DNA from: Sideroxydans lithotrophicus ES-1
GTDB lineage: Bacteria > Pseudomonadota > Gammaproteobacteria > Burkholderiales > Gallionellaceae
Length of the DNA: 64,000 nt
Assembly: GCF_000025705.1 (NCBI RefSeq)
Contig: NC_013959.1
Location: forward strand, 248,001 to 312,000
Reading direction: 5' to 3'
Shown: piece by piece, positions 1 through 64,000 of the stretch
How positions within the stretch are numbered: the first letter of the stretch is position 1
Layout: each line of letters begins with the position of its first letter
Position numbers and translations under genes: made by a program
Notes under the pieces: model-generated
The model's input: only the letters and a program-made list of their open reading frames with translations
The model's database searches: none
What the model was told of the DNA's origin: nothing

Positions 1-1
1 A

Positions 2-265
2 GGCGATTTTGCGACCGCAACGCTGGTAATGAACCATTTATTGAACCACTCTCCCTATGACGGTCTGGCCACAAAGACCGAACAGGTGACAGCGCATAAA
101 TATCTGGCTTTCATACATTGCATCAACGACGAATTGGTACAGTGCAGGAGCGAATTCAGGAAGGCGCTCGAAGTCGACCCACAGTTCAAGCTGAAACCCG
201 AAGAGGCAGGACATCCCAAATGGGGGCCGGTGTTCCGTGAAGAGAAGGCCAGGTTTGCCAAATAG
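2..265 (+). CDS. 3' end of a TssQ-like (T6SS-associated) lipoprotein, partial
   Basis: The reading frame is open from the left edge, so only the C-terminal part (about 87 codons) is present; the ATG at 29 is probably internal. The text has a TPR-like helical character (AHKYLAFIHCINDELVQC) and ends with an AGHPKWGPVFRE block, which I recall from small lipoproteins annotated as TssQ-family, type VI secretion associated. The family call is from memory and no secretion gene is visible here. It lies 170 bp upstream of a CHASE2 cyclase on the same strand, with a hairpin between. Confidence 0.5.
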   Translation, partial: GDFATATLVMNHLLNHSPYDGLATKTEQVTAHKYLAFIHCINDELVQCRSEFRKALEVDPQFKLKPEEAGHPKWGPVFREEKARFAK

Positions 266-329
266 ACCTGCGGATGCGGGCCGATATTCTTGAGGTAAAG
301 ATTCAGTTCCATCCTGAACGCCGTAAACT

Positions 330-354
330 GGCCGACTTTATTAGTCGGTCTTTT
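330..354 (+). terminator. Probable Rho-independent terminator
   Basis: CCGACT (332-337), loop TTATT, AGTCGG (343-348), extended by a G-T and a G-C pair, then CTTTTC. The U-tract is interrupted, so strength is uncertain. It would end the upstream partial gene before the cyclase gene. Confidence 0.5.
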
Positions 355-434
355 CATTTCTGCCCTCTGTTAAAACCGACTATGGCATGATGATGGCATA
401 AGCTGATCCAGGATCGTAGTCAGGGGGGTAGAGC

Positions 435-2477
435 ATGGGCGCAATGCCGAGTTGGAAAAAACTGCTGGTACGCGGAAATACCGCTGCGTTTTCTTTCGTG
501 CTTGCGCTCCTTTCCATCTCCGTCGTATTGATACTCTACTACACGCAGAACTCCTTCCTCGAGGCCTTCGAAGCCAAGACCTATGACCTGCGCTTCAAGA
601 TCATGCGCGGGCCGATCCAGCCCAGTCCGAACATCGGCATCATTGCCATCGACGACAAAAGTATCGCCGAGCTGGGGCGTTTTCCGTGGAGTCGCGATCA
701 CTATGCGCGCTTGATCGACAGATTGGCTGCAGCACAAGCCAAGGCAGTGATGTTCGATGTGTTCTTTCCCGAGCCGGAAAGCGCGGAGCATGACCGGCAA
801 TTTGCCGCGGCAACGAAGCGGGCGGGCAATGTGGTTCTGGCCGTGGCTTTCGATTTCGACAAGGATGGCCAGGTGAAATCCATCACACGCAGTTTGCCGG
901 AGATCGAGCGCGGCGCGGTCGGGGTCGGGCATATCAACCAGCTGCCGGATGACGATGGCGTGATCCGGCGCAATCCGCTGTTGCTCGAAAAAGACGGCAA
1001 GCAGATCCCGTCACTGGGGCTGATGGCGGCGATGCTGGCATTGGGCGAGACAAAATTCGCCGCGGAGGACTTCGACATCGCCCTGGGAGATCGCCGGATT
1101 CCCGTGGATGGCGAAAACAGGATGTGGATCAATTATGTGGGCGGACCGGGCGTCTATCCGCGCTATTCGTTCGCCGACGTACTCAAGGGACGCATCCCCG
1201 CCAGTGAGTTGAAGGGCAAGATCCTGTTTGTCGGGGCGACCGCACTGGGTATCTACGACATGCGTGTGACACCCTTCAATGGCAATACACCGGGAGTGGA
1301 ATTGCATGCCACCGTTGCCGACGACATCATCAGCGAACGTTTCATTCGTCAGGGCGGCATTGAAGCACTGATCGACATGACCTTCATCATCGTGCTTGGA
1401 GCGCTGGCATATTTCCTGACGACGCGACTGAACTTGTATGGGGCGATTCCGGCCATGATCGTGCTGGTGTCGGGATACATCTGGTTCACCAATTACATGT
1501 TCAGCGCCGGCCAATGGATCAACATCATCTACCCGGTGATGTCTGCGATCGTTGCGCTGCTGGTCGGCGGCAGTTTCCGCTATCTCGTGCTGGAGCGCAG
1601 TGCGCGCGAGATGCGCTCGATGTTCTCCAGCTATCTGTCGCCCAAGCTGGTGGCACGCCTGGAAAAGGATCCGGAGGCGGCCAGGATCGGTGGCGACAAT
1701 AAGGAAGTCACCGTATTGTTCACCGATATAAAGAGTTTCACGACGTTCAGCGAAGCGCACCCTCCGCAGGAGGTGGTGTCGCGCCTCAACGAATATCTGG
1801 GGGCGATGGTCCAGGTGATCGAACAGCATGACGGCACCATCGACAAGTTCATCGGCGACGGCATCATGGCTTACTGGGGAGCACCGTTGTCGCAGCCTGA
1901 CCATGCCAGGCTGGCTATCGACTGTATCAAGGCGATCAACCAGCGGATGAATGAGTTGCGCGCGAAATGGCTGGCGATAGGGATGGAGCCCTTCACGATC
2001 CGCGGCGGACTCCAGTCCGGCGAGGTGGTGGCAGGCAATATCGGACTGGCCGGGAAAAAGATGGAATACACCGTGATCGGGGACACGGTCAATCAGGCTG
2101 CTCGTCTCGAGGGGACGGCAAAATACTATGGCATAAATTATCTGGTGGGCGAGGAGACCTACAAAAAAACCCGCGATATCTGCCGATACAGGGAACTGGA
2201 CAAGATACGCGTGGTGGGCAAACAAATGCCTGTTACCATTTACGAGCCGCTGGAAGGACTATCCAAGCTGGATGTCGAAACGGCCAAACATTTCGAGGAA
2301 GCTCTGCTGCTGTATCGCGCGAAAACCTGGGCAAAGGCGCGCTCTGTTTTTAACGCGGTACTAGAAACCGTGCCGGACGACAAACCCAGTAAAATATTCA
2401 TTGAGCGATGCGAGTATTTCATGAAGAATCCACCGGAAGAACACTGGGATGGGGTGTTCAACCGTGCAGAGAAGTAA
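435..2477 (+). CDS. CHASE2-domain class III adenylate cyclase, membrane bound
   Basis: 680 aa. A TM helix at about residues 17-37 is followed by a large periplasmic CHASE2 sensor region (about 45-300), a cluster of three TM helices (about 315-395) and a class III cyclase domain (about 425-610). The two metal-binding aspartates are visible in FTDIKSF (near 428) and GDGIMAYWGAP (near 473); the lysine in DKFIGD and the IGDTVNQAARLE motif point to ATP as substrate, hence cAMP as product. The gene is followed after 62 bp, with no terminator, by a secreted NHL-repeat protein, suggesting co-transcription. The periplasmic signal sensed cannot be told from sequence. Confidence 0.88.
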   Translation: MGAMPSWKKLLVRGNTAAFSFVLALLSISVVLILYYTQNSFLEAFEAKTYDLRFKIMRGPIQPSPNIGIIAIDDKSIAELGRFPWSRDHYARLIDRLAAAQAKAVMFDVFFPEPESAEHDRQFAAATKRAGNVVLAVAFDFDKDGQVKSITRSLPEIERGAVGVGHINQLPDDDGVIRRNPLLLEKDGKQIPSLGLMAAMLALGETKFAAEDFDIALGDRRIPVDGENRMWINYVGGPGVYPRYSFADVLKGRIPASELKGKILFVGATALGIYDMRVTPFNGNTPGVELHATVADDIISERFIRQGGIEALIDMTFIIVLGALAYFLTTRLNLYGAIPAMIVLVSGYIWFTNYMFSAGQWINIIYPVMSAIVALLVGGSFRYLVLERSAREMRSMFSSYLSPKLVARLEKDPEAARIGGDNKEVTVLFTDIKSFTTFSEAHPPQEVVSRLNEYLGAMVQVIEQHDGTIDKFIGDGIMAYWGAPLSQPDHARLAIDCIKAINQRMNELRAKWLAIGMEPFTIRGGLQSGEVVAGNIGLAGKKMEYTVIGDTVNQAARLEGTAKYYGINYLVGEETYKKTRDICRYRELDKIRVVGKQMPVTIYEPLEGLSKLDVETAKHFEEALLLYRAKTWAKARSVFNAVLETVPDDKPSKIFIERCEYFMKNPPEEHWDGVFNRAEK

Positions 2478-2539
2478 CCACAGATTGCCTGGCGCCCTGA
2501 CGCCGGAAATGTCGAAAACACAGAAATCACTTTGATGGA

Positions 2540-5500
2540 ATGGGCAGGAACATGCGAAACGTACTCTTTGTAATTTCATTGCTGCTATTCAGCGCCGCGG
2601 CCAATGCCGCCGATGCAGGCGCAGGCACTACCAATGGTTTTTCCAGGGCCGATTTCCGGAACGAACTGGCTGCGCCCAAATTGCACAAGCTGCTCGGGGT
2701 ATATGACGGCAACCTTTACATCGCCAGACAGGACGGCTCAGTCGATGTGATGGACAAGGATGGCAAGTCAGTGATGAAGCTGACGGCAAAAAGTGGCGAT
2801 ACCGACCTGATCAAGAGGCCGGAAGCTGTCGCAGTCGCCAGCGACACCATCTATGTGGTGGACAGCAAGACGAACCAGGTGGTCATGTACAGTCTGGCTA
2901 CCGGAAAATATCAGGGGCGTTTTGGCAGCAAATCCGGCGGGACTCTCGACAGCGATTTCGCACTTGACGAGCCGCAGGGGATCGCAGTCCACGAAGGTGT
3001 TGTGTATGTCGCAGATACCGGCAATGAACGCATACAGATGTTCGGGATCAATGGCGTCTTTCTGTCCACTCTGGCATTGAGTGCAACTCCGTCCAGCGCG
3101 GCGGAGAAAGAAAAGACCTACAAGCTGGGCGAGCCAACGGATATCGCACTGGATGTGGAGGGGCGCGTCTATGTGCGCGATGCAGACGACAGGTCGATCA
3201 AGGTCTATGGGCCGAATGGTTTGTATCTCCGCTCCATGCCCAAGACCGGCAAGCCGGTGGCGATGCGGGTGGCAGAGGACGGCATCTATGTCGCGGATGA
3301 AACAGGTTCCGACATATTGAAATACGATTTTGACGGCAATCTGGCCTATAGCTTCGGTTCCGGAGGCGAAGGCAAGGCGCAATTCAAGAGTCTGTCAGGC
3401 CTGGCCGTAGACAAGGCGCAGCAAGTCTATGTTGGCGATGCCAAGAAATCGCTGGTGGATGCCTATGTCGTCGAGGCGGGCAAGCCGCTTCCACTTCTTC
3501 CCAGGGCGGCAGGGCGAACCTCGGTGAAATGGCTGGAGAGCATTCCGGCGGAGGTGGAACAGCTGGCCTGGGATGGCAAGGAAACGCTTTATGCAATAAG
3601 TAAAGACAAAAAGAGCCTGCTGGTCATCCGCAAGGGTGTGGTTGCGAGCGAGATCAAACTGGATAACGTGCAGCTCTCTGCAGTGACCGTGGACAAGAGC
3701 GGCGCGATCTGGGTGCTGGACAAAAAGAAATACCAGGGCGCGAAGCTGGATGAAACCGGCAAGGTGCTCATGCGTTTCGGCAGCGAAGGCAGCGGTGCCG
3801 GACAGTTCGACAACCCGTCGGCGATCGCCGTATCGGCTTCCGGCATGGTGTTTGTCGCGGACCGCTCGAACCATAACGTGCAGATATTCAGGGAAGACGG
3901 CGTATTCCTGAATGCCCTGAACGGGGACAACGCAAAAAAACTCAGCGCGCCGGTGGCCATGTCATTCGACCAGCAGGGTAACCTGTACATCCTCGATGCT
4001 TCGCGCGGAAGCGTACTGGCGTATTCCTCAACCGGACAATCGTTGGGCGAATTTGGCGGCAAGAACAAGGAAGGCGACAGGCAGCTGTCCAGGCCGGTAT
4101 CGCTGATCGCCATCAACGATGAGGTGATGGTGCTGGATGCCAACCAGGTAAAGGTGTTCACCCCCAAGGGACAACTGGTGCGCTCGTTCGGTGCCAAAGG
4201 TTCGGGCGTGGGCGCGTTTGACGACCCCGTGTCCATCGCTTACGGAGGCGGCTCCAGTTTCCTGGTTTCGGACTGTGGCAACAAGCGGGTACAAGTGCTG
4301 GCGACCTTGTATAAACCCGAAGCTCCACAGCAAGTCGTGGCGCAGGGCAAGGTACATTCCATCGAACTGCATTGGGCGGAAGCGACTGCGTCCTATATCA
4401 GGCAATACCGCATCTATCGTTCAAAAAATGAGAGCGGCGGGTTCGTGCAAGTCGGTACGACCCAGAACAACCAGTTCATCGACCAGGACCTGGATGCGGA
4501 TACGCATTATTACTATCGAGTCAGCGGAGAGACCTATTTTGGCTTTGAAGGAGCGACCAGCCCGATAGCGGGCGCACTGCCAACGAAGTTCGTTCCGCCG
4601 ACGCTTGCGGCTGTCCAGGTGGCGACCACGCCCTGGCAGGTGAAGCTGGACTGGGCGGCTGCCGATGCCAAATATTTCGGTGGTTACCGCATCTACCAGA
4701 AGGAGGGAGATGTTTTCACCAAGATCGGTGAGGTCACTCAGCCGGAATTCATCAAGGATGCATTGACCCCGGAGACCAAATATACCTACTACGTCTCGAC
4801 CTTCAGCACCGATGGCACGGAGTCCGAGAAGTTTCCGGTCGAGGCGACCACGCAGGTATTCAACCGCCCGCCGCTGGAAATCGAGGTGGTCCAGTTGCGC
4901 GACGTGTTCTCCAATTCATACAAGATATATGAGCGTGACGGCATCGGGCGGGTCAAATTGACCAACAACACCAACAAGAGCATGGAGCGGGTCAAGGTCA
5001 CCTTCCAGTTGCGCGATTTCATGGATTTCCCGACGGAAACCAAACTGGACAAGTTGCTGCCCGGAGAGAGCGAAGAAGTTCCTCTCAAGGCGGTTTTCAA
5101 CAACAGCATCCTCACGCTCACCGAGGACAGTGCGGTGCAGGCGATGATCGAAGCCAGTTATTTCGAGAACGGCAAGCGCATTACTTTCAGCAAGAATCCG
5201 ACGGTCAACGTCTACGACAAGCACCGTTTGACCTGGGACGATCGTGACCGTTATGCCGCTTTCGTCACGCCCAAGGATACGCCGGTACTGAACATAGTGC
5301 GTTCGGTGGTGACGCAATTCAAGGAAACCAAGGACCAGGCACAGCTGTCGGCGGCGGTGTTCGACATGCTGGGCGTATACGGCATGACCTATATCCCTGA
5401 CCCGACCAATCCTTACCAGATCACTTCGGGCAAGGCGGATACCGTCGACTACGTCCAGTTCCCGCGCGAGACGCTGGAACGCAAATCGGGTGACTGCGAT

Positions 5501-6307
5501 GACCTGGTGGCGCTCTATTCCTCAGCACTGGAGAGCATGGGGATCAATACCCGCGTGCTGGAGGTGCCGGGACATATGTTCATGATGTTCTCCACCGGGA
5601 TCGCTGCGGATGACGATGGTTACACCATGGACAATATGTACGCGATCTACCAGAACCAGTTATGGATACCGGTAGAGACCACGCTGCTTGGCAATGCCTT
5701 CATCAAGGCATGGGAGAATGGCGCGGCGACTTATTACAAGTGGAAGGACAAAGGCCTGACCGTGCTCGATGTACATACGTCGTGGGAAACCTACAAGCCC
5801 GCAAGCCTGCCTGCCTCGAACCTGAAGCAGGGCGACATAACCCGTGCCGAGATCGAGAAAAGATTCCCCGCCGACCACATGTCTGTGCTGAAGATCAGCT
5901 CGCAGACCAAGACACGGCGCTATCTCGGCGCAATCAAGAAGAACCCGTCCGATGTCGACGCACACCTGCAGATCGGTATCATCCTGGCCAAGGCTGGAGA
6001 TCGCGCCGAGGCGATGAAGTATTTCGACAAGGTGCTCAGTCTGGAGCCCAAGAATGCCGCGGCGATGAACAACCGCGGCAACATCTTCATGATCGAAGAC
6101 AAGCATCAGGAAGCACAAAAAGCCTATCTGGAAGCGACGAAAATGTCGCCCAAGGATGCAAACATCTGGGTGAACCTGGCAAAGGCCTACAAAGCCACCA
6201 ATGACATCAAGAAAGCCAAGGCCGCATTCATCAAGGCAAAATCGCTGGATCCTGCAGTCAAGGAAGAACATCGTGCGCTGGAACTGGAGCTATTGAATGC
6301 ACTTTGA
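2540..6307 (+). CDS. Giant secreted NHL-repeat / FN3 / transglutaminase-like / TPR protein
   Basis: 1255 aa. A signal peptide (hydrophobic core VLFVISLLLF) is followed by two stretches of NHL-type beta-propeller repeats (about 40-590), two fibronectin III modules (about 593-770), a beta-rich domain, a transglutaminase/cysteine-protease-like core with GDCDD near 983 and GHMFMM near 1010 (candidate Cys and His), and C-terminal TPR repeats (about 1130-1255). The start at 2540 is the first ATG; 2552 (MRNVLF) gives a more usual signal peptide but has an SD only 2 nt away. It is probably periplasmic or surface exposed and may act as a scaffold. I do not recognise a named family for the whole architecture. 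Confidence 0.8.
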   Translation: MGRNMRNVLFVISLLLFSAAANAADAGAGTTNGFSRADFRNELAAPKLHKLLGVYDGNLYIARQDGSVDVMDKDGKSVMKLTAKSGDTDLIKRPEAVAVASDTIYVVDSKTNQVVMYSLATGKYQGRFGSKSGGTLDSDFALDEPQGIAVHEGVVYVADTGNERIQMFGINGVFLSTLALSATPSSAAEKEKTYKLGEPTDIALDVEGRVYVRDADDRSIKVYGPNGLYLRSMPKTGKPVAMRVAEDGIYVADETGSDILKYDFDGNLAYSFGSGGEGKAQFKSLSGLAVDKAQQVYVGDAKKSLVDAYVVEAGKPLPLLPRAAGRTSVKWLESIPAEVEQLAWDGKETLYAISKDKKSLLVIRKGVVASEIKLDNVQLSAVTVDKSGAIWVLDKKKYQGAKLDETGKVLMRFGSEGSGAGQFDNPSAIAVSASGMVFVADRSNHNVQIFREDGVFLNALNGDNAKKLSAPVAMSFDQQGNLYILDASRGSVLAYSSTGQSLGEFGGKNKEGDRQLSRPVSLIAINDEVMVLDANQVKVFTPKGQLVRSFGAKGSGVGAFDDPVSIAYGGGSSFLVSDCGNKRVQVLATLYKPEAPQQVVAQGKVHSIELHWAEATASYIRQYRIYRSKNESGGFVQVGTTQNNQFIDQDLDADTHYYYRVSGETYFGFEGATSPIAGALPTKFVPPTLAAVQVATTPWQVKLDWAAADAKYFGGYRIYQKEGDVFTKIGEVTQPEFIKDALTPETKYTYYVSTFSTDGTESEKFPVEATTQVFNRPPLEIEVVQLRDVFSNSYKIYERDGIGRVKLTNNTNKSMERVKVTFQLRDFMDFPTETKLDKLLPGESEEVPLKAVFNNSILTLTEDSAVQAMIEASYFENGKRITFSKNPTVNVYDKHRLTWDDRDRYAAFVTPKDTPVLNIVRSVVTQFKETKDQAQLSAAVFDMLGVYGMTYIPDPTNPYQITSGKADTVDYVQFPRETLERKSGDCDDLVALYSSALESMGINTRVLEVPGHMFMMFSTGIAADDDGYTMDNMYAIYQNQLWIPVETTLLGNAFIKAWENGAATYYKWKDKGLTVLDVHTSWETYKPASLPASNLKQGDITRAEIEKRFPADHMSVLKISSQTKTRRYLGAIKKNPSDVDAHLQIGIILAKAGDRAEAMKYFDKVLSLEPKNAAAMNNRGNIFMIEDKHQEAQKAYLEATKMSPKDANIWVNLAKAYKATNDIKKAKAAFIKAKSLDPAVKEEHRALELELLNAL

Positions 6308-6355
6308 GTCGGATGTATCGTTATGAAGCTTGGCGGGATAATCAAGGAGATTCAC

Positions 6356-6751
6356 ATGAAGAAACTGGTCGCATTGTTCGTTTTGCTGGGAGTGGTGCTT
6401 GCCCATCCGGCGTATAGCGCCGACGACAATCAGGGTGGCTCGCTATGGGAGCGTCTGCGCAGGAAGATCGAAATGTTCACCCCCAAGAAAAAGATCAGCA
6501 CCACCACCGCGGTGGGAGGCGTGCGCGGTGCCTTGGCCGATGCGGATGATATTTACTGGAAAGGGGAGACCAATGCCCCATCCATCGACGCCGATGAGCT
6601 GGGGGCTTTCAAAAAGGCCGTTTCCCTGCACGATGCGGGAGATGTGGAAGGGGCCAAGGCCGGGTTTGAGGACTTCCTGAAGAAGCATCCCAACAGCCAG
6701 CTGCGCGAAGATGCCGAAATGGCCTTGGCACAGCTGCAGCCGAAGAAATGA
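6356..6751 (+). CDS. Small secreted TPR-like protein
   Basis: 131 aa. The start at 6356 is chosen over the in-frame ATG at 6323 because AAGGAG (6344-6349) sits 6 nt upstream and the product then begins with a clean signal peptide (KKLVALFVLLGVVLA, cleavage likely after YSA). The C-terminal 50 residues form a TPR/Sel1-like helical hairpin (AGDVEGAKAGFEDFLKKHP). It follows the giant NHL protein by 48 bp and probably belongs to the same transcript as the CHASE2 cyclase. Function is unknown; a periplasmic protein-interaction role is inferred. Confidence 0.7.
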   Translation: MKKLVALFVLLGVVLAHPAYSADDNQGGSLWERLRRKIEMFTPKKKISTTTAVGGVRGALADADDIYWKGETNAPSIDADELGAFKKAVSLHDAGDVEGAKAGFEDFLKKHPNSQLREDAEMALAQLQPKK

Positions 6752-6803
6752 CCCCGGCAGGGCGCTAGTCCGGGGCTGGCTGGTGTTCGGCACGCCCAGC
6801 CTC

Positions 6804-6809
6804 TATAAT
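6804..6809 (+). promoter_or_regulatory. Probable -10 box of the hemA operon
   Basis: A perfect TATAAT lies 37 bp before the hemA start. No convincing -35 hexamer is seen. A GC-rich hairpin (CCCCGG 6752-6757 / CCGGGG 6770-6775) directly follows the upstream gene but has no T-tract. Confidence 0.5.
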
Positions 6810-6845
6810 CCGCATCCTTGCGAAACCGGATAGTCGTTCATTACC

Positions 6846-8099
6846 ATGCAGTTATTCACTTTCGGCATCAACCATCAGACCGCGCCACTCGCTGTGCGCG
6901 AGCAGATCGCGTTCAATGCCGAGACGCTGGATAGCGCGTTGCGCGACCTGGTCGACAATGGCGCCGCCAAGGAAGCGACCATCCTTTCCACCTGCAACCG
7001 CACCGAGATCTATTGCAGCACCAGCGCGCCGACCCAGGCGGTCGGCTGGCTGGCTGATTACCATCATCTGCCGGAAGCGGAGATCGAACCGTATATCTAT
7101 CGCCTGCCGCAACAGGAAGCGGTCAAGCACGCTTTCCGCGTGGCCAGCGGACTGGATTCCATGGTGCTGGGCGAACCGCAGATACTTGGCCAGATGAAGC
7201 AGGCTGTGCGCCAGGCCGAACAGGCGGGCACGCTGGGTTTTCTGCTGCACAAGCTATTCCAGCGCACTTTCTCCGTCGCCAAAGACGTGCGCACGCAGAC
7301 CGAGATCGGCGCCAATCTGGTTTCCATGGCTGCCGCTGCGGTGAAGCTTGCCGAGCGTATCTATCCCAGCATCGCCGAACAGCGCATCCTGTTCGTCGGT
7401 GCGGGCGAGATGATCGAATTGAACGCGGTACATTTTGCCGCCCGCAATCCGCTGCAGATCACGGTCGCCAACCGCACGCTGGATCGTGCGCAAGTGCTGG
7501 CGCGCCGTATCAATGGACATGCCATCACGCTGAACGAATTGCCGGAGCAACTGGCGCATCACGACATCATCGTCACCTGTACCGCCAGCCCCTTGCCGAT
7601 CCTGGGCAAGGGGCTGGTCGAGCGAGCACTCAAGACACGCAAGCACCGGCCGCTGTTTATCGTCGATCTGGCGGTGCCGCGGGATGTGGAAAAGGAAGTC
7701 GCGGAATTGAGCGACGTGTTCCTTTACACCGTGGATGACCTGTCCGACGTGGTGCGCGATGGCCTGGATGCGCGCCAGGGTGCGGTGAAGGAAGCTGAAG
7801 TCATCATCGATTCCGGCGTCAACGATTTCATCCACTGGATGCAATCGCGCGAGATGGTCCCGACCATCCGCGCACTGCGCGATCATGCCGAACGCCAACG
7901 CCGCAGCGAGATGGAAAAAGCCCTGCGTCTGCTGGCCAAGGGGGAAAGCCCGGAGAAGGTGCTGGAGTCGCTGAGCGCCTCATTGACCAACAAATTCCTG
8001 CATGCCCCCACCCATGCCCTGAACCAGGCACAGGCGAACGAACGCGAAGCGATCCTGGAAGCAGTCCACCGTATCTACCGCCTGCACTCCCCCGAATGA
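6846..8099 (+). CDS. hemA: Glutamyl-tRNA reductase
   Basis: 417 aa, the usual family length. It reduces glutamyl-tRNA(Glu) to glutamate-1-semialdehyde with NADPH, the first committed step of C5-pathway tetrapyrrole synthesis. The catalytic cysteine is in STCNRTEIY (near residue 50), the GEPQILGQ block follows, and the NADPH domain shows FVGAGEMIE. It starts the hemA-prfA-prmC operon; its stop overlaps the prfA start by 4 nt (ATGA), implying translational coupling. Further heme genes are at 23698-27644 and 53085. Confidence 0.97.
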
Positions 8100-9178
8100 A
8101 ATCGAACATCTCATCCAAACTCGCCCAACTCAGCGAGCGGTTGGACGAGGTCACCCGTTTGTTGAGTAGCGAGGAGGCGACGCGGGATATGGATGCGTTC
8201 CGCCGGCTCAACCGGGAGCGCGCCGAGATCGAGCCGGTGGTCGATCTCTATCATGCCTGGCAGGCCTGCGAGGCTGATATCGCCACCGCGCAGGAAATGG
8301 CGGGCGATCCCGACATGCGCGAATTTGCCGAAGCCGAGATCAAGGCCGGACGCGAGCGCCTGGAGCAGCTCGAAGTCGACCTGCAAAAGCAGTTACTGCC
8401 GAAAGACCCCAACGACGAGCGCAATGTGTTCCTTGAAGTCCGTGCCGGCACGGGCGGCGACGAGGCGGCGATCTTTGCCGGCGATATCTTCCGCATGTAT
8501 GTGCGTTTCGCGGAACGGCGCCGCTGGCAGGTCGAGATCATCTCCGAAAGCCCCGGCGAGATGGGCGGATACAAGGAAGTCATCGCCCGCATCATCGGCC
8601 AGGGTGCCTATTCCGTGCTGAAGTTCGAATCCGGTGCGCATCGCGTGCAGCGCGTGCCCGCCACCGAAACGCAGGGCCGTATCCACACCTCCGCCTGCAC
8701 CGTTGCCATCCTGCCGGAAGCGGACGAAGTGGGCGAAGTGGAACTCAACCCCGCGGAACTGCGCATCGACACCTTCCGTGCGTCCGGTGCCGGCGGACAG
8801 CACATTAACAAGACCGACTCGGCCGTGCGCATCACCCACCTGCCTACCGGTACCGTGGTCGAATGCCAGGACGGGCGCTCGCAGCACCAGAACAAGGCTC
8901 AGGCAATGCGCGTGCTGGCGGCGCGCATCAAGGACAAACAGGAGCAGGAAGCGCACAGCAAGATCGCCGCCGAGCGCAAATCGCTGGTGGGCAGCGGCGA
9001 CCGCTCCGAACGCATCCGCACTTACAATTTCCCGCAAGGCCGCGTCACCGACCACCGCATCAACCTCACGCTGTACAAGATGGACCAGATCATGGACGGC
9101 GACATCAGCGAACTCACCAATGCCCTGATGGCGGAGCATCAAGCCGAACAACTGGCGGCATTGTCAGAAGAGGGCTGA
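8096..9178 (+). CDS. prfA: Peptide chain release factor 1
   Basis: 360 aa, full length. It recognises UAA/UAG and triggers peptidyl-tRNA hydrolysis. The universally conserved GGQ is in [15 protein letters not shown] and the RF1 PxT-type tripeptide is in [15 protein letters not shown]. It overlaps hemA by 4 nt and is followed after 4 nt by prmC, whose product methylates the GGQ glutamine; the three-gene order is a well-known bacterial operon. Confidence 0.97.
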
Positions 9179-9182
9179 TGTC

Positions 9183-10043
9183 TTGCGCGACATCGGGAAC
9201 ATATTGCGGGCAGACGCTGCGCGCCTGGATGCCGCACTCACGCTCGGCACAGCGACAGCGCGCATCGAAGTGCAGTGCCTGTTGCAGAACGCACTGAAAG
9301 TACCACGCTCCTATTTGCTGGCACACCCCGAGCAAGTGCTGGATGCAACGCAGCAGGCGTCTTATGCAAATCTGTTGCAGCGGCGTCTGCAGGGCGAACC
9401 TGTCGCGCATATCCTGGGCGAGCGCGAATTCTTCGGACTGAATTTCAAAGTCACGCCAGCCACCCTCATACCGCGCCCCGAGACTGAGTTGCTGGTGGAG
9501 TTGGCCTTGCAACGCATACCGGCGCATGGGCATTTCCGCGTGCTGGATATGGGAACGGGTAGCGGCGCGATCGCACTGTCCATCGCCCATGCCAGGCCGG
9601 AGGCCGAAGTGGTTGCGGTAGATGCCTCAGGGGCTGCACTGGAGGTTGCGCGTGAAAATGCTGTGCGGCTGGGGATTCGCAATGCGACCTTCATCCGGAG
9701 CGATTGGTACGCCGCACTCGACGACAAGCGCTATGGTTTGATCGTCTCCAATCCGCCCTATATCGAGACGGGCGATGCGCACCTGACGCAGGGCGATCTG
9801 CGTTTCGAGCCGCCATCCGCATTGGCGTCTGGCGCTGACGGCATGGACGACATTCGCCGCATCGTCGGCCAGGCGCATCGATTTCTCGAACTCGGCTCCT
9901 GGCTGTTGCTCGAGCATGGCTATGAACAGGCAGAGACGGTGCGGCTTTTGTTAGGCCAGAATGGCTTTGCCAACGTCTTCTCGGTCAAGGATATAGCCGG
10001 TATAGAACGGGTCAGCGGCGGGATGTTGGAACAATCCTGTTAA
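9183..10043 (+). CDS. prmC: Release factor glutamine methyltransferase
   Basis: 286 aa. It methylates the glutamine of the GGQ motif in release factors using SAM. Motif I (DMGTGSGAIALSIA) and the catalytic NPPY (SNPPYIETG) are present. The start is a TTG: the ATG at 9178 is in another frame and no ATG occurs in the N-terminal region of the true frame. AGAGGG (9169-9174) lies 8 nt upstream. The weak start codon may keep expression low relative to prfA. Confidence 0.95.
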   Translation: MRDIGNILRADAARLDAALTLGTATARIEVQCLLQNALKVPRSYLLAHPEQVLDATQQASYANLLQRRLQGEPVAHILGEREFFGLNFKVTPATLIPRPETELLVELALQRIPAHGHFRVLDMGTGSGAIALSIAHARPEAEVVAVDASGAALEVARENAVRLGIRNATFIRSDWYAALDDKRYGLIVSNPPYIETGDAHLTQGDLRFEPPSALASGADGMDDIRRIVGQAHRFLELGSWLLLEHGYEQAETVRLLLGQNGFANVFSVKDIAGIERVSGGMLEQSC

Positions 10044-10087
10044 GATTCAAATGGTTTGATGCAGGAATGAAAGAAGGAAATGCGAAA

Positions 10088-10124
10088 GGTATAGGCCGCT
10101 ATCTAGACCGTTTGGCATATATGC
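10088..10124 (+). promoter_or_regulatory. Shared intergenic motif, copy A
   Basis: GGTATA, then CTAGACCGTTTGGCATAT. The core TAGRYCKTTTGGYRTAT recurs at 27695-27730, 37686-37722 and, on the minus strand, 45551-45577, each time in intergenic DNA. Here it precedes a candidate sRNA. The binding factor is unknown. Confidence 0.4.
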
Positions 10125-10169
10125 AAGCCTGAGGGCGGCACTTACAATCTGCTTCGAGTTGTTAGAGTT

Positions 10170-10242
10170 TTGAGTTGAAACCGACTCAATCTTTCATACT
10201 CTCCTCCTATTCAGGGCTATCGCAAGGTGGCCCGTTTTTTTT
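10170..10242 (+). ncRNA. Candidate small RNA with anti-Shine-Dalgarno stretch
   Basis: A possible extended -10 (TTGTTAGAGT, 10159-10168) with CTTACA 16 bp upstream precedes a short transcript. It would fold into a 5' hairpin (TTGAGT 10170-10175 / ACTCAA 10184-10189), then an unpaired pyrimidine-rich stretch (10190-10213) containing CTCTCCTCCT, then a Rho-independent terminator. This is the typical layout of an Hfq-type trans-acting sRNA. TCTCCTCC (10200-10207) is fully complementary to the SD of the first cyc2 gene (15657-15664), though also to many other SDs. It lies in the 254-bp gap between convergent prmC and argH. No expression evidence. Confidence 0.45.
10214..10242 (+). terminator. Rho-independent terminator after prmC / candidate sRNA
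   Basis: Stem GGGCTA (10214-10219) with TGGCCC (10228-10233), including one G-T pair, 8-nt loop, then G and eight T. It works for the plus strand only. Confidence 0.8.
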
Positions 10243-10296
10243 GCCTGTAGTCTGGTTTTCTGGCCGGACGGCTTGTGATCCCTGCCGGCAGTTCTA

Positions 10297-11682
10297 TCAG
10301 AGCAGTTTGCGCGCACGCGCTATGGCCGCTTCCACCTGCTGCGGGGCGGTACCGCCCGTGTGGTTGCGCGCCGCGAGCGATCCTTCCAGTGTCAGCACGC
10401 CATAGATGTCGTCCGCGATCAGGTTCGAGAACTGTTGCAGCTCGTCCAGCTTGAGTTCGGCCAGGTCGCGGCCTTTCTGCTCGGCATGGCGCACGGCCAA
10501 AGCTACCGCCTCGTGCGCATCGCGGAACGGCAAACCCTTCTTCACCAGATAATCGGCCAGGTCGGTTGCCGTGGCGTAGCCCTGCAAAGCAGCACTGCGC
10601 ATGGCCTCCTGCTTGACCGTGATGCCGCTCATCATGTCGGCATAGATGCGCAAAGTCTGGGTGAGCGTATCCACTGTATCGAACAGCGGCTCCTTGTCTT
10701 CCTGATTGTCCTTGTTGTAGGCCAGCGGCTGGCCTTTCATCAGGGTGAGCAGCGCGACCAGATGGCCGTTCACGCGTCCGGTCTTGCCGCGCACCAGTTC
10801 GGGCACATCGGGATTCTTCTTCTGCGGCATGATCGAAGACCCGGTACAGAAGCGGTCGGCGATATCGATGAAGCCGAAACGCGGGCTCATCCACAGGATC
10901 AGCTCTTCCGACAAACGAGACAGGTGCGTCATGGTCAGGGCGGCGGCGGCGGTGAATTCGATGGCGAAATCGCGGTCGGACACCGCATCCAGCGAGTTCT
11001 GGCACACCGACTCGAAGCCCAGCAGTTCGGCCACCATCTCGCGCTTGATCGGATAACTGGTTCCAGCCAGCGCGGCGGACCCGAGCGGCAAGCGATTGAC
11101 GCGGCGGCGCGCATCGCCGAATCGCTCCACGTCGCGCTGGCACATCTCGAAATAGGCCATCAGGTGATGGGCGAAGCTGACCGGTTGCGCCACCTGCAGA
11201 TGGGTGAAGCCCGGCATGATGGTGTGCGTGTGATGTTGTGCCAGATCGAGCAGGGCTTTTTGCAGGTTCTTCAGCAGTGCAATGATGTCGTCGATGGCGC
11301 TGCGCAGATACAGGCGGATGTCGGTCGCCACCTGGTCGTTGCGCGAGCGTCCCGTATGCAGGCGCTTGCCGGCATCGCCCACCAGCGCGGTAAGCCGTTT
11401 CTCGATGTTCAGGTGCACATCTTCCAGGTCGAGTTGCCAGACGAAGTCGCCGTCGGCGATCTCTTTCTCGATCTGCGCCAGGCCGCGCTGGATGTCGTTC
11501 AGGTCCTGCACGCTGATGATGCTGCAGGCAGCGAGCATCTGCGCATGCGCCAATGACCCGCGGATATCGAACAGTGCCAGGCGCTGGTCGAAATCCACCG
11601 AAGCGGTATAGCGCTTCACCAACTCCGCCACGGGTTCATTGAAACGTCCCGACCATGCCTGTTTGTCTTGCATCGTTGCCAT
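10297..11682 (-). CDS. argH: Argininosuccinate lyase
   Basis: 461 aa. It cleaves argininosuccinate to arginine and fumarate. The fumarase/aspartase-superfamily signature [12 protein letters not shown] and the [12 protein letters not shown] block are visible. The frame is open 68 codons further upstream, but 11682 ([14 protein letters not shown]) is the family-typical start and has GGA 7 nt upstream. It is divergent from an AlgZ-like kinase gene with only 36 bp between, so the two promoters must overlap the coding ends. Confidence 0.95.
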
Positions 11683-11718
11683 GTCTTGTCCAGAATGTGC
11701 GGCACTTGAAAGGTCAAA

Positions 11719-12750
11719 ATGCCGGAGACACGCAGTATAAATCAAAACATTGCGTCCAAGCTGTTGCCCGACTTCCGCAATCTGGGTACCGCGATGCGCA
11801 TCATCCTGCTGGCCAACGCCATCGCACTGCTCGGTGCCGCCTCGCAGGCCGTTTCGTTCGATGACTTGCAGGGCGGCCTGCTGCAAGGCTCGGCATTGCT
11901 GCAGCCGGTCCTGCTAAGCAGCTTGCTGATGTTGTATGCGCTCAATCCGGTATTGGCAAAACTGCCATACCGGCAGGGTGTGGCGGCTGTGGTGGCCGTA
12001 GTGGCCGTACTTACCTTGTTGATCGACTTGTCCGGCGGCGAACTGTTCGCCGCGTCCGGAGGCTATGGAGCGTTTCGCTACATGCGCCATGCATTCGTCG
12101 GCATCGCATTGTCGCTGCTGCTGCTGTCATACTTCCGCCTGCGCGCGCTGGCACTGTCGCCCGCAAAACAGGAAGCGCGCCTGCAAGCGCTGCAAGCGCG
12201 CATCCGCCCCCACTTCCTGTTCAACACCATCAACGCCGTATTGAGCATCGTGCGGGCCGACCCCAAGCGCGCAGAGAACGCACTGGAGGACATGGCTGAC
12301 CTGTTCCGCGTGGCGATGACCGAGCAGCACGAACTGGTTGCGTTGGGTAAAGAGGTCGAACTGGCCAGGCAATATCTGGCCATCGAAGAATTGCGTCTGG
12401 GCGAACGGCTCAAGGTGAGCTGGAATATCCGCAACATGCCGTCCGATGCGCTCATCCCGCCGCTGGTCCTGCAACCGCTGCTGGAGAATGCCGTCTATCA
12501 CGGGATCGAGCCGCTGCCGGAAGGCGGCACCATCGACGTCCGGCTGTACCTGGATGACAACGAATTGAATCTGGAAGTGAGCAACCCGGCGCCGGCCCAG
12601 GCCGTGCCGCACGCGAATGGCAACAAGATGGCACTCTCCAACATCCGCGAACGCTTAGCCCTGCTGTTCGATGTGGAAGCGCATTACCAGGTGGAACGCG
12701 ATGCGGACCGTTACAACGTACACATCCTCATTCCCTATGTGAAAGGGTAG
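11719..12750 (+). CDS. LytS/AlgZ-type sensor histidine kinase
   Basis: 343 aa. Four hydrophobic segments (about residues 27-135) are followed by a His_kinase domain with phosphoacceptor H165 in [12 protein letters not shown] and an ATPase domain ([20 protein letters not shown]). This is the AlgZ/FimS class, which phosphorylates LytTR regulators. The start has AAGG a few bases upstream. The cognate LytTR regulator begins 5 bp downstream, and an OmpR-type pair then follows, so the four regulators form one apparent operon ending just before the cyc2 cluster. Confidence 0.88.
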
Positions 12751-12755
12751 CCAGC

Positions 12756-13520
12756 ATGAACGACACAGTCACCCTGCCGCTCACTGTCTTCATCGTCGAT
12801 GACGAAGCGCCCGCGCGCAACCGCCTCAAGGAGCTGCTGGCCGATTGCGATGCACAGTTCCCCTTGCAGCTGGTGGGCGAAGCAGCCAACGGACGGGATG
12901 CGCTGGACAAGCTTGCCGAGACGCCTGCCGAAGTCGTGCTGATGGATATACGCATGCCGCAAATGGACGGCATCGAACTGGCGCGCCATCTGAACAAGCT
13001 CGATCACCCCCCGGTGATCATCTTCACCACCGCATATGACAGCTATGCCATCCAGGCATTCGAACAACGCGCCATCGATTACTTGCTCAAGCCGATCCGC
13101 CTGGGACGCCTGTTCGACGCCCTTTCCAGGGCGCGCGACATGGTGCCGATACGCACCGAAGTGCTGCGCGAACTCACGCCCGAACCGCGCAGCAACCTTT
13201 CTGCGCACGAGCGCGGCAAGGTGCTGCTCATCCCCATCGACCAGGTACTCTACCTGCGTGCCGAATTGAAATACGTTACAGTACGGACTTTGGAGCGGGA
13301 GTATCTCATCGAAGAATCGCTCACCGCGCTGGAAAAGGAGTACAGCGCACGCTTCGTGCGCATCCATCGCAACTGCCTGGTGGCAAAGAAGGCTATTGCA
13401 GGTTTTGAAAAGGGTGGTGAGGAAGGCGAAAGTGGCTGGTTGATGATCCTGGAAGGGCTGGATGAGCGGTTGCCGATCAGTCGTAGACAAATGAGTGTCG
13501 TTAAGGAATATGGGAAATAA
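12756..13520 (+). CDS. AlgR-like LytTR response regulator
   Basis: 254 aa. Receiver domain with FIVDDEAPARNRL and phosphoacceptor D64 (VLMDIRMPQMDG), KP motif in YLLKPIRLGRL, and a C-terminal LytTR DNA-binding domain (about 150-250; FVRIHRNCLV). It pairs with the kinase 5 bp upstream. Targets are unknown; in pseudomonads AlgR controls envelope functions. Only 3 bp separate it from the next regulator gene. Confidence 0.9.
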   Translation: MNDTVTLPLTVFIVDDEAPARNRLKELLADCDAQFPLQLVGEAANGRDALDKLAETPAEVVLMDIRMPQMDGIELARHLNKLDHPPVIIFTTAYDSYAIQAFEQRAIDYLLKPIRLGRLFDALSRARDMVPIRTEVLRELTPEPRSNLSAHERGKVLLIPIDQVLYLRAELKYVTVRTLEREYLIEESLTALEKEYSARFVRIHRNCLVAKKAIAGFEKGGEEGESGWLMILEGLDERLPISRRQMSVVKEYGK

Positions 13521-13523
13521 ACT

Positions 13524-14216
13524 ATGCGTGTACTGATCATTGAAGACAATCGAGACCTTGCTTCCAACATGTTCGATTTCCTGGAAGCCAAAGGACATGT
13601 CGTGGATGCGGCAGGGGATGGCATATCCGGCATGCATTTGGCGCTGGTCAATCAATATGATGCGATCGTGCTCGACCTGATGCTGCCGGGCATGGACGGC
13701 ATCACGCTGTGCCGCAAATTGCGGGAAGAGGGGGGCAAGGACACGCCGATCCTGATGATCACCGCGCGCGATTCGCTGGAAGACAAGATCGCCGGCCTGG
13801 AAGCGGGTGCGGACGACTACCTGGTCAAACCCGCCGAGTTGCGCGAAGTCGAGTTGCGCTTGCGCGTGCTGTTCCGGCGCGGCGGAGACCACACGCAGAA
13901 GCAGAAGAAGATGACCGTGGACGACCTCAGCATGGACCCGTTCACCTGTTCGGTGAAGCGCGGCAACAAGTCCATCGACCTGCCGCCGATCCCGTACAAG
14001 ATACTGGAGATACTGATGGCGCGTTCTCCCCAAGTGGTCAACCGCGAAGACATCGAGCATGTCGTGTGGGGCGAAGGACGCCCGGACAGCGATTCGCTGC
14101 GGGCGCATGTGCATCTGCTGCGGGAACTCATCGACAAGCCGTTCGAGCGCAAGCTGTTGCGCACCATGCGCGGATTCGGATACCAGCTGGTCAGCCCGGA
14201 TGTTCCGGACCAGTAG
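13524..14216 (+). CDS. OmpR-family response regulator, candidate cyc2 regulator
   Basis: 230 aa. Receiver domain with IIEDNRDLA and phosphoacceptor D51 (IVLDLMLPGMDG), KP in YLVKPAELRE, and a C-terminal winged helix (about 128-225; LLRTMRGFGYQL is the wing). The partner kinase overlaps its 3' end by 17 nt. OmpR-family dimers bind direct hexamer repeats with 11-bp spacing; just such arrays precede all three cyc2 genes, the first beginning 1.3 kb downstream. The regulatory link is inferred from this match and from position. Confidence 0.92.
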   Translation: MRVLIIEDNRDLASNMFDFLEAKGHVVDAAGDGISGMHLALVNQYDAIVLDLMLPGMDGITLCRKLREEGGKDTPILMITARDSLEDKIAGLEAGADDYLVKPAELREVELRLRVLFRRGGDHTQKQKKMTVDDLSMDPFTCSVKRGNKSIDLPPIPYKILEILMARSPQVVNREDIEHVVWGEGRPDSDSLRAHVHLLRELIDKPFERKLLRTMRGFGYQLVSPDVPDQ

Positions 14217-15450
14217 CCTGCGTTTCCGTGTCGCATATTTCTATGCGATTTTCGGGGCGGGGCTCAGCATCCTGCTTTCCATGGCGGTCTTCTTCTCGGT
14301 GCAGGAGATCGGGCACCGGCTCATGGACGACACCCTGCGCCTGGAGCTGGACGATCACATCATCGACGGCAAGTTCATACCGCCGAACACCATCGCCATC
14401 AAAGGATACGATCTTTCCGATGGCGAATCCGAAAACATTCCCCCCGAGGTGAAAGATCTGTCCCCGGGCAGTTTCAACACGACGGTCGGGCTCACCGACT
14501 ACCGGGCGCTGGTCGTCGACCGGCGGGGCAAACGTTACGTCATGCTGTTCGATACGGATAGCGAACATCTGCGCGAATCGAGATTCTTCGTGTTCGTGGT
14601 GTTCTTCAGCATATTCATGAGCGTCAGTTCGGCGGCGGGCGGCTTCTGGCTGGCCAGCCGCGTCACTTCATCGGTCACCCGTCTGGCCAGGCAGGTCAGC
14701 CGAGCCGAGCCGGGGGACACCGAGCTCTCCCTGATCAAGCTCACCAGCAACGACGAAGTGGGAGACCTGGCCCGCGCCTTCGATCGCTACTTGCGCCGCC
14801 TGCGCGAATTCGTCGAACGCGAGAATTTCTTCACTGCGGATGTGAGTCATGAATTGCGCACGCCGCTCGCCATCATGCTCGGCACGGTCGAGGTGCTGGA
14901 GCAGGATGGAACGCTGACTGCAAAACAGGCAGAGCGTGTCGCGCGCATCCGCCGCGCCGCGCAAGACATGATCGAGCTGACCTCGGCCTTGCTGCTGATG
15001 GCGCGCGAACACCGCAATACCGCGGATGAACAGCCGTGCAACGTGGCCGAAGTGACGCTGGCCTGCGTCGAAAAGCACCGCCACCTGATCGGTGACAGGC
15101 CGATCCGCATGGATGTGATATTGACCGCTCAGCCGAGCCTGGTCGTCGAGCGGCCCCTGCTTGAGATCGTGATCGGCAACCTGATCCGCAATGCCTTGTT
15201 CCACACCGAAGCGGGCGTCGTTTCGCTGAAGCTTGAAGACAAGCGGCTGGTCGTGCAGGACACCGGCGCCGGGATGCGGCCGGAAGAACTGGAGCGCGCG
15301 CTGGAACGCTATTACAAAGGTACATCGAGCGCGGGGGCCGGCGTCGGACTGTCGCTGGTCAAGCGCATCTGCGACCGCTACGGCTGGCGCATCTCCCTCG
15401 ACAGCAAGGAAGGGCAGGGCACTGCGGCGGAGATCGGTTTCTCGGCCTGA
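14200..15450 (+). CDS. HAMP-type sensor histidine kinase
   Basis: 416 aa from the ATG at 14200 (MFRTSSLRFRVAYFY), which overlaps the regulator stop by 17 nt; the frame is open further upstream but inside the regulator gene. TM1 (about 12-34), a periplasmic sensor of about 95 residues, TM2 (about 129-152), HAMP, H217 in ADVSHELRTPLAIM, N-box NLIRNALFHT and G-box VQDTGAGM. It probably responds to a periplasmic condition. No Fe-binding motif of the ExxE type is evident in the sensor domain by eye. It is the last gene before cyc2. Confidence 0.92.
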   Translation: MFRTSSLRFRVAYFYAIFGAGLSILLSMAVFFSVQEIGHRLMDDTLRLELDDHIIDGKFIPPNTIAIKGYDLSDGESENIPPEVKDLSPGSFNTTVGLTDYRALVVDRRGKRYVMLFDTDSEHLRESRFFVFVVFFSIFMSVSSAAGGFWLASRVTSSVTRLARQVSRAEPGDTELSLIKLTSNDEVGDLARAFDRYLRRLREFVERENFFTADVSHELRTPLAIMLGTVEVLEQDGTLTAKQAERVARIRRAAQDMIELTSALLLMAREHRNTADEQPCNVAEVTLACVEKHRHLIGDRPIRMDVILTAQPSLVVERPLLEIVIGNLIRNALFHTEAGVVSLKLEDKRLVVQDTGAGMRPEELERALERYYKGTSSAGAGVGLSLVKRICDRYGWRISLDSKEGQGTAAEIGFSA

Positions 15451-15513
15451 TCGAAAAGCGAGTTTATAATCGCGTAAACCGCCAAATCACTGATCTGTTG
15501 CAATAAACACAAA

Positions 15514-15568
15514 TTCACCCATCTTTTACGCTGCGTTAACGGTGTCTTTACGGGGCCGTTGCTAGTAT
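15514..15568 (+). promoter_or_regulatory. cyc2-1 promoter: four 11-bp-spaced repeats and extended -10
   Basis: Hexamers TTCACC (15514), TTTACG (15525), TTAACG (15536) and TTTACG (15547) start exactly 11 bp apart, followed by TTGCTAGTAT, an extended -10 with TAGTAT at 15563-15568. The same layout precedes the other two cyc2 genes. A TATAAT at 15465-15470 could be a second, upstream promoter. Confidence 0.7.
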
Positions 15569-15670
15569 TTGGCCATCCTGTGCAAGTAATTGGTTTTGAT
15601 CGCACATGGTGAAGTATCTGGCTCGGGGGGGGTCTGTTCCCTGAATTTAAATCTCTGGAGGAGAAACGCA

Positions 15671-16984
15671 ATGAAGAAAATCGTACTGTCTCTGGCAGGC
15701 GTGTTGGCAGCAACCGCATTCGCACCTGAAGCATCCGCACTTCCATTGTTCGCACGTCAAACCGGCATGGCATGTTCCGCATGTCACTTCCAACATTTCC
15801 CGATGCTGAACAGCTTCGGCCGCGCATTCAAGGCAGCCGGCTTCACCATGGTAGGCGCACAAGGCAAGATCGAGGGCGACAACCTGTCGATCCCTGACAC
15901 GCTGAACGCAGCCGTGTTGACCACCATGGGTTATGTGAAGACCAATAACAACGGAGCAAATGCTGCGGGCGTAACTGCTCAAACAGCAAACTCCACATTG
16001 AATACGCCCCAAGACGGCACGATCTATGTGCCGGGTACCAATGGCGAGTTCTCCCTGTTCCTCGGCGGCCGTACCAGCGATTTCTCCGGTGCGCTGGCTG
16101 AAGTCGGCTTGACACAATCTGGCGGTATCGGCGCCGGTCTGGCTTCTGCCAAGTTTCCGTTCATGGTGCCGGTGGGTGACATGCACATTGGTATCGTTCC
16201 GTTCACAACAGACGGTCAGGGCGCATCCTACGGCTTCGAATACCTGAACACCGGTGCCAACGCCGTGCATACCATGCTGTTCGCCGGCGGCGACGTCAAC
16301 GGTTCTATCGGGACAACGGTTTCTGCTCAGCAATACCTTGGTACTGCTACAGCTGCAACCGGTGCGGCCCTGGTTGCCAATAGCGACCTGGGCTTCATCA
16401 ACATCACCAAGTTCCATGGCGTTGGTACCAACAATCTGGGCTTTGCGAACGGTGGAAAGCTGGGTTCTACCTACATCCGCGTAGCTGGTACGTTCGACGT
16501 GGCTGGCTGGGATTCCGCTGTGGGCGTACAGAGCTGGAGCGGTGTTTCCAGCGACGTTACCGCATTGTTAGCGCAAGAAACCAAGGCAACGGCGATCGAC
16601 GGCCAGATGCAAGGCACGGTAGGCGAGATGCCATTGGGCGTGTATGCCAGCTATGCGACGGCACCTGTGGCCAGCACTGGTATGACTAACCTGTACAACG
16701 CAAATGTTGCTGCAGGCGCAACTGCACGTAAGGCAATCGTAGTTGCTGCAGAACTGGGCTTCATGCCGGAAGTGGCAACCGTTGGCGTCGCTTACCGCAG
16801 GGGTACTACTGGTGCGGGCAATGGTGTCGATGGCGACAATTCCATCCTGCTGTCGGCCAGCTACAAGATCCAGCAAAACCTGTTGTCGCAGATCGTCTAC
16901 ACCAAGCAATCCGGTTCCGCATGGAACGGCATTGTTGATGGTGGCGACAAGCAGCTCGCGATCAACCTGGCAGTGCTCTGGTAA
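15671..16984 (+). CDS. cyc2: Cyc2-type outer-membrane cytochrome-porin fusion, copy 1
   Basis: 437 aa. The signal peptide (cleavage likely after ASA, residue 23) is followed at once by a single c-type heme motif, C35-S-A-C38-H39, in ARQTGMACSACHFQHFP, then about 390 residues of alternating beta-strand pattern ending in LAVLW; a terminal aromatic residue is typical of outer-membrane barrels. This is the Cyc2 plan: a small cytochrome plugged into a porin, known as the Fe(II) oxidase of neutrophilic and acidophilic iron oxidizers. The start at 15671 has GGAGGAG 7 nt upstream; the upstream ATG at 15590 would destroy the signal peptide. Two paralogues follow. Confidence 0.9.
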   Translation: MKKIVLSLAGVLAATAFAPEASALPLFARQTGMACSACHFQHFPMLNSFGRAFKAAGFTMVGAQGKIEGDNLSIPDTLNAAVLTTMGYVKTNNNGANAAGVTAQTANSTLNTPQDGTIYVPGTNGEFSLFLGGRTSDFSGALAEVGLTQSGGIGAGLASAKFPFMVPVGDMHIGIVPFTTDGQGASYGFEYLNTGANAVHTMLFAGGDVNGSIGTTVSAQQYLGTATAATGAALVANSDLGFINITKFHGVGTNNLGFANGGKLGSTYIRVAGTFDVAGWDSAVGVQSWSGVSSDVTALLAQETKATAIDGQMQGTVGEMPLGVYASYATAPVASTGMTNLYNANVAAGATARKAIVVAAELGFMPEVATVGVAYRRGTTGAGNGVDGDNSILLSASYKIQQNLLSQIVYTKQSGSAWNGIVDGGDKQLAINLAVLW

Positions 16985-17208
16985 TAGATCACTCGTTCCG
17001 CTGCGCACGCAAGTGTGCAGCGGGTGAGGCAAGATCCGTTACCAAGGTTCAGGAATCACAGAAAACAAACCACAAAAACTACCAAGCCATGTGGTTGGGT
17101 CGTTGCTAGGTTCGTGATTCTCTGCAAGGCGGGGAGCTGCGGAGGGTCACACCAGAGGGGGCCAGCGCCAAGGCCCAGCACACGACGGCGAGTAGTGGCA
17201 ACATAATT
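16985..17208 (+). other. 3' region of cyc2-1 with long GNRA hairpin
   Basis: No gene is seen. CCGCTGCGCAC (16998-17008), loop GCAA, GTGTGCAGCGG (17013-17023) form a strong hairpin 13 nt after the stop codon without T-tract, perhaps protecting the mRNA 3' end. A lone TTGCTAGGTT (17103-17112) resembles the cyc2 -10 box but lacks the repeat array. Confidence 0.5.
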
Positions 17209-17236
17209 GGGGAGACTTCGGTCTCCCCTATTTTTT
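17209..17236 (+). terminator. Rho-independent terminator of cyc2-1
   Basis: GGGGAGAC (17209-17216), TTCG tetraloop, GTCTCCCC (17221-17228), then TATTTTTT. It is a very stable hairpin, unusually far (225 bp) from the stop codon. Confidence 0.92.
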
Positions 17237-17375
17237 GGCCTTTATTTTTGAATTCACCAAGCTTGGCGCTTGCGTCGAGCGCCTTTGCATCTGCCATCAA
17301 GGCGAAGATCCTGCAGCATCAAAACCCATGCGCTGCCTGCCTATCGGGCTATTCGAGCCCTGCGCATCGATGCTA

Positions 17376-17414
17376 TTAACGTATTAATGACGTATGAATA
17401 ACTAATTCTTGATT
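17376..17414 (+). promoter_or_regulatory. Second, weaker 11-bp repeat array upstream of cyc2-2
   Basis: TTAACG (17376), ATGACG (17387), ATAACT (17398) and TTGATT (17409) again start 11 bp apart, 62 bp upstream of the main array. It may be an accessory binding region for the same regulator. The hexamers are more degenerate, so this is less certain. Confidence 0.4.
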
Positions 17415-17437
17415 TTCAGTGTCTCGAAAACACCAAA

Positions 17438-17492
17438 TTAACGTGTTCTTGACGTTGTCTTGACTTTTGTTTGACAAAGCGATTGCTAGGAT
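17438..17492 (+). promoter_or_regulatory. cyc2-2 promoter: four 11-bp-spaced repeats and extended -10
   Basis: TTAACG (17438), TTGACG (17449), TTGACT (17460) and TTGACA (17471), each 11 bp apart, then TTGCTAGGAT (TAGGAT at 17487-17492). Spacing from the last hexamer to the -10 box is the same as in copy 1 (10 bp), too short for a standard -35, which fits activator-dependent initiation. Confidence 0.75.
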
Positions 17493-17588
17493 GCCCCTCC
17501 TACCGGATGCACTTTAGGGTTATACCCCATAGCGCAAGGGAGTCAGGTAGAGGTAAGCAGTTCATTATTTCATAAGAGGAGAAACGTA

Positions 17589-18908
17589 ATGAAGAAAATC
17601 GTTCTGTCCCTGGCAGGCGTTTTGGCAGCAGCCGCATTTGCACCAGAAGCATCTGCCGTTCCGGCATTTGCGCGTCAAACCGGTATGGCATGTTCCGCAT
17701 GTCACTACCAGCATTTTCCCTTGTTGAACGGTTTCGGCCGTTCGTTCAAGTCCGCGGCGTACTCGATGATGGGCGCACAGGGCAAGATCGAGGGCGAGAA
17801 CCTTTCCATTCCCGATGTGGTTAACTTCGGTGGCTTCACGACCACGTTTGTCCAATCCCAGTCCGCTGGCCAAACTGCCGGTGTGGGCAATGCTGTGGCA
17901 GTACCCAAGTGGGGCGTTCCGGGAACAGGCGGCGAACTGTCGCTGTTCCTCGGTGGACGCATCTCCGACTTCGCCGGCTTCCTGGGTGAAGCAGGTCTGG
18001 GCGGTGGCGGTGCGGCCAACACTGGCGGTATCGTCGGCGCCGCCAAGCTGGCCATGTTGTTCCCGGTGGGCGATGCCCGCGTGGGTACCGTGATCTACTC
18101 GAGCAATGGTCAAGGCGCTGCATACAGCTTCGAATTGCTGAATACCGGCGCAGCCAATACCCACAAGCTGATGGGCAACAACGGTCCGTCCAGCCAGCAC
18201 GTCAAGGCGACTTCGGCTTCCCAGTACTTCGGTACCAACACGGCTGCGACTGGTGTCAACGTGGTGGCGAACAGCACCATGGGCTTCATCAACGTCGGTG
18301 CCTACGAAATGGCAGGTAACAGCCTGGTTGGCGGTGCCAACAACCTGAACCTGACCTATATCCGCGCAGCAGCGACCATCGACTTGGCCGGCTGGGATGC
18401 AGGCTTCGGTATCCAGAACTTCGGCGGCAAGAGCTATGTGACCGGCGGTAACAACGTGGCTGCAGTTGCCGGTACGGCCAACGCACCGAAGGCAACCATC
18501 ATTGACGCACAGATGCAGGGTGATCTGGCCGAGATGCCGGTCGGCTTCTATGCTTCCTATGGTACGGCAGCTGCAGGTACCGCGACAGAAACCAACATCT
18601 TCAATCCGATGGCTCCCAACGGTGGTGCAGGCACCACTGCAGCAACTTCGTTCAACGTGGCGGCTGAGTTCGGCATCATCCCGCATGTGTCGACCATTCA
18701 GGTGGCGATGCGTTTGGCAAAGAACGGTGCGGCAGTCAACAACACCGACAATGCTTTGATGTTGGGTGTGACTTACGAGCTGGCGCAGAACGTGGCACTC
18801 AGCTTAACCCGCACGCAACAGTCGGGCAGTGCATGGAACACCGATGCCGCAGGCAACCAGGCTGTGGGCAAGACTGCCAACACACTGTTGCTGGAAGCGC
18901 TGTTCTAA
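17589..18908 (+). CDS. cyc2: Cyc2-type outer-membrane cytochrome-porin fusion, copy 2
   Basis: 439 aa. The first 60 residues are nearly identical to copy 1 (signal peptide, then C35-S-A-C38-H39 in TGMACSACHYQHFP), while the barrel region has diverged strongly; it ends LLLEALF. Starts at 17589 after AGAGGAG. It has its own promoter array and terminator, so the three copies can be expressed separately. Function as for copy 1: electrons from extracellular Fe(II) enter through the heme. A divergent barrel with a fixed heme plug suggests the copies differ in surface loops, pore or substrate form. Confidence 0.9.
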   Translation: MKKIVLSLAGVLAAAAFAPEASAVPAFARQTGMACSACHYQHFPLLNGFGRSFKSAAYSMMGAQGKIEGENLSIPDVVNFGGFTTTFVQSQSAGQTAGVGNAVAVPKWGVPGTGGELSLFLGGRISDFAGFLGEAGLGGGGAANTGGIVGAAKLAMLFPVGDARVGTVIYSSNGQGAAYSFELLNTGAANTHKLMGNNGPSSQHVKATSASQYFGTNTAATGVNVVANSTMGFINVGAYEMAGNSLVGGANNLNLTYIRAAATIDLAGWDAGFGIQNFGGKSYVTGGNNVAAVAGTANAPKATIIDAQMQGDLAEMPVGFYASYGTAAAGTATETNIFNPMAPNGGAGTTAATSFNVAAEFGIIPHVSTIQVAMRLAKNGAAVNNTDNALMLGVTYELAQNVALSLTRTQQSGSAWNTDAAGNQAVGKTANTLLLEALF

Positions 18909-19020
18909 TCACAGCGTTCAGGCTGAGACTGGTTGACGGCGGGCCATTTTCCAGGAAACGGGATGCACGGAAAATGGGCTGAGCTGAAAGCAGGATAAAG
19001 AAATCAAAAAGCTGCAAATT

Positions 19021-19047
19021 TGGGAGGCCTGGGCCTCCCATTTTTTT
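19021..19047 (+). terminator. Rho-independent terminator of cyc2-2
   Basis: TGGGAGGC (19021-19028), loop CTGG, GCCTCCCA (19033-19040), seven T. An imperfect inverted repeat (CCATTTTCC near 18944 / GGAAAATGG at 18969) lies between it and the stop codon. The rest of the gap from 18909 to 19189 holds no gene I can support. Confidence 0.92.
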
Positions 19048-19189
19048 CGCAAAACAAAAATGTTGCACAAAAGATACAGCATGCTTATGTCGGCAACATC
19101 ATCAGCAGTGATTCATACAGAAATAAAAGCAAATAGAATCATCATTCTGAGCAGCATAAATGCGATTCCGCAAAAGGCAAACAGGAGTA

Positions 19190-19252
19190 TTAACCCTTAA
19201 TTGACGCTTTCTTTACTCTTTCTTGACATTGGAAAGGCGCCATTGTTAGGAT
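19190..19252 (+). promoter_or_regulatory. cyc2-3 promoter: four 11-bp-spaced repeats and extended -10
   Basis: TTAACC (19190), TTGACG (19201), TTTACT (19212) and TTGACA (19223), 11 bp apart, then TTGTTAGGAT (TAGGAT at 19247-19252). Here the last TTGACA lies 18 bp from the -10 box and can itself serve as a -35, unlike copies 1 and 2, so this promoter may have a higher basal level. Confidence 0.72.
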
Positions 19253-19345
19253 GCCGCCCCTGACTGATACACCTAAGGATTATGTCCGTATAACTCAAAG
19301 GGATTAGTCGGTAGTTCAAAATCAAATCTACTGGGGAGAAACGCT

Positions 19346-20683
19346 ATGAAGAAAATCGTACTGTCGATGACAGGCGTACTAGCAGCAGTTGCATTTGCAC
19401 CAGAAGCATCCGCATTACCGGCATTCGCCAGGCAAACAGGCATGGCATGTAACGCTTGCCATGCACAACACTTTCCCGTTCTGAATGGCTTCGGTCGCTC
19501 GTTCAAGGCGTCCGGCTACACCATGATGGGTGCGCAGGGCAAGGTCGAGGGCGAGAATCTGTCGCTACCCGACACATTGAACGGCGCTGTGCTGTTGAAA
19601 TATCGTTACCAGAAGGACAACACAACCGGAGTTGCGGGCGCAGGCGTGACTGCACCGACCACAAACTCGAACGGTATGTGGCAGATGGGCGATGAATTCA
19701 GCCTGTTCTTCGGCGGTCGCATCGCCGAGGCAGAAAATCTCAGGATCGGTTTCCTGATGGAAAACAATGTGGCCAACGTGGGCGGTGCCGGCAACCTGGT
19801 TGCAGGTCTGCGCGTGCCTATCGTCTACGATGCGGGTCCTGTGAAGATCTCCGCGATCCCGTTCACCACCGACACATTGGGCGTGACTTACAGCTTCGAA
19901 TTGTCCAGTGGCGGATTGGCCCGCGCGAACCGCTGGTCGGAACATCGTCGTGAAACCTCCGCTGTGCAATACAACGCAGATCAGGGCGGCGGATCGGCCA
20001 TTCTGGGTGGTGCCGGAGTTGGTGCGGCTGCTTCCGGATACGGTGCCGGTGCCGCTTCAGGCCACGCATTCGTGGTGCAGCATGAGTTGTTCTTCGTGAA
20101 CTACAGCTTGTGGTCGTCTTCGTTCGCACCCGGTGCGAACGGTGGTGCAGTAGGTTCCACCAACTATGGTCAGCGTTACATCCGTGTTGCGGCAACACCG
20201 AGCTTCGCCGGGTTCGACTTCGTGGCTGGTGCAGGCAAGGAGAGCGGCACTTCCTACGGCAATCTGGCTGGCGCGCAAGTCGAGGCCAACCAGACATTCG
20301 TTGACGTGCAGGCACAAGGCGAGATCGCAGGTCTGGAAACCGGCTTCTGGTTCCAGAATGCCAATGCGCCAGTATGCGGTGCAGCTATCCTGGCAGCAAA
20401 CTGCGTGCATAACACAGGCCTGTTCACCCGCAAAGCAACGACGCTGGGCGCAGAAGTGGGCGTGATCCCGCATGCTTTGTCGGTTGGCCTGGCATATCGC
20501 AAGGCGGATAACGGCGGTGCTCGCGGTACAGAAGGCGACAATGCCATCAACGTGTCTGCCGTGTATGAGCTGTTCCAGAACGTAGGCCTGCATGCAGACT
20601 ACGCGAAGTACAGCGGCAGTGCGCACACCGGTGTGAATGCACTGACCAATCAGTACACGCTGATGCTGGAAGCAGCCTGGTAA
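19346..20683 (+). CDS. cyc2: Cyc2-type outer-membrane cytochrome-porin fusion, copy 3
   Basis: 445 aa. Same plan: signal peptide ending ASA, C35-N-A-C38-H39 in TGMACNACHAQHFP, long beta-rich body ending LMLEAAW. It differs from copies 1 and 2 at two positions around the heme (N36; A40 in place of F/Y), which could alter redox potential. SD GGGGAG precedes the start. An additional cysteine pair in the barrel (VCGAAILAANC) is absent from the other copies and may form a disulphide in an exposed loop. Confidence 0.9.
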   Translation: MKKIVLSMTGVLAAVAFAPEASALPAFARQTGMACNACHAQHFPVLNGFGRSFKASGYTMMGAQGKVEGENLSLPDTLNGAVLLKYRYQKDNTTGVAGAGVTAPTTNSNGMWQMGDEFSLFFGGRIAEAENLRIGFLMENNVANVGGAGNLVAGLRVPIVYDAGPVKISAIPFTTDTLGVTYSFELSSGGLARANRWSEHRRETSAVQYNADQGGGSAILGGAGVGAAASGYGAGAASGHAFVVQHELFFVNYSLWSSSFAPGANGGAVGSTNYGQRYIRVAATPSFAGFDFVAGAGKESGTSYGNLAGAQVEANQTFVDVQAQGEIAGLETGFWFQNANAPVCGAAILAANCVHNTGLFTRKATTLGAEVGVIPHALSVGLAYRKADNGGARGTEGDNAINVSAVYELFQNVGLHADYAKYSGSAHTGVNALTNQYTLMLEAAW

Positions 20684-20701
20684 TCAGCTGCTGATGTTTG
20701 C

Positions 20702-20735
20702 GCAGGACGGTTTGACTCAATCAAAACCGTCCTGC
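20702..20735 (+). repeat. Inverted repeat after cyc2-3
   Basis: GCAGGACGGTTT (20702-20713) pairs with AAACCGTCCTGC (20724-20735). It is a long perfect hairpin between the stop codon and the terminator, perhaps stabilising the transcript, comparable to the hairpin after copy 1. Confidence 0.7.
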
Positions 20736-20759
20736 AAAGCAGACGAGCTGAAACAAGAA

Positions 20760-20789
20760 GGGGAGATGTGAATCTCCCCTTTATTATTT
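20760..20789 (+). terminator. Rho-independent terminator of cyc2-3
   Basis: GGGGAGAT (20760-20767), loop GTGA, ATCTCCCC (20772-20779), then TTTATTATTT. It separates the cluster from the convergent ppc gene. Confidence 0.9.
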
Positions 20790-20829
20790 GCCCCGAACTG
20801 AAAGAGCGGCAGGAATCAGCAGGATAAGA

Positions 20830-23598
20830 TCAACCGCTGTTACGCAACCCGGTGGCGATACCATTGATGGTGAGGTGAATCGCACGCTTTACCTTCTCGT
20901 CGTTATCCCCGGCGCGATGGCGATGCAACAGCGCGACCTGCAAGTGATTGAGCGGATCGATGTAGGGAGTACGGGTCAGCAGGCTGCGAGCAAAGGCAGG
21001 ATTGTCCTGCAGCAGCGTCGTGGCGCCGGTCACTGCAAAAAGCATCTCGATGGTGGCTTCCCATTCGTTATTGATCGCACCGAAAATACGGTCGCGCAAT
21101 TCAATGTCCTGAACCAGTTCGGCATAGCGCCAGGCGATACCCATGTCGCTCTTGGAAAGCACCATGTCCATATTGGACATCATGCCGCGGAAGAACGCCC
21201 AATTCTTGTACATGGCTTGCAATTGCTTGAGTCCGGCATCGCCTTCGCGCTGGATGAATTGCTTCACGGCGCTGCCGAAACCGAACCAGCCCGGCAGCAT
21301 CACGCGATTCAGGCCCCAGCTGAACACCCAGGGGATGGCACGCAGATCTTCGATGCGGTCGGAAGCCTTGCGTGATGATGGACGGCTGCCGATGTTGAGT
21401 TCGGCGATCTCGCGGATGGGCGTGGCCGTGAAAAAATAATCGGTGAAACCCGGTGTTTCGTACACGAGTTTGCGATAAGCCGCGAACGCATCGAGACTCA
21501 GCGCTTCCATGATGCGCATGTATTCCGGATCGCCGTCGGCATTATGGGGATGATCGAGCAGCGTGGCTTCTATCGTGGCGGCGATCAGCGTTTCCAGATT
21601 GCGGCGTCCGATCTCCGGGTTGGAGTATTTGCTGGAGATGACTTCGCCCTGTTCGGTGATGCGGATCTGCCCGTTCACGCTTCCGGGAGGCTGCGCCAGA
21701 ATGGCGTCATAGCTGGGGCCGCCGCCACGGCCCACGGTGCCGCCGCGCCCATGGAACAAGCGCAGTTCGATGCCGTGCTTCGCGAATACTTTGACCAGTT
21801 CGACCTCGGCCTTGTACAGCTCCCAGTTGGCAGTCAAATAGCCGCCGTCCTTGTTGCTGTCGGAATAGCCCAGCATCACTTCCTGGGTGTTGCCGCGGCT
21901 GGACAGCAACTTGCGATACCAGGGAATGGAAAACAATTCATCCATGATGGAGGCACCACCACGCAGGTCTTCAATGGTTTCGAACAACGGGATGATATTG
22001 ACGTGAAGCGTATCGCCATCCTGCAACAAGCCAAACTGTTGCAGCATCAGTGCGACTTCAAGCATGTCGCTCACGGCATCGGTCTTGGAGATGATGTGGT
22101 TGGGCAGGGCGCCATGGCCGAAACGGCGATGGATCTCGGCTGCAGCCTGCATGATGCGCAATTCGCTTTGCGGGACATCGGAATAGCGTTTGATATCGGC
22201 CAGAAGGATCTTGCCGGACTGCAATGCCTCCAGTAGCACCGAGCGCTTGCCCGCTTCATCCAGGTCGCTGTAATTGGCTTTGCCGGAGCTATGCGAGAAC
22301 AGCTCGCTGACGGTTTGTTCCAGGATCGCACTGTGCTGGCGCATATCCAGCGGCGCAAGGTAGAAGCCGAAGACTTCCACGGCACGGCGCAGGTTGGCAA
22401 GTCTTCCCCGAGCGAGATAGACCGCGCCGTGCTTGAACAGCGAGTCGATCATCACATCCAGGTCGGCAATGAAATCCTGCGCGGTCGCATAAGGTTGCGC
22501 ATGCGCATCGACCGGGCGCAGATGGGAAGTGTCGTGGCCAAGATGCTTGGCGGTGGCAGTCAGGCGCGAATAGATCAGAATCAATGCGCGGCGATAGGGC
22601 TCATCGAGCCGGACAAATACATTGTCCGGCGAAGCATCGGACAGTTTGCGCAATTCGGGTGTGACCTCGACCAGCCGGTCGGTCAGGCTCAAACGTGTGC
22701 CGAGCAGATGGGTCTCGTTCAGATAGTACTCAAGCGCGAGTATGGAGTGTTCGCGCACGGCATCGGTCATCACATCGTGGGTGACAAAAGGATTGCCGTC
22801 ACGATCGCCGCCTATCCAGCTGCCGACGCGAAGCAGCGGCGGCACCTTGATATCCTTGTCAAAGCGCGATTCCAGCTGCTTCTCCAGGTTGGCGTACAGT
22901 TTGGGGATCTCGGCTAGGAAGGTGTAGTGGTAGTACTCCAGGCCATTGCGTATCTCGTCGCGCACGTTCAGCTTGGCAGTGCGCATCATGCGCGTCTGCC
23001 ACAGGATCAACACAAAACGGTGCAACGCCTCCTCGTTCTCGGCAAGGTCGTCTGGTGTCATATCGACGCGATCGCGATTGGCAAGCAGGCTGGATATGAT
23101 GAGGTGACAATCAAGTATGCTCTTGCGCTGCACTTCAGTCGGATGTGCGGTCAGAACCGGCGAGACCAGTGCGCTGTTCAGGAAGGATTGCAAAGTATCC
23201 TTGTCGATCTTTTTCTCTTCGAGTCGATCCAGTGCAAGTTGCAGCGTGCCGTCCTTGGGCGGGCTTCCCGCCTTGAGATGGGCGCGGTGGCGGCGGTTGT
23301 GATGCAGGTCTTCGGCGATATTGGTCAGTTGCGAGAAATAGCTGAATGCGCGGACGACGACCAGCGTCTCGGTAGGGGACAATTGATCCAACATCTGCTC
23401 GAGCAATTCGCCATCCTGCTCATCCTGGGTCTTGCGAAAACGAACGGCAGCCCTGCGCACGCTCTCGATCAACTTGTAGGTTTCCTCGCCTTCCTGTTCG
23501 CGCAAGGTATCGCCAAGGATGCGGCCCAACAGGCGCACATCGTCGCGCAGCGGAATGTCTTTACTGGAAATGTCGGCTGGTGCAGAGATCAGGTTCAT
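20830..23598 (-). CDS. ppc: Phosphoenolpyruvate carboxylase
   Basis: 922 aa, full family length, ending in the conserved RNSG (RNTG-type) tail. It carboxylates PEP with bicarbonate to oxaloacetate, replenishing the TCA cycle, and suits an autotroph that needs anaplerosis. Catalytic blocks VLTAHPTEVQRKS, YSDSNKDGG and FHGRGGTVGRGGGP are intact. Divergent from hemC across 99 bp and convergent with the cyc2 cluster. Confidence 0.97.
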   Translation of the reverse strand: MNLISAPADISSKDIPLRDDVRLLGRILGDTLREQEGEETYKLIESVRRAAVRFRKTQDEQDGELLEQMLDQLSPTETLVVVRAFSYFSQLTNIAEDLHHNRRHRAHLKAGSPPKDGTLQLALDRLEEKKIDKDTLQSFLNSALVSPVLTAHPTEVQRKSILDCHLIISSLLANRDRVDMTPDDLAENEEALHRFVLILWQTRMMRTAKLNVRDEIRNGLEYYHYTFLAEIPKLYANLEKQLESRFDKDIKVPPLLRVGSWIGGDRDGNPFVTHDVMTDAVREHSILALEYYLNETHLLGTRLSLTDRLVEVTPELRKLSDASPDNVFVRLDEPYRRALILIYSRLTATAKHLGHDTSHLRPVDAHAQPYATAQDFIADLDVMIDSLFKHGAVYLARGRLANLRRAVEVFGFYLAPLDMRQHSAILEQTVSELFSHSSGKANYSDLDEAGKRSVLLEALQSGKILLADIKRYSDVPQSELRIMQAAAEIHRRFGHGALPNHIISKTDAVSDMLEVALMLQQFGLLQDGDTLHVNIIPLFETIEDLRGGASIMDELFSIPWYRKLLSSRGNTQEVMLGYSDSNKDGGYLTANWELYKAEVELVKVFAKHGIELRLFHGRGGTVGRGGGPSYDAILAQPPGSVNGQIRITEQGEVISSKYSNPEIGRRNLETLIAATIEATLLDHPHNADGDPEYMRIMEALSLDAFAAYRKLVYETPGFTDYFFTATPIREIAELNIGSRPSSRKASDRIEDLRAIPWVFSWGLNRVMLPGWFGFGSAVKQFIQREGDAGLKQLQAMYKNWAFFRGMMSNMDMVLSKSDMGIAWRYAELVQDIELRDRIFGAINNEWEATIEMLFAVTGATTLLQDNPAFARSLLTRTPYIDPLNHLQVALLHRHRAGDNDEKVKRAIHLTINGIATGLRNSG

Positions 23599-23637
23599 TT
23601 TTCTGTATGTGTCGTCGGCGCAAAAGCGCGGCGCACC

Positions 23638-23646
23638 TGTTAGAAT
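23638..23646 (+). promoter_or_regulatory. Extended -10 of the hemC operon
   Basis: TGTTAGAAT, an extended -10 (TG, then TAGAAT at 23641-23646), 52 bp before the hemC start, in the hemC/ppc divergent gap. No good -35 is visible. Confidence 0.5.
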
Positions 23647-23697
23647 GCGCCGCGTATCAACCGCAAATAATTAGCCACAAATATTTAGGAAACCCCG

Positions 23698-24642
23698 ATG
23701 AGTCAGGCTTCACTTATTCCCCCAGCCCGTCTGGTGATCGCTTCGCGCGAAAGCGCATTGGCCATGTGGCAAGCAGAACATATCAGAGACAGGCTGCGCG
23801 CATTATACCCGCAAACTTCCGTCAGCATATTGGGCATGACCACCCAGGGTGACCAGATTCTGGATGTGACCCTGTCCAAGATCGGTGGCAAAGGCCTGTT
23901 CGTGAAAGAGCTGGAAACCGCGCTGGAAAATGGGAGCGCCGATATCGCCGTGCATTCACTGAAAGACGTCCCGATGAATCTGCCGGAAGGCTTTGCCCTG
24001 GCCTGCATCGGCGAGCGCGAGGATCCGCGCGATGCCTTCGTTTCCAACAGATTCGATAATCTGGCCGCTTTGCCCGCAGGCAGCGTGGTCGGAACCTCCA
24101 GTCTGCGCCGTGAAAGCCAGTTGCGCGCGCGTTTCCCGCACCTGAAGATCGAGCCGCTGCGCGGCAATGTGCAGACGCGGCTGCGCAAGCTGGACGAAGG
24201 GCAGTATGCAGCCATCATCCTGGCGGCGGCAGGCTTGAAGCGCCTTGGGTTGGGCGAGCGCATCCGCGCCGTCATTTCCTCGGACGAAAGCTTGCCTGCG
24301 GTAGGACAGGGTGCTCTGGGCATCGAGACGCGCGCCGACCGGCCCGACCTGAAAGCGGTACTTGCTCCGTTGCACCATGCAGATACAGCCGCCTGTGTGC
24401 TGGCGGAGCGTGCGATGAGCCGGGCGCTGGCTGGCAGCTGCCAGGTCCCTCTGGGCGGTTTCGCGGAAGTGCAGAACGGCAAACTGCGCATGCGCGGTTT
24501 CGTCGCAACGCCCGACGGAACGCGCTTGCTACGTGCCGAACATGTTGGCGACATCGCACAACCGGAAGCGTTGGGCGACCTGGTCGCGCAGGATCTGCTC
24601 AGGCAGGGCGCGGGCGAGATACTCGCGGCGCTGAATGGCTGA
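23698..24642 (+). CDS. hemC: Hydroxymethylbilane synthase (porphobilinogen deaminase)
   Basis: 314 aa. It polymerises four porphobilinogens to hydroxymethylbilane. The cysteine that anchors the dipyrromethane cofactor is in [12 protein letters not shown] (near residue 248), and the substrate-binding arginine block [14 protein letters not shown] is present. First gene of hemC-hemD-hemX-hemY; its stop overlaps the hemD start by 8 nt. Confidence 0.97.
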
Positions 24643-25411
24643 GAGCCAGCTGGGAGGCCGGACTATCGTAGTCACGCGACCGCGTGAACAGGCGGCCGGG
24701 CTGGTGCGGCGCATCGAACAGCTGGGAGGCAAGCCAATACTGTTCCCTTTGCTGGAGATCGAATCGGTGCCCGACGATCAGGGATTGTGCGAGCAGGTAG
24801 CGCGTCTGGATCAAGTGGATATGGCGATCTTCATCAGTCCGAATGCCGTGCGTTTTGGCATGGCGGCAATCAAGGCGTCGGGCAGGTTGCCGGCCTCCCT
24901 GAAGATCGCTGCCGTCGGGCAGTCCACTGCGGAGGCATTGCAAGAACAGGGTGTCCCGCGCGTCATCGTCCCGTCCGAACGATTTGACAGCGAAGGCCTG
25001 TTGGCGCAGCCGGAGCTGCACGATATCGCCGGAAAGCGAGTGATGATCTTCCGCGGCGACGGCGGACGGGAGTTATTGGGAGATACGCTCAAGGCGCGGG
25101 GGGCGGATGTGGAATATGTCACCTGTTACTTGCGCAGCAAGCCAGGGTTCGATGCCGGCGCGTTGCGGGCTGCCTTGCCGGATGCGATCATCGTGACCAG
25201 CAGCGAGGCGCTCAGACACTTGTGGGAGATGCTCAAAGAGCAAGACAGGGCAGGCCTTGCCGAAGTGTCGTTGGTCGTGCCCCATGAGCGTATAGCAGAG
25301 GCGGCAAGGCAACAGGGATGGCGGCATGTCGTTGCAACAAGCCCGGGAGATGACGGCCTGATATCCGGTTTGATAGCATGGGCGCAAGCCAACAGGAAAT
25401 CGATGCCATGA
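24635..25411 (+). CDS. hemD: Uroporphyrinogen-III synthase
   Basis: 258 aa. It cyclises hydroxymethylbilane to uroporphyrinogen III. The family is poorly conserved, but [19 protein letters not shown] at the N-terminus, the FISPNAV block and position directly after hemC identify it. It overlaps hemC by 8 nt and hemX by 4 nt, so the operon is tightly coupled. Confidence 0.92.
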
Positions 25412-26487
25412 ACGATCCAACACAAATATCGCCCGCCTCTGATTCCGGGAAATCCAATATCGAGTCCGGCAAGACGTCAGTGCCGCACGGCAACCGCCTT
25501 GGCGCCATGCTCGCGCGCGTGACACTGACACAGCTCACTTTGCTGGTGCTGGCGGCAGTCTTCGTCTGGCAATGGCTGGATGCCCATTCCCAGCTAAACC
25601 AGACGCAGCAGGAGGTGGCGCGCCGGTTATCCGAGGTGGAAGCCTCGAACAAGGCCAACCAGATGCTGGGGGCACAAACCCAGGAAATGGTGCGCGAACT
25701 GGGCGGCAAGCTTGGTCTGCTGGAAAGCAAATATGCCGAAACACAGAATCAGCGCGCTGCGCTGGAAGCCTTGTACCAGGAGATGTCGAGCAGCCGCGAC
25801 CAGACGGCACTGGCAGACGTGGAACAGCTGTTGCTCATCGCGGAACAGCAATTGCAACTTTCTGCCAACGTGAAAGCGGCCCTGATCGCCCTGCAACAGG
25901 CCGAAAGTCGTTTGCAACGACCTGCATTGGCGGGCCTGAAAAAACATATCGGCCAGGATATCGAGAAGCTGCGTGCGTTGCCCAACGTCGATGTCGCTGC
26001 CATCAACCTGCGTCTGGATGCCGTGATCGGAGCGGTGGATGGTTTGGTGCTGGAGCAGGATGCTCACATCACTGCACAACAGCCGGCACCGGTTGCCGAT
26101 CAGGGAGCGGGGGCATGGAGGCGATTCTGGAACGAAGTCAGGCAAGAGGCGAGGCAATTGCTGCGGATCGAAAATACGGAGCGTCAGGAATTGCCCTTGT
26201 TGTCCCCGACACAATCTTTCTTCCTGCGCGAGAACCTGAAATTGCGCCTGCTCTCTGCACACATGGCGTTGCTCACCCGGGATGAGGCGAGTTTCCGCCG
26301 CGACCTCAAGACCTCACAGGAATGGATCAAACGATATTTCGAGACCAAATCCGGCGCGAGCGTGCAGGCGCTTGCTACCCTGCAGCAACTTGCTGCAAGC
26401 AACATCGCAGTCGATCTGCCTGATCTTGGCGGCAGCCTGGAAGCAGTGAGGAATTACCGGATCTCGCATGAGCGGAGTGCGCGATGA
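25408..26487 (+). CDS. hemX: HemX-like membrane protein of the heme operon
   Basis: 359 aa from the ATG at 25408, which overlaps the hemD stop (ATGA). One TM helix near the N-terminus (about 40-60, LTLLVLAAVFVWQWL) is followed by a long coiled coil and a helical periplasmic domain with the family signature ENLKLRLLSAHMALL. Often annotated as uroporphyrin-III C-methyltransferase, but no methyltransferase motifs are present; the role is probably organising heme-synthesis enzymes at the membrane. Confidence 0.88.
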   Translation: MNDPTQISPASDSGKSNIESGKTSVPHGNRLGAMLARVTLTQLTLLVLAAVFVWQWLDAHSQLNQTQQEVARRLSEVEASNKANQMLGAQTQEMVRELGGKLGLLESKYAETQNQRAALEALYQEMSSSRDQTALADVEQLLLIAEQQLQLSANVKAALIALQQAESRLQRPALAGLKKHIGQDIEKLRALPNVDVAAINLRLDAVIGAVDGLVLEQDAHITAQQPAPVADQGAGAWRRFWNEVRQEARQLLRIENTERQELPLLSPTQSFFLRENLKLRLLSAHMALLTRDEASFRRDLKTSQEWIKRYFETKSGASVQALATLQQLAASNIAVDLPDLGGSLEAVRNYRISHERSAR

Positions 26488-27644
26488 GATGGCTGTTCTG
26501 GTTTCTTGGCCTGTTCGCGGCAGCGGTTGCGGTGATGCTGGTTGCCCGTAATCCCGGCTATGTGCAGTTCGTCTATCCCCCTTACAGGCTGGAAGTGTCT
26601 CTGACCTTTTTCGCCCTGATCCTGCTGGCAGCTTTTGGATTGGGATATATACTGCTCCGCCTGACTTTCGTGACCCTGAATCTGCCTGCATACGTGCGCA
26701 ATTTCCGCGCGGAACGTGCCGCCAATAAAGGGCGTACCGCGATGATCGAGGCGCTCAGGGCATATTTCGAGGGGCGTTTCGCAGCAGCGGAGAAGGCCGC
26801 AGTACGCGCGATGGAGCTAGGCGAAAAATCGGGACTCAATTCCATTGTCGCAGCCAGGGCGGCCCATGAATTGCGCCAATTCGACCGGCGTGATGCCTAT
26901 CTGGCAGATGCCGAGGGCAAAACGGTGGGTGAGACCACAATGCGGCTGATGGCGAAGACCGAATTCCTGCTCGACCAGAAACAGCCTCAATCGGCGCTCA
27001 ATTCCCTGAAAGAATTGAGCGACTCCGGCATGCATAAACATATCGGTGCACTCAGTCTGGAATTGAAAGCGCAGCAGCAAGCCCGCAACTGGGATGCCGT
27101 GCTGGAAGTGATGGCGCAACTGGAAAAGCGCAATGCCATCGACAAGGCCGTTGCCTCGCAATTGCGCCAGCAGGCCTGGCTGGAGAAACTTCGGAGCCAG
27201 GCGACCGACATCAATGCGCTGCGTTCCATGTGGAAATCCATCCCCGGGGAATTCAAACGCCGTAGCAAGATCGCGGCAGCCGCAGCGGAGTCATTCAGCA
27301 AGCTGGGCGATTGCAAGAGTGCGCAGCAATTGCTGGCCGAAAGCCTCAATGCGAACTGGGATAGCGAACTGGTCGCGCTCTACGGCGAATGCCATAACGA
27401 GAACAACACCGCCCAGATCGAGCAGGCCGAAAGCTGGCTGAAACAGCACACCGACGACCCCGGCCTGTTGCTTGCCTTGGGCAAGCTCTGTATGCATCAA
27501 CAGTTGTGGGGAAAGGCGCAGAGTTATCTTGATGCCAGCCTCAGTCTGGAAGCCAGCCGTGAAGCTTATGCAACCCTGGGGCAACTTGCCGAGAAGATGG
27601 GCAAGCATGAGGAGGCGCTGGTCTATTTTCAGAAAGCGATGTGA
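26484..27644 (+). CDS. hemY: HemY-like TPR membrane protein
   Basis: 386 aa, overlapping hemX by 4 nt. Two N-terminal TM helices (about 1-20 and 40-62) and a TPR-rich C-terminal part, as in proteobacterial HemY; it is not the protoporphyrinogen oxidase of the same name. Last gene of the operon. Exact role is unknown in the family; a scaffold for late heme synthesis is the usual inference. Confidence 0.9.
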   Translation: MRWLFWFLGLFAAAVAVMLVARNPGYVQFVYPPYRLEVSLTFFALILLAAFGLGYILLRLTFVTLNLPAYVRNFRAERAANKGRTAMIEALRAYFEGRFAAAEKAAVRAMELGEKSGLNSIVAARAAHELRQFDRRDAYLADAEGKTVGETTMRLMAKTEFLLDQKQPQSALNSLKELSDSGMHKHIGALSLELKAQQQARNWDAVLEVMAQLEKRNAIDKAVASQLRQQAWLEKLRSQATDINALRSMWKSIPGEFKRRSKIAAAAAESFSKLGDCKSAQQLLAESLNANWDSELVALYGECHNENNTAQIEQAESWLKQHTDDPGLLLALGKLCMHQQLWGKAQSYLDASLSLEASREAYATLGQLAEKMGKHEEALVYFQKAM

Positions 27645-27694
27645 CCAGCGGTATGGCGGCAGGCGGCCCTTGCGATCCTTGAGATTCCGGCAAA

Positions 27695-27730
27695 GGTATA
27701 CATGAAGTTCTATATCTTTTGGCCTATAGC
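27695..27730 (+). promoter_or_regulatory. Shared intergenic motif, copy B
   Basis: GGTATA, then TATATC, TTTTGGCCTAT. It is followed 19 bp later by an extended -10-like CTGTTAGAGT (27746-27755), the same decamer (one base different) as after copy A. It is upstream of the lipoprotein gene at 27835. Confidence 0.38.
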
Positions 27731-27834
27731 CCATCCCGAATACTGCTGTTAGAGTTCATCCGATAGTTCAAGCAGGATGTCGCATGTCGGATCGTATCCA
27801 GAATCGTGCATCGACGCTGTTTCAAGGAGTGGGG

Positions 27835-28200
27835 ATGAGGTCTGGAGCGCACTTGGTTCTTATGGGTTCGATCGTTGCCGCCATGGCAATGGTTTCGGCG
27901 TGCAGTGTAGTTCGGGCGGCCGGGTCGGCAACGGAACAACAAGAACTGTCTCAATCCGAACAACAGCCGCGGGTGCCAAATGAATATCTCGTGAAACTGG
28001 CTCCCGATACGAATGAGGGCGTCATTGCCGAATATTACGGACGCTTCGGCATAAAATACATCCACGAACTGGAAGACAACGAGACCTTCCTGCTGGTTCT
28101 TGCCAACGACCCCGGTCCGCAGGAGATGGGGCATCTGATCCGGGGCGAATCCCGCATCAAGACGATACAGCCCAATCTCATCCAATGGGATTACCGCTGA
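27835..28200 (+). CDS. Small lipoprotein with an inhibitor-I9-like domain
   Basis: 121 aa. Start 27835 is preferred over 27784: AAGGAG (27824-27829) lies 5 nt upstream and the protein then has a signal peptide with a lipobox (MVSAC). After a Gln/Ser-rich linker, residues about 52-121 (PNEYLVKLAPDTNEGVIAEY and on) have the beta-alpha-beta-beta-alpha-beta pattern of subtilase propeptides/I9 inhibitors. No subtilase is adjacent, but an aspartic-protease-like gene follows. The fold call is by eye and tentative. Confidence 0.6.
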   Translation: MRSGAHLVLMGSIVAAMAMVSACSVVRAAGSATEQQELSQSEQQPRVPNEYLVKLAPDTNEGVIAEYYGRFGIKYIHELEDNETFLLVLANDPGPQEMGHLIRGESRIKTIQPNLIQWDYR

Positions 28201-28267
28201 TCCTCGAAAACTGTCCGCATGGGAATGTCGAGCCGGTACGCCATCGGCGGGACGATAAAGGAGGGGT

Positions 28268-28834
28268 ATGAAAAACACGATGTTGCTGTTGACGGCCGCG
28301 ATCCTGTCTGCGGCGAGCGTGTGTGCGGCGGCCGGTACGATCTTCAAATGCAAGAACGCGGCTGGAGAGATGCTCTACCAGGAAAAGCCGTGCGAGAAGG
28401 AGGTGCAGGCAGTCTCCTCCTGGGCATCGTCCTCGGCGTCGGTTGAAAGCGATCCGGATTCTCCGGCGGCGGAAGGCAAGCCGCTGGTCATCGGCCAGGG
28501 GCGCGGCGGGCATTATTTCATCGACGGATCGGTGAATGATAACTATCTGAACTTCGTTGTCGATACCGGCGCGACGTTTGTCGCGTTGCCGCTTGCCACT
28601 GCAGCCAACGCAGGGCTGACGTGCCAGGGCAAGGGGCTGATGAAAACCGGGAACGGCGTGGCCCAGGTCTGTACGACGACCATCGAGAAGCTCAAGTTCG
28701 GGAATTTCACGCTGAGATACGTCCAGGCGGTAGTCATGCCCAACCTGAGCCAGCCGCTGCTCGGCATGAACGTGCTCAAGCAGTTTCGCGTCGAGCAGGA
28801 CAACGGCGAGATGCGCCTGTCGAAGAAGTATTAG
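28268..28834 (+). CDS. Secreted retropepsin-like aspartic protease with DUF4124 head
   Basis: 188 aa. Signal peptide, a DUF4124-like module (IFKCKNAAGEMLYQEKPCE), a linker, then a single-lobed aspartic-protease domain of the TIGR02281 type with the active-site DTGA (VVDTGATFVALP) near residue 98, and LLGMNVLKQF near the end. Single-lobe proteases of this clan work as dimers. SD AAAGGAGG is well placed. Substrate unknown; periplasmic location inferred. Confidence 0.85.
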   Translation: MKNTMLLLTAAILSAASVCAAAGTIFKCKNAAGEMLYQEKPCEKEVQAVSSWASSSASVESDPDSPAAEGKPLVIGQGRGGHYFIDGSVNDNYLNFVVDTGATFVALPLATAANAGLTCQGKGLMKTGNGVAQVCTTTIEKLKFGNFTLRYVQAVVMPNLSQPLLGMNVLKQFRVEQDNGEMRLSKKY

Positions 28835-28843
28835 GGAAAATCC

Positions 28844-29845
28844 CTAGGTCTTGGGCACGAAGGTGAAGGCGTCGGAGTAGAACGCATCATTCGGCAAGCC
28901 GCGCTGGGTGGTGAACTCGCGGTGTGCGGCTTCCACCACCACCGGTGCGCCGCAGGCGTATACCGCATAGCCGGACAGATCCTTGAAATCGTCCAGTACC
29001 GCCTGGTGCACGAAACCCATGCGGCCATTCCACTGTTCATCCGAAACGACGGGCGTGAACTTGATGCCGAGCGCTTCCCACTCTTTCACCTTGTCCAGCA
29101 TGTAGAAGTCGGCTTGCTTGCGCACCCCCCAGTAAAAATGCATCTCGCGCTTAAGGCCGATATGCAGCGCGTGTTCGATGATGGCCTTCACCGGCGCGAA
29201 GCCGGTGCCGCTGGCGACGAAGATGATGGGCCTGGGAGAATCCTCGTGCAGGAAGAAATTGCCAAGCGGGCCCTTGATGCGCAGGATGTCGCGCTCCTTC
29301 ATCTTGGTGAACACATGATTGGTGAATTCCCCGCCGGCGATATTGCGCACATGCAATTCGAGCAACTCGTCGTCGTGCGGCGCATTGGCAAGAGAAAAGC
29401 TGCGCGGCTTGCCTTCCTTCTGCAGGATGTCGATGTATTGACCCGAAAGGAATTGCAGGCGCTCGTTGGTGGGCAGCTTGAGATACAGGGCCATCACGTC
29501 GTCGGCCAGCTTGACCATCTTTTCGACGCGGCAAGGCAGCGTCTTCACGGTGATTTCCTGCTCGGTGGTCACCTCATGGCTTTCGACCACCAGATCGGTA
29601 AGCGGTTTTGCACAGCAGAACAATGCCAGGCCGGCTGCCTTTTCCTCTTCGCTGAGTACGAACGCCTGCGCCTTGCCGTAATCCACCGAGCCTTGCAGAA
29701 TCTTGCCCTTGCATACCCCGCACGCGCCGTTGCGGCAACTGTAAGGCAGGTTGTAACCATGCTCCAGGGCGGCCTCGAGGATGGTTTCATCCTTGCCGAC
29801 CGGGAACGTGTGGTTGCTCGGCTGTATGGTGGTCTTGAAGCTCAT
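28844..29845 (-). CDS. Ferredoxin-FAD/NAD(P)H oxidoreductase (CDP-glucoseen reductase-like)
   Basis: 333 aa. N-terminal plant-type [2Fe-2S] domain with CRNGACGVC and a fourth cysteine in LFCCAKP, then an FAD domain (RSFSLANAP) and an NAD domain (FVASGTGFAPVKAIIEH). Such proteins pass electrons from NAD(P)H to a partner oxygenase or dehydratase. In Betaproteobacteria they are usually annotated CDP-6-deoxy-delta-3,4-glucoseen reductase, but no deoxysugar genes are nearby, so the partner is unknown. Confidence 0.85.
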   Translation of the reverse strand: MSFKTTIQPSNHTFPVGKDETILEAALEHGYNLPYSCRNGACGVCKGKILQGSVDYGKAQAFVLSEEEKAAGLALFCCAKPLTDLVVESHEVTTEQEITVKTLPCRVEKMVKLADDVMALYLKLPTNERLQFLSGQYIDILQKEGKPRSFSLANAPHDDELLELHVRNIAGGEFTNHVFTKMKERDILRIKGPLGNFFLHEDSPRPIIFVASGTGFAPVKAIIEHALHIGLKREMHFYWGVRKQADFYMLDKVKEWEALGIKFTPVVSDEQWNGRMGFVHQAVLDDFKDLSGYAVYACGAPVVVEAAHREFTTQRGLPNDAFYSDAFTFVPKT

Positions 29846-29894
29846 GGGACTGTCCGCTGAATCAAAGGCCGCGATTTTAACGCATAATCACCTT

Positions 29895-30758
29895 ATGGAA
29901 CGACTGCTCATCATTGGTTGCGGCGATATCGCGCGCCGCACGATACCGCTGCTCAGGCAGCATTACCGCATCTATGCGTTGACAAGGAGCGGTAAGGATT
30001 CCGGTGTGCCGGGGGTCACGCCTGTCCACGGCGACCTGGATGAACGGGCGAGTCTGTCGCGCCTGGCCGGCTTGGCGGATATCGTGCTGCATCTGGCGCC
30101 GCCTCCCAATACGGGGGTTACGGATGTCCGCACCCGCCACCTGCTTGCCGCGCTGTCGAAGGGCGGCTTGCCCAGGCGTTTCATCTACATCAGCACCAGC
30201 GGCGTATATGGAGACTGCGGCGGCGCATATGTGGACGAGACCAGACATGCCCATCCGCAAACCGCCAGAGCGCAACGCCGCGTCGATGCCGAGAAGCAGA
30301 TCCGCCGCTGGGCCAGACGCAACGGCGTGCAAGCCACAATCTTGCGCGTGCCCGGCATTTACGCCGCTGAGCGCCTGCCGCTGGAGCGCATCCGTTCCGG
30401 CACCCCCGCCCTCGTTGCAGCTGAAGACGGCTACACCAACCACATCCACGCCGACGACCTCGCGCGCATCATCGTCGCAGCGTTGCAGCGCGGCAAACCG
30501 AACCGCGTGTATCACGCCAGCGACGATGGCGAGATGAAGATGGGCGACTACTTCGATGTCGTGGCGGATGCATACCAACTGCCGCGACCGCCGCGCATCA
30601 GCCGCGCCGAAGCGCAGCGGGTGTTGCCGGAATCATTGCTATCGTTCGTGAATGAATCGCGCAGGCTGGGGAATGGGAGGATGAAGCGGGAGTTGGGGGT
30701 GAGGTTGCAGTATTCGACGGTGATGGATTTGTTGAAGTACCTTTACCGTTCGCCCTGA
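29895..30758 (+). CDS. NAD-dependent epimerase/dehydratase-like SDR protein
   Basis: 287 aa from the ATG at 29895 (MERLLIIGCGDIARR); the frame is open upstream but inside the divergent promoter region. Extended-SDR features: glycine-rich N-terminus, STSGVYGDCGG (YxxxK region degenerate), RVPGIYAAERLP and the C-terminal NHIHADDLARI. Resembles YeeZ/YbjT-type proteins of unknown substrate. The stop codon lies inside a dispersed repeat (30747-30770), so the last residues may be supplied by that element. Confidence 0.8.
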   Translation: MERLLIIGCGDIARRTIPLLRQHYRIYALTRSGKDSGVPGVTPVHGDLDERASLSRLAGLADIVLHLAPPPNTGVTDVRTRHLLAALSKGGLPRRFIYISTSGVYGDCGGAYVDETRHAHPQTARAQRRVDAEKQIRRWARRNGVQATILRVPGIYAAERLPLERIRSGTPALVAAEDGYTNHIHADDLARIIVAALQRGKPNRVYHASDDGEMKMGDYFDVVADAYQLPRPPRISRAEAQRVLPESLLSFVNESRRLGNGRMKRELGVRLQYSTVMDLLKYLYRSP

Positions 30759-30770
30759 GCCTGTCGAAGG
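30747..30770. repeat. Dispersed repeat (CCTGAGCyTGyCrAAGG family), copy 1
   Basis: CGTTCGCCCTGAGCCTGTCGAAGG-type unit shared with 43865-43889 and, inverted, with 43917-43953. It overlaps the stop codon of the SDR gene and is followed by a small hairpin GCCGC-GAA-GCGGC. Confidence 0.7.
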
Positions 30771-30844
30771 GTCGCCGCGAAGCGGCGTGCTGTATGTTCA
30801 ATCAAAACCACCCCCGACGGTTTTGCCTTACAGCCAGCGAGCGA

Positions 30845-32824
30845 TCAAGCCTTCTTCCCCGCCCACGCCGCCTCCAGTAATCGGTCTCGTTTGTCCTGCG
30901 GCACGCGCTGCACGAAGCTGCAATCTTCCCGGTGCAGGGTGATGCCGAGGCGTGTGGTGTAACCGACGATGCGGTCGGGCGGTTCGGGTTTGCAGCATTT
31001 CGCCATGCGCACGGTGAGACCGCCTACGCCTTCGATGAGTACGCCGCTGGATGAGGTGCGCGGGGCGGCGGTTCTTTGTGCGGCCACCTTGGCGGGGATG
31101 ACGACCTTGGTCGGGACTTCCTGCTGCACGGCGTTGGCGATGCGATTCTGTTTGAACTCGTCGCGGCCGATGGCGGCGAGCAGTTCGTCCAGTTTGTTGA
31201 AACGCAGGCGCTGGGCGAGCTTCTCCTGGTTGATGTCGGTGATGCCGAGACGATGCAGTTCGCGGTCGAGGATGGTGCGGCCTTCGGCGATACTCGCGTC
31301 GAGGTTCTGGGTGGAGAACCAGTGGCGCACCTTGGCACGCGCGCGCGAACTCTTCAGGAAGCCGAGCTGCGGCGACAGCCAGTCACGGCTGGGCGCACCC
31401 ATCTTGGTGGTGAGTATCTCCACGCGCTGGCCGGTCTGCAGTTTGTAGTTGAGCGGAACGATGCTGCCGTCCACCTTGGCGCCGCGCGTGCGGTGGCCGA
31501 GGTCGGTGTGCAGCACGTAGGCGAAATCCACCGGCGTTGCTCCGCGCGGCAAGTCGATCACCTTGCCTTGCGGTGTCAGCACATAGACGCGGTCGTTGAG
31601 CAGTTCATTGCGAAACTGCTCCTGCAACTCGCCGCTATCCGCCAGCTCCGCTTTCCACGCCAGCACCTGGCGCAACCAGGCGATCTTTTCATCCAGCCCG
31701 CTCTCGGATTTCCGGTTTTCCTTGTAGCGCCAGTGTGCCGCTACGCCGAGCTCGGAATCGTGGTGCATCTGCTGCGTGCGTATCTGAACTTCCACCGGCA
31801 GATCGCGCGGGCCCAGCACGGCGGTATGCAGCGACTTGTAGCCGTTGGGCTTGGGGCGCGCGATGTAGTCGTCGAACTCCTTCTGGATCGGCGTCCATAG
31901 CTCATGCACGATGGATAGCGCGGCATAGCACTGTTCGATGGTGTCCACGAGTATGCGCACGGCGCGTACATCGTAGAGTTGGTCGAAGTCCAGGTTCTTG
32001 CGCTTCATCTTGTTGATGATGCTGTAGATGTGTTTGGGTCTTCCGGTCACTTCCGCCTTGATGCCGGCCTGGGCCAGTTCCCGCTGCAGATGGCTGATGA
32101 TGTCGGCGATATAGCGCTCGCGGTCGATGCGGCGCTCGTCCAGCAGCTTGGCGATCTTCTTGTAAAGGCCGGGTTCCAGATAGCGCGTGGACAGGTCTTC
32201 CAGTTCCCACTTGATCTGCCATACGCCGAGGCGATTGGCCAGCGGGGCGAAGATGCTTTGCGTCTCCTGTGCGATCAGCTTTTGCTGTTCGGGCGGTGCG
32301 CCCGGAAGCGTGCGCAGCGTCTGCGTGCGCTCGGCCAGCTTGATCAGCACCACGCGGATGTCTTCCACCATGGCCAGCAACATCTGACGCAATCCTTCCA
32401 GTTGCTGTGCGGCGGCTTCCTTGTCGTCCGCAGCTGCAGTGCGTATCTCGCTGAACTGGCGCACATGTTCCATGCGCGAGATACCGTCGACCATCAGCGG
32501 GATGTTGTGCCCGAAACGTTCTTCCAGCACAGACTTCCAGTCGTCGAGGAAATCCGGTATGGCATGCAAGGCGGTAGCCGCGATGGTCTCGTGATCCATA
32601 TGCAAGCCGATCAGGATGGAGGCGGAGCCTAGCGCATGCTGCAGCAGCGGCGTGCCGGTGATCTCGCTATGGCCGTGGTAGAGCGGTGCGGCGAACTCGC
32701 ATGCGCAGCGTATCAGGTCGATCTCGGCGGGGGCGTAGACATCGGACAACGCAGCCAGCCAGCGCTGGATGTCGGCGCTGTCCTGTCCTTCAAGAGGGGG
32801 GAATTGATGCTGGACCGAGACCAC
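30845..32824 (-). CDS. relA: (p)ppGpp synthetase RelA, short form
   Basis: 659 aa. Order: pseudo-hydrolase HD region (the HD pair reads HA in ALHAIPDFLDD, so hydrolysis is unlikely), synthetase domain with the RelA-type EFDD and YKSLHTAVLGP, TGS domain (VYVLTPQGKVIDLP), then helical and zinc-finger region (MAKCCKPEPPD). It stops soon after, so the C-terminal ACT/RRM domain is missing; E. coli RelA has about 744 residues. The start is GTG at 32824 with no clear SD. It lies 18 bp downstream of trpD in the same direction, possibly in the trp transcript. Confidence 0.93.
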   Translation of the reverse strand: MVSVQHQFPPLEGQDSADIQRWLAALSDVYAPAEIDLIRCACEFAAPLYHGHSEITGTPLLQHALGSASILIGLHMDHETIAATALHAIPDFLDDWKSVLEERFGHNIPLMVDGISRMEHVRQFSEIRTAAADDKEAAAQQLEGLRQMLLAMVEDIRVVLIKLAERTQTLRTLPGAPPEQQKLIAQETQSIFAPLANRLGVWQIKWELEDLSTRYLEPGLYKKIAKLLDERRIDRERYIADIISHLQRELAQAGIKAEVTGRPKHIYSIINKMKRKNLDFDQLYDVRAVRILVDTIEQCYAALSIVHELWTPIQKEFDDYIARPKPNGYKSLHTAVLGPRDLPVEVQIRTQQMHHDSELGVAAHWRYKENRKSESGLDEKIAWLRQVLAWKAELADSGELQEQFRNELLNDRVYVLTPQGKVIDLPRGATPVDFAYVLHTDLGHRTRGAKVDGSIVPLNYKLQTGQRVEILTTKMGAPSRDWLSPQLGFLKSSRARAKVRHWFSTQNLDASIAEGRTILDRELHRLGITDINQEKLAQRLRFNKLDELLAAIGRDEFKQNRIANAVQQEVPTKVVIPAKVAAQRTAAPRTSSSGVLIEGVGGLTVRMAKCCKPEPPDRIVGYTTRLGITLHREDCSFVQRVPQDKRDRLLEAAWAGKKA

Positions 32825-32842
32825 GATTGCGGAGTAAAACGG

Positions 32843-33862
32843 TTAGGCGTTGCTGATCTTGATCAGCTGGGCCAGCTTGTCTTTTGCTGCGCCGGAAGAG
32901 ATGGTTGCGGAGGCTTTGCTCACACCGTTGGCCAGCGTATCGGCCAGGCCTGCCACATAGATTGCTGCGCCGGCGTTGAGCAGCACGATGTCTCGCGCCG
33001 GGCCTGGTTTGTTGTCCAGTACGCCGAGCAGCATGTCTTTTGCCTCTGCCGCGTTGGCAACGCGGATGGTGTCCAGCGGGGCGCTTTGCAGGCCGAACTG
33101 TTCCGGAGTGACGGTGTATTCGTTCACCTGGCCACCCTTCAGTTCGGCGACATTGGTCGGGCCGCTGATGGTGATCTCATCCAGGCCATCCGCCCCGTTC
33201 ACCACCAGCACATGACGGCTGCCCAGACGCTGCAGCACGCGCGCCTGGATGCCGACGAGATCAGGATGGAACACGCCCATCACCTGGTTCTCGGCACCTG
33301 CCGGATTGGTGAGCGGCCCCAGCACGTTGAACATCGTGCGTACGCCCAGTTCCTTGCGCACCGGTGCGGCATATTTCATCGCGCCGTGAAAGTTGGGCGC
33401 GAACATGAAGCCGATGCCGATCTGGTCGATGCTGTGGCCCACCTGTTCCGGTGTCAGGCTGAGGTTGACGCCCAGCGCTTCCAGCACGTCCGCCGAGCCG
33501 CAGGTGGAAGACACCGAACGTCCGCCGTGCTTGGCCACCCGCGCACCGGCTGCAGATGCAACGAGCGCGCTGGCCGTCGAGATGTTGAACGTGTGCGCCG
33601 CATCCCCGCCGGTGCCGCAAGTGTCCACCAGATGGTCGCGTTTGGTCACCGGCACCTTGCTGGCGAACTCGCGCATCACGAATGCGGCGGCCGAGATCTC
33701 GCCGATGGTCTCTTTCTTCACGCGCAATCCCACCAGTATTGCCGCGATCATGGTGGGGCTGACCTCGCCGCTCATGATCTGGCGCATCAGCGACAGCATC
33801 TCGTCGTAAAAGATCTCGCGCTGCTCGATCAAACGCACCAGTGCCTGTTGTGGAGTGATCAT
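32843..33862 (-). CDS. trpD: Anthranilate phosphoribosyltransferase
   Basis: 339 aa from 33862; the frame is open into trpG upstream, but [16 protein letters not shown] is the family start. It joins anthranilate to PRPP. The PRPP-binding [14 protein letters not shown] and KHGGRS blocks are intact. Two nt separate it from trpG. The trpC gene that normally follows in this group is absent here; relA follows instead. Confidence 0.96.
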
Positions 33863-33864
33863 GG

Positions 33865-34434
33865 TTATGGTTTCCCTTCCAGAAAATTCTTCAACATGTC
33901 GTGGCCGTGTTCGGTGAGGATGGATTCGGGGTGGAACTGCACACCATGCACGGCGAGTGTCTTGTGGCGCACGCCCATGATCTCGCCGTCGTCGGTCCAC
34001 GCAGTGATCTCCAGGCAGTCCGGCAGCGTCTCGCGCTCGATCACCAGCGAGTGGTAGCGCGTTGCGGTGAACGGGTCGGGCAAGCCGGTGAACACGCTGT
34101 TGTTGTGATGGTGGATGAACGAGGTCTTGCCGTGCATCAGCGTCTTGGCGTGGATGATCCTGCCGCCGAAGGCCTGGCCGATGCTCTGGTGGCCGAGGCA
34201 CACGCCGAGCAGCGGTATCTTGCCGGAGAAATGTTTGATCGCCGCGACCGAGATGCCGGCTTCGTTCGGGGTGCAGGGGCCGGGCGAGACCACGAGGTGC
34301 TGCGGATTCAGCTTCTCGATCTGCTCCAAGGTGATCTCGTCGTTGCGATGCACGACGACATCCGCCCCAAGCTCGGCGAAGTACTGCACCAGGTTATAGG
34401 TGAAGGAATCGTAGTTGTCGATCATCAATAGCAT
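33865..34434 (-). CDS. trpG: Anthranilate synthase component II, glutamine amidotransferase
   Basis: 189 aa. It supplies ammonia from glutamine to TrpE. Class I amidotransferase triad: nucleophile cysteine in [11 protein letters not shown], with the [12 protein letters not shown] oxyanion block and C-terminal HPES. Nine bp after trpE. It may also serve para-aminobenzoate synthase, as in other bacteria with one such subunit. Confidence 0.95.
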
Positions 34435-34443
34435 GCTGTTCTC

Positions 34444-35931
34444 CTAGCGGTGCGCCGGGGCGTCAAGGCCATCCAGCACCATTTCGGCCGCGCGCAGCAC
34501 GGCCCGCGCCTTGTTCTGCGTCTCCAGCCATTCGCTGTCGGGGACCGAATCGGCGACGATGCCGGCACCCGCTTGCACATAGAGCGTCTTGTCCTTCACC
34601 ACGGCGGTGCGCAGCGCGATGGCGACATCCATGTCGCCGTTGAATGCGAGGTAGCCGACCGCGCCGGCGTAGATGCCGCGCTTGGAAGGCTCAAGTTCGT
34701 CGATGATCTCCATCGCACGCACCTTGGCGGCACCGCTGACCGTACCGGCAGGAAAAGTCGCCTTGAGCACGTCCATTGCGCTCAATCCTTCTTTCAGCTT
34801 GGCTTCGACGTTGGAGACGATGTGCATCACGTGCGAGTAGCGCTCGATCACCATCTTGTCGGTGAGTTTCACCGTGCCGTATTCTGCCACGCGACCGATG
34901 TCGTTGCGGCCGAGGTCGATCAGCATCAGGTGCTCGGCCAGTTCCTTCGGGTCGGCCAGCAACTCGTCCGCGAGCTCGGCGTCCTTCTGTGGCGTCTTGC
35001 CGCGCGGACGCGTCCCGGCGATGGGGCGCACGGTGACGGTGTCGCCTTCCAGTCGCGCCAGGATCTCCGGCGAGGAGCCGACCACATGGTGGTCACCCAT
35101 GTCGTAATAGAACATGTAGGGCGACGGGTTGATGCTGCGCAGCGCGCGATACAGCGACAGCGGCGATGCGGGGAAGGGCTGCGACATACGCTGCGACAGC
35201 ACCACCTGCATGATGTCGCCGTCGAAGATGTATCGTTTGGAGCGCTCCACCGCAGCCTTGAAGGCGGCCTCGCCGAATTCCGATCTGGCCTCGTAGCGGC
35301 GCATCTGTGGTGCATCGGGAATCTCTACCGGCTGGCGCAGGGAGCGTTGCAATTCGTCCAAACGCTGCTGGGCGTTGCGATAGGCATCGGCATGTGCCGG
35401 GTCGGCATACACGATGAAAGTGAGTTTGCCGGAAAGGTTGTCGATCACCGCCAGTTGCTCGGTGAGCATGAGCAGGATGTCCGGCGTGCCGATGACATCC
35501 TTCTTTGCCGCCTGGCTCAGACGCGGTTCGATGTAGCGTACCGTGTCGTAGCCGAAGTAGCCGGCCAGCCCGCCGGTGAAGCGCGGCAGGCCCGACAACG
35601 GAGCGACTTTGAAGCGCGCCTGGTATTGCTCGATGTAATCCAGCGGATTGGCGACCTCTTGCGTGGTCTCACCGGTGGCAGTGGTCAGCGTGACCTGGTT
35701 GCCGCGGACCGAGATGCGCGTTGCGGCAGGCAGGCCGATGAAGGAGTAGCGCCCGAAACGCTCGCCGCCCTGCACCGATTCCAGCAGGTAGGAAAAAGGC
35801 TTGTTGGCGAGCTTGAGATACAACGACAGCGGCGTATCGAGATCGGCGAAAGTCTCTGCGGCCAGCGGGATGCGGTTGTAGCCTTGTTTGGCAAGATCGT
35901 GGAATTCTTGTTCGGTAATAGGGGACAGCAT
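34444..35931 (-). CDS. trpE: Anthranilate synthase component I
   Basis: 495 aa. It makes anthranilate from chorismate. The tryptophan feedback site ([18 protein letters not shown]) and the chorismate-binding core ([32 protein letters not shown]) are intact. Its SD, AGAGAGG (35943-35937), lies 5 nt before the ATG and is complementary to a site inside the upstream leader peptide, so translation is probably controlled by leader folding. Confidence 0.96.
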
Positions 35932-36030
35932 AAGAACCTCTCTAATGATTTTCGGTGACGACAGGAAGACGCAGCATCGGGCGATGCGGAATCACCATCG
36001 CCAACTAGTCGTCTTCGAAGAGAGGTCGTT
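35932..36030 (-). promoter_or_regulatory. trpE leader that can sequester the trpE SD
   Basis: On the mRNA, AACGACCTCTCT (36030-36019) can pair with AGAGAGGTTCTT (35943-35932) over 12 positions with one mismatch and one G-U, masking the SD. Inside this, GAAGACG (36016-36010) pairs with CGTCTTC (35971-35965), and GCATCG/CGATGC (35987-35974) forms a terminal hairpin. GACGAC (36013-36008) can instead pair with GTCGTC (35962-35957). No T-tract follows, so it looks like translational rather than transcriptional attenuation. Confidence 0.6.
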
Positions 36031-36039
36031 ATATGTCAT
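35992..36039 (-). CDS. trpL: trp leader peptide with Trp-Arg-Trp end
   Basis: A 15-codon frame, MTYNDLSSKTTSWRW, ends with two Trp codons (36003-36001 and 35997-35995) directly before TGA, the hallmark of a tryptophan-sensing leader. It begins 3 nt after the gph stop codon and lacks a clear SD, so it is probably translated by ribosomes finishing gph. Its coding sequence contains the strand that masks the trpE SD. Too short for normal gene finders; coding status is inferred. Confidence 0.65.
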   Translation of the reverse strand: MTYNDLSSKTTSWRW

Positions 36040-36042
36040 GTG

Positions 36043-36729
36043 TCAGATGCGCTTGATCAGTTTCAATGCGGCGGGGAGATCGGCGATGACTGCATCCAGA
36101 TCCAACCCGTCCACCGGTTCGCCGTGATTATAACCATAAGGCACGCAGAACACCGGGCATCCGGCAGCCCGGGCGGCGACGGCGTCGTTCAGCGAGTCGC
36201 CGATCAGCAGCAGCCTGTCGATCGGCACACCGAAGAATTCGGCGCTGTGCAGCAAGGGCAGGGGATGCGGTTTCTTTTCCGGCAGGGTGTCGCCGGACAG
36301 CACGATGTCGAAGTAATGCGCGAGACCGATGCCCTGCAGCAGCGGTTCGGTATAGCGCGCCACCTTGTTGGTGATACAACCCAGCCTGAATCCGGCCGCC
36401 TTCATCGCGTCCAGTCCTTGCACCACGCCTGCGAACGGTTTGCTCTGCAGCAGCAGTTCGGTGTATTGCTTCTCGAAGATCGGCAGCGCCCTGTCGTACA
36501 AGGCTGCATCCGGTTCGGCATGCATGTCGCCGGTCAGCGCGCGTTTCACCAGCCACGAGATGCCGTTGCCGATGTAGCTCATCAGCAGGTCTTGCGATAC
36601 AGGCGGGCGGCCCATGTCGCGCAACATGCGATTCGCTGCCTCGGCCAGCTCCGGCGCGGTATGCAGCAAGGTCCCGTCAAGATCGATGACGATGGCCGAG
36701 ATGGCCAGCGGGAAATCCTTGAACCCCAT
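36043..36729 (-). CDS. gph: Phosphoglycolate phosphatase
   Basis: 228 aa HAD-family hydrolase. It removes 2-phosphoglycolate, a by-product of Rubisco oxygenation and DNA repair. The nucleophile motif is VIDLDGTLLHTAPE, with LGCITNK and GDSLNDAVAARAAG as motifs II and IV. Its start overlaps the rpe stop by 1 nt. Next to rpe it fits a Calvin-cycle autotroph. The trp leader begins just after its stop. Confidence 0.92.
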   Translation of the reverse strand: MGFKDFPLAISAIVIDLDGTLLHTAPELAEAANRMLRDMGRPPVSQDLLMSYIGNGISWLVKRALTGDMHAEPDAALYDRALPIFEKQYTELLLQSKPFAGVVQGLDAMKAAGFRLGCITNKVARYTEPLLQGIGLAHYFDIVLSGDTLPEKKPHPLPLLHSAEFFGVPIDRLLLIGDSLNDAVAARAAGCPVFCVPYGYNHGEPVDGLDLDAVIADLPAALKLIKRI

Positions 36730-37415
36730 TACTTCTTGGCCTTTGCCAGCTCCGCGCGCAATTCGCCGATGATGGTGTCATAACGGTTCTTGTCGTTGGC
36801 GTTGTATTTGCTGAACACTGCCGAGCCGGCCACAAAGGTGTCCACTCCCGCCTCCGCCACTTCCTTGATGTTGGCCGGGCCCACACCGCCGTCGATCTCC
36901 AGCCGGCAGTTGTACTTGCCCGCATCGATCATCTTGCGCACGGCGCGCGCCTTGTCCAGCACGTAAGGGATGAACTTCTGGCCGCCGAAGCCGGGGTTGA
37001 CGGACATCAGCAACACCATGTCCAGCTTGGGCAGGGTGTATTCCAGCACGTCCAGCGGGGTGGCTGGGTTGAATACCAGGCCAGCCTTGCAGCCGCTTTC
37101 CTTGATCAGGCCGATGGTGCGGTCGATGTGTTCGGAGGCTTCCGGGTGGAAGGTGATGTAGGTCGCACCGGCCTTGGCGAAGTCGGGGATGATGCGGTCC
37201 ACGGGCTTGACCATCAGGTGCACGTCGATTGGCGCGGTCACACCATGCTTGCGCAATGCTTCGCAGACCAGCGGTCCGATGGTCAGGTTGGGGACGTAAT
37301 GGTTGTCCATCACATCGAAGTGCACGATGTCTGCGCCCGAAGCGAGCACGTTGTCGACCTCCTCGCCGAGCTTGGCAAAATTGGCGGAGAGGATGCTGGG
37401 TGCGATCTGGTACAT
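36729..37415 (-). CDS. rpe: Ribulose-phosphate 3-epimerase
   Basis: 228 aa TIM barrel interconverting ribulose-5-P and xylulose-5-P (Calvin and pentose-phosphate pathways). Signatures: [35 protein letters not shown], and [14 protein letters not shown]. First gene of the apparent rpe-gph-trpL-trpE-trpG-trpD-relA run. Confidence 0.96.
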
Positions 37416-38010
37416 GGTTAGTCCTTAGGGAATTGAATGCAAGACGGACATTTTACCCGAAACTTTCCCGTGCATATCAGCCCCTTTCGCTTTGGATGTG
37501 GGCGACAGCCCTGCCTGCATGGCTTGCAAGCGATAACTCTGTCATCAAACCGCTTATCAGAAACCGGTGCATGTCTTGTCGCAAGACTCGTTTTGCAGCA
37601 TGCCATCAATGGATGCCCGGCCTGCTTGCAAGCGCCATTTTTAACCATGTGCACATCAGGGTTTGGTGAATTTAGGCAGAATTACGGTATATAGGCTGAT
37701 ATATAGGTCTTTTGGTGTATGTGAATTCCCCTATATTGGGTATAAGATATAGGCAGTTGTTGGGGGCACGTCCGCACAATGTCACCAAGCGGTGCAAAAA
37801 AGCCGACTAGCATGATTGGCAACGGTAGATTGGATGCGGAATATCAAGATGAAAATTCCCAAATGCGTCCGACAAGCGGGCGCTGAGATCTCTTCTGACA
37901 AAAAGCCGGAGGAGCGCATTCTTGTGTGCTCCGCTTCGAGCAGTACAACGGCCAGCGAATCGAGATAGCTTGCTATGAAAACAACATCAAAGAATCAAGC
38001 AGGGGCAAGT
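37416..38010. other. Long intergenic region between rpe and a sensor kinase
   Basis: No gene can be supported. It holds two copies of the palindrome GCTTGCAAGC (37522-37531 and 37624-37633), and an AT-rich stretch (37686-37765) with several TATAGG units, including copy C of the shared motif (37686-37722: GGTATA, then TATAGGTCTTTTGGTGTAT). A 35-codon frame at 37779-37886 has no recognisable product. The region must carry divergent promoters. Confidence 0.45.
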
Positions 38011-39744
38011 ATGAACAGGTCCGAGATAGAGCAGGACATCTTGATGGGACTTGTTGTTGCGATGATGCTGGGTGCCTTATGGTTCCTCTACAACAAAACT
38101 CAGGCAGTCGATCTGCGCGAGCAGAACGAAGTGCTGAACCTGCTGAACGAAGTAAAGGAGATCGATAGCCGCTGGGATACGGAAGTACAACGCGCGCGCA
38201 TCGATCTTTTCAACCGGGAAATGCCGACGAGCAGTGCCGATTCCGGCGAGAAGGCGCTACGTGACATCACGCATTTTGCTTCGCTGACTTCCAGTCAGGC
38301 TCTCAGGACGGGCCTTCCCATACTCAGGAGCGAGATACAACTCAAATCGGAATTGGTGCAGAAATTCCTGTCCGAAAATCAAACCAACAAGGCGGCATTG
38401 CAAGAGCTGATCAATGCGGCGACAGAGTTAAGCGTTCGATTCAGGGAAAATAAATCTTCGTCTCCAGTCTTGCTGGTGTTGAACCAGCTGGATACGGCGG
38501 CGCCGCAATATTTCCTGCACGGCGGGGAGACTCAGCGGGTCGGTCTGCAGGCAATAATCGCCCAACTGGGTTCGCTGGTTGCAGAAGAGAGTGACCGGGC
38601 CCGGGTCGAGAAGGCGGCGCAGGCCCTGCTGGAACAGGTTCCTGCCGAACTGGATGATTTTGCGCGGCTGGAAAGATTGAGCACGGGGCCGCGGTTGATC
38701 AATCTGACGCTGTCGTTCAATAGCGAACTGGAAGACCTGCTCCAGCAGAAAGAGCGCTACCGGATATATCTGGTCTACTACGCATCGGCCATGTTGATCT
38801 TGCTGATCTATTTCGGGGCCAAAGTGAAAACAGCAAACCAGACCCTGGAACATCGAGTCGAGGAGCGTACTCGCGAATTGTCGGATGCGCTGAAACATCT
38901 CAAGGAATCCGAAACGCAACTGATCCAGTCTGAAAAGATGTCATCGCTGGGCCAGATGGTGGCGGGTGTCGCGCACGAGATCAACACACCGCTGGCATAT
39001 GTGAAGAACAGCCTGGGGCAGGTGTCCGAGCAGTTGCCGGCTATTAGCGAAACACTGGAGCATTGCGACAGACTGCTGGATTTTCTCAGGGCGGGAAACG
39101 ACCCGGAAGGACTGTCTCGCGAGTTTCAACAAGTCACGACTCATATCGGTGCGCTCAAACAGCAGCATGTGATCGAGGAGCTGAGCAAGCTGGTCAAGGA
39201 TGGACTGTTCGGCACCGGACAGGTATCCGAGATCGTCGGCAACCTGAAGAATTTCAGCCGGCTGGATCGCAGCAAGGTCGCCCACACCAATTTGAACGAC
39301 AGCCTGAATAGCACTTTGCTGCTGGCCAAACATCAGCTCAAATCGGTGAACGTGGTCAAGAATTTCGGCGAGATCCCGGAGATCACTTGCGCGCCTTCGC
39401 AGATCAACCAGGTGTTCCTGAATCTCGTGACCAATGCGGTACAGGCCATGCCGGGCGAAAGCGGAACGCTCACCCTGACATCGCGCAAGGATGGCGAAGG
39501 CGTCGCGGTCGACGTGGCGGATGATGGGTCGGGCATCCCTCCGGATGTGATGTCGAGGATATTCGACCCGTTCTTCACGACCAAGGAGATCGGCAAGGGC
39601 ACGGGGCTGGGATTGTCGATCTCATACAAGATCGTCCAGCAGCATGGCGGCAAGATCGGTGTCGAATCAACGCCCAATGTGGGGACGAAGTTCACTGTGT
39701 GGTTGCCGATCACGCCACCCGATGAGTCTCAATTGGAAGGTTAG
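38011..39744 (+). CDS. Sensor histidine kinase with DAHL-type helical sensor
   Basis: 577 aa from 38011; AGGGG lies 6 nt upstream, whereas the in-frame ATG at 37975 has a weak SD. TM helices at about 8-28 and 248-268 flank an all-helical periplasmic region of about 215 residues, similar to DAHL domains. A coiled coil leads to the HisKA motif (AGVAHEINTPLAYVKNS, H near 322) and an ATPase domain (NLVTNAVQAMPGE; GTGLGLSISYKIV). The kinase class resembles those pairing with separate receivers; a kinase-receiver fusion begins 7 bp downstream. Confidence 0.88.
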   Translation: MNRSEIEQDILMGLVVAMMLGALWFLYNKTQAVDLREQNEVLNLLNEVKEIDSRWDTEVQRARIDLFNREMPTSSADSGEKALRDITHFASLTSSQALRTGLPILRSEIQLKSELVQKFLSENQTNKAALQELINAATELSVRFRENKSSSPVLLVLNQLDTAAPQYFLHGGETQRVGLQAIIAQLGSLVAEESDRARVEKAAQALLEQVPAELDDFARLERLSTGPRLINLTLSFNSELEDLLQQKERYRIYLVYYASAMLILLIYFGAKVKTANQTLEHRVEERTRELSDALKHLKESETQLIQSEKMSSLGQMVAGVAHEINTPLAYVKNSLGQVSEQLPAISETLEHCDRLLDFLRAGNDPEGLSREFQQVTTHIGALKQQHVIEELSKLVKDGLFGTGQVSEIVGNLKNFSRLDRSKVAHTNLNDSLNSTLLLAKHQLKSVNVVKNFGEIPEITCAPSQINQVFLNLVTNAVQAMPGESGTLTLTSRKDGEGVAVDVADDGSGIPPDVMSRIFDPFFTTKEIGKGTGLGLSISYKIVQQHGGKIGVESTPNVGTKFTVWLPITPPDESQLEG

Positions 39745-39751
39745 TCTGCAC

Positions 39752-41632
39752 ATGAGCGATCCAGTGAAGCAAATCGGCAAATACCATATCCAGGGAGAAC
39801 TCGGCAGCGGGGGCATGGGTGTCGTCTACAAGGGATGGGATCCCACCATCAATCGCGCCGTGGCGATCAAAGGCGTAAACAAGAATCTCCTGCCGGAAGG
39901 CGACCGCGAAAGCGTACTGAGCCGGTTTCGTCAGGAGGCCCAAGCCGTGGGCCGGCTGGTGCATCCGCGTATCGTGCAGATCTATGACTATATTGAAGAT
40001 GAGCATGCGGCTTATATCATCATGGAGCTGGTCAATGGCAAGACGCTGGCACATCACCTGGCGAGCAAGGAGAACTTCGGTCTGCAGGAGATAGCCCAGA
40101 TCGTCACGCAGACGCTGGACGGGATAGGCTATGCCCATTCTCAGGGCGTCATCCATCGCGACATGAAATCGGCGAACATCATGATCAACAGCGACGGGCG
40201 CATCAAGATCAATGACTTCGGCATTGCGCACATCGATTCGTCCGAACTGACCAGGGCCGGCGAGCTGGTCGGAACTCCATCGTACATGTCGCCCGAACAG
40301 TTCACCGGCATCAAGATCAACGGGACTTCGGACCTGTACTCGATCGGGGTCATCGCATATGAACTGTTGACCGGCAAGAAACCTTTTTCGGGGAGTGTTG
40401 CAGCCATCATGCAGCAGGTGGTCAATGTGATGCCGGAAAAGCCATCGGCACTGAATCCCAATCTCTCGCCCGAGGTCGACGAGGTACTGGCCAAGGCCAT
40501 GGCAAAGAAACAATCCGATCGCTACCAGACGGCAAGCGAATTTGCCGAGGCATTCAAGAAGGCGATCCGCGCTTCGCTTAATATAGATGAGCCCCAGCCT
40601 GACGTTGGTTTTCCGGATGCGGCAAAACTGTTTGACGCTGCACGCGGTTTGAAGAGCACTGCAGTCGGCGGCAGCAATGCAAGCTTGCCGGAAGAGTTGT
40701 ACGGGGACAGCCCGATCAGTCTTAATCCCGGCCTTAAAAAGGCGAACCTGTTGATCGTTGACGATGAGGAGCGCATTCTTACCGCGCTGAAATCCTTGTT
40801 CCGGCAGCGTTACCATGTATTCACGACCACCGATGGCAACAAGGCTCTCGATTTCATCACCCGCTATCCCATGCACGTCATCATCAGCGACCAGCGCATG
40901 CCGATCATGCTGGGGGTGGAGTTGCTGCGCCGATCCCGCGAGATCTCGCCGAACAGCGTGCGCATCTTGCTGACAGGCTATTCCGACCTGGCCTCCATCG
41001 TGGGCTCGATCAACGACGGGGAAGTGTATCGATTCATCAACAAGCCATGGGACAACCAGTCCTTGCAGACGATCGTGGGCGAGGCAGCCACGATCGCGCT
41101 TGAACTGGCCAATACCAAATCGGCGCCGGTGGACCTGCCCCAAAGGATGAAAGCAGGAGTGCTGGTCATCGACAAGGACGAAGAGGTCTTCCGCGTCGTC
41201 AGGGAGATCGTCGGCAGGCTATGTCCGGTCGTCTATGCCGAAGGTATCGACGCAGCACTGACCATGTTGAAAAAACACGAGATCGCAGTGGTCATAGCGG
41301 ACATCGAATCGGGTCAGGATCAGTTGACCTCCATGCTCAAGCTGCTGAAACAGGAATACCCGCAGATACTTTCCATCGTTGCGACCAAAGCCAAGGATGC
41401 AGAGTTGGTGATCGAGCTCATTAACCAGGCCCAGGTGTTCCGGATACTCCACAAGCCGATCAATGTCGGGACCCTGAAGGGGCAAGTGCATGCCGCATTG
41501 CAACGCTATCTGACCTATGAACAGGCGCCGGAACTGATGCGGGCGCACAAGGTCGAGACCGAAGAGACCTTCCGCGCTTCCAGCACCGCCATCAACATCC
41601 TGAGAAAACTGGGGTGGCTGCACGGGCATTAG
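39752..41632 (+). CDS. Ser/Thr protein kinase fused to two receiver domains
   Basis: 626 aa, no TM segment. Residues 10-275 form a Hanks-type kinase: GSGGMGVVYKG loop, K40, HRD at 135-137, DFG at 155-157, GTPSYMSPEQ. Residues about 330-450 are a receiver (LLIVDDEERIL, IISDQRMP) of the type found in RpfG-like proteins, and about 468-590 a second, divergent receiver (VLVIDKDEEVF, VVIADIESG) that keeps an Asp at the usual place. The start may instead be 39722. With the histidine kinase 7 bp upstream it suggests a His-Asp signal feeding a Ser/Thr kinase. Confidence 0.85.
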   Translation: MSDPVKQIGKYHIQGELGSGGMGVVYKGWDPTINRAVAIKGVNKNLLPEGDRESVLSRFRQEAQAVGRLVHPRIVQIYDYIEDEHAAYIIMELVNGKTLAHHLASKENFGLQEIAQIVTQTLDGIGYAHSQGVIHRDMKSANIMINSDGRIKINDFGIAHIDSSELTRAGELVGTPSYMSPEQFTGIKINGTSDLYSIGVIAYELLTGKKPFSGSVAAIMQQVVNVMPEKPSALNPNLSPEVDEVLAKAMAKKQSDRYQTASEFAEAFKKAIRASLNIDEPQPDVGFPDAAKLFDAARGLKSTAVGGSNASLPEELYGDSPISLNPGLKKANLLIVDDEERILTALKSLFRQRYHVFTTTDGNKALDFITRYPMHVIISDQRMPIMLGVELLRRSREISPNSVRILLTGYSDLASIVGSINDGEVYRFINKPWDNQSLQTIVGEAATIALELANTKSAPVDLPQRMKAGVLVIDKDEEVFRVVREIVGRLCPVVYAEGIDAALTMLKKHEIAVVIADIESGQDQLTSMLKLLKQEYPQILSIVATKAKDAELVIELINQAQVFRILHKPINVGTLKGQVHAALQRYLTYEQAPELMRAHKVETEETFRASSTAINILRKLGWLHGH

Positions 41633-41708
41633 AAGCGTGAAACGCGTAATTCCTGCGGCATGCAAAACGTCGCTTGTCATACTTCTCAAAATACGGTGAA
41701 ATGCGGTG

Positions 41709-42092
41709 ATGGAAGACTCCTCACACTATCGCATCCAGGTCTCGGTACAAGTACGCTACCTCGCTGACCAGTCCGACGAAGCCGATAACCGCCACGTATT
41801 CGCCTACACCATCACCCTTACCAATGAAGGCGAACAGGCGGTGCAGCTGCTGAGCCGTCACTGGATCATCAACGATGCGAACGATCACGTGCAGGAAGTC
41901 AAAGGCAAAGGTGTGGTGGGTGAACAGCCGGTCATCAAGCCGGGCCAGAGTTTTGAATACACCAGCGGTACAGTGCTGGCGACGCAGGTGGGCACCATGT
42001 CAGGCAGCTACCTGATGCAAGTCGTGGATGGCGGAGAATTCACCGTGCCCATCCCTCAATTCGTGCTGAGCGTTCCGCGCGTACTCCATTAA
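41709..42092 (+). CDS. apaG: ApaG family protein
   Basis: 127 aa, the standard length. Fibronectin III-like beta sandwich with the signatures FAYTITLTNEG, LLSRHWIIND, GKGVVGEQPVIKPGQSFEY and GSYLMQV. The start is the ATG at 41709 rather than the adjacent GTG at 41706. Linked in enterobacteria to Co2+ resistance and Mg2+ efflux; its biochemical function is not settled. mltA follows after 3 bp. Confidence 0.94.
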   Translation: MEDSSHYRIQVSVQVRYLADQSDEADNRHVFAYTITLTNEGEQAVQLLSRHWIINDANDHVQEVKGKGVVGEQPVIKPGQSFEYTSGTVLATQVGTMSGSYLMQVVDGGEFTVPIPQFVLSVPRVLH

Positions 42093-42095
42093 GCA

Positions 42096-43271
42096 ATGAA
42101 AGTGACAATGATCAGGAGCAAGTCGATCTGGCTGATATTGGCATTGAGCGTTTGGCTCGCGGCCTGTCAGACACCGCCACCGCCAATAGAAGTCAAGATT
42201 CCAGTCGGCAAACCATCGCCCGATTTCATGGTCAGCAAATGGGCAATGCTGCCGGACTGGACCATGCAAGACCTGGCTGCCTCATGGCCGGCGATGCAGC
42301 AAAGCTGCCGTGCGCTCAAATTCAAGCCGGTCTGGCTCCCCATATGTGCGGCAGCAACCAAGGTAGGCGCCGATGATGTCGCTGCGCAGCGTTCCTTCTA
42401 CGAGACCTGGTTCACACCCTACCAGGTGTTCAATCCGGACGGTACCGACACCGGGCTCATCACCGGTTATTACGAACCGTTGCTGAAAGGCAGCCGCACG
42501 CGCAGCAAGCGTTTCGCCTATCCCATCTATTCACCGCCGGATGACATGCTCGAAGTCGATATGGGCGATCTTTATCCGCAGTTCAGGGGGCAGCGTGTGC
42601 GCGGCCGCCTGGAAGGCAAGCGCGTCGTGCCCTATTTCAACCGGGCCGAGATCGATGCAGGTCTCGATCCGGCGCTGAAAGGACATGAACTGTTCTGGGT
42701 GGAAAACCCGGTCGAACTGTTCTTCCTGCAGATACAGGGTTCCGGTCGCATCGAACTGGAAGACGGCACCCGCGTAATGATCGGCTATGCCGACCAGAAT
42801 GGACACGGCTATGCCTCGATCGGCAAAAAGCTTATCGAGATGGGGGAGTTGAAGCCGGAAGAAGCATCCATGCAAGGCATCAAGAACTGGGCGGAAAAGA
42901 ATCCTGAACGGTTGTTCGTGCTGCTGGGGCAGAATCCAAGCTACGTCTTCTTCCGTGTGTTGCCGGACTCCATTTCTGCGCCGCTGGGGGCATTGGGCGT
43001 GCCGCTCACCAACGAATACAGCATTGCCGTCGACCAGCGCACCATTCCGCTCGGTGTGCCAGTGTTTCTTGCCACAACACAACCGAACAGCACTGAGCCG
43101 CTCAACCGACTGGTGTTTGCACAGGATACGGGCGGAGCGATCAAGGGGGCGGTACGGGCGGATTTCTTCTGGGGATTCGGCGACTATGCCGCAGTGCGGG
43201 CCGGGAGCATGAAACAATCCGGGAAGATGTGGGTGCTGTTTCCCCGCGGCGGAGAACCGGTGTTGAATTAG
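42096..43271 (+). CDS. mltA: Membrane-bound lytic murein transglycosylase A
   Basis: 391 aa lipoprotein (signal peptide ending LAAC). It cleaves the glycan strand of peptidoglycan to 1,6-anhydromuropeptides. The MltA barrel (VTGYYEP-like ITGYYEPLLKG; ELFFLQIQGSGRIEL) and the C-terminal 3D domain with DTGGAIKGAVRADFFWG (catalytic aspartate) are intact. Outer-membrane anchored, facing the periplasm. Confidence 0.95.
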   Translation: MKVTMIRSKSIWLILALSVWLAACQTPPPPIEVKIPVGKPSPDFMVSKWAMLPDWTMQDLAASWPAMQQSCRALKFKPVWLPICAAATKVGADDVAAQRSFYETWFTPYQVFNPDGTDTGLITGYYEPLLKGSRTRSKRFAYPIYSPPDDMLEVDMGDLYPQFRGQRVRGRLEGKRVVPYFNRAEIDAGLDPALKGHELFWVENPVELFFLQIQGSGRIELEDGTRVMIGYADQNGHGYASIGKKLIEMGELKPEEASMQGIKNWAEKNPERLFVLLGQNPSYVFFRVLPDSISAPLGALGVPLTNEYSIAVDQRTIPLGVPVFLATTQPNSTEPLNRLVFAQDTGGAIKGAVRADFFWGFGDYAAVRAGSMKQSGKMWVLFPRGGEPVLN

Positions 43272-43364
43272 ATTGGCAATCGTTTTTTGCAGCACTAGCA
43301 TAGCGGCTGGATTCGACACTGTTGCACAAGCATTCAACCATTTCATCGATATTGGAGAACAAGC

Positions 43365-43787
43365 ATGTATGACACCTTCAAACCCCAACAGCCCATGGGC
43401 CTGATGGACTTTGTCCGTTCCGCCAAAGCCTGCATCAAGGAGATCACCCCGAAAGAGCTTCTCGACAAACTCAATAGCAAGGAAGATCTGCTGTTGATCG
43501 ACGTGCGCGAGCATGGCGAATATGAGAACGGCCACATCAAGGGTGCCCACCTGGTGCCGCGCGGCATTCTCGAAGCGGCCGCCGATCCGGCTTATCCCAA
43601 GCACCTGCCCGAATTGACGGCTGCACGCGACCGCCAGGTCGTGGTGTATTGCGCGACCAGCGGGCGCTCGGCCATGGCGGCTGCCGTGCTGCAGATGATG
43701 GGTTTCAAGAATGTGCTGAATATGGCGGGCGGCTATACCAAGTGGGTGGCCGATGGCATGCCGGAGATCCACGAAGCGACGTTCTGA
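43365..43787 (+). CDS. Single-domain rhodanese-like protein
   Basis: 140 aa. A helical head of about 35 residues precedes a rhodanese domain with active-site cysteine in VVVYCATSGRSAMAA and the CH2-like LLIDVREHGEYENGHIKGA. It probably carries persulphide sulphur in the cytoplasm; no signal peptide. SD GGAG is 8 nt upstream. It ends at a strong terminator. Confidence 0.9.
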   Translation: MYDTFKPQQPMGLMDFVRSAKACIKEITPKELLDKLNSKEDLLLIDVREHGEYENGHIKGAHLVPRGILEAAADPAYPKHLPELTAARDRQVVVYCATSGRSAMAAAVLQMMGFKNVLNMAGGYTKWVADGMPEIHEATF

Positions 43788-43810
43788 TTCTCGTTTCGCT
43801 TGTGTTGGCA

Positions 43811-43848
43811 GGGCGCAATATCCGAAGGGTATTGCGCCCCTGTTTTTT
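43811..43848 (+). terminator. Rho-independent terminator after the rhodanese gene
   Basis: GGGCGCAATA (43811-43820) and TATTGCGCCC (43830-43839), 9-nt loop, followed by CTGTTTTTT. Confidence 0.92.
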
Positions 43849-43860
43849 GGTGGGCATCCT

Positions 43861-43953
43861 CGGCCGTTCGTCCTGAGCTTGCCAAAGGATAGGTGCAGCC
43901 CGCTGGTTTTGATTGCGGCCGTTCATGGTTCGACAAGCTCACCACGAACGGCC
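43861..43953. repeat. Dispersed repeat pair in opposite orientation
   Basis: CGTTCGTCCTGAGCTTGCCA (43865 on) is the same family as 30747-30770. At 43917-43953 an inverted copy forms a palindrome with arms GGCCGTTC and GAACGGCC around a TCGACAAGCTC core. The pair lies between convergent genes, a usual place for REP/BIME-like elements. Confidence 0.75.
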
Positions 43954-43973
43954 TTGGCCGTGGGCCAGTAACT

Positions 43974-45119
43974 TCAAATATTTTTCAACGACGCCGGCTT
44001 TCCAAACAACCATCCCTGCCCATAGTCGCAGCCCAGTTCCAGCAGGGCGAGGCGTTCATCTTCGCTCTCGATGCCCTCTGCGACCACGTCCATCTTGAGC
44101 GAGTGCGCCAATTCGATCGAGGCCTGCACGATCTTTGCGCTGTGCGGTGAAGTAAGCATCTGGCTGACGAAGGCGCGGTCTATCTTCATGGTTCCGATGG
44201 GATAGCGGTGCAGCGCATCGAGACCGGAATGGCCGGTGCCGAAGTCGTCCAGCGCGAGGGTGCTGCCTGCCTCGATGAGCTTGCTGAGCAGCTGCAGCGC
44301 GAGGTCGGGGTTGTTGATGATGACGGTCTCGGTCAGTTCCAGTTTGAGTTCCCGTGGCGGCATCTGAAGATCGCTGACGATGGTCTTGACCTCGCCAACG
44401 AATCCGTCGCCGGTGAGTTGCGACGGCGACAGGTTGACGCTGACGAAGGGTTTATGATGGTTGATGCGAGTGCGCAGAACCGGCCAATCGAGACACGCGC
44501 GCTGCAAGGTCCAGAGGCCGATTTCCCTTATCTGTCCGGTCTGCTCCGCTACCCACAAAAAGTCCATCGGCGAGACCATGCCTTCGACCGGATGATGCCA
44601 GCGTATCAAAGCCTCGAATCCGGCCAGGCGCCCGCTGGAGAGGTCGCAGATGGGCTGGTAGAACATCTCGAACTGTTCTTCCCGCAACGCCTCGGCGATG
44701 TCGTGAGCCAAACGCAGTTGCTGCGTGGCGACGCCGCGCGTCGTGTCGCGCCTGAAGATGGTGGATTGCGAAGGATCGAACGCTGGCTGGCTGCGCGTGG
44801 AGCGGTAGCGTTCAAGAATGGTCAGCAGCAAATGGCGCACCACCGGATCGGTCTTCTCCAGCAGTTCCTTCACCAGCTGGCGCGGGATGGGGATGAGTAC
44901 TGTGCTTTCGAGGGCACGCACCGTGGCGGTGCGCGGCTGCTGGTCGATCAACGCGATCTCGCCGAACAGTTCGCCTCTGCCGATGCACGATTGCTGCGTG
45001 CTGCTGACGCTGACTTCGACACTGCCTTCCTCGATGAGATACGCGCTGTCCCCGGAATCGCCTTCCCTGAAAATGATCTCCCCGGCAGGATAGATCTCCC
45101 GATGCAGGTTCTTTAGCAC
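43974..45119 (-). CDS. Cyclic-nucleotide-binding domain fused to EAL phosphodiesterase
   Basis: 381 aa, soluble. Residues about 1-110 form a cNMP-binding beta roll (GELFGEIALIDQQPRTATVRA, the phosphate-binding cassette). A linker leads to an EAL domain (about 135-378) with FEALIRW, LTETVIINN and DDFGTGHSG, so the c-di-GMP phosphodiesterase residues appear retained. It could link cAMP made by the CHASE2 cyclase at 435 to c-di-GMP turnover, though the ligand may be another nucleotide. Start at 45119, close to 16 bp after the next upstream minus-strand gene. Confidence 0.9.
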   Translation of the reverse strand: MLKNLHREIYPAGEIIFREGDSGDSAYLIEEGSVEVSVSSTQQSCIGRGELFGEIALIDQQPRTATVRALESTVLIPIPRQLVKELLEKTDPVVRHLLLTILERYRSTRSQPAFDPSQSTIFRRDTTRGVATQQLRLAHDIAEALREEQFEMFYQPICDLSSGRLAGFEALIRWHHPVEGMVSPMDFLWVAEQTGQIREIGLWTLQRACLDWPVLRTRINHHKPFVSVNLSPSQLTGDGFVGEVKTIVSDLQMPPRELKLELTETVIINNPDLALQLLSKLIEAGSTLALDDFGTGHSGLDALHRYPIGTMKIDRAFVSQMLTSPHSAKIVQASIELAHSLKMDVVAEGIESEDERLALLELGCDYGQGWLFGKPASLKNI

Positions 45120-45136
45120 ATTGCCCCCTTGAGTGT

Positions 45137-45475
45137 TCAGTTTATACCCTCAGGCCGCCAGCCACTTGCGACCTTGTTTGCCCAGTCGTTCTCAAAAGCG
45201 TTTTCCTGCAACTGTATCCTGTTCTTGCATTCGAGTGCATGCAGTGCAGTTGTCGGATGCATGCAATCGCTGGGCAGGTGTGCTTGTGCCATCCAATGTT
45301 GCCAGGCCCGATCTTTCGCACTTTGCCAGATGACGGCACGCTGTGCGGCGAAATGCTTCTCTAAGGGAGCGGCCACCTTGTCATATTGCGCAGCAAACAA
45401 ATCCGGCCTGGTTACCCATGTGATCAGTCCGAGCATCACGGCAAACATCAAAGTAACCAGGAACAGGTATCGCAT
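45137..45475 (-). CDS. Short membrane-anchored protein of unknown function
   Basis: 112 aa (114 if started at 45481). AGGAGG lies 9 nt before 45475 and only 3 nt before 45481, so the second ATG is preferred. An N-terminal TM helix (LFLVTLMFAVMLGLITWV) is followed by a charged helical domain with two cysteines (DCMHPTTALHALEC). I recognise no family. It is 17 bp upstream of the cNMP-EAL gene and preceded by copy D of the shared motif, so the two may be one operon. Confidence 0.65.
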   Translation of the reverse strand: MRYLFLVTLMFAVMLGLITWVTRPDLFAAQYDKVAAPLEKHFAAQRAVIWQSAKDRAWQHWMAQAHLPSDCMHPTTALHALECKNRIQLQENAFENDWANKVASGWRPEGIN

Positions 45476-45550
45476 TTGCATATCCTCCTGTTGGTGCGCG
45501 ACCTGATTGGTTCGTGCGGATGGAGGGACACTAAATTAGTTGCCTGGCCC

Positions 45551-45577
45551 GGTCAATATGCCAAACGGCCTATAACC
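45551..45577 (-). promoter_or_regulatory. Shared intergenic motif, copy D
   Basis: On the minus strand, TTATAGGCCGTTTGGCATAT. It shares the 13-mer CCGTTTGGCATAT with copy A. It is about 75 bp upstream of the gene starting at 45475. Confidence 0.4.
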
Positions 45578-45594
45578 AACCACTTGGCAACCGT

Positions 45595-46050
45595 TTACTG
45601 CTTCCTGGAATCGATCACGAGTGCGATGCCAAGCAGGCTCTGGATCAGGAAAAGAATACCGGAGATGCCGTGCCAGGTCCGGAATTGGGAGGCGAAAGCG
45701 CTCTGCATCACATCCAGCGGCAATGCCTGCTGCTTAAGGTCGGCAAGGATGGGCTGCAGGACGAATTGCCCGACGAGGACGAGCGACAGCATCACGGCAG
45801 TGATGCGAAAGAGGCGGCGACGTATCGCCGTGCGCCCGAATTGCTGCACCTGGTAGACGAGCAGATAGAGCGCACAGGCGATGCCGATGTAGGCCAGCAG
45901 GGTGAACAGATGTCCGGCCACGATGCCCGCAAGCTGCCGGTCCGGCAGTAACTTGAACAGGGTGGGCACGACCACATAGCCGAGCATCCACATGCCGCCT
46001 ACCCATAAGGCGACGCTCAGCGCGGCGAGGTGTCGGGGCAGGTTGTGCAC
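45595..46050 (-). CDS. DUF4149/CopD-like four-helix membrane protein
   Basis: 151 aa with four TM helices and an N-terminal LWVGGMWMLGYVVVPTLF, typical of DUF4149 proteins; histidines at positions 2, 7, 47 and near 127 (TWHGISG) could bind metal or heme, but this is not established. Nineteen bp after dsbC on the same strand. Function unknown. Confidence 0.8.
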   Translation of the reverse strand: MHNLPRHLAALSVALWVGGMWMLGYVVVPTLFKLLPDRQLAGIVAGHLFTLLAYIGIACALYLLVYQVQQFGRTAIRRRLFRITAVMLSLVLVGQFVLQPILADLKQQALPLDVMQSAFASQFRTWHGISGILFLIQSLLGIALVIDSRKQ

Positions 46051-46069
46051 GGCTGATCGTCGCTTCGGC

Positions 46070-46780
46070 TTATTTGTTGTTGGCGTCCAGCGCCTTGTTC
46101 AGATCGGCGGCAGGCATATAGCCGGGGTTGATCACGCCATTGGCAAAGATCAATGCGGGCGTGCCATTCACTCTGAGGCTTTTGCCCAGCGCGAGAACCT
46201 GGGCAATGGGGGCGTCGCACTTGGCTGCCTTGGGCTGCACGCCGTTCAGCATCAGGTCATCCCAGGTCTTGGCCTTGTCGGCGCTGCACCAGATATCCTG
46301 GACCTTTTCCGCCGACCCCTGGAAGATGGGGTAGAGGAACAGGTACAAGGTGACATCGTTCACGTTCTGCAATTCATGCTCCAGCTTCTTGCAGAAGCCG
46401 CAGTTCGGATCGGCGAAATATGCCATCTTGCGGCTGCCGTTGCCCTTGACCTTTTTCACGGCGAGTTCGAGCGGCAGTTTGCTGAAGTCGATGGCGAACA
46501 GTTTTTGCGAGCGCGCCTGGGTGATGTTCTGTCTTCCCTTCAGATCGAACATCTGGCCGTCGATGAGGTATTGCGCGGTCTTGTCGGTATAGAAGATATG
46601 GTCTCCGGTGACCACTTCGTACAGGCCGGGGATCGGAGATTTGTTGACCTGGTCGACCGGGCCGATGAGTTGCTCGTAGTTCTTGATCAGCGTGTCCTTG
46701 ATGGCGGCGGCTGTCTTGTCGGTTTCGGCTGCATGGGCGAGCGAGATGGAGAGCAGGAGTAACAGCAGGGTCTTGAACAT
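46070..46780 (-). CDS. dsbC: Thiol:disulphide interchange protein DsbC
   Basis: 236 aa periplasmic disulphide isomerase. Signal peptide ends at AHA; an N-terminal dimerisation domain precedes a thioredoxin domain with active-site C127-G-F-C130 (FADPNCGFCKKLEHEL) and the cis-Pro loop NGTPALIF. Useful for folding multi-cysteine periplasmic proteins and for cytochrome maturation. Downstream of a Ubi hydroxylase gene on the same strand. Confidence 0.93.
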   Translation of the reverse strand: MFKTLLLLLLSISLAHAAETDKTAAAIKDTLIKNYEQLIGPVDQVNKSPIPGLYEVVTGDHIFYTDKTAQYLIDGQMFDLKGRQNITQARSQKLFAIDFSKLPLELAVKKVKGNGSRKMAYFADPNCGFCKKLEHELQNVNDVTLYLFLYPIFQGSAEKVQDIWCSADKAKTWDDLMLNGVQPKAAKCDAPIAQVLALGKSLRVNGTPALIFANGVINPGYMPAADLNKALDANNK

Positions 46781-46804
46781 TTACAGGGTCCTTGTGGGGA
46801 ATAA

Positions 46805-47959
46805 TCAGTTGAGTGCGTGACGCACCAGCATCTTCTTCAGCGGTACGATCTTGTTGGTCGCGTCGAGACCAATATTGCGCAGCGTGCGCAGCAGCGGATT
46901 GTCGTTGACGAACAGGTTCTTCAGCGTATCCGTGGTGAGTTGCATGGACATTATGTCACTCTGCCGTGCTTGCTCATAGCGGCGCAACAAACGCAGGTCG
47001 CCGCAATCCAGTTCGCCCCGTTGCTGCAGGACTTTCGCCAGTTCGCGTACATCGCGCAGGCCGAGATTGACGCCTTGTCCGGAAAGCGGATGCACATTGT
47101 GCGCCGCATCGCCGACCAGCGCCAGGCGATGCTTGGTCAGGTGCGCAAGGTTCAGCACACGCAGCGCAAAAGCGGCAGGCGGGGTGATGACCTGCAATTC
47201 GCCCAAAGTATGGTTCGAGGCGGCCGATACGCGTGCGCAGAATTCCTCGTGAGTAAGTGCCAACAGCTCGGCTGAATGCTCGGGGCTGACCGACCAGACG
47301 ATGGAGATGTGTTTCCCTGGCAGGGGGAGCAGCGCCAGTATGCCTTCCGGCGTGAACCACTGGTAAGCGATGCCGCGATGGGCTTTGCCGACGCTGAAGT
47401 TGGCGACCACTCCGTGTTGGTGGTACGGAGTGGGGACTTCGGGCATCAGGGTCTGGTGGCGTGCCCAGGAATCGCGCCCGTCTGCGCCGACGATGAGCTT
47501 GGCGCGTATCTCGCGACCGTCCTTCAGTTTGAGCCGGGCGGCATCATCCTGTAACGACATCTCCGCGCATTGGGCAGGTTGTATCAGGGTCAGGTTTTCC
47601 TGTTCGCGCAAACCTTGCCACAGTGCATGCTGTAACAAACGGCTTTCCATGATGAATGCCAATTCGGGTGCGCCGATCTCATAGGCGCTGAAATTCAGCC
47701 TGGCTCCGGTGTCGCCGAACACGCGCATCTCTTCCACCTGCTGCACGCGTGCCAGATCCAGTCGCTGCCAAGCCCCGCATTCTTTTAGAAAATCCGCGTT
47801 GCCGGGGGTGAAGGCATATATACGGCTATCCCACCCGGAATCGGGCTCAGGCAAGGGCTGGCCTTCTATCAAGGCGAGTCGAAGTCCAGTGTTTCTGAGC
47901 GCGGAGGCGAGGCTGGCACCTACCAACCCGCCGCCGATGATCACGATATCGAATTCCAT
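46805..47959 (-). CDS. UbiH/UbiF/COQ6-family FAD monooxygenase
   Basis: 384 aa. Ring hydroxylase of ubiquinone synthesis. FAD-binding IIGGGLVGASLASAL, the VGADGRDSWAR motif and DAAHNVHPLSGQGVNLGL are intact. Which ring position it hydroxylates (UbiH, UbiF, UbiI or UbiM role) cannot be decided by eye. ubiA lies at the right end of the window. Confidence 0.88.
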   Translation of the reverse strand: MEFDIVIIGGGLVGASLASALRNTGLRLALIEGQPLPEPDSGWDSRIYAFTPGNADFLKECGAWQRLDLARVQQVEEMRVFGDTGARLNFSAYEIGAPELAFIMESRLLQHALWQGLREQENLTLIQPAQCAEMSLQDDAARLKLKDGREIRAKLIVGADGRDSWARHQTLMPEVPTPYHQHGVVANFSVGKAHRGIAYQWFTPEGILALLPLPGKHISIVWSVSPEHSAELLALTHEEFCARVSAASNHTLGELQVITPPAAFALRVLNLAHLTKHRLALVGDAAHNVHPLSGQGVNLGLRDVRELAKVLQQRGELDCGDLRLLRRYEQARQSDIMSMQLTTDTLKNLFVNDNPLLRTLRNIGLDATNKIVPLKKMLVRHALN

Positions 47960-48022
47960 GCTGAAACTATGCTTCTCGCAGAAAAATCTGCGAGCATCAT
48001 AGCATGGGCGAGTTGATTAATT

Positions 48023-48028
48023 TATAAT
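48023..48028 (+). promoter_or_regulatory. Probable -10 box of dusB-fis
   Basis: TATAAT within TTAATTTATAATCG, 24 bp before the dusB start; the leader would be very short. Confidence 0.5.
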
Positions 48029-48051
48029 CGCCGCCCCCTTCGGAAATCACC

Positions 48052-49059
48052 ATGCAGATCGGACGCTACAAGCTGAAAAACAACCTCATCGTCGCACCCA
48101 TGGCGGGCGTGACGGACAGGCCTTTCCGCATGCTGTGCAAGCGCATGGGCGCCGGCATGGCGGTGTCCGAGATGGTGGCTTCCAATTCGCTGCTGTACGG
48201 CTCCGAGAAGACCAAGCGCCGCGCCAACCATGAAGGCGAGGTCGATCCGATCTCGGTGCAGATCGTCGGTGCCGACCCGAAGATGCTGGCGCAGGCCGCC
48301 CGCTACAACGTGGACAACGGTGCGCAGATCATCGATATCAACATGGGCTGCCCGGCCAAGAAGATCTGCAACGTCATGGCGGGCTCCGCCTTGATGCAGA
48401 ACGAAAAGCTGGTGGCCGAGATCCTGGAAGAGGTGGTCGGCGCTGTGGAAGTGCCTGTCACCCTGAAGATACGCACCGGCTGGGACAAGAACAACCGCAA
48501 TGCGGTCAACATCGCGCGCATCGCCGAAGCCAGCGGCATCCAGGCGCTGGCCATCCATGGCCGCACCCGCGCCTGCGCCTACACCGGCGACGCCGAGTAC
48601 GACACCATCCGCGCGGTGAAGGCGGAAGTGAACATCCCGGTCATCGCCAACGGCGACATCACCACGCCGGAAAAAGCCCGTTTTGTGCTGCAACATACCG
48701 GTGCCGATGCGGTCATGATCGGGCGCGCCGCACAGGGCCGCCCCTGGCTGTTCCGCGAGATCGAGCATTTCCTGCAGACCGGCACGCACCTGCTTGCGCC
48801 GCATGTCGGCGAGATACAGGACGTGCTGATCGCGCATATGCACGACCTGTACGACTTCTATGGCGAGCACACCGGGCTGCGCGTGGCGCGCAAGCACATC
48901 TCCTGGTACACCAAGGGGCTGACGGGATCTGCCGTGTTCCGCCATCGCATGAACCAGCTGGAGAGCGTGGACGAACAGATGTGCGCAGTGACGGATTTCT
49001 TTGAAGAACAGAAAACAGGCAGCGAAAGACTGCTTTACAAGGGGGAGTTGGCTGCATAA
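48052..49059 (+). CDS. dusB: tRNA-dihydrouridine synthase B
   Basis: 335 aa flavoprotein reducing U17-type uridines in the tRNA D loop. VAPMAGVTDRPFR, DINMGCPAKKICN (catalytic cysteine in CNVMAG region) and the NGDITTPE flavin site are present. The dusB-fis operon is conserved in Proteobacteria. The 103-bp gap to fis contains two GC-rich hairpins (near 49073-49090 and 49097-49115) without T-tracts. Confidence 0.96.
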   Translation: MQIGRYKLKNNLIVAPMAGVTDRPFRMLCKRMGAGMAVSEMVASNSLLYGSEKTKRRANHEGEVDPISVQIVGADPKMLAQAARYNVDNGAQIIDINMGCPAKKICNVMAGSALMQNEKLVAEILEEVVGAVEVPVTLKIRTGWDKNNRNAVNIARIAEASGIQALAIHGRTRACAYTGDAEYDTIRAVKAEVNIPVIANGDITTPEKARFVLQHTGADAVMIGRAAQGRPWLFREIEHFLQTGTHLLAPHVGEIQDVLIAHMHDLYDFYGEHTGLRVARKHISWYTKGLTGSAVFRHRMNQLESVDEQMCAVTDFFEEQKTGSERLLYKGELAA

Positions 49060-49162
49060 GCAGCAAGCAGGGGCCCCGTTAGTCGGGGTAACGCGCGTCC
49101 GTTTGCTCGCGGACACGACACGATGCGCGCAGGGTCAGGGCAGGGAACAACAAGGGGGCAGC

Positions 49163-49417
49163 ATGACTGAAGATTGTGCAATCAACGAGAACGATATCGC
49201 CAAGCATGTGCGCAAGGCGGTGAACGACTATTTCAAGGACCTCGACGGCGAAGAGCCGTCGTGCGGGATATACGACATGGTGATCTGTTGCGCGGAAAAG
49301 CCGCTGATCGAGACCGTGTTGCACCATGCAGGCGGCAACCAGACGCGTGCCGCAGAATTGCTCGGCATCAACCGCAATACGTTGCGCAAGAAGATGCAGG
49401 ATCACCGCATCAAATAA
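49163..49417 (+). CDS. fis: DNA-binding protein Fis
   Basis: 84 aa from 49163, preceded by AAGGGGG; the frame is open upstream into dusB. The C-terminal helix-turn-helix (NQTRAAELLGINRNTLRKKM) is the Fis/NtrC HTH. A nucleoid protein and growth-phase regulator; slightly shorter than the enterobacterial 98 aa, as usual in Betaproteobacteria. A hairpin GGCGCGA/TCGCGCC (49429-49447) follows without a T-tract. Confidence 0.93.
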   Translation: MTEDCAINENDIAKHVRKAVNDYFKDLDGEEPSCGIYDMVICCAEKPLIETVLHHAGGNQTRAAELLGINRNTLRKKMQDHRIK

Positions 49418-49504
49418 AACCTGTTTTCGGCGCGATTCTTTCGCGCCCTGTCCGGTTTGGCAATTTGAATTTCCACAGATTCCATCATTAAAGAAAGAAT
49501 CCAG

Positions 49505-51067
49505 ATGACCATCACACAAGCACTCATCAGCGTGTCGGATAAATCCGGCATCCTTGAATTCGCCAGGGGGCTGAACGAGCTCGGCGTGAAGATACTTTCC
49601 ACCGGCGGCACCGCCAAGCTGCTCGCCGACAACGGTGTGCCCTGCACGGAAGTGGCCGACTACACCGGCTTCCCCGAGATGCTGGACGGGCGCGTGAAGA
49701 CGCTGCAGCCGAAAGTGCACGCCGGCATCCTGGCGCGGCGCGACCTGCCCAAGCATGTCGCCACGCTGAAGAAGCACGACATCCCGACCATCGACCTGGT
49801 GGTGGTGAACCTGTACCCGTTCGCGGCGACCATCGCCAAGCCCGGCTGCACGCTGGAAGATGCCATCGAGAACATCGATATCGGCGGGCCTACGATGGTG
49901 CGTTCCGCGGCCAAGAACCACGCGCATGTCGCTATCGTCACCGACCCTGCCGATTACGCCGACGTGCTGGCCGAGATGCAGACCAACAAGGGCGAAGTCT
50001 CGGCCGCCACCAAGTTCGACCTGGCCAAGAAAGCGTTCTCGCACACCGCCGCCTACGACAGCATGATCAGCAACTACCTCACCGCGATCAACAGCGACGG
50101 CAGCAAGAGCGACTTCCCGGCGCAGATCAACTTCAACTTCGCCAAGGTGCAGGAGATGCGCTACGGCGAGAACCCGCATCAGCAGGCGGCGTTCTACCGC
50201 GACCTCGTGCCGCTGGTGGGCGGCATCTCCGGCTACACCCAGCTGCAGGGCAAGGAGCTTTCCTACAACAACATCGGCGATGCCGATGCGGCGTGGGAAC
50301 TGGTCAAAACCTTCGATCAGCCCGCTTGCGTCATCGTCAAGCACGCCAACCCCTGCGGCGTTGCCATCGCCGACACGCCGTTGAATGCCTACAAGCTGGC
50401 CTACGCCACCGACAGCACTTCCGCATTCGGCGGCATCATCGCCTTCAACCGCGAACTGGATGAGGCTTCCGCTGCGCAGATCACCGCCAACCAGTTCGTC
50501 GAGCTCATCATCGCGCCAAGCGCCACCGAAGCCGCGCTGAAAGTGACTGCTGCCAAGCAGAACGTGCGCGTGCTCACCGTGCCGCTGTCCAATGCGCACA
50601 ACCAATATGACGTGAAGCGCGTGGGTGGCGGCCTGCTGGTGCAGACGCCGGATGCGCTCAACGTGCAGGCGTCGCAACTCAAAGTCGTAACCAAGGTGCA
50701 GCCGACCAAGGAACAACTGACCGACCTGCTGTTCGCCTGGCGCGTGGCAAAGTATGTGAAGTCGAACGCCATCGTGTTCTGCAAGGACGGCCAGACGCTG
50801 GGCGTCGGCGCCGGTCAGATGAGCCGCGTGGATTCCACCCGCATCGCCAGTATCAAGGCGCAGAACGCCGGCCTGAGCCTGACTGGTTCCGTCGTCGCTT
50901 CCGATGCGTTCTTCCCGTTCCGCGACGGCGTGGACGTGCTGGCGACAGCCGGTGCCAAGGCCGTCATCCAGCCGGGCGGCTCGATGCGCGACGAGGAAGT
51001 CATTGCCGCGGCGGACGAGCATGGGTTGGCGATGGTGTTTACCGGTTACCGCCACTTCAGGCATTAA
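49505..51067 (+). CDS. purH: Bifunctional AICAR transformylase / IMP cyclohydrolase
   Basis: 520 aa. It catalyses the last two steps of de novo IMP synthesis. N-terminal cyclohydrolase (MGS-like) domain with [13 protein letters not shown] and [16 protein letters not shown]-terminal transformylase domain with [10 protein letters not shown] and [12 protein letters not shown]. Followed by purD after a repeat-filled 122-bp gap. Confidence 0.97.
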
Positions 51068-51074
51068 TCAGACT

Positions 51075-51163
51075 CCCCTCTCCCGCAAGCGGGAGAGGGG
51101 GCGGGGGAGAGGGAACGCACCATATCACCCTCTCCCCAACCCTCCCCCTCCAGGGGGAGGGGG
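51075..51163. repeat. Mosaic palindromic repeat (CCCTCTCCC family), copy 1
   Basis: Three nested or tandem palindromes: CCCCTCTCCCGC/GCGGGAGAGGGG (51075-51100), GGGGAGAGGG/CCCTCTCCCC (51104-51137), CCTCCCCC/GGGGGAGG (51141-51160). It fills the purH-purD gap. The same family occurs at 54009-54098. Confidence 0.85.
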
Positions 51164-51189
51164 TTGCAGCGATATTCTTTGAGGTAAGC

Positions 51190-52461
51190 ATGAAAATATT
51201 AGTCATCGGTAACGGTGGTCGCGAACACGCATTGGCATGGCGTCTGGCACAGGGCGCCAAGGTGCAGAAGGTGTACGTTGCGCCGGGCAATGCTGGTACG
51301 GCGCTGGAAGAGGGCGTCGAGAACGTCGCCATCACTGCCATCCCCGAGCTCATCGAGTTCGTTAAGCGCGAGAACATCGAGCTCACCGTGGTCGGCCCCG
51401 AGGCGCCACTGGCGGCGGGCGTGGTGGATGCGTTCCGCGCGGCCGGGCTGAAGATCTTCGGCCCGACCAAGGCGGCAGCGCAACTCGAATCCTCCAAGGA
51501 CTTCGCCAAGCGCTTCATGACGCGCCACAACATCCCCACGGCGTTCTTCGAGACCTTCAGCGACATCGCCGCTGCCAAGGCCTACGTCGAGAAGCACGGC
51601 GCCCCCATCGTCATCAAGGCCGATGGTCTGGCAGCGGGCAAGGGCGTGGTGGTGGCGATGAGCAAGGACGAGGCGTTCGCTGCCATCGACATGATGTTGT
51701 CCGACAACAAGCTCGGCGATGCCGGTGCGCGCGTGGTGATCGAAGAATTCCTCGCGGGCGAAGAGGCCAGTTTCATCGTCATGGTCGACGGCAAGAACGT
51801 GCTGGCCATGGCGACCAGCCAGGACCATAAGCGACTGCTGGACGGCGATAATGGCCCCAACACCGGCGGCATGGGGGCTTATTCTCCCGCACCGGTGGTC
51901 ACGCCGACCATATACGCAAAAGTATTGCGCGAAGTGATCCTGCCCGTGGTGCGCGGCATGGAAAGCGAAGGCATCATATATACCGGTTTCCTTTATGCGG
52001 GCCTGATGATCTCGCCAGATGGTGGCCTCAAGGTGCTGGAATTCAACTGCCGCATGGGTGACCCCGAGACACAGCCGATCATGCTGCGCCTGAAGAGCGA
52101 TTTCGCCGCCATCGTCGAGCACGCCATCAATGGCACGCTCGACAAGGTGGAAGCCGAATGGGATAAACGCACCGCGCTCGGTATCGTGATGGCCGCGGCC
52201 AACTATCCCGAGACACCGCGCAAGGGCGATGTCATCACAGGGCTGCCGAAGAAGCTGGAGGATGCGCATGTATTCCATGCCGGCACCACCATGCAGGACG
52301 GCAAGGTGATCACCAACGGCGGGCGTGTGCTGTGCGTGGTGGCTCTCGGCGACATGGTGAAGCGTGCACAGCAACGTGCCTACGAGATTGCCGATACCAT
52401 CCATTTCGATGGGCAGCAGATGCGCCGCGATATCGGCTACCGCGCCATCGGGCGGAAATAG
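51190..52461 (+). CDS. purD: Phosphoribosylamine-glycine ligase
   Basis: 423 aa ATP-grasp enzyme making GAR in purine synthesis. VIGNGGREHALAWRLAQ, the ATP-grasp APIVIKADGLAAGKGV, SQDHKRLLDGDNGPNTGGMGAYSP and EFNCRMGDPETQ blocks are complete. tsaC begins 37 bp downstream. Confidence 0.97.
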   Translation: MKILVIGNGGREHALAWRLAQGAKVQKVYVAPGNAGTALEEGVENVAITAIPELIEFVKRENIELTVVGPEAPLAAGVVDAFRAAGLKIFGPTKAAAQLESSKDFAKRFMTRHNIPTAFFETFSDIAAAKAYVEKHGAPIVIKADGLAAGKGVVVAMSKDEAFAAIDMMLSDNKLGDAGARVVIEEFLAGEEASFIVMVDGKNVLAMATSQDHKRLLDGDNGPNTGGMGAYSPAPVVTPTIYAKVLREVILPVVRGMESEGIIYTGFLYAGLMISPDGGLKVLEFNCRMGDPETQPIMLRLKSDFAAIVEHAINGTLDKVEAEWDKRTALGIVMAAANYPETPRKGDVITGLPKKLEDAHVFHAGTTMQDGKVITNGGRVLCVVALGDMVKRAQQRAYEIADTIHFDGQQMRRDIGYRAIGRK

Positions 52462-52498
52462 GCTCCAGACCTGTCGGTCTCGAGCATTGGGGCAGCAA

Positions 52499-53056
52499 GT
52501 GCAACGCGAAACCTACTCATCCCGTCAACTTGCTGCCTACCTCAAGCGCGGCGGCCTCATCGCCTACCCGACCGAATCCTGCTACGGACTCGGATGCGAT
52601 CCCGCCAACCGTGCAGCAGTATTGCGCCTGCTCAAGCTCAAGCGGCGCCCGCAACGCAAAGGCCTCATTCTCATTGCATCGCACTATCGCCAGGTCGCAC
52701 GCTATCTGCAGCCTCTGGCTCCTGCCGATCAAGCAAGATTGCAACACGAGGGGGCGCAAGCCGTCACGTACCTGATGCCGGTTCGCTCTTCGGCACCGCG
52801 CTGGTTGCGCGGCACGCACGACACGCTGGCGGTGCGGCTCACTGCCCATCCTTTTGCCAGACAGCTATGCCGCAGTGCAGACAGTGCCCTGGTATCCACC
52901 AGCGCCAACCGCAGCGGGCAACGTCCGGCGAAGACCTATGCCGACTGCCGGCGTCTGTTTGGAAACAAGGTATGGGTACTGCGCGGGCGGGTGGGGAAGC
53001 GCAAACAACCTTCCACGATACGCGCGTGGTCGGATGGTAAAATCATCCGCAAATAG
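52499..53056 (+). CDS. tsaC: Threonylcarbamoyl-AMP synthase (YrdC/Sua5 family)
   Basis: 185 aa. It forms threonylcarbamoyl-AMP for the t6A37 modification of ANN-decoding tRNAs. [17 protein letters not shown] and the STSANRSGQ motif identify the family. The start is the GTG at 52499, with GGGG 6 nt upstream; the frame is open further up inside purD but family alignment begins here. hemF starts 28 bp later. Confidence 0.9.
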
Positions 53057-53084
53057 AACAATTACGATTCAATCAGGAGAGAAC

Positions 53085-53999
53085 ATGGATAGCGCAGCCG
53101 TAAAGGAATACCTGCTCGAATTGCAGGAACTCATCGTCGATCGTCTGGAGCAAGTGGACGGCAAGAAATTCCTGCGCGACAAGTGGGAGCGGGCAACAGG
53201 CAGCGGCGGCATCGGCAAGGGCGAAGGCATCAGCTGCATCATCGAGGAAGGCAATGTGCTGGAACGCGGCGGCGTGGCGTTCTCGCATGTGCAGGGCGAC
53301 AAGATGCCGGCTTCCGCCACGGCGCACCGCCCGGAACTGGCCGGCTGCAGCTGGGAGGCGATGGGCGTGTCGCTGGTGATGCATCCGCGCAACCCGTATG
53401 CGCCGACCTCGCACGCCAACGTGCGCATGTTCATGGCGCACAAGCCAGACGGCGACAAGGTGTTCTGGTTCGGCGGCGGCATGGACCTCACGCCCTATTA
53501 CGGTTTCGAGGAAGACGCGGTGCATTTCCACCAGATCTGCAAGAATTCGCTGGCTCCGTTCGATCCCAAGCTGCACCCGAAATTCAAGAAGTGGTGCGAC
53601 GACTATTTCTTCCTCAAGCACCGCAGCGAACCGCGCGGCGTGGGCGGCATCTTCTTCGACGACATGAGCGAGCCTGACTTCGACACCGCCTTCGCCATCC
53701 AGCAGAGCGTCGGCGACCACTACCTGTCTGCCTACGTGCCGCTGCTGGAAAAGCGCAAGGACACACCCTATGGCGAACGCGAGCGCGACTTCCAGCTCTA
53801 TCGCCGCGGCCGCTATGTCGAGTTCAACCTGGTCATCGACCGCGGCACCATCTTCGGCCTGCAGTCGAACGGGCGCACCGAATCCATCCTGCTGTCCATG
53901 CCGCCGCTGGTGAAATGGCGCTACGACTGGCACCCGGAAAAAGGCACGCCGGAAGCCGAGCTGTACGACAAGTATCTGGTGCCCAAGGATTGGGTGTAA
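53085..53999 (+). CDS. hemF: Oxygen-dependent coproporphyrinogen-III oxidase
   Basis: 304 aa from 53085 with SD AGGAG; the open frame upstream is not coding. It decarboxylates coproporphyrinogen III using O2. Signature blocks [34 protein letters not shown] and [15 protein letters not shown] are intact. The aerobic enzyme fits a microaerobic to aerobic lifestyle. Confidence 0.97.
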
Positions 54000-54008
54000 G
54001 TTTCCATT

Positions 54009-54098
54009 CCCTCTCCCCATGGGAGAGGGCTAGGGTGAGGGAGTAACCGTTGCGGCGAAAGCCCTCACCCCAACCCCTCTCCCGGAAAGAGAGGGGCA
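54009..54098. repeat. Mosaic palindromic repeat (CCCTCTCCC family), copy 2
   Basis: CCCTCTCCC/GGGAGAGGG (54009-54029), GGGTGAGGG/CCCTCACCC (54033-54070) and CCCCTCTC/GAGAGGGG (54074-54096). Same family as 51075-51163. It lies between hemF and a methyltransferase gene and contains no T-tract. Confidence 0.85.
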
Positions 54099-54115
54099 TT
54101 GATAGGGAGGTCGCC

Positions 54116-54751
54116 ATGCAACCTGGTAAAGAACATTGGGAAGCCGTCTATACGACGAAAGCCACCGACGAGGTGAGCTGGTTCCAGCCGCATGCGCAGC
54201 TATCGCTGGATCTGATCAAGGCAGCCACTGCTGACAAAGACGCAGGCATCATCGATGTCGGCGGAGGCGCCTCCACGCTGGTGGACGACCTGCTGGCAGA
54301 GGGGTACCGCGACCTGACGGTGCTCGATCTTTCCGCCGCCGCGCTGCACGCGGCGCGCCAGCGTCTCGGCGCGCAGGAAAGCATGGTGCGCTGGATCGAG
54401 GCGGACATCACCGAAGTCGACCTGCCTGCCAAGCGTTACGATATCTGGCACGACCGCGCCGTGTTCCACTTCCTGACCACCCAGCAGCAACGCGATGCTT
54501 ACGTGCGCACCGTGTTCAACGCGGTCAAGCCAGGCGGACATGTCATCGTCGCCACCTTCGCCGAGGACGGCCCGCTGCAATGCAGCGGCCTGCCGGTGAT
54601 GCGCTACCGTGCGGACGAGTTGCACGACGAGTTCGGCGATGCGTTCACCCTGTTGAAGCACCAGAAGGAAGAGCATCACACGCCGTCCGGCAAGGTGCAG
54701 CAGTTCGTGTATTGCTACTGCCGGCGCATCAGCTGGAGCGGCAATTCCTGA
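54116..54751 (+). CDS. Class I SAM-dependent methyltransferase
   Basis: 211 aa. Start 54116 with GGGAGG 5 nt upstream; the open frame before it runs through the repeat. Motif I is IIDVGGGASTLVDDLL, motif II VRWIEADITEVDLP, with KPGGHVIVATF as motif III. The family resembles Tellurite/thiol-type methyltransferases (HWEAVYTTKATDEVSWFQPH), but the substrate is unknown. Confidence 0.85.
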   Translation: MQPGKEHWEAVYTTKATDEVSWFQPHAQLSLDLIKAATADKDAGIIDVGGGASTLVDDLLAEGYRDLTVLDLSAAALHAARQRLGAQESMVRWIEADITEVDLPAKRYDIWHDRAVFHFLTTQQQRDAYVRTVFNAVKPGGHVIVATFAEDGPLQCSGLPVMRYRADELHDEFGDAFTLLKHQKEEHHTPSGKVQQFVYCYCRRISWSGNS

Positions 54752-54787
54752 TGTCGAACTGATCGTTCGTTTCGTTTGGATCCGCAA

Positions 54788-55036
54788 ATGACCGTACAGA
54801 AAAAAGACCTGGAACTGCGGCTTGAATCCTTGCTGACCTGCCCGGAGTGCGGTCATGCGGAGTTGTTGACCATGCCCACCGATGCCTGCCAGTGGTTCTA
54901 CCAATGCCCCAGCTGCAATGCCTTGCTCAAGCCCAAGCCGGGCGACTGCTGCGTGTTCTGTTCCTATGGCGATGTGCCCTGTCCGCCGATTCAAGCGGGC
55001 CGCGAAGATTGCTGCAAGTCGGATGGCCGCAAATAG
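54788..55036 (+). CDS. Small double-cysteine zinc-ribbon protein (GDCC-type)
   Basis: 82 aa. CPECG and CPSC form a zinc ribbon, followed by a GDCCVFCSYGDVPCPPIQ block. I recall short proteins annotated with a GDCCVxC(F) domain near mercury or heavy-metal functions; the family role is not established and the metal link is only a recollection. A TTG 4 codons upstream is an alternative start. Confidence 0.7.
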   Translation: MTVQKKDLELRLESLLTCPECGHAELLTMPTDACQWFYQCPSCNALLKPKPGDCCVFCSYGDVPCPPIQAGREDCCKSDGRK

Positions 55037-55169
55037 ACTGATCAACCGCATGGTTGTGCATGGCGATTGCTGAACTATTTGCCGCTGCCAAAATCGAACC
55101 GGTAAAGCTGATCTGAATCGTACGCGGCGCCGCATGCCTGTTTGCGGTTTGATGGCAGCGGAGGTCACC

Positions 55170-55937
55170 ATGCAAAAAAATCTTTCTGCAACGTCGGAGG
55201 CCGACAGTTTCGTTACCGCCTGCGAAGAGTGCGGGACTGCGTCACACGAGCGCCAGTATGTCCGCATCCTCAATCGTCACACCTGCGAACATTGCCTGCT
55301 GGATTCGCGCAAGCGCAGCGGCGGACTGGAAACGGAGCCCTATGAGAAGTTCGTCGAGTCCCTTGCCGAAGCGCTGGACCTGAGGGAGAAAGAGACCGGG
55401 CTGCATTCCAAGCGGGTCGCGACGCACACCTTGCTGCTGGCGACGCATCACTACAAGAAAGTGACCGATCTGCGCGAAGTCTATTGGGGCAGCCTGCTCC
55501 ACGACATCGGCAAGATCGGTGTGCCGGACGCGATACTCCTCAAGCCAGGCAAGCTGTCGGATGAGGAATGGAAGATCATGCAGGAACACCCGCGCAATGG
55601 ACATCGCATCCTGCAGAACCTGCCTTTCCTGTCCATGGCATCCAATATCGTGCTGTGCCACGAGGAGCGTTTCGACGGCTCGGGCTATCCGGCTGGTCTC
55701 AAGGGCGAAGAGATCCCGCTGGCAGCCAGGCTGTTCGCGGTCATCGATACCCTCGATGCCATGACATTCGATCGTCCCTACCGCAAAGGCCTTCCTTTCG
55801 ATACCGCCAAGGCCGAGATCATCCGCATGGCCGGGAGCCAGTTCGATCCCAGGGCGGTGGAGAGCTTCCTGCGCGAGGAGCAAGCGCTGCGGGAAATGAC
55901 CGACATGGAATACCCGGCAGCGCACTTCGGCAAATGA
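55170..55937 (+). CDS. HD-GYP phosphodiesterase with N-terminal zinc finger
   Basis: 255 aa from 55170 (GGAGG 5 nt upstream). C18, C21, C39 and C42 form a likely zinc knuckle (ACEECG; CEHC). The HD-GYP domain has HD at 111-112 (HDIGKIGVPD) and ERFDGSGYPAGL with GYP at 172-174. The usual HHE metal motif reads CHE (C163, H164), so one metal ligand is changed and activity on c-di-GMP may be altered. No receiver or TM region is present. Confidence 0.88.
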   Translation: MQKNLSATSEADSFVTACEECGTASHERQYVRILNRHTCEHCLLDSRKRSGGLETEPYEKFVESLAEALDLREKETGLHSKRVATHTLLLATHHYKKVTDLREVYWGSLLHDIGKIGVPDAILLKPGKLSDEEWKIMQEHPRNGHRILQNLPFLSMASNIVLCHEERFDGSGYPAGLKGEEIPLAARLFAVIDTLDAMTFDRPYRKGLPFDTAKAEIIRMAGSQFDPRAVESFLREEQALREMTDMEYPAAHFGK

Positions 55938-55962
55938 GGTAACGGCAGAAGCGTTTTCAGCT

Positions 55963-56598
55963 TCACCTGGTCTTTTGCAGCTCGATCCGCCGAAACCATC
56001 CGTTCGCCAGCATCGGCTCATCGCTGAGCACCTGCAGTTCGGGCGCAGCGGTCAACACCTCCTCGAACACCACATCCATGCGCGTGGCGAAACGGCGGGT
56101 GATCACGTTGAACAAGCGGCGCAGCGGGGCACGCTGTCGCGGTTGCAGGAATTTGTCGAACAGGATGATGGTGCCGCCGGGTTTCAGCACCCGTACGGCT
56201 TCGCTCAGGCAGCGCTGCGGTTCCGGCACGACGGCGAGGATGAGGTGCAGCACGACGTGGTCGAAGTGCGAGCCGGCGAAAGGCAATGCCATGCTGTCGC
56301 CCAGCACGAAACCCACATCCAGGTCCTTGCCGCGCGGCCTGGCGTGCGCCAGCATCGCCAGGTTGAAATCGAGTGCAGTGTAACGGTGCAATGCCGGCAG
56401 CAAGGGCAGATCCAGACCGGTGCCCACTCCACTGATCAGGATGCGTCTGCTTGCATCGGTCGGCAAGGTGCGCAGCGAATGCCTGCGTGCATCCCGCATC
56501 GGGCGATCGATGATGGCATCGTATAACGGTGCGATGAGGCTGTAGCTCAGACGCAGCAACGGATTCTGGCGATAGGGTTGTTGTTCGCGCAGGGTCAT
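55963..56598 (-). CDS. UbiE-like SAM methyltransferase
   Basis: 211 aa from 56598, overlapping the oxyR stop by 4 nt. SAM motif ILISGVGTGLDLPLLP, motif II DVGFVLGDSMALPF, and VLKPGGTIILFDKFL. Resembles phospholipid or quinone methyltransferases; substrate not known. A longer frame reaching 57639 is an artefact of an open frame through oxyR. Confidence 0.8.
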   Translation of the reverse strand: MTLREQQPYRQNPLLRLSYSLIAPLYDAIIDRPMRDARRHSLRTLPTDASRRILISGVGTGLDLPLLPALHRYTALDFNLAMLAHARPRGKDLDVGFVLGDSMALPFAGSHFDHVVLHLILAVVPEPQRCLSEAVRVLKPGGTIILFDKFLQPRQRAPLRRLFNVITRRFATRMDVVFEEVLTAAPELQVLSDEPMLANGWFRRIELQKTR

Positions 56599-57500
56599 GG
56601 CAGATGCTGGATGCCGGTGATTTTGGCCTGCCCGACTGCTTGCGCCAGTGCTTCGATGGCTTGCGTGCGCGCAAAACTCTTGCGCCAGGCCAGCGCGATG
56701 CGTCGCGATGGAATGGGTTTGGCGAAAGGAATGACGTCCAGCAGCTTGCTGCGGTAGCGCGCGCTGTTCGCCGAAGCGGGCAGCACGGTGATGCCCAGGC
56801 CGGAGGCAACCATGTTGCGGATGGTTTCCAGTGAGGTGCCTTGCTGTATCTCCGCCCCTTTGCGATTCAGGTCGGGGCAGGCTTCGGCGACCTGGTTGCT
56901 GAAACAGTGACCGGAATTCAGCAGCAGCACCTTTTCCTCCGCCAGCTCGGGAGCCTTGATGCTGCGCCGGTCCGCCCAGCGATGATCGGAATTGACGACC
57001 ACTTCGAACGGTTCGTCGTACAAGGCATGCGTGAGGATGCTCGAATCGCCGAATGGCAATGCGATGACGATGACATCCAGCTTGCCGTTGCGCAGCAGGG
57101 TCTCCAGATTCTCGGTGATGTTCTCTTCCACCTCCAGCGGCATCTGCGGTGCGACTTTCTTCAGTGCGGGGATCAGGTCGGGCAACAGATAGGGGCCGAC
57201 GCTGTGGATGACACCGACACGCAGCGATGCGGCAAGCTGGTTCTTGCCCTGCGCAGCGATCTCGCGGATGCGCTCGGCCTCTTCCAGCACGCGCTGTGCC
57301 TGTTCCACGATGGCCGTGCCGACCGGGGTGAGCGTGACGTCGTTCTTGCCGCGCTCGAATATCTTCAGCCCCAGTTCTTCTTCCAGCTTCTGTATCGCCA
57401 GCGACAGCGCCGGCTGGCTGATGAAAGCCTTCTCGGCCGCGCGGCGGAAGTTGCGTTCCTGCGCGACGGCGACGATATAGCGGAATTCGTTCAGGGTCAT
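56595..57500 (-). CDS. oxyR: Peroxide-sensing LysR regulator OxyR
   Basis: 301 aa from 57500 (MTLNEFRYIVAVAQE). LysR winged HTH (RRAAEKAFISQPALSLAIQKL) and a sensor domain with C199 and C208 in NSGHCFSNQVAEACPD, the same spacing and numbering as the redox cysteines of E. coli OxyR. It is divergent from rubrerythrin; the gap holds a dyad fitting a LysR operator. Probably controls the downstream defence genes and itself. Confidence 0.93.
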   Translation of the reverse strand: MTLNEFRYIVAVAQERNFRRAAEKAFISQPALSLAIQKLEEELGLKIFERGKNDVTLTPVGTAIVEQAQRVLEEAERIREIAAQGKNQLAASLRVGVIHSVGPYLLPDLIPALKKVAPQMPLEVEENITENLETLLRNGKLDVIVIALPFGDSSILTHALYDEPFEVVVNSDHRWADRRSIKAPELAEEKVLLLNSGHCFSNQVAEACPDLNRKGAEIQQGTSLETIRNMVASGLGITVLPASANSARYRSKLLDVIPFAKPIPSRRIALAWRKSFARTQAIEALAQAVGQAKITGIQHLP

Positions 57501-57519
57501 GCTCGTACTCCATCTTGTA

Positions 57520-57568
57520 TGATTTGTATAATAAATCACTGTGTTTGAATAAATCAATTGGTTTTATC
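57520..57568. promoter_or_regulatory. Candidate OxyR operator between oxyR and rubrerythrin
   Basis: TGATTT-N7-AAATCA (57520-57538) is a perfect dyad with a T-N11-A core, 20 bp before oxyR. A second looser dyad ATAAA-N9-TTTAT lies at 57550-57568. Tandem dyads are expected for a LysR tetramer. Confidence 0.55.
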
Positions 57569-57653
57569 GGCCTGACAGGCCTACATTGCGTCCGTGGAGC
57601 AACAGCCACCACCGAAGTCTTTCCGTATTCAACTCTCATGAAGGAGAACGACC

Positions 57654-58070
<417 letters not shown>

Positions 58071-58144
58071 TCTGCAGCACCGGCACGCACCGCGTATTGC
58101 GATGCGTGCCGGATTTACCGAATGATGAACACGAGGTACGAGAC

Positions 58145-59479
58145 ATGGCCGAAACACCACGCGAAGGTAATCTGAAAGCTCCCATCCGCCATCCGCTGGA
58201 TTGGCAGAACCCCGATTTCTATAACGAGGAGTCGTTGTTCAACGAGATGGAGCGGGTGTTCGACATCTGTCACGGTTGCCGCCGTTGCGTCAGCCTGTGC
58301 CAGTCGTTCCCGACCCTGTTCGACCTGATCGATTCATCGGAGTCGATGGAGGTGGATGGCGTCAGGAAGGAGGCATACTGGAACGTCGTCGACCACTGCT
58401 ATCTGTGCGACCTCTGTTACATGACCAAATGCCCCTACGTGCCGCCGCACGAGTGGAACCTGGATTTCCCGCACCTGATGTTGCGCGCCAAGGCGTTCCA
58501 CTACAAGAACCACGATACCAAATTGCGCGACCGCATACTCACCAGCACCGACACGGTCGGCAGCCTGGCGGGCATCCCGGTGGTGGCGCAGGTGGTCAAT
58601 GCCGTGAACAAGGTCGGCCTCGCACGCAAGGCGCTGGAAGCCGTGGCCGAAGTGCACAGCGAAGCCTGGCTGCCGGAATTCACCAGCAGGCCGTTGCGCA
58701 GCCGTTTGCAGAAACTGCCTGCGGATACTGTCGGCGAACCCGCCGGACGCACCCGCGGCAAGGTCGCGCTGTTCGCCACCTGCTACATGAACCGCAACGA
58801 GCCCGGCCCCGGCGAAGACCTGGTCGCGGTGTTCGAGCACAACGGCATCCCGGTGACCATGGCCGAAAAAGAGCGCTGCTGCGGCATGCCCAAGCTGGAA
58901 CTGGGCAATCTCGATGCAGTGCGCGAGGCCAAGGAAGCTAATATCCCGCAACTGGCCAAACTGGTCGATGCCGGCTGGGACCTGACCGCGCTCGTGCCTT
59001 CCTGCGTGCTGATGTTCAAGCAGGAACTGCCGTTGATGTTCCCGGACGACCCGGACGTGATCAAGGTGAAGAATGCCTTTTACGATCCGTTCGAATACCT
59101 GATCCTGCGCCACAAGGAAGGCAAACTGAACACCGACTTCAAGGCCGGACTGGGCAAGGTGTCCTACCACGCCGCCTGCCACCAGCGCGTGCAGAACATC
59201 GGCCCGAAGACACGCGAGATGCTCTCGCTGATCCCCGGTACCGAGGTCGACATCATCGAGCGCTGCTCCGGCCACGACGGCACCTACGCGGTGAAAAAGG
59301 AATTCCACCAATCCGCGATGAAGATCGTCAAGCCGGTGGTGAGCCGGGTCAACCAGAACCAGCCCGACCACTACGGCAGCGATTGCGCCATGGCCGGGCA
59401 CCACATCGCCCATGCCCGCGCCGACGGAACATCGCCGGAGCATCCGATCACACTGATCCGCAAAGCCTACGACATATAA
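58145..59479 (+). CDS. HdrD/GlpC-like iron-sulphur protein
   Basis: 444 aa. Two ferredoxin [4Fe-4S] motifs (CHGCRRCVSLC and CYLCDLCYMTKC) followed by two cysteine-rich CCG-type domains (RCCGMPKLELG; CHQRVQ with RCSGHDG). Homologues are annotated as anaerobic glycerol-3-phosphate dehydrogenase subunit C or heterodisulphide reductase, but no partner subunits are here. Location between rubrerythrin and DUF3501 suggests it donates electrons for peroxide reduction. Confidence 0.87.
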   Translation: MAETPREGNLKAPIRHPLDWQNPDFYNEESLFNEMERVFDICHGCRRCVSLCQSFPTLFDLIDSSESMEVDGVRKEAYWNVVDHCYLCDLCYMTKCPYVPPHEWNLDFPHLMLRAKAFHYKNHDTKLRDRILTSTDTVGSLAGIPVVAQVVNAVNKVGLARKALEAVAEVHSEAWLPEFTSRPLRSRLQKLPADTVGEPAGRTRGKVALFATCYMNRNEPGPGEDLVAVFEHNGIPVTMAEKERCCGMPKLELGNLDAVREAKEANIPQLAKLVDAGWDLTALVPSCVLMFKQELPLMFPDDPDVIKVKNAFYDPFEYLILRHKEGKLNTDFKAGLGKVSYHAACHQRVQNIGPKTREMLSLIPGTEVDIIERCSGHDGTYAVKKEFHQSAMKIVKPVVSRVNQNQPDHYGSDCAMAGHHIAHARADGTSPEHPITLIRKAYDI

Positions 59480-59490
59480 GGAGAAACGAC

Positions 59491-60075
59491 ATGCTGACCC
59501 ACGACAAACTCTACAGCCTGGAACAATACGCCCGCGTCCGTCCGGAGTTCCGCGCCAGGGTCATGGCGCACAAGAAGAACCGCCAGGTCCGGTTGGGCGA
59601 GCATGTCACCCTGCTGTTCGAGGATGCGCTGACCATGCAATACCAGGTGCAGGAGATGCTGCGGCTCGAACGCATGTTCGAACCCGAGCCGATCCAGGAA
59701 GAACTCGATGTCTACAATCCGCTGATCCCGGACGGTCACAACTGGAAAGCGACCATGATGATCGAATACTCCGACGTCGCCGAACGCCAGCGCAAGCTGG
59801 CCGAGTTGATCGGCATCGAAGATCGCGTATGGGTACAGGTCGATGGTTGCGAGCGGGTCCATGCCATCGCCGACGAAGACCTGGAGCGCGCTACGGCGGA
59901 CAAGACCTCGGCGGTCCATTTCCTGCGCTTCGAACTGAGTGCCGAAATGATCCAGTCTTTGCAGCGGGGAGCGGGGCTAGGCATGGGTGTTGACCATCCG
60001 AATTACCAGACCGCGAACAATGCGATCCCTGCCGTGGTTCGCACTGCATTGCTGCATGACCTGCATGGAGAGTGA
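59491..60075 (+). CDS. DUF3501 family protein
   Basis: 194 aa, 11 bp after the FeS gene. Starts MLTHDKLYSLEQYARVRPEFR and contains LGEHVTLLFEDALTMQYQVQEMLR and HFLRFELS, the DUF3501 pattern. No enzyme motif is visible. It is regularly found with the rubrerythrin/FeS pair, so it probably serves the same pathway. Confidence 0.85.
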   Translation: MLTHDKLYSLEQYARVRPEFRARVMAHKKNRQVRLGEHVTLLFEDALTMQYQVQEMLRLERMFEPEPIQEELDVYNPLIPDGHNWKATMMIEYSDVAERQRKLAELIGIEDRVWVQVDGCERVHAIADEDLERATADKTSAVHFLRFELSAEMIQSLQRGAGLGMGVDHPNYQTANNAIPAVVRTALLHDLHGE

Positions 60076-60119
60076 CTGCTGAATTCCCCTGAAATCTTGA
60101 CTGAGCAAAGGAGGGCATC

Positions 60120-60602
60120 ATGAGCAAATCGACACCCATCAACATCGGCATCGCCGAAAAAGACCGCAAGAATATCGCCCAGGGATTGGAGCGCATGCTG
60201 GCCGACACCTACACGCTCTACCTCAAGACGCACAACTTCCACTGGAACGTCACCGGCCCCATGTTCCAGACCCTGCACCTGATGTTCATGACCCAGTACA
60301 CCGAGACCTGGAATGCGGTGGATCTGGTGGCCGAGCGCATCCGTTCGCTGGGTTATCCTGCCCCGGGCAGCTACAAGGAGTTCGCCGCGCTCACCAGCAT
60401 CAAGGAAAGCAGCAGCGTACCGAATGCCAGGGAAATGATCAGGCAGCTGGTGGATGGACAGGAAGCCGTGGTGCGCACTGCACGCGAAGTGCTGCCCATC
60501 GCCGAAAAGGCAGGCGACCAGCCGACGGTCGACCTACTCTCCGCCCGCATGGAAGTGCATGAAAAAAATGCATGGATGCTACGCAGCCTATTGGAGGAGT
60601 AG
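60120..60602 (+). CDS. dps: Dps-type ferritin
   Basis: 160 aa. Oxidises and stores Fe(II) using H2O2 and protects DNA. Ferroxidase ligands are in [19 protein letters not shown] and in the [17 protein letters not shown] block. SD AAAGGAGG. Last gene of the OxyR-linked group. Its 3' end is partly duplicated downstream (60680-60790). Confidence 0.95.
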
Positions 60603-60929
60603 CTGTAATGAAGATCGGTGCCGCTCTCATGCATTTTTTCGGTGGAGACTCATGCGGGGTTTTTGCCGCGTGATGTCGGAGCCAAAAGAACGCCTGGATG
60701 CTAAGAAGCTTGTTAGAGGAATAAGGGCGTTGTGCTCCGTGGCGCTGGCATTCTTTTGGCGTAGACTCATGCGTGTTGCAGATGATGTCGGAAGCGGAAA
60801 TATGCCGGTGCATCCGATCATCAGTAAACATTCGGTCAATGGCAACTGGTCTTGGAAACCCGCCTTGCCATTCGGCAGGAATGAATGGTTTGAACTCTGC
60901 CTGTGCTTCAACCATGGAGACGTGACGCA
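60603..60929 (+). repeat. Degenerate tandem duplication of the dps 3' end
   Basis: The dps tail (GGATGCTA at 60574, then GAGGAGTAG) reappears as GGATGCTA at 60696 with GAGGAATAAG. The flank is also doubled: AGACTCATGCG at 60646 and 60763, GATGTCGGA at 60672 and 60784. Unit length is about 112-122 bp with small indels. No intact gene lies in the region. Confidence 0.65.
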
Positions 60930-62117
60930 ATGGCCCTGATGCAACTGGACGACCCGACGCGACGCACGCCTCCCGATGGTTTTGCCCTGTGGGCGCTGGG
61001 ATTCCGGCCGTTCTATCTGCTGGCAGCACTGTTTGCTGCGTTGGCTATCCCGCTGTGGGTGATGGTATTCAGCGGTGCCATCGCGCTACCGATGCAAGCT
61101 GTGTGGTGGCATGCGCACGAGATGTTGTACGGCTTTGTCTCTGCGGTCATCGTCGGATTTCTGTTTACGGCGGGGCGCAACTGGACCGGCCGGCCGACAC
61201 CTGCCGGTGCTGCGCTGGCCTTCCTCGCACTGGTCTGGCTGGCGGGGCGCCTGGCGATGGCGTTCGGCGCTGGGGTGTGGGGCGCGATTATCGACCTGGC
61301 TTTCTTGCCGATGGCGGCGAGCGCCATTGCGCGCGTGCTGTGGTTGTCAAAGAGCCGAAAACAATATTTTGTGGTGGCGATCCTCGCGCTGCTCACGCTG
61401 TGCAATGCGGCCTTTCATCTGGGGCGGCTCGGAATATTGTCGCTTGATCCGCTGGCGGCACTGCACGCAGCACTCGCTGTCATCATCATGCTGGAAACCG
61501 TCATCGCCGGCCGTGTCGTGCCGTCCTTCACCTCGGCCGCCATCCGGGGTGTAGCTCAATGGCAGCGCGGCTGGCTGAACATCGCCGCCATCGTCGCCAC
61601 CGCCATTGCGCTATTTGGCTGGGCGCTATTGCCAGATGCGCGTTGGGCTCCCGTGCTGTCGCTGCTGGCGGCGCTATTGCAGTTCGTGCGCCTTGCCGGA
61701 TGGAACCCGTTAGCCACCCGGCGCGTTCCCATGCTGTGGATACTGCATGCGTCCTATCTGTGGATCCCCATCGGACTCACGCTGCTGGCGGCGGCAGAAT
61801 GGGGTTGGCTGCCGCGCTCTGCAGGCATTCACGCGCTGACCATCGGTGCCACTGCCGGACTCATCCTCGGCATGATGACTCGCACCGCATTGGGTCACAC
61901 CGGGCGGGCACCGATGGCAAGCCGCATCGAAACGACAGCCTTCGCGCTGATCCAGCTCGCCGCTACCGTACGTGTGTTCACCATCGTGTTCATACCCGCC
62001 GCTGTCACCGCAGGCATCCATGTCGCTGCCACAGCGTGGACAGTCGCATTCGCACTTTATCTTTGGCGCTACACCCCGTTCCTCATGCGTGCGCGCATGG
62101 ACGGGCTGTCCGGCTGA
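60930..62117 (+). CDS. nnrS: NnrS family heme-copper membrane protein
   Basis: 395 aa with about 12 TM helices. Family signatures: LGFRPFYLLAALFAALAIP, WWHAHEMLYGF, and GRVVPSFT, GLILGMMTRTALGHTGR. NnrS protects against nitric oxide stress. Start 60930 (MALMQLDD) is chosen although the SD is weak. It stands alone here, without NO reductase genes. Confidence 0.92.
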   Translation: MALMQLDDPTRRTPPDGFALWALGFRPFYLLAALFAALAIPLWVMVFSGAIALPMQAVWWHAHEMLYGFVSAVIVGFLFTAGRNWTGRPTPAGAALAFLALVWLAGRLAMAFGAGVWGAIIDLAFLPMAASAIARVLWLSKSRKQYFVVAILALLTLCNAAFHLGRLGILSLDPLAALHAALAVIIMLETVIAGRVVPSFTSAAIRGVAQWQRGWLNIAAIVATAIALFGWALLPDARWAPVLSLLAALLQFVRLAGWNPLATRRVPMLWILHASYLWIPIGLTLLAAAEWGWLPRSAGIHALTIGATAGLILGMMTRTALGHTGRAPMASRIETTAFALIQLAATVRVFTIVFIPAAVTAGIHVAATAWTVAFALYLWRYTPFLMRARMDGLSG

Positions 62118-62350
62118 TTGCGCCAGTGCGATACCTTGTAGATCGCCAATTGACGGGCATCTTCACGGGGTTGTGTTTAGAGATGGCAGCGGAGAAGCAG
62201 GTTGAAGTGAGAGCGGTTGCGATCGGCCCGTGGATATTAAACTTCTCAAACTCGGCCTTAGCGGACAGTGTTGAAGGTCAACGAAAACGACTGCAACGTG
62301 TTCGACAACTGCCATTTATGGCATTGAGAAGCTAGTCGGTGTGATGCGCG
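62118..62350. other. Gene-free stretch at the edge of an AT-richer islet
   Basis: No coding frame, tRNA or clear terminator is seen. Base composition drops in G+C from here to about 63300. Confidence 0.4.
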
Positions 62351-62833
62351 TCAAAACGTTGTGTCTTTCTTGATCGCGGTTATTTTGTTTTTGCCGTTGT
62401 AAACAAAAAATAAGCCTATTACGAATAGTATGACGGCGAGGATGGCAGAGACCATGGAAATAATGCTCCATAGGCTGATAATCTTGTCGGGTAACCCAGT
62501 GGTGAGCGATAGGGTAACCAGTATGCTTACGAAAGCGTTTCCTAGCCATGCAGATGCAGAAAATAATATAGTTGCCGCTACGCCGGTTTTGAAAAGGTCC
62601 TCTAGCTCCGGTTCTTGTATGGGATATTGCTTCACGGTGCGCTGCCCGTGTACTTGTTGAATAGTGCTGCCTTTTGGTTTGCGCGCTTTTGGGTTTGGTG
62701 TTCCGGCACTACCTGCTGTGACTGGCGTGAGTGGAGGCTGGGCTTGAGCGAAGCTACCAGCACCAGTGGGTGGCATGGGGTTGGCGGGCGGGGCTATATT
62801 GCCGACGCCTTGCACATGTCTGGGGTCAGGCAT
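62351..62833 (-). CDS. Pro-rich two-TM membrane protein, unknown
   Basis: 160 aa from 62833, which overlaps the upstream gene by 8 nt; in-frame ATGs at 62857 and 62887 are alternatives and none has a good SD. A disordered Pro/Gln/Ala-rich N-terminal half (about 75 residues) is followed by two TM segments. I recognise no family. Codon use and base content are less G+C-rich than the neighbours, suggesting acquisition. Confidence 0.6.
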   Translation of the reverse strand: MPDPRHVQGVGNIAPPANPMPPTGAGSFAQAQPPLTPVTAGSAGTPNPKARKPKGSTIQQVHGQRTVKQYPIQEPELEDLFKTGVAATILFSASAWLGNAFVSILVTLSLTTGLPDKIISLWSIISMVSAILAVILFVIGLFFVYNGKNKITAIKKDTTF

Positions 62834-63119
62834 TGTCGCTTGGTTCTGCAGGTTCATCGGGCGTGGTCGGCTGTTGAGCCCGCGCAATTAATACCTGAAT
62901 TAAATTGACCAATGCCACGGCGTCGGATGTCGACAGGACTACGGCTGAATGAAAGTGTGGGGCGTGCTGTATATTTGCTTGCTCCGCGAATGCTAGGCGC
63001 AGCCCTGTCAATGTATTGTGACCAATGAACCTATTGGCGAGGACTGCGGGGACTGTGTAAGCCGCCTCTAAGTGTTCTGGTGTCACATCGTCGATTTTGG
63101 GTGAGTCGTTTTGCGCCAT
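62826..63119 (-). CDS. Small protein, DUF3467-like
   Basis: 97 aa from 63119 (GGAG 7-8 nt upstream). No signal peptide. The pattern of a strand-rich body followed by HFHSAVVLSTSDAVALVNLIQVLI resembles DUF3467 proteins, whose role is unknown; this match is by eye and weak. It overlaps the membrane-protein gene downstream by 8 nt, so the two are translated together. Confidence 0.55.
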   Translation of the reverse strand: MAQNDSPKIDDVTPEHLEAAYTVPAVLANRFIGHNTLTGLRLAFAEQANIQHAPHFHSAVVLSTSDAVALVNLIQVLIARAQQPTTPDEPAEPSDNA

Positions 63120-63150
63120 AATTTTGCTCCACTTAGGAAAAACCGTAAAT

Positions 63151-63156
63151 ATTATA
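63151..63156 (-). promoter_or_regulatory. Probable -10 box for the two-gene islet operon
   Basis: TATAAT on the minus strand, about 32 bp upstream of the start at 63119, within an AT-rich patch. No clear -35. Confidence 0.45.
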
Positions 63157-63306
63157 ATAACATGGCACTTAAGTTTTATTGCGTTAGGGTGATACTTGCT
63201 TATTACCAAATCAGAAGTAAAGGTTGGTTTTGGGCACGTTACAGAAGTTCACGGTCGTGCGTAATTGACCGGTGTCGCGTACAGGTTAATAACGGGCGTA
63301 TGAATT

Positions 63307-64000
63307 TCACTTGATCAGGTAATCCCCCACCACGCCCGCAAACACCGCCGCCCCGAACCAGTTGTTGTGCAGGAACGCGGCAAAACATTTCTTGCGATCC
63401 CTGTCCCTGATGAGTCTGTAGTGATGGAATGCGATGAATTCAGCAACGATCAGGCCCAAGAAGTAGAACAGTCCCAGTCCTGCCATCAATCCCGCAATCG
63501 CCAGCAATAGCAGTGTGGTCAGGTAACAGATCATCACGGCCACCACGTCGTACTTGCCGAAGAACAATGCCGAGGAATGGATGCCGAGGTGGATGTCGTC
63601 GTCCCTGTCCACCATCGCGTATTCGGTGTCGTAGGCGACGGCCCAGAAGATGTTGGCGAGCAGCAGCACCCATGCAACCGGCGGCACGCTGCCCAGCGTC
63701 GCTGCAAAGGCCATGGGGATGCCGAAGCCGAAGGCGATGCCGAGGTAGGCTTGCGGGATGGCGAAGAAGCGTTTGGTGAACGGGTAGCTGGCAGCGAGGA
63801 AGACGGCAGGAAAGGCGAGCAGCCAGGTGAGCGGGTTCAGCGGCAGGATGAGCGCGAAGGATGCGAGCGCCAGTACGATGGCGACCCACAACGCTTCGCG
63901 TTCGCTGATCTTGCCGCTGGTGAGTGGGCGATCCTGAGTGCGCTTCACATGCTTGTCGATGTGACGGTCGGCGTAGTCGTTCACTGCACAGCCGGAGGAG
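63307..64000 (-). CDS. ubiA: 4-hydroxybenzoate polyprenyltransferase, 5' end cut off
   Basis: The frame is open to the right edge, so the N-terminal part lies outside; about 231 codons are seen. The first Asp-rich prenyl-diphosphate motif, [15 protein letters not shown], and the second, [13 protein letters not shown], are present with about seven TM helices. It attaches the polyprenyl tail to 4-hydroxybenzoate in ubiquinone synthesis. Confidence 0.95.

Follow-up and report, generated by a model that had tools for sequence, protein, structure and literature searches.

The three cyc2 genes in the 64-kb window analysed here (the whole stretch of 64,000 nucleotides from Sideroxydans lithotrophicus ES-1) are each preceded by four TTnAC hexamers in 11-bp register, an array type best read as a PhoB/BqsR-like activator site that would define a Cyc2 regulon. 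Family-wide comparison makes it probable (roughly 0.8) that these arrays are operators of the OmpR/PhoB-family response regulator encoded at 13524-14216, which would be activated by its partner kinase, act in class II fashion at cyc2_1 and cyc2_2, and thereby form a Cyc2 iron-oxidation regulon. The features of the locus are collected in Table 1.

Table 1. Features of the cyc2 locus (positions in the window)
Feature	Position	Strand	Remarks
LytS-type histidine kinase, neighbour	11719..12750	+	
LytTR response regulator, neighbour	12756..13520	+	rejected as array binder
OmpR/PhoB-family response regulator, proposed array-binding activator	13524..14216	+	Response_reg + Trans_reg_C; co-occurrence with arrays
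Partner membrane histidine kinase	14200..15450	+	HAMP, HisKA, HATPase_c; ~90-aa periplasmic domain
Conserved upstream element TGTTGCAATAAACACAA	15496..15512	+	begins 18 bp 5' of array 1
Array 1 (cyc2_1)	15514..15552	+	TTCACC, TTTACG, TTAACG, TTTACG; 11-bp steps
Extended -10 of cyc2_1, TTGCTAGTAT	15559..15568	+	10 nt from hexamer 4 to TAGTAT
cyc2_1, Slit_0263 by published gene order	15671..16984	+	no Pfam or NCBIfam match
Structured RNA, cyc2_1 3'UTR	17077..17201	+	folding energy, covariation, family conservation
Intrinsic terminator GGGGAGACTTCGGTCTCCCC-T	17207..17236	+	after structured RNA; read from sequence
Second, degenerate array, cyc2_2	17376..17414	+	62 bp upstream; array-only score 14.6
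Array 2 (cyc2_2)	17438..17476	+	TTAACG, TTGACG, TTGACT, TTGACA; 11-bp steps
Extended -10 of cyc2_2, TTGCTAGGAT	17483..17492	+	10-nt spacer
cyc2_2, Slit_0264	17589..18908	+	
Array 3 (cyc2_3)	19190..19228	+	TTAACC, TTGACG, TTTACT, TTGACA; 11-bp steps
Extended -10 of cyc2_3, TTGTTAGGAT	19243..19252	+	18-nt spacer from hexamer 4
cyc2_3, Slit_0265	19346..20683	+	

A search of both strands of the window with (TTNAC-N6)x3-TTNAC returned three matches, at 15514, 17438 and 19190, against none in 100 dinucleotide shuffles and none expected; at periods of 8, 9, 10, 12, 13 and 14 bp, not even three TTNAC occurred in a run on either strand. Together with the retention of the arrays in relatives, these results already refute their reading as chance or AT-rich repetition, for which no supporting point was found and whose probability we regard as negligible. 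The preliminary description had placed all twelve hexamers correctly, in exact 11-bp steps, and its judgement that so many in-phase hexamers are hard to ascribe to chance is borne out by the empty shuffles and control periods. The three ES-1 promoters are those of tandem paralogues and do not count as independent draws. An array-only position weight matrix (model A2), built from 26 promoters, of which two lie in this window, and omitting six of the 32 measured arrays (ES-1 array 3, L100:8795, L101:5001, L105:9980, L110:9540 and L112:722), scored arrays 1, 2 and 3 at 32.9, 34.6 and 31.6, and hexamer frequencies in the same 26 promoters gave the consensus half-site TTnAC[GA]. When shifted copies overlapping the three arrays are ignored, the next-best place on either strand is the degenerate array of cyc2_2 (TTAACG, ATGACG, ATAACT and TTGATT at 17376, 17387, 17398 and 17409), beyond which nothing exceeds 0.1; among 3000 shuffled versions of this intergenic sequence, 3 reached its score.

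Each array is followed by an extended -10 element, as previously described for all three promoters. What had been missed is the distance between hexamer 4 and the -10 hexamer, which is 10, 10 and 18 nt at cyc2_1, cyc2_2 and cyc2_3, respectively. The cyc2_3 promoter is not equivalent to the other two because of this longer spacer, and its hexamer 4 (TTGACA) occupies the -35 position. Among the 32 measured arrays the spacer is 10 nt in 29, which is the class II (PhoB-like) geometry, where about 10 nt separate the final half-site from the -10; 18 nt are found instead in two arrays, that of cyc2_3 and a corresponding one in a relative (L100:8795), and no spacer was found for one (L112:722). Inspection by eye revealed no -35 at normal distance at cyc2_1 or cyc2_2, and promoters of this kind would be weak unless an activator is present. 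The motif TGTTG[CT]A, represented in the upstream element of array 1, occurs in 19 of the 29 cyc2 arrays examined, always at -18 or -19. If the arrays were instead repressor sites, the bound regulator would block RNA polymerase and cyc2 would be derepressed when the kinase is silent. The overlap of cyc2_3 hexamer 4 with a -35-like TTGACA at an 18-nt spacing is in keeping with such a scheme, as is the high level of cyc2_1 in all conditions in the available part of the published data. However, 29 of the 32 arrays have their final half-site at precisely 10 nt from the -10, which is the geometry of an activator, and the lack of a visible -35 at cyc2_1 and cyc2_2 points the same way, so that repression appears improbable.

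The candidate activator matches PF00072 (94.9 bits) and PF00486 (58.3 bits), both over the cut-off. It falls short of the cut-offs of the PhoB model TIGR02154 (150.3 bits, cut-off 296.2) and of the CztR/SilR/CopR model TIGR01387, its best NCBIfam score (187.9 bits, cut-off 279.2). Judged from sequence only, the arrays have the direct repeats near 11-bp spacing that are typical of OmpR/PhoB-family operators, and the recognition helix PDSD[SA]LRAH is almost invariant. An E-x-x-[ED] motif stands early in the periplasmic domain in 21 of the 25 close kinases aligned, with exact ExxE in 11 of the 25 and ELDD in ES-1 (alignment counted by eye); a fold search with a model of this sensor domain (pLDDT 78) gave no PDB match below E 0.001. 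Autoregulation was considered for the neighbouring LytS operon and rejected, no array being found 5' of it (best score -28).

Several known systems resemble this arrangement. Bacillus subtilis PhoP operators consist of TTAACA-like repeats with a period of about 11 bp, often four in number, although that system differs from the one in ES-1 in phylum, targets and signal. At pstS, a PhoB promoter, two tandem pho boxes stand 10 nt from the -10. The available portions of the published accounts describe PhoB as binding 11-nt direct repeat units head to tail and contacting sigma70, much as proposed here (PMC4415409), but its half-site CTGTCAT is unlike TTnAC, and ES-1 has a separate PhoB. They also describe BqsR/BqsS (CarRS) of Pseudomonas aeruginosa, a two-component activator system that uses TTAAG-N6-TTAAG, with the same 11-bp period as the ES-1 arrays; one BqsR target promoter has four pentamers, the last overlapping the -35, of which pair 3+4 is critical and pair 1+2 additive (PMC4682146). 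The BqsS kinase binds Fe2+, the system is linked to Fe(II), and Glu48 of the ExxE motif is essential (PMC12666569). The ES-1 half-site, TTnAC rather than TTAAG, sets the arrays apart from the BqsR regulon, and their targets belong to the iron-oxidation pathway, unlike those of BqsR; the likeness is drawn from the operator and from published features. In the acidophile Acidithiobacillus ferrooxidans, iron-oxidation genes are under the two-component control of RegB/RegA, in which RegA, compared by name alone, differs from the ES-1 regulator (PMC5506826).

The R1 array profile was run at E<=1e-4 over 150 Gallionellaceae genomes, counting as regulator-positive those with a close orthologue of the 13524-14216 regulator (>=75% identity). 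A match was present in all 27 regulator-positive genomes against 1 of the 123 others, and within the genus in 23/23 against 1/11, counts that take no account of shared ancestry. The lone array genome without the regulator, G109, is 73% complete. Rows of R1 came from 22 of the 27 positive genomes; the five that contributed none (G003, G053, G087, G101 and G113) all match at E<=6.2e-5. G113 is positive only through an orphan regulator copy without a kinase (L118). A comparison of coordinates places a match immediately 5' of a cyc2 in each of the 24 positive genomes in which cyc2 was found, versus no match at E<=1e-4 in the 86 other cyc2-carrying genomes; at least ten regulator-positive genomes have additional cyc2 genes without an upstream match. 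A motif search upstream of Gallionellaceae cyc2 genes, proposed earlier as a check, finds arrays in relatives that possess the regulator and none in the other cyc2-carrying genomes; arrays "before every cyc2 gene" is accurate for the three ES-1 genes and not for all those of relatives. The regulator and array mostly form one locus, which may move as a unit, and the named loci L004, L005, L008, L019, L026, L030, L031, L043 and L048 come from the same genomes as other loci and are not independent.

Should PhoB or the neighbouring LytTR protein read the arrays, the OmpR-type gene would be a bystander. The LytTR gene does adjoin the locus, and 11-nt direct repeat units are bound by PhoB-family proteins (PMC4415409). 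Yet among the 122 genomes without an R1 match PhoB (E<=1e-90) is found in 119 and LytTR (E<=1e-50) in 105, and since both are so common in array-free genomes, the presence of neither predicts the array. Moreover, G057 (99% complete) has an array and no PhoB match at E<=1e-90, many array loci have no adjacent LytTR gene, and the OmpR-type gene alone follows the array distribution. LytTR and PhoB, found in 132/150 and 144/150 genomes without tracking the array, are therefore rejected as binders by distribution, and we hold this alternative to be quite improbable. The comparison gives good support to the 13524-14216 regulator as the reader of the arrays. Outside this group, more distant members of its subfamily are frequently accompanied by similar arrays next to different target genes; the array scan flags only 8 of the 13 loci of this distant group. 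A class-level profile scan (E<=1e-3) matched 5 of 368 genomes outside ES-1: two show a homologue of the kinase next to the array, in two others (G350 and G220) the downstream gene is of the same kind but the 3 kb seen contain no kinase, and the fifth (G299) is unexplained. On a Pseudomonas plasmid, a homologue of the regulator (50% identity) and its kinase gene are flanked by arrays on either side, of which the second has a poorly matching hexamer 4; no arrays were found with a Xanthomonas plasmid homologue.

In ES-1, R1 detects only three further strong sites, less perfect than the cyc2 arrays. One precedes a gene for a small secreted protein, with two of its four hexamers matching TTNAC exactly. 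The other two precede genes for monoheme cytochromes c at 1,345,917-1,346,291 (-) and 2,059,972-2,060,346 (+), probably Slit_1353 and Slit_2042; two hexamers of four are exact in one of these sites and three in the other. Cytochrome arrays occur in 7 genomes, and regulator-positive G003 has the cytochrome without an array. Two weak ES-1 matches, L174 and L175 (E 0.10 and 0.16), are oddly oriented or placed, and we make no claim for them; L176 (E 0.3), located before a third paralogue of the cytochrome but with unusual spacing, is only suggestive. The structured RNA downstream of cyc2_1 has a minimum folding energy of -58, against -45.3 for shuffled sequences, a value equalled by none of 200 shuffles; covariation is observed, and the RNA is found in 13 of 150 family genomes. 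Rfam gave no match at gathering score for it, with three sub-threshold matches nearby only, and near-identical terminators occur in L211, L213, L214 and L215. In eight other genomes this RNA type stands under its own array promoter. Arrays do front the "three iron-oxidase genes" first named as the target set, but the regulon is likely wider, adding the two cytochromes c, the small secreted protein and the structured RNA. These sites also bear on whether regulator, array and cyc2 were simply copied together, their tracking being a product of linkage and ancestry. Most arrays lie directly 3' of the kinase gene and 23 of the 27 positive genomes belong to one genus, as such hitchhiking would predict. 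However, array-like sites also precede unlinked cytochrome c, small-protein and RNA genes, and with unlinked cytochrome targets physical linkage alone is no explanation. Array core positions average 1.89 bits against 0.47 in the linkers, which again counts against hitchhiking, although this contrast is biased because the rows had been picked by the array itself. We judge hitchhiking very improbable.

The arrays, their spacing and conservation, their co-occurrence with the regulator and the shared targets were obtained directly, and from them we infer the following scheme for the 13524-14216 regulator. The adjacent membrane kinase would activate it, presumably by phosphorylation in response to a signal, and the regulator would bind the four 11-bp-spaced TTnACg half-sites head to tail, probably as two dimers; two stacked dimers per promoter, as first suggested, would fit the four half-sites and the known relatives. 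At cyc2_1 and cyc2_2 the last half-site, 10 nt from the extended -10, would replace the -35, and because it stands in for that element the bound regulator may draw in sigma70 RNA polymerase by direct contact, in the class II manner of PhoB. The cyc2_3 promoter should respond differently, since its array lies 8 bp further upstream with hexamer 4 in the -35 position. The less perfect operators before the two cytochrome c and small secreted protein genes in ES-1, and before the structured RNA in relatives, would join these targets into one regulon. In the available part of the published expression data, cyc2_1 is also highly expressed on thiosulfate, with lower levels in long-term Fe(II)-citrate, whereas cyc2_2 and cyc2_3 rise on Fe(II) (PMC8788666), so that a single simple Fe(II) switch does not account for all three together. 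Co-occurrence in 150 genomes favours the earlier proposal of one response regulator for the three cyc2 genes; their control as one unit is doubtful, because of the different geometry of promoter 3, the additional array of cyc2_2 and the unequal published expression of the three genes. As the arrays front three cyc2 and two likely partner cytochrome genes and track the regulator in relatives, that regulator very probably acts as an iron-oxidation switch.

In the literature searched on ES-1 and the Gallionellaceae, consulted mostly as listings, no cyc2 regulator is named for a neutrophilic iron oxidiser; one paper, in its available part, describes cyc2 as "preceded by transcriptional regulators" and is no more specific. 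With a regulator and an operator named, a single purified protein would suffice to test the question. The operator independently singles out two periplasmic monoheme cytochromes c which, provided the locus-tag mapping is right, are carriers already proposed from transcriptomics, and it would tie them to Cyc2 by regulation. Its other leads are a structured RNA and a small secreted protein, neither with an assigned role. The chances seem to us evenly balanced that this is a dedicated neutrophilic iron-oxidation regulon, in which one two-component system, sensing Fe(II) or a related periplasmic signal, would turn on the outer-membrane oxidase Cyc2 together with its electron carriers in the periplasm, a small secreted protein and a novel structured RNA family. 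If so, the operator could be used to find missing parts of the iron-oxidation pathway.

The four TTnAC hexamers in 11-bp steps that the preliminary description placed before each of the three Sideroxydans lithotrophicus ES-1 cyc2 genes were found at exactly the same coordinates when the sequence was re-checked. In the 64-kb window the fourfold TTNAC pattern has three matches at this period (0 expected) and none at the other periods from 8 to 14. Further features had escaped that description: at cyc2_3 the last hexamer lies 18 nt from the -10 element, not 10, a spacing also found at the third cyc2 of one relative (L100:8795), and an additional degenerate array lies upstream of the cyc2_2 array. 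Of 29 cyc2 arrays, 19 have a TGTTG[CT]A block whose start lies 18 or 19 bp 5' of the array; a TGTTGCA block also stands ahead of the array at one cytochrome gene (L172). A CTTGTG-like block, likewise fixed in position but defined by a looser pattern, occurs about 10 nt past the -10 in 22/29, the cyc2_1 copy lying just downstream of 15568; neither block is present at ES-1 arrays 2 or 3. The three proteins have no Pfam or NCBIfam family match, and are named Cyc2 because of the published gene order and their haem-motif sequence. The published account describes three adjacent cyc2 genes in ES-1, with gaps of 604 and 437 bp and transcriptional regulators upstream (PMC8788666); the gaps in the window are equal to these, and a search of the single 3,003,656-bp contig with cyc2_2 recovered three cyc2 genes.

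Features of the array promoters and their putative targets
Feature	Location	Strand	Remarks
cyc2_1 array	starts 15514		
cyc2_2 array	starts 17438		
cyc2_3 array	starts 19190		
TGTTGCA block, cyc2_1 promoter	15496-15512		fixed position, 18 bp before array
Structured RNA, ~125 nt	17077-17201	+	cyc2_1 3'UTR; closing helix ACUAC-CAA-GCC / GGC-GA-GUAGU
Monoheme cytochrome c gene	genome 2,059,972	+	profile match; Pfam Cytochrom_C
Monoheme cytochrome c gene	genome 1,345,917	-	profile match
86-aa secreted cysteine-containing protein	L171:1659-1919		behind two-hexamer site

The repeats recur before cyc2 in some relatives. A scan of named genomes covered 77 cyc2-like genes, namely the three ES-1 genes and 74 others at 65 loci. 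Arrays with at most two mismatches in 16 core bases precede nine genes in eight loci in addition to the ES-1 genes, whereas control periods and the opposite strand gave none before these 77 genes. The OmpR/PhoB-family regulator has close orthologues (phmmer, at least 379 bits) in eight loci, seven of them with an array; the eighth, L008, has a degenerate array recognised by eye and a profile match in genome G003 (E 2.6e-6). The sole array locus without the regulator, L031, lies on a 7.7-kb contig, and the corresponding genome (G087) encodes the regulator on another contig. In the sequence examined, where flanks are often short, the remaining 56 loci show no array and no close orthologue of the regulator; some of these loci (e.g. 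Ralstonia) are questionable as Cyc2.

The same association is seen across 150 genomes of the family. R1, a sequence-only array-promoter profile built from 26 promoters of 55 nt, was run with stricter filters on the genomes used for the regulator search. At E<=1e-4 it matches all 27 genomes possessing the regulator (at least 75% identity), five of which are outside the R1 model, and one of the 123 others, the 73%-complete G109; at E<=1e-3 the counts are 27/27 and 4/123, the 123 including 13 genomes with the distant regulator group only. Fisher's test for regulator versus array gives p = 6e-29, a statistic that ignores ancestry. The neighbouring LytTR response regulator is present in 132 of the 150 genomes and PhoB, a separate family member, in 144. 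This distribution supports the OmpR-family regulator encoded at 13524-14216 as the putative reader of the array. The proposal that one regulator controls all three genes gains support as to the identity of the regulator, but the genes differ in promoter layout and, as reported, in expression (PMC8788666); the expression differences may stem from the 18-nt spacer, the second array or the upstream element.

Judged from the sequence, four half-sites with the last one 10 nt from an extended -10 match the layout of a PhoB-type class II activator. The closest parallel found is BqsR, with four pentamers in 11-bp steps at one promoter, where the two pentamers nearest the gene are critical (PMC4682146). 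We infer regulator binding, stoichiometry, activation and signal: the phosphorylated regulator would bind the array head to tail and, once bound, would recruit RNA polymerase. The periplasmic domain of the partner kinase is conserved in an alignment of the kinases; structure prediction gives two long helices flanking a small alpha/beta domain (pLDDT 78), with weak PDB matches only, some to PAS or CACHE domains. An E-x-x-[ED] stretch in the kinase resembles that of Fe-sensing kinases (PMC12666569), but it is also found in a regulator-kinase group not serving cyc2, which makes iron as the kinase signal a guess.

ES-1 has six profile matches below E 0.1, namely the three cyc2 genes, two monoheme cytochrome c genes (from six such paralogues) and a small secreted protein with no Pfam family. 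The three extra sites are weaker, with two and three exact TTNAC hexamers at the cytochromes and two at the small protein, and in all of them 10 nt separate the last hexamer from a TAGnAT -10. The cytochrome target recurs with a site in G054, G066, G078, G101, G107 and G113, and the small protein (60-65% identical) behind like sites in G066, G078 and G113. When 30 cytochrome loci were PWM-scored, one best locus per genome, scores were 28-41 in 6/7 loci from regulator-positive genomes and above 7.8 in 0/23 loci from other genomes. Other regulator-positive genomes possess weaker cytochrome homologues only, with no profile match at these, and the cytochrome part of the proposed regulon is therefore one observed in an ES-1-like subset. 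Gene-order interpolation alone suggests that the two cytochrome genes are Slit_1353 and Slit_2042, both put forward as periplasmic carrier candidates that respond to Fe(II) (PMC8788666) and reported to rank no lower than the 95th percentile in any proteome column (PMC12016527).

Several relatives have an array promoter ahead of a transcript-like stretch with no recognised gene, the ES-1 terminator being shared in four loci; this stretch is the same RNA as in the ES-1 cyc2_1 3'UTR. The RNA folds better than 200/200 shuffles, with two-sided changes at 14/28 pairs versus a shuffle mean of 6.5 in an alignment fitted to the model. A covariance model of eight sequences detects it in 13 of the 150 genomes, belonging to one genus and 12 of them regulator-positive; five of the 13 contributed no row to the model, G109 among them being identical to a used row. 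It lies behind an array-driven cyc2 in five genomes (G000, G024, G066, G078, G107) and has an array of its own in eight. Array promoters of this kind (L211, L212, L213, L214, L215, L105:9980, L110:9540), with the structured RNA but no recognised gene behind them, are located 3' of the LytTR gene or cyc2 locus and near ppc.

Orphan second regulator copies, about 80% identical and with no adjoining kinase, were seen in L113, L116 and L118; those in G066 and G078 have a cytochrome c gene within ~6 kb. Separately, a Pseudomonas aeruginosa plasmid (CP137941, L261) carries a homologous regulator-kinase pair (50% identity) with array-like sites on both sides, preceding an LTA-synthase-like gene and a methyltransferase gene.

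A second regulator-kinase group (49-61% identity) has related arrays close to the end of the kinase gene, and the array scan (at most two mismatches) picks 8 of its 13 loci (L126-L138). The genes behind these arrays are not cyc2; of the two checked against Pfam, one encodes a sulfate-permease-family protein and the other an OmpA-family lipoprotein-like protein. Two genomes of other families have a homologous kinase gene whose end lies 8 and 47 bp 5' of a four-hexamer array that keeps the 10-nt spacing, the next gene being of the thermostable-hemolysin family (Pfam PF12261, one checked). The recognition helix is nearly identical between both regulator groups. The array therefore appears to be a signature of this regulator subfamily, one that the Gallionellaceae apply to cyc2.
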